Shown here: one piece after another, positions 1 through 27,114 of the stretch
Layout of the letters: each line of letters opens with the position of its first letter
How positions within the stretch are numbered: the stretch's first letter is position 1
From: a virus
DNA length: 27,114 nt
Virus record (IMG/VR): IMGVR_UViG_3300009285_003260
Coordinates: 1-27,114 of that record
Reading direction: 5' to 3' (one strand)
Program-made: the position numbers and the translations under genes
The notes under the pieces: generated by a model
What the model was told of the DNA's origin: nothing
Seen by the model: the letters and a program-made list of their open reading frames with translations, nothing else
Databases searched by the model: none

Positions 1-96
1 TGCAAAGTAATTCTTCGTAGGCAACCTTGGAATGAAATGTACGAAGATGAGTTTGAATTTATAGATAAAATACAGGATTTGGATAAATATTTATGA
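1..96 (+). CDS. 3' end of an unrecognised protein (partial)
   Basis: The first reading frame is open from base 1 to a TGA at 94-96 and gives 31 residues ending in DLDKYL, rich in acidic and aromatic residues. The stop overlaps the ATG of the next gene (ATGA, 93-96), the same coupling seen along the whole operon, which is why this fragment is taken as a real gene end. The fragment is too short to assign a function. Confidence 0.6.
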   Translation, partial: CKVILRRQPWNEMYEDEFEFIDKIQDLDKYL

Positions 97-329
97 TTTG
101 TTTTCATTGCGGAAAAGAAATAGAAAACGAACAAGAAAGAACAATGTTAGGACTTGATCGACCATACACCAATTTGTGGTTTCACAAGTCCTGTTTTGTT
201 TTAAACGTTAAACAAGATATAAATCAGTATTTACAGTCAAGAATAGAACAATGTGTTACAATTATAAAGAATTACACTGAAAAACCAGAGAAAAGAAGGA
301 TAAGTAAACAATGGGCGAGAAAAGACTAA
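93..329 (+). CDS. small zinc-finger protein, unknown function
   Basis: A 78-residue protein with CFHCGK at residues 3-8 and WFHKSCF at about 29-35. The C-x2-C and H-x2-C pairs could hold one zinc ion in a treble-clef or LIM-like fold. The rest is helical and basic (C terminus RRISKQWARKD). It overlaps the upstream gene by 4 bases and the next gene by 19 bases, so it belongs to the same transcript. Short Cys/His proteins next to packaging genes are common in phages and often bind DNA or a partner protein. No specific family was recognised, so the role is open. Confidence 0.65.
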   Translation: MICFHCGKEIENEQERTMLGLDRPYTNLWFHKSCFVLNVKQDINQYLQSRIEQCVTIIKNYTEKPEKRRISKQWARKD

Positions 330-1000
330 CGATTCCAAACCGCACAAAAATGCGAAACCTCATACAGTATAGAAATCTTACTGATGAAGAATTTGATGAT
401 AAATATGCTAAAGTAGTGCTAAATGTTTCTCCTTCTATGGAGTTTGAAAAAAGAATTATCAAGAAGTTATCTGAGTTTGAAAAAGACTATGATCTAAATG
501 ATTTGAAAATCAATGATATGGATACACTAAGAGCTTTAGTTCAGGCTCAGATTTCCCTTGAAGATTATGAACAAGTTCTCTATAAGGAAAGATCAAAAGA
601 AGTTTCTCTAGATAATATAGTAATGATTGATAAGATTCAAAAGGTAATGTCGGACTTACGTTCCGATATTTCTTCTTTTCAGAATGACCTAAAGATTACA
701 AGAAAATTTAGGAAGTCCGATCAAGAAACGTCAGTTATTAGTTTTATAGAGTCTTTGAAAGCTAAGGCTAAGAAATTTCAAGAGAGTAGAAACATGTGGA
801 TATTCTGTAGCGAGTGTCACATGTTAATTTCCACTGTTTGGGCCCTGTATCCATCAGAATCTAAAAATAAACTAAGATTTGTATGTAATAGACCCACAGA
901 AACCGGAGTTTGCGGACATGTTGAAACGGTTACTACTAAGGAACTATTTGAAAACGGGGGATCCAATCATCCCGAACTTATGGCAGAGGGACTTAAATGA
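311..1000 (+). CDS. helical protein with C-terminal zinc ribbon; possible terminase small subunit
   Basis: A 229-residue protein. The middle (about residues 65-145) is helical and follows the pattern seen in P27-type small terminases: a run of helices, then LRSDISSFQNDLKITRKFRKS, resembling their R-x-L-x-x-L-G-(L/I)-T-x-x-x-R signature. From about residue 165, FCSECH, CNRP and CGH supply four Cys/His ligands for a zinc ribbon. A small terminase binds the packaging site and partners the large terminase at 10079, but here about 9 kb of other genes separates them. The last six codons (MAEGLK) recur at the end of the following HNH gene, suggesting that this gene's 3' end was replaced when the HNH element arrived. 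The small-terminase call is an inference from pattern and position; a virion or regulatory zinc protein is the alternative. Confidence 0.5.
   Translation: MGEKRLTIPNRTKMRNLIQYRNLTDEEFDDKYAKVVLNVSPSMEFEKRIIKKLSEFEKDYDLNDLKINDMDTLRALVQAQISLEDYEQVLYKERSKEVSLDNIVMIDKIQKVMSDLRSDISSFQNDLKITRKFRKSDQETSVISFIESLKAKAKKFQESRNMWIFCSECHMLISTVWALYPSESKNKLRFVCNRPTETGVCGHVETVTTKELFENGGSNHPELMAEGLK
980..1000 (+). repeat. gene-end repeat, upstream copy (MAEGLK-stop)
   Basis: This 21-base segment encodes MAEGLK and the stop of the putative small terminase. It matches 1543-1563 at 18 of 21 bases. The three differences are third-position synonymous changes (GCA/GCG, GGA/GGC, CTT/CTA). Both copies carry the ATGA overlap that starts the next gene. 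I infer that this copy arrived with the HNH element. Confidence 0.8.
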
Positions 1001-1563
1001 GCGGATATCCAGAAACTACAGATTTAATTGGGAGACGATTTGGTAGACTCGTTGTTAAGAAGTTTATGGGAACAAAAAATGGTAGAGGTTTTTGGTCAGT
1101 TGTTTGTGATTGTGGTACAGAGAAAACCGTATCAAGATCGACCTTAATAAGTGGTCATACCTTAAGTTGTGGTTGTTTCATGCTAGAAAGGGCTAAAGAA
1201 TGTAATTCTTTACCAAATGGGGTTGCCCATATAAATGGTTTATTTAAAACATATGCTGATTCTGCAAAAAATAGGTGTTTAAGTTTTGAATTAACAAAAG
1301 AAGAGTTTGTTTCCTTAATAAGCAAAAGTTGCTTTTATTGCAATGAACCTCCCAGCGAACGATGGCACGAAGCCAGAGGAAATGGCCATATGTTATCTAA
1401 TGGTTTAGATAGAATAGATTCTTCTAAGGGATATACTACGAATAATGTAGTTCCTTGTTGCAAAAAATGTAATTATGCCAAAAAGCAAATGTCTGTAGAA
1501 GAATTTAAATCTTGGATTACAGCTGTGTATGTTAATTTTGTTATGGCGGAGGGCCTAAAATGA
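997..1563 (+). CDS. free-standing HNH homing endonuclease
   Basis: A 188-residue protein. Residues about 9-62 form a zinc-bearing DNA-binding region typical of phage HNH enzymes: IGRRFGRLVV, then CDCG and SCGC with four cysteines. The nuclease domain runs from about residue 112: CFYC (C112, C115), GLDRID (136-141), then N149/N150, CCKKCNYAK (154-162) and SVEEFKSWI. It probably nicks or cuts a related phage lacking the insertion and spreads by repair. It starts in an ATGA overlap with the gene before it and ends in an ATGA overlap with gmd. Its last residues MAEGLK copy the end of the upstream gene, so the HNH gene apparently uses the old stop codon of the invaded gene. No group I ribozyme elements are visible around it, so it is not intron-borne. 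Confidence 0.9.
   Translation: MSGYPETTDLIGRRFGRLVVKKFMGTKNGRGFWSVVCDCGTEKTVSRSTLISGHTLSCGCFMLERAKECNSLPNGVAHINGLFKTYADSAKNRCLSFELTKEEFVSLISKSCFYCNEPPSERWHEARGNGHMLSNGLDRIDSSKGYTTNNVVPCCKKCNYAKKQMSVEEFKSWITAVYVNFVMAEGLK
1543..1563 (+). repeat. gene-end repeat, downstream copy (MAEGLK-stop)
   Basis: This is the second copy of the MAEGLK-stop segment, now read as the last residues of the HNH gene, with its final bases overlapping the gmd start codon. It is most simply the original 3' end of the gene at 311, left behind after the HNH element went in just upstream. The direction of the event is inferred; the similarity itself is directly visible. Confidence 0.75.
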
Positions 1564-2525
1564 AAACTGCTGTGATAACAGGAATTACAGGTCAAGATTC
1601 TTCCTATATGGCGGAGTTACTTTTAGGCAAAAACTATAAAGTAATTGGGGTGGTTCGCAGATCTAGTACAATAAATACTATTAATATTAATAGTATTTTA
1701 AATGATATAGAACTTGTATACGGAGATCTATCCGATTCAAGTTCTATTTCTGGTATTATAGAAAAGTATAAACCAGATGAATTTTATAATCTTGGTGCTA
1801 TGAGTTTCGTACCCACATCTTGGAAGGCCCCAGAATATACTGCCGATATTGATGGCATTGGCCCACTTCGCTGCTTGGAAGCCATCAAAAGGATTAAACC
1901 AGACACTAGGTTCTATCAAGCAACTAGTTCAGAGTGTTTTGGTAAGGTTCAAGAAACCCCCCAAACGGAAAAAACCCCTTTTTATCCAAAAAGTCCCTAT
2001 AGCGTCTCAAAACTTTTTGGACATTGGATTACTGTAAATTATAGAGAATCTTATGACTTGTTTGGTGTATCTGGAATTTTATTTAATCATACATCCCCAA
2101 GACGAAGTATAGAATTTGTAACTAGAAAGATTTCCAACGGGGTTGCTAGAATTAAGTGGGGTTTAGATAAAGACATTCATTTAGGAAATATAGATTCTAA
2201 ACGAGATATTGGTTTTGCTAAGGAATATGTTAATGCCATTTGGTTAATGTTACAGAAGGATAAACCAGACACCTACTGTATTGGTTCAGAAGAAACACAC
2301 CCAATTAGAGAAATTTGTGATATAGCATTTAGTTATGTGGGATTAAATTATACTGATTATGTGGTTATTGATCCTAAGTTTTATAGGCCCACAGAAACGG
2401 ACACTCTGTTATCTGATTGTACCAAGGCCCATAAAATCTTGGGTTGGTATCCAGAAACAACTTTTAAACAGTTGGTTGAAATGATGGTAGAAAACGATCT
2501 TAAGTTAGTGAAGGACGAACTATGA
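1560..2525 (+). CDS. gmd: GDP-mannose 4,6-dehydratase
   Basis: A 321-residue extended short-chain dehydrogenase that converts GDP-mannose to GDP-4-keto-6-deoxymannose, the entry point to GDP-fucose, rhamnose, perosamine and related sugars. The Rossmann motif is TGITGQD (residues 7-13). The active site shows TSSECFG (122-128) and the YxxxK pair Y147/K151 (PYSVSK). Family-specific stretches are NHTSPRR (176-182), FVTRKI (186-191), RPTETD (276-281) and KAHKILGW. The usual GQDGSYL reads GQDSSYM here, a small variation. It is slightly shorter than bacterial Gmd (about 345-370). The start overlaps the HNH stop by four bases. No reductase, aminotransferase or other GDP-sugar finishing enzyme is seen nearby except the C-methyltransferase that follows. 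Confidence 0.95.
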   Translation: MKTAVITGITGQDSSYMAELLLGKNYKVIGVVRRSSTINTININSILNDIELVYGDLSDSSSISGIIEKYKPDEFYNLGAMSFVPTSWKAPEYTADIDGIGPLRCLEAIKRIKPDTRFYQATSSECFGKVQETPQTEKTPFYPKSPYSVSKLFGHWITVNYRESYDLFGVSGILFNHTSPRRSIEFVTRKISNGVARIKWGLDKDIHLGNIDSKRDIGFAKEYVNAIWLMLQKDKPDTYCIGSEETHPIREICDIAFSYVGLNYTDYVVIDPKFYRPTETDTLLSDCTKAHKILGWYPETTFKQLVEMMVENDLKLVKDEL

Positions 2526-3739
2526 CAACATGTAGAATTTGTAATGGGAATTTAAAAACGGTTATGGATTTAGGAACTTTTTATCTTTCTGATTTTCTTT
2601 CAGATGGAGAAGATGCTGTACAGGATACTCTTGCACTGGCAGAATGTGAATCTTGTGGATTAGTTCAGTTACGAGATACCCCAGATTTAGATTTTATGTA
2701 CAAAGATCATTACTGGTATCGTTCTGGACTTAATAATTCAATGCTAAAAGATTTAAAAGATATTATAGAAAATATTGAAAGAAGAATTGAATTAGAAGAT
2801 GGAGATACTGTTGTAGATCTTGGTGCAAATGATGGATCTATGCTAGGAATGTACTCCAATAAGAATATTACTAGGGTTGGGTTTGATCCTGCACCTAATC
2901 TACAAAGTAGAGCAGAAAAAAATTGTAGTTATTTTGTAAATGATTTTTTCTCCGCTGATTTATATCCTATGGGAGTTAAAAGAGCAAAAGTAGTTACAAC
3001 CATTGCTATGTTTTATGACATTTCAAATATTAATAAGTTTGTAGAAGACGTAAAATTTATTCTTGATAAAGATGGAATATGGGTAATTCAATTAATGGAT
3101 TTATATTCCATGCTAAAAGTAAATGGGGTAGATGACATTAATTCAGAACACTTAGAATACTATAAACTTAGTGATTTATATAAACTAATGTCAAAACACA
3201 GTCTTCATCTTTTTGATGCAGAATATAATAAAGTAAATGGTGGTTCTTTAAGAGTATATATTTCATATCCAGGAAATTTTGAAGAAACAAAAAGACTAAA
3301 AGATGCTATAAAAGATGAGTATTTTGCTTTTGAAACAGGAGCAGTTTCTATAGAAAAACTAAAAGAAAATACTGCCGAATTTAAAAAGAAAATTCAAGCT
3401 TTTCTAATTCAATATGATTTAAATGATGTCTATGCTTTGGCTGCTTCAACGAAAGCCAATACCGCCCTTCAAGTATTTGGGTTAGATAATACTTGGATTA
3501 AAGCTATTGGTGAAGTAAACGAAGATAAGTTTGGAAAACGAACCTCAGGGACTAATATTCCAATTATTCCCGAAAAAGAAGTTTTTGAGGCAAACCCCAA
3601 AGTAATTATAGTATTAGCATGGCATTTTACTGAAACCTTTGATAGAATTCTAAAACCTTTCTTGGAAAGTGGCGGCTTGGCATTATACATGTTACCCACT
3701 CCCCACGTCAAAACAAAAAATGGTGGGTTTAATCTATGA
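2522..3739 (+). CDS. NDP-sugar C-methyltransferase (zinc-binding, TylC3/NovU type)
   Basis: A 405-residue three-domain protein. The N-terminal zinc domain has CRIC (C4, C7) and CESC (C42, C45), followed by YWYRSG (64-69), a family signature. The SAM-binding domain has VVDLGANDGS (97-106). Active-site and C-terminal signatures are EHLEYY (209-214) and VNGGSLRVYI (238-247). Characterised relatives add a methyl group to carbon 3 of 4-keto-6-deoxy NDP-sugars, making branched sugars. Its four-base overlap with gmd strongly suggests that it acts on GDP-4-keto-6-deoxymannose or a product of it. The residue before EHLEYY is Ser where relatives often have His. The exact methylated carbon cannot be told from sequence. 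Confidence 0.88.
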   Translation: MTTCRICNGNLKTVMDLGTFYLSDFLSDGEDAVQDTLALAECESCGLVQLRDTPDLDFMYKDHYWYRSGLNNSMLKDLKDIIENIERRIELEDGDTVVDLGANDGSMLGMYSNKNITRVGFDPAPNLQSRAEKNCSYFVNDFFSADLYPMGVKRAKVVTTIAMFYDISNINKFVEDVKFILDKDGIWVIQLMDLYSMLKVNGVDDINSEHLEYYKLSDLYKLMSKHSLHLFDAEYNKVNGGSLRVYISYPGNFEETKRLKDAIKDEYFAFETGAVSIEKLKENTAEFKKKIQAFLIQYDLNDVYALAASTKANTALQVFGLDNTWIKAIGEVNEDKFGKRTSGTNIPIIPEKEVFEANPKVIIVLAWHFTETFDRILKPFLESGGLALYMLPTPHVKTKNGGFNL

Positions 3740-3984
3740 GTATAAAGGACAAAACCGTTGCTACTCTAATAGATGAGTTAATTACTTGCAGTCACCGATG
3801 TTGGGATTCCCAAAATAATCTTATGAATATGTCCCTATCAGAAAAGGATAGACTAACTGCTGCTATTACGGCACAACAAACTAATGCTAGACGTACAGAA
3901 TTAATTAAAGCAATAGATGAATTACTGGGTTTTGGACAATTTACTAATGTAACTAAAACATATTATAAAGAAGATAAAAAATAA
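3736..3984 (+). CDS. small helical protein in the glycan cassette, unknown function
   Basis: An 82-residue, apparently all-helical protein. Visible signatures are TVATLIDELITC near the start and NARRTELIKAIDELLG near the end, giving a two-helix repeat look. The pattern vaguely resembles small phage proteins and the DUF4254-like helical family found near sugar genes, but this is only an impression. It overlaps the C-methyltransferase by four bases and is followed with no gap by the first glycosyltransferase, so it is made with the glycan enzymes. It could be an accessory subunit or a regulator of them. Confidence 0.6.
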   Translation: MSIKDKTVATLIDELITCSHRCWDSQNNLMNMSLSEKDRLTAAITAQQTNARRTELIKAIDELLGFGQFTNVTKTYYKEDKK

Positions 3985-4932
3985 ATGATACGAGGTCTTT
4001 TTATAAATCCATCCAAAACAAATTGTAGCATTTATGAATCGGGAGCAATGATAAGCAGAATTCTTACAGATTCTAGAGCATATGATTTGGATATTATTAA
4101 TATATCAAGGGAAGACATACTTAATGAAAATTATGGCATTCCAAACGGATACGACTTTTATTTAATTAACTGGCATAGTTGGGCATTACCAATAAAGGAA
4201 GATCGTATAAAAAAACTAGTGGGGAAAAAATTGTGTATAGTATTAGAAGTTAGTGCTGAGGAGATGTTTCCAAAACTATATACACAACCAACTTGGTTTG
4301 ATGCCTGTATGGTAATAGATCCAACAAAGCAAAGAGAAAAAAATGGCTATCCATTTCCCAGACCGATATTATTTGTAGAAAATTTAAGACCATTATTAAG
4401 TGATAAGATTCCTGTACTAGGAAGTTTTGGACTATTAACGGCTGGAAAGCGTTTTGAGGAGATTATTACAAACGCTAATAAGATAGATAATTGCATAGTA
4501 AGAATTAATGTTCCTCCAGCTTTTTGGGCATGGGATTCCCCAGGATGTAAACGTCTAGTAGATTTTGCAAATGGACTAAGAAGGTTAGCTAAAGGAACAA
4601 TAGACCTAAGAATAACCGATAATTATATGACACAGGAAGAATTAATACGGTGGTGTTCAGAAAACACAATAAATATCTTCCCTTATTACAGAAAGCAGCC
4701 TGGGCTATCTGCCGTAACAGACCAAGCAATTTCGTCTGGAAGGGGAATAGCAGTAACAAATTGTGATACTTTTAGGCATATACATAAATATATATCATAT
4801 TATCCAAAACAATCCTATTTACAATTAGCCGAATCTTCTTTGGCAGGAGTAAAGAAGATGCAAGAGGACTGGAGCACAGGAAATTTTTTGTTGGCTTTTG
4901 AAAATATGTTGCGAGAAGAGAAGGTATTATGA
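3985..4932 (+). CDS. GT-B-like glycosyltransferase, paralogue 1 of 4
   Basis: A 315-residue protein and the most divergent of four related glycosyltransferases. The N-terminal signature CGVxQxGxR of its sisters is degraded here to NCSIYESGAM (13-22). The C-terminal half keeps GSFG (146-149), the start of the nucleotide-sugar-binding half of a GT-B fold, and PGLSAVTDQAISSGRGIAVTN (239-259, sister pattern GLS..D.alsvkRPIAvtn). Such enzymes transfer a sugar from a nucleotide donor to an acceptor. No classical EX7E motif is obvious. The start follows the previous stop directly and the end overlaps the next gene by four bases. The acceptor, donor and linkage are unknown. Confidence 0.7.
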   Translation: MIRGLFINPSKTNCSIYESGAMISRILTDSRAYDLDIINISREDILNENYGIPNGYDFYLINWHSWALPIKEDRIKKLVGKKLCIVLEVSAEEMFPKLYTQPTWFDACMVIDPTKQREKNGYPFPRPILFVENLRPLLSDKIPVLGSFGLLTAGKRFEEIITNANKIDNCIVRINVPPAFWAWDSPGCKRLVDFANGLRRLAKGTIDLRITDNYMTQEELIRWCSENTINIFPYYRKQPGLSAVTDQAISSGRGIAVTNCDTFRHIHKYISYYPKQSYLQLAESSLAGVKKMQEDWSTGNFLLAFENMLREEKVL

Positions 4933-5852
4933 GAGTACTAATTATTAATCATACTCATGTAGAGTGCGGAGTATTTCAGTTTGGAAAAAGAGTTTATGAT
5001 TTAGCATCGAGATCGACCAATGTAGATTACTATTACAAAATTATAGGCTCTCATGATGAATATGTAAATGTGGTAAATAAGATAAAACCAGATGTAATAA
5101 TTTATAATTACCATTGGGATAGAATGCCTTGGCTAACCGAAAAAGACATCAAATCATACAAAGAAATAAAACACCTATTCTGCTTTCATGATGGATCTTT
5201 AATAGGGTCTTATGATAAGTATCTATTTTTTGGTTCCTATGACTCGGAAGAAAATTCCGTTCCAAAGGAAAAAAGAATATTGCTACCAAGACCATTGTTT
5301 GAATATGCTGGTTTGCATCCTAAAAATGATACTATAACTTTCGGAAGTTTTGGTTTTTGTTCTACCTATAAAGGATTTCCCCAACTTGTAAAGCTAATTA
5401 ATGAATCTTTTAATCATGCGGTAATAAATCTGCACATAACAATTCCTTGGTTTGGTGAAATTCCCGGATACAAATTATATCCAATAGTAGATGCATGTAG
5501 GAAAAATAATACCAAGAAGGATATAAAACTAAATATAACAAGTAATTTTTTGGACGATAACGGTTTGCTAACCTTCTTAGCCGGAAACGACATAAACATC
5601 TTAAATTACGAGGAAACAAAGAACAGCGGTCTTTCCAGTGCACCTGATTATCTTTTATCAGTAAAGAGGCCCATAGCTGTTCGTAATGTTTCTTTGCTAA
5701 GACACGTCATAAATGATGACAACTCATTGGAAAAAAACACATTATCAGAAATTCTTCAAAAAGGAATTACCCCACTAGAACCATATTATAACAAATGGTC
5801 TATAGAAAAATATATTTCAGATTTAGATAAAGCAATGATGGAACTAATATGA
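4929..5852 (+). CDS. GT-B-like glycosyltransferase, paralogue 2 of 4
   Basis: A 307-residue protein. It has CGVFQFGKR (13-21) in the N-terminal domain, YNYHWDRMPWLT (about 59-70), GSFGF (139-143) at the start of the second domain, NFLDDNGLLTFLAGNDIN (206-223) and GLSSAPDYLLSVKRPIAVRN (234-253). The last two stretches align closely with paralogue 3, so these two look like the most recent duplication in the array. It overlaps its neighbours on both sides by four bases (ATGA). By analogy with GT-B enzymes it is a cytoplasmic sugar transferase. The four sister genes may each add one residue of a single oligosaccharide; this is inferred. Confidence 0.75.
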   Translation: MRVLIINHTHVECGVFQFGKRVYDLASRSTNVDYYYKIIGSHDEYVNVVNKIKPDVIIYNYHWDRMPWLTEKDIKSYKEIKHLFCFHDGSLIGSYDKYLFFGSYDSEENSVPKEKRILLPRPLFEYAGLHPKNDTITFGSFGFCSTYKGFPQLVKLINESFNHAVINLHITIPWFGEIPGYKLYPIVDACRKNNTKKDIKLNITSNFLDDNGLLTFLAGNDINILNYEETKNSGLSSAPDYLLSVKRPIAVRNVSLLRHVINDDNSLEKNTLSEILQKGITPLEPYYNKWSIEKYISDLDKAMMELI

Positions 5853-6766
5853 AAACAGTTTTAATATTGAATCATAAAAAACAAGCCTGTGGGGTTTATC
5901 AATCGGGGAAAAGAATTTACGAACTTCTAGAAGACTCAACAAAAATAAATTTTATCTACAGAGAGGTAGAATCTTATCAAGAGTTTGTATCCAGAATGAA
6001 AATTATTTCCCCAGATGCTGTTTTATATAATTGGCATCAAGGAACTATGAATTGGTTAACAAAAAAAATGGTTGAAAATACGGGGGCCAAAAGCTATTTT
6101 TATTTTCATACTACAGTATTAGATCCTAAAATTGGAGCATACTTATTTTTTGGTGATTATGCTTTAGATAGGAACATCTTACCCCTCAATAGGCAGATTC
6201 TAGTTCCAAGACCCATACTAAAATATAGGGGAACTTATCCAAAAAACAATATCCTGACCATTGGAAGTTTTGGTCTGGCCTTTTTCCAAAAAGGTTTCCA
6301 TACCCTTACAAAACTAGTGAATGCTACTTTTGAGCGGGCGGTATTAAATCTTCATATGCCGCAGTCTTATTTTTCTGATCCGACAGGTACTGAAACAAAA
6401 CGTGTTGCAGATGAATGTAGAAGATTAAATACAAACAGAGGAATACAATTAAATATCACGCAAAACTTTAAAAATGATGCTGAACTTCTAACCTTTTTAG
6501 CTGGAAATGATATAAATGTGTTCATGCACACTGAAAATGGAGAGGGTTTATCCGGCATTGGGGACTATGCCCTAGCCGTAAAAAGACCAATTGCCATAAC
6601 AAACTGCACTATGTTTAGACATTTTATGAAGGATGAAATACGTTTAGATAAACACCCTATTCCAGAAATTCTTTCTTTTGGAACAAAACCGTTAGACGAG
6701 TTTTATGAAAAATGGTCAGAAAATAATTTTAAAGCTGAAATGGAAGGTGTATTTAATGAAGAATAG
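5849..6766 (+). CDS. GT-B-like glycosyltransferase, paralogue 3 of 4
   Basis: A 305-residue protein. Signatures are CGVYQSGKR (14-22), YNWHQGTMNWLT (60-71), GSFGL (139-143), NFKNDAELLTFLAGNDIN (206-223) and GLSGIGDYALAVKRPIAITN. It lines up with paralogue 2 over its full length at clearly similar spacing. The 3' end overlaps the following methyltransferase by 11 bases, counted from that gene's likely ATG at 6756. The donor and acceptor cannot be predicted. Confidence 0.75.
   Translation: MKTVLILNHKKQACGVYQSGKRIYELLEDSTKINFIYREVESYQEFVSRMKIISPDAVLYNWHQGTMNWLTKKMVENTGAKSYFYFHTTVLDPKIGAYLFFGDYALDRNILPLNRQILVPRPILKYRGTYPKNNILTIGSFGLAFFQKGFHTLTKLVNATFERAVLNLHMPQSYFSDPTGTETKRVADECRRLNTNRGIQLNITQNFKNDAELLTFLAGNDINVFMHTENGEGLSGIGDYALAVKRPIAITNCTMFRHFMKDEIRLDKHPIPEILSFGTKPLDEFYEKWSENNFKAEMEGVFNEE
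6742..6749 (+). promoter_or_regulatory. ribosome binding site deciding the methyltransferase start
   Basis: GGAAGGTG sits six bases before the ATG at 6756, inside the end of the preceding glycosyltransferase. A longer open frame begins at ATG 6705, but that start would overlap the upstream gene by 62 bases and adds a lysine-rich N terminus unlike the family. I therefore prefer 6756. Confidence 0.7.
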
Positions 6767-7475
6767 AATTTTGTTGCCTGTAAATAAAGGAGAATTTTCT
6801 TCCATAATTGACGATATGTATAAAACATTGCCTGATATGATGAAAAGAAAAATTCCCGAATCGGAAATACAAGCTGCTTTTGCAATCGATTATATAACAA
6901 ATAGATACCACAGTGGGGAGTTATTGTGCGTAGGCTCTTATGAGGATGTTACATATGAATATTTAAAGGCAAAAGGAGTTTCCGTAGTGGGGATTGATCC
7001 ACAAATAAACGTGGATCTACATACATATAGAAAATCAACGGATAAAAAATTCGACATGGTTTTTTCCGTTTCTGTAATAGAACATGTAGAAAACGATGAA
7101 GAATTTATAGAAGACATTAGTAATCTTTTGTGTAAGAATGGTACTGGAATATTGACAACCGATTTCTTAGAGAATTGGTTTCCATCAGAGCAACAAGCAT
7201 TAAAAATTCCGAATCTGAGTAAATCAACGACAAAGGAAAGACTATATTGGGTAAAAAAATTGAACGAATCTAAAAAGGAAAGAAAACCCTTTTCGCCAAA
7301 GCCCAAAGAAGATTATAGACTATACACCTCTAAAGACTACAAACGACTTTCCAATGTTCTTGAAAAAAACGGCTGTTTTTTTGTTGATGAGTTTATAGCA
7401 AATGTAGAGCCCTATTTTACTTATGATTTATGTAAATATAGTTTCTCCACAATGGTATTTAGAAAAATTTCATGA
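6756..7475 (+). CDS. class I SAM-dependent methyltransferase
   Basis: A 239-residue protein. SAM-binding motif I reads ELLCVGSYED (55-64), with the acidic residue at the end of the second strand in VVGIDPQ (D81). Motif II/III region is FDMVFSVSVIEHVEND (99-114). The IEHV and following acidic residues are typical of small-molecule and sugar O-methyltransferases rather than DNA methyltransferases; no DPPY or NPPF motif is seen. It sits between glycosyltransferase paralogues 3 and 4, so it probably methylates a sugar of the same glycan, perhaps capping it. It ends in a four-base overlap with paralogue 4. Confidence 0.78.
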   Translation: MKNRILLPVNKGEFSSIIDDMYKTLPDMMKRKIPESEIQAAFAIDYITNRYHSGELLCVGSYEDVTYEYLKAKGVSVVGIDPQINVDLHTYRKSTDKKFDMVFSVSVIEHVENDEEFIEDISNLLCKNGTGILTTDFLENWFPSEQQALKIPNLSKSTTKERLYWVKKLNESKKERKPFSPKPKEDYRLYTSKDYKRLSNVLEKNGCFFVDEFIANVEPYFTYDLCKYSFSTMVFRKIS

Positions 7476-8425
7476 AAAAAATCCTAATTTTGAATAATAA
7501 AGAAAAGCCCTGTGGAATTCAACAGTATGGTGAAAGAATAATAAACTCGCTAAAAAATTCAAAACAATTTTTTTATTTCTATAGAGAAATAGAAACGGAA
7601 GAACAGGCAATAAATGAGATTCTTTATATAAATCCAAGTATAGTTTTATATAATTATAGTCCTGGTACAATGCCCTTTATAACAAAAGTTTTGCCAAATA
7701 AATTTAAAGATGTAAAACATACGGCACTAATCCATGAAGGATATTCATACCTCAATAATTTTATAGAATTTACAAACATCATTTACTTACAGGATGCTGT
7801 GGAAATTGCACCAGAGTTTCAAAGTAGTGTGTTTAGCACTTCTGTTCGTTATCTACTTTCATATACAGGAGAATATCAAGAAAATATAGTGCCAAAAATA
7901 GGAAGTTTTGGTTTTGGATTTCCAAGAAAAAATTTTGATTTTATTGTGGAAAAAGTTAACAATGAGTTTGATGTTGCCAACATAGAGTTTTATATATCAA
8001 ACTCTTTTCATAGTGATCCAAACGGGGATTTAGCAAACAAAACTATAGAAGACTGCTACAAAAAAATTACTAAGCCAGATATTAAATTATTTATAAATAG
8101 AAATTTTGTATCAGACGACGAGCTTTTAACTTTCTTATCCAGTAATGACATAAATTGTTTCTTTTATGGTGCAGAAAAAACTGACGGAATTGCAGGTTCT
8201 ACCGATCTAGCATTATCTGTAAAAAGACCAATTGCTGTAACGAAAGTTCCAATGTTTTCACACCTTCATTCTTTAGTACCAGAAATTTGTATTGAAAATT
8301 CATCTATCAAAGAAATAATTAAAAGGGGGATTGGGCCACTACAACCCATTTATAATGCTTTTTCTGAAGATAATTTTATTAAGGTTTTTGATGATATTTG
8401 TGAAAGAATTTTGAACAATGCATGA
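7472..8425 (+). CDS. GT-B-like glycosyltransferase, paralogue 4 of 4
   Basis: A 317-residue protein. It keeps CGIQQYGER (14-22), YNYSPGTMPFIT, GSFGFGFPRKNF, NFVSDDELLTFLSSNDIN and GIAGSTDLALSVKRPIAVTK, in the same order and spacing as paralogues 1-3. Sequence drift between sisters is high while motifs stay fixed, suggesting old duplications with different acceptor or donor choice. It is separated from paralogue 3 by the inserted methyltransferase gene. It overlaps the next gene by eight bases. Confidence 0.75.
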   Translation: MKKILILNNKEKPCGIQQYGERIINSLKNSKQFFYFYREIETEEQAINEILYINPSIVLYNYSPGTMPFITKVLPNKFKDVKHTALIHEGYSYLNNFIEFTNIIYLQDAVEIAPEFQSSVFSTSVRYLLSYTGEYQENIVPKIGSFGFGFPRKNFDFIVEKVNNEFDVANIEFYISNSFHSDPNGDLANKTIEDCYKKITKPDIKLFINRNFVSDDELLTFLSSNDINCFFYGAEKTDGIAGSTDLALSVKRPIAVTKVPMFSHLHSLVPEICIENSSIKEIIKRGIGPLQPIYNAFSEDNFIKVFDDICERILNNA

Positions 8426-9245
8426 TAAAGTACTTTTTCATAATCCTTGGGGAGCCGGAGATCTTTTTGAAAGCAGGGGGTTTGTTAAAGAGTGTATAAG
8501 AATCATTCCGGCGAAGGAATATTTTTATGCCCATAGGCAGCATCCTAGAACTTTCGCTGATATAAGCATATTACAGTATCTGCCTTTTGATAAGTTATCT
8601 ATAGACAGTAATATACTAAAAATTAATACTTGGATCGGTCAAAATGGATTAAAATATGGGTGTACAGTAGAATCCAATTATCAAATGTATAATGATATCT
8701 TAGGAAATCTGGGTAAACTATCAGGAACTCCTTTAGACTATCTACCAACAATAGATTATACAAAGTTTCAAATCCAGAATATTGATATATTTTTACAACA
8801 ACACACAGAAGACAAGATTCTTATTTGTAATGGAGATGTTTTGTCTGGACAAGCCAAAAACTTTGATTTTGGGCATTCTATCTACCTTCTTGCACAAAAA
8901 TACCCCACGAAACTATTTATACTAACTAGAAAAATTCCTATACAGCATCCAAGAATAATATACACGGATGATATTACTAGAACAACAGATGGATTTGATA
9001 TAAATGAAATCTCCTATTTGAGTACTTTTTGCAGAATTTTGGTCGGAAGATATTCTGGTCCACACACATGTTCTCAAGTAAAACAAAATTGGTTTGATGA
9101 GACAAAAAGACTAGTGACATTTACTTATAGAAAGCTGGGATGTTCTTTCACTAGTGACCCAAAAACAAAAATGAAACAGTTTTGGTCTCCTGCCATTGAT
9201 AATAAGGGAATTTGTGAAACTATTATAAGGGCGATAGAAAGTTAA
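8418..9245 (+). CDS. GT9 (heptosyltransferase)-like glycosyltransferase
   Basis: A 275-residue protein. The N terminus HNPWGAGDLFESRGFVKE (8-25) resembles the G-D-x-L-x-x-x-x-x-hydrophobic start of GT9 enzymes. Near the C terminus, LSTFCRILVGRYSGPHTCSQ (201-220) matches their conserved region around (G/D)SGP-H. GT9 members in bacteria transfer heptose or other sugars in a GT-B fold. It is shorter than cellular heptosyltransferases (about 320-350). It lies between the paralogue array and a GT4-like gene, overlapping the former by eight bases. The sugar it uses is unknown; the GT9 label rests on a few motifs. Confidence 0.6.
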   Translation: MHDKVLFHNPWGAGDLFESRGFVKECIRIIPAKEYFYAHRQHPRTFADISILQYLPFDKLSIDSNILKINTWIGQNGLKYGCTVESNYQMYNDILGNLGKLSGTPLDYLPTIDYTKFQIQNIDIFLQQHTEDKILICNGDVLSGQAKNFDFGHSIYLLAQKYPTKLFILTRKIPIQHPRIIYTDDITRTTDGFDINEISYLSTFCRILVGRYSGPHTCSQVKQNWFDETKRLVTFTYRKLGCSFTSDPKTKMKQFWSPAIDNKGICETIIRAIES

Positions 9246-9249
9246 TAAT

Positions 9250-10086
9250 ATGAAAATTTATGAACATAGTAACCCAGATTTTGGTAAAGCCTTTAAAAGA
9301 ATAAGCAAAGCATTTAAAACACACTTTCCTAATGTTGAGTGGGTTAGTAGTAATGCAGATGTTGAAATAGTTCAGGTTGTTGGAAAAGCAGAGTACGACT
9401 ATTTAGTAAATAAGAACTCTTTGTCTAATGTAGTTATCCAGCAACAGTGCTTATTTACTACCGGAATTTCTCTAGAAAAATGGGTAGAGTTATGGAAGCA
9501 GTGTAAATTAATAATTTCTTTTCATGATTGTAAAGCATATACCGAGGAAAAAATTAATTTTCTTATGTCTCCATTAGGAGCAGAGCCAGACCTTTTTCCT
9601 ATAGGAGCACAACCAAGATTCTATACCATTTTTTCTACGGGACATGTAGCAGAAACAGAGTGTTTAGATAAAATCTTCGATGCCTGTGTTTGTGCAAACA
9701 GAAAAATGATTCATACCGGGGAGAATTTCAAATGGGATAATAACCATTATCAGTTTCTTGGTTATATGGAAGACCCTTGGTTTGCTAGTCTATTACAAAA
9801 AGTAAAATACGTTTCCGGCCTAAGAAGAACAGAGGGTTTTGAGATGCATTGCATAGAGGGAGCAATGACTGGGGCAGTACCCATAATTCCTTTTATTCAA
9901 ACATATGGTTATTATAAAGATTTCGGTATATACATTGATATGGATAAGGATATAACACAACAACTTATTGATATTCTCTTATCTGATTACAAACCATTGT
10001 CTTTAGAGCAGATAAATTATGTAAGAGATAGATTTTCTTGGAAAAGAATCTGTAATGATATTTATAATAGGATAATTCATGATTGA
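9250..10086 (+). CDS. GT4-like glycosyltransferase
   Basis: A 278-residue protein. The nucleotide-sugar-binding half holds RRTEGFEMHCIEGAMTGAVP (192-211), a clean EX7E motif (E195 and E203) as in GT4 enzymes. The first half is shorter than usual for a two-domain GT-B enzyme and starts MKIYEHSNPDFGKAF. ATG 9250 follows the previous stop by four bases. It overlaps the large terminase gene by eight bases, tying the glycan cassette to the packaging genes in one transcript. The C-terminal RFSWKRICNDIYNRI resembles the closing helix of GT4 proteins. Confidence 0.8.
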   Translation: MKIYEHSNPDFGKAFKRISKAFKTHFPNVEWVSSNADVEIVQVVGKAEYDYLVNKNSLSNVVIQQQCLFTTGISLEKWVELWKQCKLIISFHDCKAYTEEKINFLMSPLGAEPDLFPIGAQPRFYTIFSTGHVAETECLDKIFDACVCANRKMIHTGENFKWDNNHYQFLGYMEDPWFASLLQKVKYVSGLRRTEGFEMHCIEGAMTGAVPIIPFIQTYGYYKDFGIYIDMDKDITQQLIDILLSDYKPLSLEQINYVRDRFSWKRICNDIYNRIIHD

Positions 10087-11629
10087 GGAGCGATGCACTA
10101 GAGACGATTTGGAAGTTTATGAAATCTTCCGTAATCCTTGCCTACTCGGAGAGTTTTTATCTAACTTAGATAGAACAGAACATGAGGAAGAATTCATTCT
10201 AACTAGCTACCAAAAAGAGTATCTTTGCGACTTTAATTCTTATGTCTCTTTAATGGCATCTAGAGCCACAGGAAAAACAGTATCTTTAACTATAAACATT
10301 ATTTGGGCACTACTTTTCAACATCTTTCCAGATAACTATGTTGTGTATACAGTTCCAAGTAAGGTACATCTAGAGCCTGTTTTTGCTAATCTTACCAGAA
10401 TGTTTAGATCTAATTCTCTATTACAAAACTATATAGAAAGAAATGGTGGAATTAATGGATCTGAATTTTCTATTTCTCTAAAGAATCAGTCCAAACTAAT
10501 CTGTCGTATTGCTGGTATGAGTGGTACAGGGGCAAATGTAATTGGTTTACACACCCCCTATGTTATACTGGACGAGGCTGGTTACTACCCTTTTGCTACT
10601 TTTCTGGAGTTACAACCAATTGTTAATACTTGGCAAAATGGTTATAAATTAGTTTGTTCTGGTGTTCCTACAGGATTACGAGAAAAGAACGTTCTTTGGC
10701 ACACCGACCAAGAAAATACTAATTATACTAAACACAGAATATCCTCTTTTCAAAACCCTAGATTTACTGAAGAAGACAGACAGAGAGCTATTGAACAATA
10801 TGGTGGAGAAGATTCAGATGACTATGTTCATCTTTGGCTAGGCCAGCATGGGAAACCAGTATTCTCTCTATTTGATAGAAATGCGTTTGATATTCAATCT
10901 TATCCAGTATACAAATTTGAGTTTGATGGAGTTAGGGAGGGGGATAATCTAATAAATATTCTTAGTGGTATATCTATTCTCCCCGCACTTCCTGATAAGA
11001 TAAAACAATGCATTATGGGAATTGACCTTGGATACACCGAGCCATCTTGTGTGTTCGTAATGTATGAAGACCCAAGTAATGGTACTATTAAATTTCATGC
11101 TAAGGTCAAACTTACAAAAGTTACCTATCCAATACAAGAAAAAATTATAGATTTACTAGACACTAAGTATAATCCTTATATTATAGGAATTGATAGAGGA
11201 AGTGCTGGTGTTTCAGTTATTCAAAACCTATTGGAACACAGAGATTATGTTCATAAGGATTACAAGAAAAAAATAGTTCCCATAGATTTTTCTTCATCCA
11301 TTTCTTTAGGAATTGACTCTGATGGGAAAGAAATAAAACAAAAAACAAAACCATTTGCTGTAACAGTATTACAAGAATATACTAATAATAGAAAGATTAT
11401 TTATTCCTATACCGATACAGAAATGATAACAGAACTAGAAAGAATGACTTATTCTAAAACTCCTACAGGAGAAATTGTATACAAAACTCTTACACAAAGA
11501 GGTGGAAAAAGAGGGGAAGATCACTTTACTTCTGCCTTACTTTGTGCTATGACTAGCTACTATATGGTTAATGACTATAATCTTTTTGCTGTAGAAAAAA
11601 AGAAACTAATGATGGCTAGCTGGTGGTGA
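10079..11629 (+). CDS. terL: terminase large subunit
   Basis: A 516-residue DNA-packaging motor. The ATPase domain has Walker A SRATGKT (61-67), Walker B YVILDE (161-166) and a coupling motif CSGVPTG (193-199). The RNase H-like nuclease domain has the expected acidic residues in IMGIDLG (D316), IIGIDRG (D372) and GEDHFTSALL (D481). It cuts concatemeric genomes and drives DNA into proheads through the portal encoded next. The length is typical. The start at 10079 overlaps the GT4 gene, and the portal follows after six bases. All catalytic residues appear intact. Confidence 0.97.
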   Translation: MIEERCTRDDLEVYEIFRNPCLLGEFLSNLDRTEHEEEFILTSYQKEYLCDFNSYVSLMASRATGKTVSLTINIIWALLFNIFPDNYVVYTVPSKVHLEPVFANLTRMFRSNSLLQNYIERNGGINGSEFSISLKNQSKLICRIAGMSGTGANVIGLHTPYVILDEAGYYPFATFLELQPIVNTWQNGYKLVCSGVPTGLREKNVLWHTDQENTNYTKHRISSFQNPRFTEEDRQRAIEQYGGEDSDDYVHLWLGQHGKPVFSLFDRNAFDIQSYPVYKFEFDGVREGDNLINILSGISILPALPDKIKQCIMGIDLGYTEPSCVFVMYEDPSNGTIKFHAKVKLTKVTYPIQEKIIDLLDTKYNPYIIGIDRGSAGVSVIQNLLEHRDYVHKDYKKKIVPIDFSSSISLGIDSDGKEIKQKTKPFAVTVLQEYTNNRKIIYSYTDTEMITELERMTYSKTPTGEIVYKTLTQRGGKRGEDHFTSALLCAMTSYYMVNDYNLFAVEKKKLMMASWW

Positions 11630-11635
11630 AAATAA

Positions 11636-13141
11636 ATGACAAAATTACAAAATGCAACCGCGTCTATTGTATCCTTAGACCCAAGTGATGTTACCAAAAA
11701 TCCTTGGAGATATACTTGGGAAAAAAATAAAGATACAAAAGGACCTCAGCAAGACTTTTTATCTATGGTAAAAAGATGTAGATTTTATTATGAACGAGAT
11801 CCTCTAACATCTACTACCATAAATAAACTTATTGATATTGGAATTAATACCCTAAAGTTTCATAAAAATGGTTTATCTGATAACGAATTTAAGGTTTTTG
11901 AGGGAATGAAAAATAAACTTTTAGGATTCGCAGAAGACATGGCATTAGAATATCTTATCTCAGGATTAGTAGTTCCCGAAGTAGAATACGGTTCTATTCC
12001 AAAGGACGAATTAAAATCTTTGGGTATAAAGAAATATGATAGACTTACTATGCCTAAAACTATGTGGATACGAGATCCAGCATCTATTGAAATAAAAGCA
12101 TCCCCACTTCCCGATAAACCGTCTTATTTTGTTACAGTTCCAGATGAGATGTTATATTTTATTAGGAATTCTGGAACATATCCAGATGGTACAGAAGACC
12201 AGCAACTCTATGCGTCTTTTAGTACTTATTATCCAGACTTTGTTGAGAAAATTAAAGCAGGTCAGAATAGGGTTCTACTTGAAAATGCTTTTATTATTAG
12301 ACGCAGAGTTACTACTAAATCTGCTTATCCCACTCCTTATCTTTCTTCCGCAGTAGATATTCTAGAGCATAAACGTAATCTACGAAGAACAGATTATTCT
12401 GTTGCTAATAAAGTTCTAAGTGCTATTCTACAAATTAAAGTTGGTAGTGATTTATTCCCAATGACTGCTAGTGAAGAAGATACACAGTTTATGGATGGAC
12501 TAAAGAACCAGTTACTGTGGAGAAATCGTGGAAATAACGATGTAGAGAACATATTCCAGCTATTTACGTCACATGTGGTAGAATTAAAGTGGATATTCCC
12601 TGACATATCTATACTTCTTAATGATGCGAAATATCAAGAGATTAATCAAGAAATTCTATTTGCTTTAGGATTTCCAAGGATTCTCATTGCTGGTGAAACA
12701 GAGAGAAGTGGTGCAGGAGACCAAGAATTTGCTTCTCTAGCACCCATAAAGACTATGGATAACTTTAGAAATAAAATTCTAACGGTTATTAAAGAAATAG
12801 TTTATCAGGTATCAAAAAGAAATAATTTTACTTCTGTTCCAGAAGTGGAATTTGAACCAATTAATTTTCATAAATTTGATGTTTATATTGCTGCTCTATC
12901 TAAACTATTTGACAGTGGTGGATTAAGCAGAGATTCTATGGCAGATGTTCTTGGATATAATTTTAATGATGAGGTTGAGAAGAGGGCTTCTGAGCAGAAA
13001 AAAGTAGAGGCATTTAATGTTCCAGCATTTGGTGAGAATCCGAATAGCAGACCACCCACATCTGCTGATACTACAAAAACCGATGTTGTAAAACCTAAAA
13101 CCCCCGCTTCAACTAAGAAGGTAATAAATAATGGAAAATAA
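11636..13141 (+). CDS. portal protein
   Basis: A 501-residue protein in the slot directly after terL and before the protease/scaffold gene. It carries RDPLTSTTINKLIDIGIN (about 56-73), the early helix region seen in many portals, and NQEILFALGFPRILIAGE with an SGAG loop about two thirds along, typical of the portal stem/crown boundary. The C terminus after about residue 460 is a low-complexity Pro/Thr/Lys tail. Portals form a dodecameric ring at one capsid vertex for DNA entry and tail joining. It overlaps the next gene by 11 bases. Confidence 0.9.
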   Translation: MTKLQNATASIVSLDPSDVTKNPWRYTWEKNKDTKGPQQDFLSMVKRCRFYYERDPLTSTTINKLIDIGINTLKFHKNGLSDNEFKVFEGMKNKLLGFAEDMALEYLISGLVVPEVEYGSIPKDELKSLGIKKYDRLTMPKTMWIRDPASIEIKASPLPDKPSYFVTVPDEMLYFIRNSGTYPDGTEDQQLYASFSTYYPDFVEKIKAGQNRVLLENAFIIRRRVTTKSAYPTPYLSSAVDILEHKRNLRRTDYSVANKVLSAILQIKVGSDLFPMTASEEDTQFMDGLKNQLLWRNRGNNDVENIFQLFTSHVVELKWIFPDISILLNDAKYQEINQEILFALGFPRILIAGETERSGAGDQEFASLAPIKTMDNFRNKILTVIKEIVYQVSKRNNFTSVPEVEFEPINFHKFDVYIAALSKLFDSGGLSRDSMADVLGYNFNDEVEKRASEQKKVEAFNVPAFGENPNSRPPTSADTTKTDVVKPKTPASTKKVINNGK

Positions 13142-14141
13142 AGCTACTTTTAGTGCTAATTTAGAAGATATGGTACAATCATTAGATGGTACAAGTGATG
13201 GAGATGCTTTTGCTTCTTTAGCACAAAATCCTAGTGTAAACTACATTAGGTTTACCCTAACTGATGATAAACCAAATGGAAACAAAAAGAGGATTCCTCA
13301 AGAAGAGTTTTCTAATGTCATCAATAGTGGTATCTTTATGCCAGTCAAAAAGGCAGTTGGTAAAACCGAAAAGGGGCATAAAGATTCTTCCCCATTGGGT
13401 GTAATCACCCACCTTAAACAAGTTGAGGATAAAATCAAGGGCATCGCTACTCTATGGAGTAAAGAAAGGCCCGAAGATGTAAAACAAATCAAGGAAGAGT
13501 TAAAATCTGGAAAGACTGTAAATCTTTCTTGGGAACTAACATATGATACAGAAGCATCAGAACAAGCAGACGGAATTACTACTTTAAGAAATGTATTTCT
13601 AACTGCTGCAACTATTGTAGGACTACCTGCTTATAAAGGTAGAACAGCAATTGAGGCTTTTGCTTCTGATGAAGAAAAAGAAAGGAATGAGGAAATGGCT
13701 GAAGAAGATGAAAAGAATGAAAAGGCTTTGGAGAAATTACAAAAACAGTTTGAAGTTCTAAAAGAACAGTTTGAAGAAACAAAAAAGCAGAATCTTGAAA
13801 AAGATACTGAGCTTGTTGGGCTAAAGAGTTTCAAAGAAGAAGTAGAAAAAGTTGAAACAGAGCGTAAGAAATTAGGCTCTATCAAACAGAAATTTACTTC
13901 TGCTAAAATTGTGAAAGATGATAAATACTTTGAAGAAAACAAAGATAAACTTTTATCTCTTGATGAGAATACCTTGGAATTTATGTTGCAGGACTTAAAA
14001 GTATTTACTACTTCTGAGCCTAAAACAACAGATGAAAAGCCCAAGGTTCCTCCTATTACTGGCCCAATAATTACAACCGACTTTACCCCGAAGAGTTTAG
14101 GAGAGTCCCTAAGAGAATCTTTTAAATCTTCTGGGAAATAA
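13131..14141 (+). CDS. prohead protease fused to scaffold
   Basis: A 336-residue two-part protein. Residues about 30-175 look like a herpesvirus/phage-type maturation protease: H83 (GHKDSSPLG) or H94 and S133 (VNLSWEL) are candidate catalytic His and Ser, and TIVGLPAYKGRTAI (161-174) resembles the conserved end of the fold. Residues about 180-250 are a Glu/Lys-rich coiled coil, the usual make-up of a scaffolding core, followed by a Pro/Thr linker and a Lys/Ser tail that may bind the capsid protein. Scaffold fused behind protease in one chain is known in several phages; here it would self-cleave once the prohead is built. The position between portal and capsid supports the call. The third catalytic residue was not fixed. 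Confidence 0.8.
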   Translation: MENKATFSANLEDMVQSLDGTSDGDAFASLAQNPSVNYIRFTLTDDKPNGNKKRIPQEEFSNVINSGIFMPVKKAVGKTEKGHKDSSPLGVITHLKQVEDKIKGIATLWSKERPEDVKQIKEELKSGKTVNLSWELTYDTEASEQADGITTLRNVFLTAATIVGLPAYKGRTAIEAFASDEEKERNEEMAEEDEKNEKALEKLQKQFEVLKEQFEETKKQNLEKDTELVGLKSFKEEVEKVETERKKLGSIKQKFTSAKIVKDDKYFEENKDKLLSLDENTLEFMLQDLKVFTTSEPKTTDEKPKVPPITGPIITTDFTPKSLGESLRESFKSSGK

Positions 14142-14163
14142 ATATTGGAGATTATAAAAAACA

Positions 14164-14988
14164 ATGGAAATCAATCAGTTTTCTGACGTGCTTGGTGTTG
14201 TTCCTACTGAAGACATTGTAGAAGGACGTTTTGTTCTACTTTGTGAACATAGTTTTTCTTATGACTTTGGTAGCCGAGAAGATGTTGTGGGAGTAAAACT
14301 TCCAGATACTACAGACGAGGGAACTCGTTGTAAATTCTGCCTAACTTGGGCAGTTAGCAATAGTTCCACTCCTATGTATATACCTCAGCCGGTTTTGGCT
14401 CAGGGTGCTCGCAGGGGCGGTTGGAGTGAAGCAGCTAATACACCTATTACTGGTGCTACTGTCTATCTTACCTATCCTGGTTATACCGAAGGACAGACTA
14501 TTCCCTCTGGTACGCCTTCATTAGTTTACACCGACGGAACATTTACTATTCCTTTGGGTGGATATATTGCCGATGCAAGTATTATTGTCCCTACCGGTGG
14601 TGTAAAAGCTGTTATCGGTACTCGTGCTGCCCTAACCCCGATTACTACCTTTGGTGCTTCTTGGTCTGATGGTTCAAATGCCATTGAAGTTCCTGATAAT
14701 GTTCGGGAAATTATGCAGACCGGCTGGCTTGGACGTTATTATGGTGCACCTCTGCTTGCTGTAGAACAGGTCTATGATAATCTCGATGATTACAATACCA
14801 TGATTCCTACTGATAAGATTGTTGTTATCGGACAAAATGTTGGCGAGTTTATTACTTATGGCGATGTTAAGTATAAAGAATGGACTGACATGAGGCCCAC
14901 ACCTCCTTATTGGAATCTAGAAATTTTTCAACAGTTCGGTCTTTGTATCACCTCTGCCGAAGGGATTTATGTACTAAAAATTACCTAG
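14164..14988 (+). CDS. major capsid protein (HK97-like), unspliced reading; exon 1 is 14164-14940
   Basis: A 274-residue protein, small for a major capsid protein, in the canonical place after protease/scaffold. The C-terminal third, with GRYYGAPLLAVEQVYD, IPTDKIVVIG, GEFITYGDVKYKEW and the last strand region, looks like the P- and A-domain region of HK97-fold shells. A good ribosome site (TTGGAGA, near 14146) precedes ATG 14164. A group I intron appears to begin after base 14940 (Gly259). If unspliced, translation runs into the intron and ends in LCITSAEGIYVLKIT at 14988. If spliced to 15751, it ends in MIVDRAEGIFVLKVT. Both forms have exactly 274 residues. Base composition here is less AT-rich and richer in GCT/GGT codons than the neighbours, as expected for a highly made protein. 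Confidence 0.85.
   Translation: MEINQFSDVLGVVPTEDIVEGRFVLLCEHSFSYDFGSREDVVGVKLPDTTDEGTRCKFCLTWAVSNSSTPMYIPQPVLAQGARRGGWSEAANTPITGATVYLTYPGYTEGQTIPSGTPSLVYTDGTFTIPLGGYIADASIIVPTGGVKAVIGTRAALTPITTFGASWSDGSNAIEVPDNVREIMQTGWLGRYYGAPLLAVEQVYDNLDDYNTMIPTDKIVVIGQNVGEFITYGDVKYKEWTDMRPTPPYWNLEIFQQFGLCITSAEGIYVLKIT
14941..14988 (+). repeat. spare capsid C-terminus encoded by the intron 5' end
   Basis: These 48 bases continue the capsid frame into the intron and end at TAG 14986-14988. The last 11 codons (AEGIYVLKIT-stop) match the last 11 codons of exon 2 (AEGIFVLKVT-stop, 15766-15798) at 25 of 33 bases, mostly with synonymous or conservative differences. Within this segment the bases GCCGAA serve both as codons Ala-Glu and as the internal guide sequence of P1. 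Confidence 0.85.
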
Positions 14989-15040
14989 CTTTCGTGCAAA
15001 TGCCCAAATTGTGATATACTTATTTCAAATAAGATACTAC

Positions 15041-15047
15041 AAGGATG
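15041..15047 (+). promoter_or_regulatory. ribosome binding site of the intron HNH gene
   Basis: AAGGATG sits five bases before ATG 15053. Just upstream, CTTAT/ATAAG (15019-15033) forms a small hairpin inside the intron. In some phage introns such hairpins restrain endonuclease translation; here that is only a possibility. Confidence 0.55.
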
Positions 15048-15052
15048 TGCAG

Positions 15053-15664
15053 ATGGAAACATGTGTTAGGTGTAAAAAAGAATTTAGACTGATAGGCACA
15101 AGTAACTCTTTTAAAGAAGATGGTTTGTGTGGAAAGTGTAGAGGCAGACAGAAATATCTAGATAATGTAGACAAATATAGAAAAACAAATGTTTGTCCAA
15201 CATGTGGAAAGAAAATTTTAAAGTCGTCTAAATATTGCAATACCTGCTCACAAATTGGAAATAAAAACCATCAATGGAAAGAAGAAAAGGAAGATAGGCG
15301 GTTTTATTCTACAATAGGATATAGAAATTGGAGAAAAGAAATATTAAAACAATTTCATAATAAATGTGTTATGTGCAATAGTACTTATAGATTGGCAGCA
15401 CACCACATATATCCAAAAAGAAGATTTCCAGATAAAAGATTTGACCTAGATAACGGAGTGGCTTTGTGCCACAAACACCACAGTCAAGTTCATTTTAAAG
15501 AATTAGAGTATATAAATTTTTTCAATGGAATCATGGCCGAAATTAAACTCTGTGAACTCGGTGAAGGCTGTAATGCTAATACCGAACCAAGCCACAAAAT
15601 TGTGGAAGGTGTAACGACTAGGGATGAAATAAACTTCCCCACGAGCGCAGGGCAACCTCACTAA
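15053..15664 (+). CDS. intron-encoded HNH homing endonuclease
   Basis: A 203-residue protein. The N terminus has two Cys-rich modules: CVRC (C4, C7) with CGKC (C26, C29), and CPTC (C48, C51) with CNTC (C62, C65). An IGYRNWRKEILKQFHNKCVMC region leads into the HNH domain: AAHHIYPKRRF (115-125), LDNGVALCHKHHSQVH (132-147), with two further Cys (C105, C108). It would cut intronless capsid genes and promote intron homing. I chose ATG 15053 because AAGGATG lies five bases upstream; a GTG at 15011 would extend the frame through an intron hairpin. The last roughly 40 residues (from about IMAEIKLCELG) are translated ribozyme core and probably have no protein function of their own. Confidence 0.9.
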   Translation: METCVRCKKEFRLIGTSNSFKEDGLCGKCRGRQKYLDNVDKYRKTNVCPTCGKKILKSSKYCNTCSQIGNKNHQWKEEKEDRRFYSTIGYRNWRKEILKQFHNKCVMCNSTYRLAAHHIYPKRRFPDKRFDLDNGVALCHKHHSQVHFKELEYINFFNGIMAEIKLCELGEGCNANTEPSHKIVEGVTTRDEINFPTSAGQPH

Positions 15665-15738
15665 AAATAGTGAAAGAAGATATAGTCTGACCTTATAGGA
15701 AAGAAAACTATAAGAAGTAAAAGATAAAGAACTTTTAC
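15541..15738 (+). ncRNA. group I ribozyme catalytic core (P4/P5 to P9.1)
   Basis: This is the compact core of the intron: the P5 pairing CGGT (15559-15562) with ACCG (15581-15584), the Q-like ACCGAACCAAG, the R element AACGACTAG (15613-15621), the P8 hairpin, the S element and two P9-type hairpins, in the canonical order. It would bind guanosine in P7 and catalyse exon joining. The first part overlaps the 3' end of the HNH reading frame, so the same bases serve as protein code and ribozyme. The order and spacing suggest a subgroup IA or IB type; the subgroup was not resolved. Confidence 0.85.
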
Positions 15739-15750
15739 GATAACAACGTG

Positions 15751-15798
15751 ATGATTGTAGATCGTGCGGAAGGAATTTTTGTTTTGAAAGTTACTTAG
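15751..15798 (+). CDS. major capsid protein exon 2
   Basis: This is the downstream exon joined to 14940 after splicing, giving 15 residues MIVDRAEGIFVLKVT and a TAG stop. It has no independent ribosome site and its frame is open only as a continuation of exon 1. The spliced protein has the same total length (274) as the unspliced one. Identity to the intron-encoded ending is 8 of 15 residues. The exon start is inferred from frame, the terminal G rule and equal length; one codon either way is possible. Confidence 0.75.
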   Translation: MIVDRAEGIFVLKVT

Positions 15799-15823
15799 TT
15801 CTAAAGGTTTATAGGTATTAAAA

Positions 15824-15858
15824 ATAATAAGGGGTAAACTATATAGCATCCTTATTAT
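15824..15858 (+). terminator. hairpin after the capsid gene, possible terminator or processing site
   Basis: ATAATAAGG (15824-15832) pairs perfectly with CCTTATTAT (15850-15858) around a 17-base loop, followed by ATTTT. It lies in the 97-base gap between capsid exon 2 and the next gene, the largest non-coding gap outside the intron. The T run is short, so full termination is doubtful. It may cap the abundant capsid message or act as a partial terminator. Confidence 0.4.
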
Positions 15859-15881
15859 ATTTTAAAAACAAAGGTTTGAAG

Positions 15882-15888
15882 AAAGGAG
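15882..15888 (+). promoter_or_regulatory. strong ribosome binding site before a GTG start
   Basis: AAAGGAG lies seven bases before GTG 15896. It is one of the best Shine-Dalgarno matches in the window and decides in favour of the GTG start; no in-frame ATG occurs until residue 12. Confidence 0.75.
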
Positions 15889-15895
15889 TTCTAAA

Positions 15896-16384
15896 GTGTC
15901 AGATAATAGTAGAGAAGTGTTTTCTAACATGCAAACTGGAAAACCATTCAAGAGTTATAAGAAAACAATTTTAGCAAAAATTTATGTTCAGGTTCTAGAC
16001 CCATTTTCAGAAACACCCGTTGGACTAATTCTAGAAACCAACCCTAAATTTCCCGGAAAAGATATTGTGGATATTTGGTCAGAGAAAGAGGATGTATTTT
16101 TCCGTAGAGCAAATAGACGACAGTTTGATGAGGGAAATATTATTGTATATACTCACCCAGACGAGACAGAACAAGAACCTAAGATTGAATCTTATTCTGA
16201 CGAAAAACTTACAGAAATTGTTAATTCTAAGTTTCTAAGTTTGCAGAGTATTCTCAATAAAGTGGAAACTGAGGCAGTTTTGCATCGTATGATTACTATT
16301 GCTAAGGAACAGGAAAAGAGCGTCAAGATTATTGGGGCCATAGAATCCAGACTCTCAGAAATCAACAAACTGCCTGTTAGCTAG
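15896..16384 (+). CDS. unknown head-region protein
   Basis: A 162-residue protein starting with GTG. The N-terminal half (about residues 20-95) is beta-rich (TILAKIYVQVLD, VDIWSEKEDVFFRRANRRQF, GNIIVYTHPDE). The C-terminal half is helical (SDEKLTEIVNSKFLSLQSILNKVETEAVLHRMITIAKEQ). No family was recognised. Its place between the capsid gene and the head-tail connector suggests a small virion protein, head decoration or completion factor. The next gene starts 21 bases downstream. Confidence 0.6.
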   Translation: MSDNSREVFSNMQTGKPFKSYKKTILAKIYVQVLDPFSETPVGLILETNPKFPGKDIVDIWSEKEDVFFRRANRRQFDEGNIIVYTHPDETEQEPKIESYSDEKLTEIVNSKFLSLQSILNKVETEAVLHRMITIAKEQEKSVKIIGAIESRLSEINKLPVS

Positions 16385-16389
16385 TGGTT

Positions 16390-16398
16390 GGGTAGGAG
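16390..16398 (+). promoter_or_regulatory. ribosome binding site deciding the connector start
   Basis: GGTAGGAGT lies about seven bases before ATG 16406. The alternative TTG at 16388 would place the ribosome site inside the gene, so it is rejected. Confidence 0.7.
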
Positions 16399-16405
16399 TT
16401 ATAGA

Positions 16406-16888
16406 ATGACAGTTACCGTAGATTTAGATTACCTAATTCCAACTTTGCGGATGAAACTAGGAGACACGGACCCAGCTACCTATAGATATTTAGATGCTTG
16501 GTTACTTACGTCTCTAGTAACTTCAGTAGGTGCACTACAGAGATGGTGGAACTTCAGATATTTGGTTGATCCCACTACTGAGGAAGTTTATAGAAATCCC
16601 GATGCTGCTTTTACCATAGAGGAATCTGAAGGAGTTATTCAAAAGTCTGATGAGTGGCCTATAGTTCTTATGGCTGCAATCATTATAAAAGAGGGTTCTC
16701 TCGAAAGTCATGCTTGGAATATGGGTAGTTGGAGAGATGCAGAGATTTCATACTCTAATATTTCGTCAGGAAGTATGCTGGAAGGTTCTATAAGACGAGA
16801 TTGGGATGAACTCAATCTGTATCTCAAGAATCCAAATAAACAACTGGCTTTTGGTGGAAGAGTAACAATACTAGAAACTAATAAGTAG
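16406..16888 (+). CDS. head-tail connector (adaptor) protein
   Basis: A 160-residue protein. The N-terminal pattern (V-DLDYLIPTLRMKLGDTDPATYRYLDAWL) with a helix, a D-x-x-x-Y-xF/Y-x-D turn and a second helix LTSLVTSVGALQRWW resembles the gp6/gp15-type adaptor that binds below the portal. The rest is mixed, with DEWPIVLMAAIIIKEGSLESHAW as another helix. Its position after the capsid and before the neck proteins agrees. The family call is by pattern only. Confidence 0.65.
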   Translation: MTVTVDLDYLIPTLRMKLGDTDPATYRYLDAWLLTSLVTSVGALQRWWNFRYLVDPTTEEVYRNPDAAFTIEESEGVIQKSDEWPIVLMAAIIIKEGSLESHAWNMGSWRDAEISYSNISSGSMLEGSIRRDWDELNLYLKNPNKQLAFGGRVTILETNK

Positions 16889-16904
16889 AAAGGATTTTGG
16901 AGTA

Positions 16905-18086
16905 ATGAAGGATACTGGAAAAAAGAAAATTAGACTTCTATTTGTGTCAGATCTTGTAACACCGACAGGTTGGTCTAGAGTAGCACATGCGATTATAAAA
17001 TATTTACCTAAAGATGAATTTGAAGTTACTGGACTAGGGGTCAATTATTTTGGAGACCCACACCCATATGATTTTCCAATATATCCAGCATCATCTGGAG
17101 TTCATGGTGATATTTATGGTTTTAGTAGGCTAGAGGGAATTCTAAAAACCAAAAGATTTGACCTAATTTATATTCTCAATGACATCTGGGTTATAAAAGA
17201 ATATCTAAAGAAATTAGAATCTCTAAAATTAGACTACAAACCGGCAATTTCAATATACTTCCCAATAGACTCAGAAAATCATGATCCAGATTGGTATTCT
17301 AATATACCAATGGTAGATAAAGCAGTAGTTTATACTAACTTTGGTAAAGAAGTTGCAGAAAAAGCCTTACCCGGATTTCCCTTTGAAATTATTACTCACG
17401 GAGTAGATCAGACTGATTTTCATCCTGTAGATAGAACCGTTGCTAGACAAACTATTTTTAAGAATCCAGAACTGGAAGAAGCATTTATCTTCCTAAACGC
17501 CAATCGCAATCAACCGAGAAAAAGACTTGAATTAACTATGGAAGCCTTCAAGTTGTTTTCTGAGAATAAACCAAACAATGTTTTGATTTATATGCACTGT
17601 GGAACGATGGACGCAGATCTAAAGATTACTAACCTAGCAGAAAGATTGGGGATTTCCAAAAGGCTAATTGTAACAAGTTTCAAGACTGGTATACAAACGG
17701 TTCCTGTAGAGAAACTAAATCTTATTTATAATTCCTGTGATGTTGGGGCGAACTCTGGGTTGGGAGAAGGTTTTGGACTTTGTAATGTAGAACACGCATC
17801 TGTTGGAAAACCGCAGATCGTTCCAGATTCTTCCTCTTGTACTGAGTTATTCCAAGATTGCGGCCTCCTTGTAAAGAATGGGGATCCATTTATTCAGTCT
17901 AAGATTATGACAACTGGAGTCTTACTCCACCCAACAGATATTGCTGATTGTATGGAAAGACTATATACAGATAAAGAATTGTATAATGATCTGTCTAAAA
18001 AAAGTATAGAAAAGTTTAGTTCAGAAACATATAATTGGAAGGCTATCTCAAAGATTTGGGCAGACTTGTTTAGGAGCATCTTATAG
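16905..18086 (+). CDS. GT4 family glycosyltransferase within the neck gene cluster
   Basis: A 393-residue, full-size two-domain GT-B enzyme. The N-terminal domain begins IRLLFVSDLVTPTGWSRVAH (9-28). The hinge region has VYTNFGKEVAEKA and ITHGVD (163-168). The C-terminal domain has NRNQPRKRLE (200-209), with the donor-binding R and K, and an EX7E motif GEGFGLCNVEHASVGKP (287-302, E288 and E296). It is more typical of GT4 than any gene of the upstream cassette. The gene lies among head-tail joining genes, sharing one base with the next gene (TAGTG). It looks like an added (moron-like) gene that may glycosylate a virion protein; the target is unknown. Confidence 0.9.
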   Translation: MKDTGKKKIRLLFVSDLVTPTGWSRVAHAIIKYLPKDEFEVTGLGVNYFGDPHPYDFPIYPASSGVHGDIYGFSRLEGILKTKRFDLIYILNDIWVIKEYLKKLESLKLDYKPAISIYFPIDSENHDPDWYSNIPMVDKAVVYTNFGKEVAEKALPGFPFEIITHGVDQTDFHPVDRTVARQTIFKNPELEEAFIFLNANRNQPRKRLELTMEAFKLFSENKPNNVLIYMHCGTMDADLKITNLAERLGISKRLIVTSFKTGIQTVPVEKLNLIYNSCDVGANSGLGEGFGLCNVEHASVGKPQIVPDSSSCTELFQDCGLLVKNGDPFIQSKIMTTGVLLHPTDIADCMERLYTDKELYNDLSKKSIEKFSSETYNWKAISKIWADLFRSIL

Positions 18087-18526
18087 TGGTAATAACGTTT
18101 CCATCAAACACAAAACAAATCATAGATGAAATTAGAGGAGTAATCGGACGCGAAATAGTTTTTCATGTTGTTGCTTCTGCTACTGCCTGTACCTCCTGTG
18201 ATTTAGATCCCGTGACTAATGAATCCACAAATAGTTTCTGTACAGAATGTTTAGGCATGTATTGGATCCCTACCTACTCTGGTGTAACGATATTAGCTCA
18301 CGTTGCGTGGGGGCGTTCCGATCAGATGCGCTGGGAGGCTGGGGGACAATGGTTTGAGGGCAGTTGCGGAGCACAGGTCGAACTTACAGGAGATAATCTA
18401 CAAACAGTCAATGATACCATCTATGTAACAATAGATGATAAGGAAATGGAAATTCGTAAAACCATGATGCGCGGCGTTCCAGAACTTAACCGAATCTTAA
18501 TAGATCTTATTGAAAAAGAGGCTTAG
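18086..18526 (+). CDS. putative neck / head-closure protein with zinc ribbon
   Basis: A 146-residue protein from GTG 18086, with GGAG nine bases upstream. CTSC (C35, C38) and CTEC (C52, C55) form a zinc-ribbon pair in the first third. The remainder is beta-rich (PTYSGVTILAHVAWG, AQVELTGDNLQTVNDTIYVTID), as in small head-closure or stopper proteins. Its position after the connector supports this. A structural zinc ribbon in such a small neck protein is unusual. The gene starts inside the stop of the GT4 gene, so the two are translationally coupled. Confidence 0.55.
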   Translation: MVITFPSNTKQIIDEIRGVIGREIVFHVVASATACTSCDLDPVTNESTNSFCTECLGMYWIPTYSGVTILAHVAWGRSDQMRWEAGGQWFEGSCGAQVELTGDNLQTVNDTIYVTIDDKEMEIRKTMMRGVPELNRILIDLIEKEA

Positions 18527-18534
18527 TTGGAGTA

Positions 18535-18543
18535 AGAGAGGAG
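18535..18543 (+). promoter_or_regulatory. ribosome binding site in a repeated GGAG run
   Basis: The short gap contains three closely spaced GGAG cores. The middle one, AGAGAGGAG, is six bases before ATG 18550 and best explains initiation there rather than at TTG 18544. Confidence 0.55.
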
Positions 18544-18549
18544 TTGGAG

Positions 18550-18771
18550 ATGGGAAATGTGATTCAGGAAGTGAATTTATTTGACCTAATATCCTTTGCA
18601 AATAAGAAGAATAAGAAAATGCAAGCGGTATTACTTCAAAAAGCAGAAGAGTTTATATCAAAGGATACTCCAGAATATTTAGAATTTCGTAAGATTGTTT
18701 TAGATGAAACTTCTGGCACTCTTCGAGCAATTTTAAGAGAAATCCTAGGCGATGTGGAGATGCTAGTGTGA
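18550..18771 (+). CDS. small helical protein, unknown
   Basis: A 73-residue protein starting MGNVIQEVNLFDLISFANK. It is mostly helical with a Lys-rich first half and a hydrophobic second half (SGTLRAILREILGDVEMLV). It lies in the neck cluster, ending one base before the next start. No family was recognised. A small virion or assembly factor is likely from position only. Confidence 0.55.
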   Translation: MGNVIQEVNLFDLISFANKKNKKMQAVLLQKAEEFISKDTPEYLEFRKIVLDETSGTLRAILREILGDVEMLV

Positions 18772-18772
18772 T

Positions 18773-19870
18773 ATGCCTAATGAACTCATTACTTCTTTAC
18801 GTCAAGACCTAAGTAAGATTCCATCTTTGATAAGAAGAGCGGAAGTTGCTGGTACTAAACTTAGTAAATTAGAGACTCAGTATAACAATCTCAAAGAAGA
18901 TTTAGCAAAAATTCAGAAACAAAAATCTGTATCAGTTACTGATGCTTCAACACTGGAAAAGACGCTCGTTGAAGCACCAAAAATTCTCTGGGAACAGATT
19001 AGACTGGCTGTAAAAAAGAATCCAGAATTTGATAATCCATTTTTCACTAAAAGACTACATGATGCTGCTTTCAATCCTAGTACTTTCACACTGGTTCAGT
19101 TCAAGAACGGTAATATAAAAGTAAAACTCAACCTAAACGAAACTTTTGGAAGTCTTTCGGATTATGGTAATGCTATAAAGAAGGTAAGAGAAGAGTTAGG
19201 TACACGCTCCTCTGCCGATATTGCAAGCCACTTCTGGTCTGAAAAATACTATGGCGCTGCCAGAGAGGGGAAACCAGCAATGGTTACACGTGGTAGAGGT
19301 AAGAACAGAAAACAAGTAGACCAATCCGCAAAATTTACTTGGAAATACTGGAACACCATAAGAAAGAGGATGTCTTATGCTGGAAAGATAGCACCCTTTT
19401 GGGAAATATTGGATAAAGGAACTATGCCTATTCCCAATGCCCATCGTAAGGGGGGAGAGGGCACTGCTTATCCAACAAATGGTGCAACAGATTTCACGGG
19501 CAAAACTCAAATAGCAATACAAAAGTTTTATCAAAGTCAGACATCTAAAGATAAAACAGTATCAAAGATAGATACAACCACTCTTACTAAACTGATGCTT
19601 GAAGTAAAAGAATCTATAGCTTTTATTACTGGTCTTATTAGAGAACTAAATCAAAAAGCTCTAGATCCTGGTATAGAGGTTCTGACTAGATTTGAAAAAG
19701 AAGAAAGAGTAAGTGAAACAAAACTAGCAAAACTAATAGATGCACTTAGAAGTAAAGACTTTACTAATATTAGAGTTACTGCCGCGGGAAGAATTGAAAT
19801 GACAAAACCTGGTGGCGAAAGATATAGACCATATATTAGTTCTATGTTAGAGTATTATGGAATAAAATAA
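18773..19870 (+). CDS. neck/tail completion protein, possibly HK97 gp10-like core
   Basis: A 365-residue protein. The N-terminal 60 residues are a coiled coil (AEVAGTKLSKLETQYNNLKEDLAKIQKQK). The middle contains APFWEILDKGTMPIP (about 207-221) followed by TDFTGKTQIAIQKFY. This recalls the gp10 family pattern of an aromatic-E-x-GT turn before a closing helix. The C-terminal part is again helical. In siphophage-type gene order the gp10-like protein sits just here, after head closure. It is longer than usual gp10 proteins (about 115-180), so extra domains would be present. The assignment is tentative. Confidence 0.45.
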   Translation: MPNELITSLRQDLSKIPSLIRRAEVAGTKLSKLETQYNNLKEDLAKIQKQKSVSVTDASTLEKTLVEAPKILWEQIRLAVKKNPEFDNPFFTKRLHDAAFNPSTFTLVQFKNGNIKVKLNLNETFGSLSDYGNAIKKVREELGTRSSADIASHFWSEKYYGAAREGKPAMVTRGRGKNRKQVDQSAKFTWKYWNTIRKRMSYAGKIAPFWEILDKGTMPIPNAHRKGGEGTAYPTNGATDFTGKTQIAIQKFYQSQTSKDKTVSKIDTTTLTKLMLEVKESIAFITGLIRELNQKALDPGIEVLTRFEKEERVSETKLAKLIDALRSKDFTNIRVTAAGRIEMTKPGGERYRPYISSMLEYYGIK

Positions 19871-19882
19871 GGAAGGTGTAAG

Positions 19883-19993
19883 TTGTATCTGGAAAGACTA
19901 GAAGATCTAAGTATTTATTACTGGTTAGTAGATAAATTTTCCTCCACACCATTTGTAAATATCAGAAAGGATTTGGATTATGGCCCCAGTTGA
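19883..19993 (+). CDS. very small open frame (36 aa), possible remnant
   Basis: A TTG start follows GGAAGG (19871-19876) by six bases, and the frame runs to TGA 19991-19993, overlapping the next gene by 14 bases. The product begins with a helix-like stretch (LERLEDLSIYYWLVDKF) and then PFVNIRKDLDYGPS. The helix-then-strand start recalls the beginning of tail-terminator proteins, which normally sit here, so it may be a truncated relic or a tiny genuine gene. The good ribosome site is the main support. Confidence 0.4.
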   Translation: MYLERLEDLSIYYWLVDKFSSTPFVNIRKDLDYGPS

Positions 19994-20693
19994 GAAGAGT
20001 GATGTTGATATCGCAAAGCTATTTTCTTGGTCAAAAGAATCAGCAATTGCTGATGGACATGGAAATATTTTAGCAAAAATTTGGATTAGACTAGTAGGTG
20101 ATGCAGATTTGAATAGAGCAAGGGTGTTTGCTCTACGAAAGAGTGCAGAACTCCGTGCAAAACTAAAAGATAAATCTAGTGATGAGTCTATGGCTTTTAT
20201 TCAGAATATAGAAGTTGTAGACAAATCCAATCTAGTAGACGCAGTTGTAGGACTAAATCTTAGAGATGTAACTAGAGATGCTTATAGGGAAGTTACGATC
20301 AACATTCCTAAAGAACCAGATTCTGATGCTTCTTTAGAGAAACAGGAAAAATATCAGAAAGAAATTGATGATTACCCCAAGAAACGAGAGGATGCAATTC
20401 GTAAGTATCTAAAAAAGAAGGTAGATAAACTTTCAGAAGAATATTCTAATCTTTCCAATGAAGAGCTGCAAAAGAAATATGAATCTCTCATGATAAATGA
20501 ACTTTGTGAACAGGAATCATTTAAGAAATTCAAAGAGATGTGTGTATACTTTAGTATCTATAAAGATAAGAGTTTCAAGATTAGAATGTTTAAAGACTTT
20601 GATGAGTTTGATAATATTGCTCCGGAAATAAAACAAAGATTAATGAACGAATATACTTCTCTAGAGTTGGATACAGATAACCTAAAAAAATAG
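19980..20693 (+). CDS. tail assembly chaperone, zero-frame product
   Basis: A 237-residue, strongly charged helical protein directly upstream of the tape measure gene, where tail assembly chaperones (lambda gpG-like) lie. It ends at TAG 20691-20693, immediately after the slippery run A-AAA-AAA (20684-20690). A fraction of ribosomes should slip back one base and continue to 20986, giving a 335-residue fusion. The two forms coat the tape measure protein and recruit tail tube subunits but are absent from the virion. Residues about 105-160 are Lys/Glu-rich (DDYPKKREDAIRKYLKKKVD). Confidence 0.8.
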   Translation: MAPVEKSDVDIAKLFSWSKESAIADGHGNILAKIWIRLVGDADLNRARVFALRKSAELRAKLKDKSSDESMAFIQNIEVVDKSNLVDAVVGLNLRDVTRDAYREVTINIPKEPDSDASLEKQEKYQKEIDDYPKKREDAIRKYLKKKVDKLSEEYSNLSNEELQKKYESLMINELCEQESFKKFKEMCVYFSIYKDKSFKIRMFKDFDEFDNIAPEIKQRLMNEYTSLELDTDNLKK

Positions 20694-20716
20694 CTGGAAG
20701 TAATGCTATAGCTTCC
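20684..20716 (+). promoter_or_regulatory. -1 ribosomal frameshift site
   Basis: The heptamer A-AAA-AAA (20684-20690) is in the correct phase for the zero frame (CTA AAA AAA TAG) and is followed at once by the stop codon. Five bases on, GGAAG (20696-20700) can pair with CTTCC (20712-20716) in a short hairpin, a plausible stimulator. The usual lambda-like spacing is five to nine bases. Confidence 0.85.
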
Positions 20717-20986
20717 CTATGGTCTGTAGCAAAAGCATTACAAATTCCACTAGATCCTAAAGTAAAATATATTTCAGACTTACCTTACACACTAAGTTTT
20801 GTTATTCGTAAACGGCAGCAAATTGATAATTTAAATGAGCTGCCTAAAAATAAGCGCCCTGATGACAAAACCCTTTGGGACGGTTCTTCTTCAGAACTTG
20901 AGGCTTGGCTTGAAAGAGTTACAGGAAATAAAGAATCTTCTGGTAGTGATACTATAATTATTCGTGACGTTGAGATTGAAGGATAA
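20690..20986 (+). CDS. tail assembly chaperone, -1 frameshift extension (gpT-like)
   Basis: This frame is open for 98 codons after the slippery site and ends at TAA 20984-20986. It contains no ATG or GTG codon, so it cannot easily be translated alone. It reads IAGSNAIASLWSVAKAL, then KVKYISDLPYTLSFVIRKRQQ, then a DGSSSELEAWLERVTG segment. It is joined to the upstream 237 residues by a -1 shift. Place, size and overlap match gpT of other long-tailed phages. Confidence 0.85.
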   Translation: MAGSNAIASLWSVAKALQIPLDPKVKYISDLPYTLSFVIRKRQQIDNLNELPKNKRPDDKTLWDGSSSELEAWLERVTGNKESSGSDTIIIRDVEIEG

Positions 20987-21003
20987 TTTGAGGAATAAAA
21001 ATT

Positions 21004-24000
21004 ATGGCTAGTCCAGAACTAAATGATTATATAAGAACCTTATCCCAAGTACAAGCAGCTATTAATGCCACTCTTGGCTCTATTCGTGTATTGGAAACTA
21101 GAATGGATTCCGCTTATGGGGCCACAGGTTCTTTTCTAACCCCACTTCAAAATCAAGCTAGCCAATTACAGGCACAATATAGTTTACTACTTGCCACAAA
21201 GAACCAACTTCTGTCTAACTACCCCACATCTTCAACAGGAAGTCTTCCTTTTTCTAATAGAGCAAATGTTGCACAAACAACAAGCAATTTTGAAAGCGAG
21301 CTTCGCTCTGCACCTAGTTCTGGCTTGCAAAATATGTTAGATGCCAGATTAAACCTTCCGCAAATCCAGAAGAATAAAGAAAAGGCATATCAAAATACTG
21401 TTAACTCTATTTATAGCTCCGCGCAAAGAGAAAACGCTCTTTTTAATGAATATACCGGCAATGCAAGATATGAAAGAGCTAGAAAGTGGGCAGAACAAGC
21501 CGGTTTTTCTGGCCCTCCTAGAGTAAAAGAGTTCTCTTCTGGAGTTCAGCAATTAGATTACAGTGGTACTACTGAAGGAGGAATGCAAAAAACCGGAAGA
21601 TTATTTAATAGCCCTTCTGGTAGTATTATAGAAAATACCTCTCGTCAATATCAAACCCTAACTTCTGCTATTGGTAGAGATTTACGAGAACTAACTAAGT
21701 GGTCAATTGCCATTGCTTTAATTTATGGGCCTCTAAATGCTCTTAAGACCTTAGTTTCTGATATGGTAGAGAATCAAACCAGATTAGCAAATGCTATGAT
21801 TGCCGTATCTGATTCTACTCTAAGAGTTGGTGAAGTATTTGATATAGCTAAATCCTCCGCAGATGCTTTAGGAACTGGTGTAAGTGATACTATTGATAGC
21901 TTTACTCAAGCATATAGAGCTACTGGTAACTTAGGTTCTTCTTTCGAAAGAATTACTACTGGTACTACATTACTTAGAGATGCGTTAATATTAGCAAAAC
22001 TTTCAGGAATGGAAGAGGCTGCTGCTATTGACACCCTAGCCGCATCCCTTAGACAAACCGATACTGAATTAGATCAAGGAATATCTTTACTTGATAAATG
22101 GGTAAAAACAACTCAAAATGCTAACGTAGATCTAGAAACACTATCTACGGGCTTTGCCGTTCTTGGTGATGCTGCCGAAACTGCTGGTATGAGTGTAGAT
22201 GAACTAAACGGTCTTTTAGCCGCTATTGCAGAAACGGGTGTTGCTAATGGTAAAGAAGTTGCTAATACTGCTAAAGCCATTGTTTCAGGATTCTATTCTG
22301 ATAAAGCAGTTGCACAACTTAATAAATTAGGTATTGCCACTAAAGATGCAGAAGGAAATCTTCGAGACTTTAATAGTATTGCTACCGAACTCTACCAACA
22401 GAGGCAGTTGGGTTTAATTAGTGATACTGCATTTCAGGAAACTGCTAGAGCCATTGGTGGTGGAGGAAACCGTAGACAGGCCGCTGTTACTACCCTTATC
22501 GAAAACTATGCTAGAGTACAGCAAGTAGCCGCCTTATCCGCTACAGCCAATGGAGAGGCATCTGAGGCTATGGGTAGAAGGTTAGATACTGTTCAAACAT
22601 CTACTACTAGACTAAATAATGCTTTTCAATCTTTAGCCATGTCTTTGGGAAACGAGGGTGGATTATTAGACTTATTTGGTCTGACACTGGATGTAGTTAC
22701 TGGAATTACCAATGGTTTTGATGCTTTGACATCCACTATGGGAAAAGCAGGTCCCATGTTAATGTCTATATTGGCTGGAGGAGCACTACTCAAATTAAAT
22801 GGCCCACTAACAGCACAAACCATAGCCACTGGGGTAGATAGATTTTTGTTAAGTGGTATTGGTATTGGAGCATCTAGACAAAGAACAGACTATCAAGCAA
22901 TGACCTTTGGTGGAAGACGAACAATGGATTTGCTTTCTGGAGGACTTAATTTCACTAACCTTGCTGCTGGAATAGGTTTAGCTGGTGTACTTCCAGCCAT
23001 CGGAAATCTACAAAATAGGGACGAAGACCCGTTTGCTTTACAAAAAGCCGCCGCAAACCTTACCGGAGCTTTAGTTGGTGGGTTAGCTTCAGGACTACTT
23101 GGAATAAGTCCTATTATTGGTGCATCTATTGGTTCTGCAATAGGGGAAGCGTTTGTTACAGCCGCAACACGAAAGGGCAATATTGCAACTATATTGGCGG
23201 CAATTGAATCTGAAAGTCTTATAAATCCAACAGATCGTGCAGAATATTCCCCAGATTTGGGTACAGATGCCTTATATGCTGCTTATGGAGGATTATTTTT
23301 TGGAGGAGGAAAACAAACACCTATTGATGCAATGTTGGGAAAAACATTATCCACACCTCCCGGCATTTTATTTGAAGCATTTGGTATAGATCAAGATGTT
23401 ATGATGTATAGAATTATACAGGGAATGGCAAAACTTAACATCCAGAGCGCTAAAGACGCGCTAAAGACTTTTGATGTGTCTAAGGAATTGTTTAAATTAA
23501 ATAATCCAGGTGATTATAGAATGCCCGCAACATCTTTAGACCTATTACAGCAAAACAAGCTAAAGGCAAGTGGTGCAACACTAACTGATATGAGAAAACA
23601 GGCAGAAGCCTCACTACTAACCCAACTACAACAGGGGGATATTACATCTGCTGAATACACTAGAAAAAGAGACTCTCTTAGTACTTTTGAAGAAAGAGCT
23701 ACTAAATTCTCTGCTGTTTTTGGAGAGCAACTTATTGGTAATGTTACTGGAATTAATGATGAGGCAGATGCTTATCAAGCATTCTTAAATATAGTTGCTA
23801 ATGGTACTCCTGAGGCTTTGGACGCCATTACAGCCATGGCATCCGAAATCTACGATACCAAAAATTATATAGAAGAACTTAATAAACTAACCATAGCTCC
23901 AACAACAACCATAGACTATATGGGAACTGGAGTACAACTTACCAAAGAAGAAGCACTTAATAAAGCAAATGAAAAAATAGCATATTTGGAATCCGTACTT

Positions 24001-25068
24001 CCTGGTATAGTTGATGTGGGAAATAGGGCTGCCCAAGCATCAAGAGTAAATATGCCATCTATTGTAAATCAAGGAGATGCATATAGTAGAGCAGACTATA
24101 ATAAAATAGTGTCTCAGTATAGAGCAGATGAGTTTTCTAGACTTAGACAATTAAATCCATCTACTGGGCCAAACGCTGTATCTGATGCAGAAATTAATGC
24201 TTATCTAGATAGTCAAGAACAGTTTGGTGTTTATATTAATGATTTCGGGAAATATGTCTATCAACTAACTGGAGGAATTGGGGGGGCCAGCGAAGCAGGA
24301 TTTAAACAAACATCACAGGAACTATTAGATAAAGGACTAATAAGTACGGGTTCTGGAGCAGCATCTAAACAAAATGTTCAAACACTAGATATTACTTCTG
24401 CACAATTTCCATTACTACAGATGTATACTAATCAAGCAATGATTGCTCTTAAAACTATTCCTGGTTTTATGCCAGATGATGATAAATTACAGGTTTTTGG
24501 TAAAGACTGGATTGGTGGAGTAATTCATGGGGATCAACTTGCCCTTAGATTGGCCTTAGAAAAACTAATTGGTATTGAAGAAAAACAATTAGAGGGCATT
24601 TATAATCTTCCTGATGGTTCTTTCTTTAGTGTGTTTCTTACACAAGAATGGATGGATCTTATGGGTAAGGGTGGAGTTGGTGGAGGTATTCCAGGAGGAG
24701 TTTTCACTGGAGAAAGCGAGGAAACTCCTCCTGTTGCTGGATCTGATGAAGGACTTCCAAATAATTACTATAGTTACCCCAGAAATTATACACCAAGAGA
24801 GGATAAAAAAGACAGGCTTTTTGGTGCAATAATTCGTTCTGGCGAGATAACCCTTCCCGATACATATGAAAAAGGTTCTTGGAAAAATTCGTGGGGAGGA
24901 AGAGAAAATATTCCTATTATTCCTAAGATAGGTCTAAACCTAAACAATACTACTACTATACAATTAGATGGTAGAATTCTTGCCACTGTTATTAAAAGAT
25001 ATTTAGCAGAAGACTTAGTAAGAATGACTTCTGGTTATGGTAATTCTAAGAAAGATTTTGTTCTATAG
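21004..25068 (+). CDS. tail tape measure protein
   Basis: A 1354-residue protein and the largest gene of the window. It sets tail length and is ejected ahead of DNA. GAGGA lies about nine bases before ATG 21004. Residues about 235-600 resemble the tape measure core domain: AIAVSDST-like helix start, TGVSDTIDSFTQAYRATGN, ETLSTGFAVLGDAAETAGM and DELNGLLAAIAETG. Hydrophobic Gly/Ala-rich segments at about 580-600 (LMSILAGGALLKL) and 680-715 (ALVGGLASGLLGISPIIG) could insert in the host membrane. If helical throughout, the length would suit a tail of roughly 200 nm by the general 0.15 nm per residue rule. No lytic enzyme domain was recognised. Confidence 0.92.
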   Translation: MASPELNDYIRTLSQVQAAINATLGSIRVLETRMDSAYGATGSFLTPLQNQASQLQAQYSLLLATKNQLLSNYPTSSTGSLPFSNRANVAQTTSNFESELRSAPSSGLQNMLDARLNLPQIQKNKEKAYQNTVNSIYSSAQRENALFNEYTGNARYERARKWAEQAGFSGPPRVKEFSSGVQQLDYSGTTEGGMQKTGRLFNSPSGSIIENTSRQYQTLTSAIGRDLRELTKWSIAIALIYGPLNALKTLVSDMVENQTRLANAMIAVSDSTLRVGEVFDIAKSSADALGTGVSDTIDSFTQAYRATGNLGSSFERITTGTTLLRDALILAKLSGMEEAAAIDTLAASLRQTDTELDQGISLLDKWVKTTQNANVDLETLSTGFAVLGDAAETAGMSVDELNGLLAAIAETGVANGKEVANTAKAIVSGFYSDKAVAQLNKLGIATKDAEGNLRDFNSIATELYQQRQLGLISDTAFQETARAIGGGGNRRQAAVTTLIENYARVQQVAALSATANGEASEAMGRRLDTVQTSTTRLNNAFQSLAMSLGNEGGLLDLFGLTLDVVTGITNGFDALTSTMGKAGPMLMSILAGGALLKLNGPLTAQTIATGVDRFLLSGIGIGASRQRTDYQAMTFGGRRTMDLLSGGLNFTNLAAGIGLAGVLPAIGNLQNRDEDPFALQKAAANLTGALVGGLASGLLGISPIIGASIGSAIGEAFVTAATRKGNIATILAAIESESLINPTDRAEYSPDLGTDALYAAYGGLFFGGGKQTPIDAMLGKTLSTPPGILFEAFGIDQDVMMYRIIQGMAKLNIQSAKDALKTFDVSKELFKLNNPGDYRMPATSLDLLQQNKLKASGATLTDMRKQAEASLLTQLQQGDITSAEYTRKRDSLSTFEERATKFSAVFGEQLIGNVTGINDEADAYQAFLNIVANGTPEALDAITAMASEIYDTKNYIEELNKLTIAPTTTIDYMGTGVQLTKEEALNKANEKIAYLESVLPGIVDVGNRAAQASRVNMPSIVNQGDAYSRADYNKIVSQYRADEFSRLRQLNPSTGPNAVSDAEINAYLDSQEQFGVYINDFGKYVYQLTGGIGGASEAGFKQTSQELLDKGLISTGSGAASKQNVQTLDITSAQFPLLQMYTNQAMIALKTIPGFMPDDDKLQVFGKDWIGGVIHGDQLALRLALEKLIGIEEKQLEGIYNLPDGSFFSVFLTQEWMDLMGKGGVGGGIPGGVFTGESEETPPVAGSDEGLPNNYYSYPRNYTPREDKKDRLFGAIIRSGEITLPDTYEKGSWKNSWGGRENIPIIPKIGLNLNNTTTIQLDGRILATVIKRYLAEDLVRMTSGYGNSKKDFVL

Positions 25069-25079
25069 GTAGGTGAATT

Positions 25080-25451
25080 ATGAGTTGGAGTCTATCGGGA
25101 AATGTACTGTACGTCCAAAAACTTGTAGAGGGGACAAAGCAAATTATTGCTTCCCTTCAGCCATTAGCATTAGGTACTGTATATCAAACTTTTGGTTATG
25201 AAACATCCAAAGTTAAAATAAGTGCATTGGTTGTGGGACAAACTGCTTTGGATGCTATTCATGCACTAACTACTAGTGGTACTTCTGTAGATTTAACATC
25301 TCCTGAGGGTTCTTTAGGAAATTACTTTGTTTCTTCGGTAAGTTCTGATAGGGAAAAGTCAGTTTACCAAACTATAGACCTCACTGGAGGTAATACTTGT
25401 ACCAGTCCTGTGTTTAACCTCGATATTGAATTATTCAAGGATATTCCTTAA
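25080..25451 (+). CDS. small tail protein, GpU/Dit-like
   Basis: A 123-residue beta-rich protein directly after the tape measure. The central pattern (KISALVVGQTALDAIHALTTSG, then LTSPEGSLGNYFVSSVSSDREKS, then FNLDIELFKD) follows that of P2 GpU and related distal tail proteins: strand, helix that counts the ring, a G-x-L-G turn, and a final long strand. In P2-like order GpU follows the tape measure and precedes the hub GpD, as here. AGGTGA lies before ATG 25080. The stop overlaps the next start by one base. Confidence 0.6.
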   Translation: MSWSLSGNVLYVQKLVEGTKQIIASLQPLALGTVYQTFGYETSKVKISALVVGQTALDAIHALTTSGTSVDLTSPEGSLGNYFVSSVSSDREKSVYQTIDLTGGNTCTSPVFNLDIELFKDIP

Positions 25452-26410
25452 TGAGTGCTTTGTTTGCAGAAATTACTGGTTGTACTAAACCCCTAATGGT
25501 TTCTATTCAGTCTAGTCATTCCTCCCAAATTGCTACTGCAAACTTTGAGGTAGTAGAAACTACTTTGGATATTGGTAATGAGATTACTATAGACTTAGGT
25601 TATGTAGATAATCATCAACAAGTATTTTTTGGTTATATTAAAAGCATAGATAGAAAAGAACCAGAAATGACCTACCAAATCTTGGCAAGCGATAGATTAG
25701 TTAGGGCGTCAGAATACTTTATTGCGTCTACAAATCCTAAAACTCCTTTTTCCAGAAGTAATATTGCACTAGAAGATTTGGTTTCAGAACTGCTTACCAT
25801 GTCCAGTCTTTCTCTAACCGATTCTGACCCAACCTATTTTACAATAGGTACTAGTTCTCCTGTAGAAGTTAATCTTACTACTGCCCTAGATTATTGCACA
25901 TATTTAGGTAACATAGTTACTTGGATTTTGTGGTCGGACGAGGACGGAAATATTTACTTTAAGAATAGAAAACCATATGTAATGGATGGGGACGTTTCTA
26001 TAGGAACCTTGGATGTAAACAACTCCATTCAGGCAAAAACATCTGTAAATGGAACTAATCTTAGAAATAAAATTATAATCTATGGTTCAGGAAGTATTTA
26101 TGCTGAGGCAAGCGCAGAATCTCCCTATCTACCGGCGGGATTCTATAGAACAGTAGTTATTAGTTTGGCACAGCTATTTGTAGCACAGGAAATGGCACAG
26201 ATGGCCGCTGATTACAACCTTACCGTACTAAACAGACTTTCAGAATCCATGAGTCTTACTACTATAGGAGATCCAAGTTATCTTGCAAGAAGAACAATTA
26301 CAGCAAACTTTCCCACTTTAGGAATTAATAATGTAGATTATTACATATTTGCATCAGAATTAAGTTGGAATTCTAATGGTTTTACTTGTTCCTTAGAACT
26401 CAAGAAGTAG
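25451..26410 (+). CDS. tail hub / baseplate protein (GpD-like), paralogue 1
   Basis: A 319-residue protein. The N-terminal domain is a beta-barrel pattern of hub proteins: FEVVETTLDIGNEITIDLGY, VFFGYIKSIDRKEP and TYQILASDRLVRASEYF (about 27-90). A helical insertion follows (IALEDLVSELLTMSSLSL), then ITW-IL-W-DEDGNIYFKNRKPY and LRNKIIIYGSG, typical of the GpD/gp27 family's later domains. Hubs join the tail tube to the tip and host-binding parts. It shares one base (ATG within TAATG) with the gene before and is followed six bases after its stop by a second hub-like gene. Confidence 0.7.
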   Translation: MSALFAEITGCTKPLMVSIQSSHSSQIATANFEVVETTLDIGNEITIDLGYVDNHQQVFFGYIKSIDRKEPEMTYQILASDRLVRASEYFIASTNPKTPFSRSNIALEDLVSELLTMSSLSLTDSDPTYFTIGTSSPVEVNLTTALDYCTYLGNIVTWILWSDEDGNIYFKNRKPYVMDGDVSIGTLDVNNSIQAKTSVNGTNLRNKIIIYGSGSIYAEASAESPYLPAGFYRTVVISLAQLFVAQEMAQMAADYNLTVLNRLSESMSLTTIGDPSYLARRTITANFPTLGINNVDYYIFASELSWNSNGFTCSLELKK

Positions 26411-26416
26411 AAAACA

Positions 26417-27114
26417 ATGAATGTATCAGTATCCATAAATAGCATAGATGCGAGTCCCTTTATTGTTAATTATGAAAGGGAGGATAAAATCTGCACGGGC
26501 AAAGGATTATTCCACTTAGTTCTTTCTCTAACTTGTTATTCTACTTTTGCAGATAGTGATATTCAACCTTGGAAAGAAATATTACTTTACGAAAACGATG
26601 TAGTAGTAAAAAGATATAATATAAACACTGTTGATAAAAATCTTCCCACAAACTCTGTAGAAATTACTGCACAAGATGGTTCTAAATATTTAGAAGAATA
26701 TTTTATTCCCACCGCATCTTCTACCACAGATGCCACAACTACTAAATATTGGATGGAACATTATCTTACTGAAGCAGGGGTTTCCTATAGTTTTGTTTCT
26801 ACAGGATATGGCAACCTTCTTCCTAATGATACCGCACTAGGTATGGTAACAGCCTATGAACAAATGATACAACTTTTACAACTTAGTGGATGGTACATGT
26901 ACTTTAATGCAGATAATACTTGTATAATCGGTAAACTAAATAAAGACCTATCAGTGCCAGATATTTCTTTTGATAAAGAAGATATTATTACTATACACAC
27001 CCATGCAGATGATAAAAGTTTAAGAAATCGTGCGGTAGTTTGGGGAAAGGGGGATGCTCTTACTGGTGATTGGGTATTCGCAGATGTTTCTGTAATTACT
27101 AAGTGGAATTATGA
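26417..27114 (+). CDS. second hub-like tail protein (partial, runs off the window)
   Basis: Open from ATG 26417 to the window end, giving at least 232 residues. It starts MNVSVSINSIDASPFIVNYE. Like the gene before, it has a beta-rich first domain (EILLYENDVVVKRYNINTVD, VEITAQDGSKYLEEYF), then GYGNLLPNDTALGMVTAYEQMIQLL and SLRNRAVVWGKGD, which lines up with LRNKIIIYGSGS of paralogue 1. The two are therefore tandem members of one family and probably form successive rings of the tail tip. The C terminus is not in the window. Confidence 0.75.
   Translation, partial: MNVSVSINSIDASPFIVNYEREDKICTGKGLFHLVLSLTCYSTFADSDIQPWKEILLYENDVVVKRYNINTVDKNLPTNSVEITAQDGSKYLEEYFIPTASSTTDATTTKYWMEHYLTEAGVSYSFVSTGYGNLLPNDTALGMVTAYEQMIQLLQLSGWYMYFNADNTCIIGKLNKDLSVPDISFDKEDIITIHTHADDKSLRNRAVVWGKGDALTGDWVFADVSVITKWNY

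Follow-up and report, generated by a model that had tools for sequence, protein, structure and literature searches.

A predicted mobile group I intron carrying a spare capsid C-terminus in a phage contig

The closest known counterparts of the locus described here are elements of fungal mitochondria that insert a C-terminus into their host gene. These mobile open reading frames (mORFs), which bring a foreign C-terminus with them, have been described in Allomyces atp6 and in Glomus atp6, atp9, cox2, and nad3 (PMC3630166). Among phages, the capsid gene of mycobacteriophage LittleE is likewise interrupted by a spliced intron, of group I or probably so, that holds an endonuclease gene (PMC3706429), and lactococcal Tuc2009, as cited in that paper, has a capsid-gene intron of this kind; unlike the present case, the capsid introns of PMC3706429 have no reported spare ending, and their very efficient splicing is presumed. 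Free-standing mob/seg endonucleases of the T4 type and introns of the td type also lie near or within essential phage genes, and the passages of PMC2988022 considered here describe no copy of the host gene's ending for them. In the literature searched, mostly papers accessible without subscription, we found no report of a phage intron that duplicates the ending of its host gene.

We analysed a viral stretch of 27,114 nucleotides (IMG/VR record IMGVR_UViG_3300009285_003260, hereafter the window), in which an initial annotation had proposed that a group I intron in the major capsid gene carries an alternative ending of the capsid protein. Features of the locus are listed in Table 1.

The capsid gene and its two endings

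The capsid identity of the interrupted gene was borne out by the HK97 fold of a full-length relative. The fold was modelled on the protein of the related contig L029; the window's own copy is truncated. The L029 model, built with 53 relatives (pLDDT 67.7, with low confidence mainly at residues 56-87 and 190-212), matched HK97-type structures in Foldseek with E down to 6e-8, and its alignment to HK97 Head II (VIA-align Z 15.6, 200 residues, rmsd 3.5) extends through the C-terminus. A capsid model made from four close sequences only reached a pLDDT of 31.

The capsid protein of 274 residues that the initial annotation had derived from both spliced and unspliced messages is not real, since the ORF in the window is a fusion of two genes. 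By tblastn, ORF residues 1-147 are the start of a separate gene of ~188 aa in L001, L004, and L006, which in relatives directly precedes the capsid gene; residues 144-274 correspond to the final 43% of that next gene, the ~300-aa capsid gene. The missing ~694 bases include the N-terminal 57% of the true capsid protein of ~300 residues. L005, which shares 98.5% identity with the window across 5.4 kb, carries both genes, its contig ending within the capsid gene; the 694 bases between the two parts are absent from the window, with a one-base overlap. Elsewhere in the window there is no second capsid N-terminus. In the ~60 bases 3' of the junction (window 14591-14650) there are 10 differences from L005, all without amino-acid change, and beyond them 194 bases are identical to L005, a pattern that looks like strain mixing. 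The fusion at 14591/14592 is probably a defective genome or a misassembly. Because of it, the protein length and start given previously are wrong, and because the capsid gene is truncated upstream, neither message yields a working protein in this contig. At L005 5058-5063, a five-base tandem duplication (GAAGG) puts the gene preceding the capsid gene in another frame than in the window.

Table 1. Features of the capsid locus in the window
Feature	Position	Strand	Evidence
5' portion of an independent gene of unknown function (~188 aa), fused here to the capsid gene	14164..14591	+	tblastn to L001, L004, L005, L006 (own gene there)
Fusion junction; 694 bases of near-identical L005 absent	14591..14592	.	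comparison with L005
Exon 1, what remains of the true major capsid gene (C-terminal part, about residues 170-285 of ~300)	14592..14940	+	relatives; HK97 fold of the capsid family
TTCGGT, 5' exon strand of P1, splice site at U	14935..14940	+	pairing with 15536-15541
Group I intron, 810 nt, last base G	14941..15750	+	Rfam match; three-intron comparison
Spare capsid C-terminus LCITSAEGIYVLKIT and stop, in P1 loop	14941..14988	+	homology; profile score; protein-level constraint
Predicted HNH homing-endonuclease gene, 203 aa, in P1 loop; 3' end overlaps ribozyme core	15053..15664	+	PHROG, Pfam HNH; L023, L080
AATCAT, P10 strand, partner of the first six bases of exon 2	15529..15534	+	pairing
GCCGAA, internal guide sequence (P1 3' strand)	15536..15541	+	same place before P3 in L023, L080
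Ribozyme core	15548..15738	+	54 pairs, paired in 100% of cells; compensatory change in 20
Core helices P3, P4	P3 15548-15554/15646-15652; P4 15558-15563/15580-15585	+	
Core helices P7, P7.1, P8	P7 15616-15620/15683-15687; P7.1 and P8 also in core	+	
Core helices P9, P9.1	P9 15692-15698/15708-15714; P9.1 15717-15723/15732-15738	+	
Exon 2, native capsid C-terminus MIVDRAEGIFVLKVT and stop	15751..15798	+	matches endings of intronless relatives

The description of the two endings held up. The ORF at 14164-14988 ends in LCITSAEGIYVLKIT, which is encoded in frame directly after Gly, exon 2 codes for MIVDRAEGIFVLKVT, and the intron site leaves the last 15 codons of the capsid gene on its 3' side. Recounting the final 11 codons of both tails gave the same 25 matches in 33 bases; five of the seven codon differences are silent, the other two being Tyr/Phe and Ile/Val. 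Homology rather than chance, as had been claimed, is confirmed by the score of the spare against a profile of natural capsid tails (32 bits; among 53,187 other frame positions of the window, the highest score is 5.6). Intronless relatives ending like exon 2 were found, as predicted, and no intronless relative was found whose capsid gene has an ending like 14941-14988 followed by unrelated sequence, the result named beforehand as evidence against the proposal. An exact-DNA search of viral contigs with the spare tail and with exon 2 gave no match.

Recurrence and the ribozyme

Searches with capsid alignments recovered about 62 distinct capsid 3' ends, five of which have two tails (the window, L023 with the identical L024, L080, L029, and L115), while about 50 relatives have a single tail. 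The window, L023, and L080 share a homologous HNH intron with one ribozyme and the same splice site after QQFG, and their HNH proteins are 53-57% identical. L029 and L115 have an unrelated LAGLIDADG endonuclease and a ribozyme of another kind, and their splice site falls within a Met codon (GACAT|G), 31-33 codons short of the gene's end; in their introns, the spare is alone in the P1 loop, GTGTC soon after its stop pairs with GACAT, and spare and native tails are 88% identical. L122 is a sixth case with a tail and an HNH gene, its contig ending inside the latter. The predicted splice restores conserved capsid sequence in all five, and no intron without a spare was seen at the capsid 3' end, where the tail-less loci are cut by contig ends. 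The occurrence in five contigs and two intron families thus indicates a recurrent design and no accident of this contig. Against phage records, the capsid proteins of the window and L001 had no match and that of L023 matched distant Bacillus and Microcystis phages; a search of genome contigs returned one MAG contig, L038, which is intronless.

Comparison of the tails pointed to constraint on the spare as protein. With the five pairs pooled, spare and native tails differ with pS 0.92 and pN 0.16, and third positions hold 71 of the 112 differences (P 8e-11 versus uniform), counts that include changes on both the spare and the native branch. A neutral spare is expected to place roughly half of the differences regardless of codon position. 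All five spares keep the protein, are saturated with synonymous changes, and stop at the same place; given this saturation, no age can be estimated for the spare. Scored against a profile of 52 intronless tails, the native tail equals or exceeds the spare in every pair, and exon 2 is therefore not decaying. Of the five spares, that of the window diverges most (25.6 bits, versus an intronless range of 28.8-53.4) and may be poorer than its native tail. Spare and native codons are identical at 29 of 85 positions versus 37.5 expected (one-sided P 0.036), which is only suggestive of selection for DNA dissimilarity beyond random codon choice. Over the 15-32 codons available, spare DNA is no nearer to its own native tail than to the tails of other phages.

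The match to Rfam RF00028 scored 38.2 bits (E 5e-8), and at the Rfam gathering score of 50 the window has no match; far stronger evidence for group I comes from comparing three related introns. In the alignment of the HNH introns (n = 3), 54 of 54 core pairs are kept, P7 included, with 100% of cells paired, and 20 pairs show compensatory change versus 7.3 in shuffles and 0-2 when the partners were slid. Among the helices that the initial annotation had called directly visible, the core with P7, P8, and P9 is upheld by this covariation and P1 as read by eye is not. The earlier P1 probably used GCCGAA at 14956, inside the spare tail, which pairs in the window and has no full match at that place in L023 and L080. 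The end of exon 1, TTCGGT, pairs with GCCGAA at 15536 in the window and at 3897 and 4488 in L023 and L080, in all three directly before P3; the spare tail and the HNH gene thus fall in the P1 loop. As in group I introns generally, the 5' exon ends in U facing G of the guide, the intron ends in G, and a P10 with the 3' exon is possible. The start annotated at 14941 stands, and the intron ends at 15750. P10 lies immediately upstream of the guide, with 6, 10, and 6 Watson-Crick pairs in the window, L023, and L080 (chance probabilities 0.015, 0.001, and 0.018), and the L023 strand fits its own exon 2 best. We infer from these features that the introns splice, and splicing seems to be maintained alongside a spare maintained as protein.

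The endonuclease gene has an HNH domain (PF01844 and PF13391 just above their curated cut-offs; PHROG HNH families at E 1e-15), and the predicted enzyme would mediate homing of the intron. At L080 3912-4751, the HNH frame is open across the ribozyme and exon 2, and so ends in the native capsid tail. Other insertions were noted in related capsid genes. L037 (794-2463) has a capsid gene with two mid-gene group I introns, near residues 163 and 224; the ORF between them resembles a homing endonuclease, and TGA occurs where Trp is conserved. The end of a probable group I intron just before capsid residue ~93 (L033 1-70) marks a further insertion site.

A second element, at 978-1563 of the window, has no intron. 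Its free-standing HNH/endonuclease VII-like gene (997-1563) separates two other genes and has TTATGGCAGAGGGACTTAAATGA on one side and TTATGGCGGAGGGCCTAAAATGA on the other; both encode MAEGLK* and are synonymously different versions of the ending of the upstream gene. In L125 the site is empty and a single ending of the MAEGLK* type is present, and L126 has a related HNH gene with a doubled ending of this kind. No splicing is needed here because the upstream gene ends in the first copy. This second, intronless case means that the spare-ending principle may be general for homing genes in these phages, and the intron arrangement may be one version of it. Read by eye, window positions 1560-8425, upstream of the terminase gene, hold a run of genes resembling an epimerase of the sugar-nucleotide type, methyltransferases, and several similar, paralogous glycosyltransferases.

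A proposed explanation and its alternatives

We consider it likely that the locus is a mobile, splicing-competent group I intron with a spare capsid tail, from which spliced and unspliced RNA are both productive. An HNH-bearing mobile intron would have inserted near the 3' end of the phage major capsid gene, its P1 loop carrying the last 15 capsid codons, synonymously recoded, with a stop. Splicing would join exon 1 to the native tail in exon 2; on unspliced RNA, the ribosome would cross the 5' splice site, make the spare tail, and stop before the endonuclease gene, again giving a full-length capsid protein, which may then enter virions. As both messages would give a complete capsid protein, the insertion would do next to no damage to an essential gene that is expressed at a very high level, the presumed benefit of the arrangement. 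The recoding of the spare probably limits recombination with exon 2 and cutting by the intron's own enzyme, a protection that would follow from the different codons. That failure to splice is tolerated, the central claim of the initial annotation, gained support from the recurrence in five contigs and two intron families, the protein-level constraint on the spare, and the conserved ribozyme, P1, and P10.

The capsid gene is translated very heavily. In the td intron of T4, ribosome entry cuts splicing and unspliced RNA builds up, with a phenotype (PMC2988022). The spare may therefore matter in a heavily translated capsid gene.

Other readings of these data were weighed. Splicing might be dead or irrelevant, the homing element swapping the C-terminus so that the spare is the sole tail used and exon 2 a displaced relic; this we regard as unlikely. 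It has parallels in the displaced native tails of Glomus atp6 and cox2, which are unexpressed (PMC3630166), in the Tremella introns of similar kind, most of which no longer act as introns (PMC7315562), and in the free-standing HNH gene of the window, where a gene ending is duplicated without any intron. Dead splicing is, however, at odds with a core in which all 54 pairs are kept and 20 are compensatory although the endonucleases are only 53-57% identical, with a P10 that fits exon 2, and with exon 2 itself, intact in 5 of 5 and nearer to intronless tails than the spare is. If splicing were instead efficient, the spare could be a passenger, the gene end of a donor phage gained in homing and translated to no effect. 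The preservation of an in-frame spare and stop in 5 of 5 across two intron families, with few amino-acid changes and saturated silent ones, and the presence of a spare in every intron seen at this gene end make that quite improbable, although a foreign origin would fit spare DNA that is no nearer to its own native tail than to others'.

Still less credible is a deliberate alternative in which partial splicing sets the ratio of two capsid isoforms with different roles: both tails are intact, and those of the window and L080 differ at several positions, but the differences are inconsistent between loci, the two tails are 88% identical in L029 and L115, and the single-tailed relatives do with one. 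The suspect 694-base fusion about 350 bases upstream in the same contig could hint that gene ends of two strains were joined in assembly, but contigs from other samples have the same architecture, and their endonucleases and ribozymes are homologous and sit at one shared splice site; this artefact is largely refuted and has next to no probability.

Comparison with known systems

Mobile introns are usually viewed as tolerated because they splice well; in the two-message reading that we prefer, a recoded ending would insure against splicing failure. If true, this would be a second route to low cost, and would explain how homing elements come to sit in the most expressed phage gene. Because the upstream ORF looks complete, such introns escape annotation, and annotators should be aware of spare-tail introns hidden behind a seemingly complete ORF.

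In home-and-rescue drives, rescue copies are recoded. We lean towards the view that a natural home-and-rescue system has arisen repeatedly among the homing elements of phages, which would do so by carrying a recoded gene ending and inserting at the 3' end of essential genes at almost no cost, a reading that spans both the spares in P1 loops and the intronless spares beside free-standing endonucleases. The locus would thus be a natural counterpart of rescue gene drives: HomeR is likewise a homing element in an essential gene with its own rescue, but it is engineered, CRISPR-based, and used in an insect, and the likeness is one of analogy, not homology (PMC7968924).

Mitochondrial introns of Tremella likewise carry a fragment of the host gene, and their mobility has been proposed to exchange fragments; in contrast to the present case, the duplications are N-terminal, and cDNA showed that most have ceased to function as introns (PMC7315562). 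The fungal elements with inserted C-termini, to which our reading would link phage introns, come closer. As in them, core gene, in-frame inserted C-terminus, endonuclease gene, and displaced native C-terminus follow each other in that order, a match to the mORF type in layout that we treat as analogy only, and the pairs of C-termini have low DNA and high protein identity, as reported for the fungal pairs (PMC3630166). The fungal elements are mitochondrial, LAGLIDADG-type mobile ORFs, whereas here, in a phage, the spare sits in the P1 loop of a complete group I ribozyme; and whereas in the fungal cases the inserted tail is the expressed one and the mRNA was found to lack the native tail for atp6 and cox2, here the ribozyme could in principle restore the native tail.
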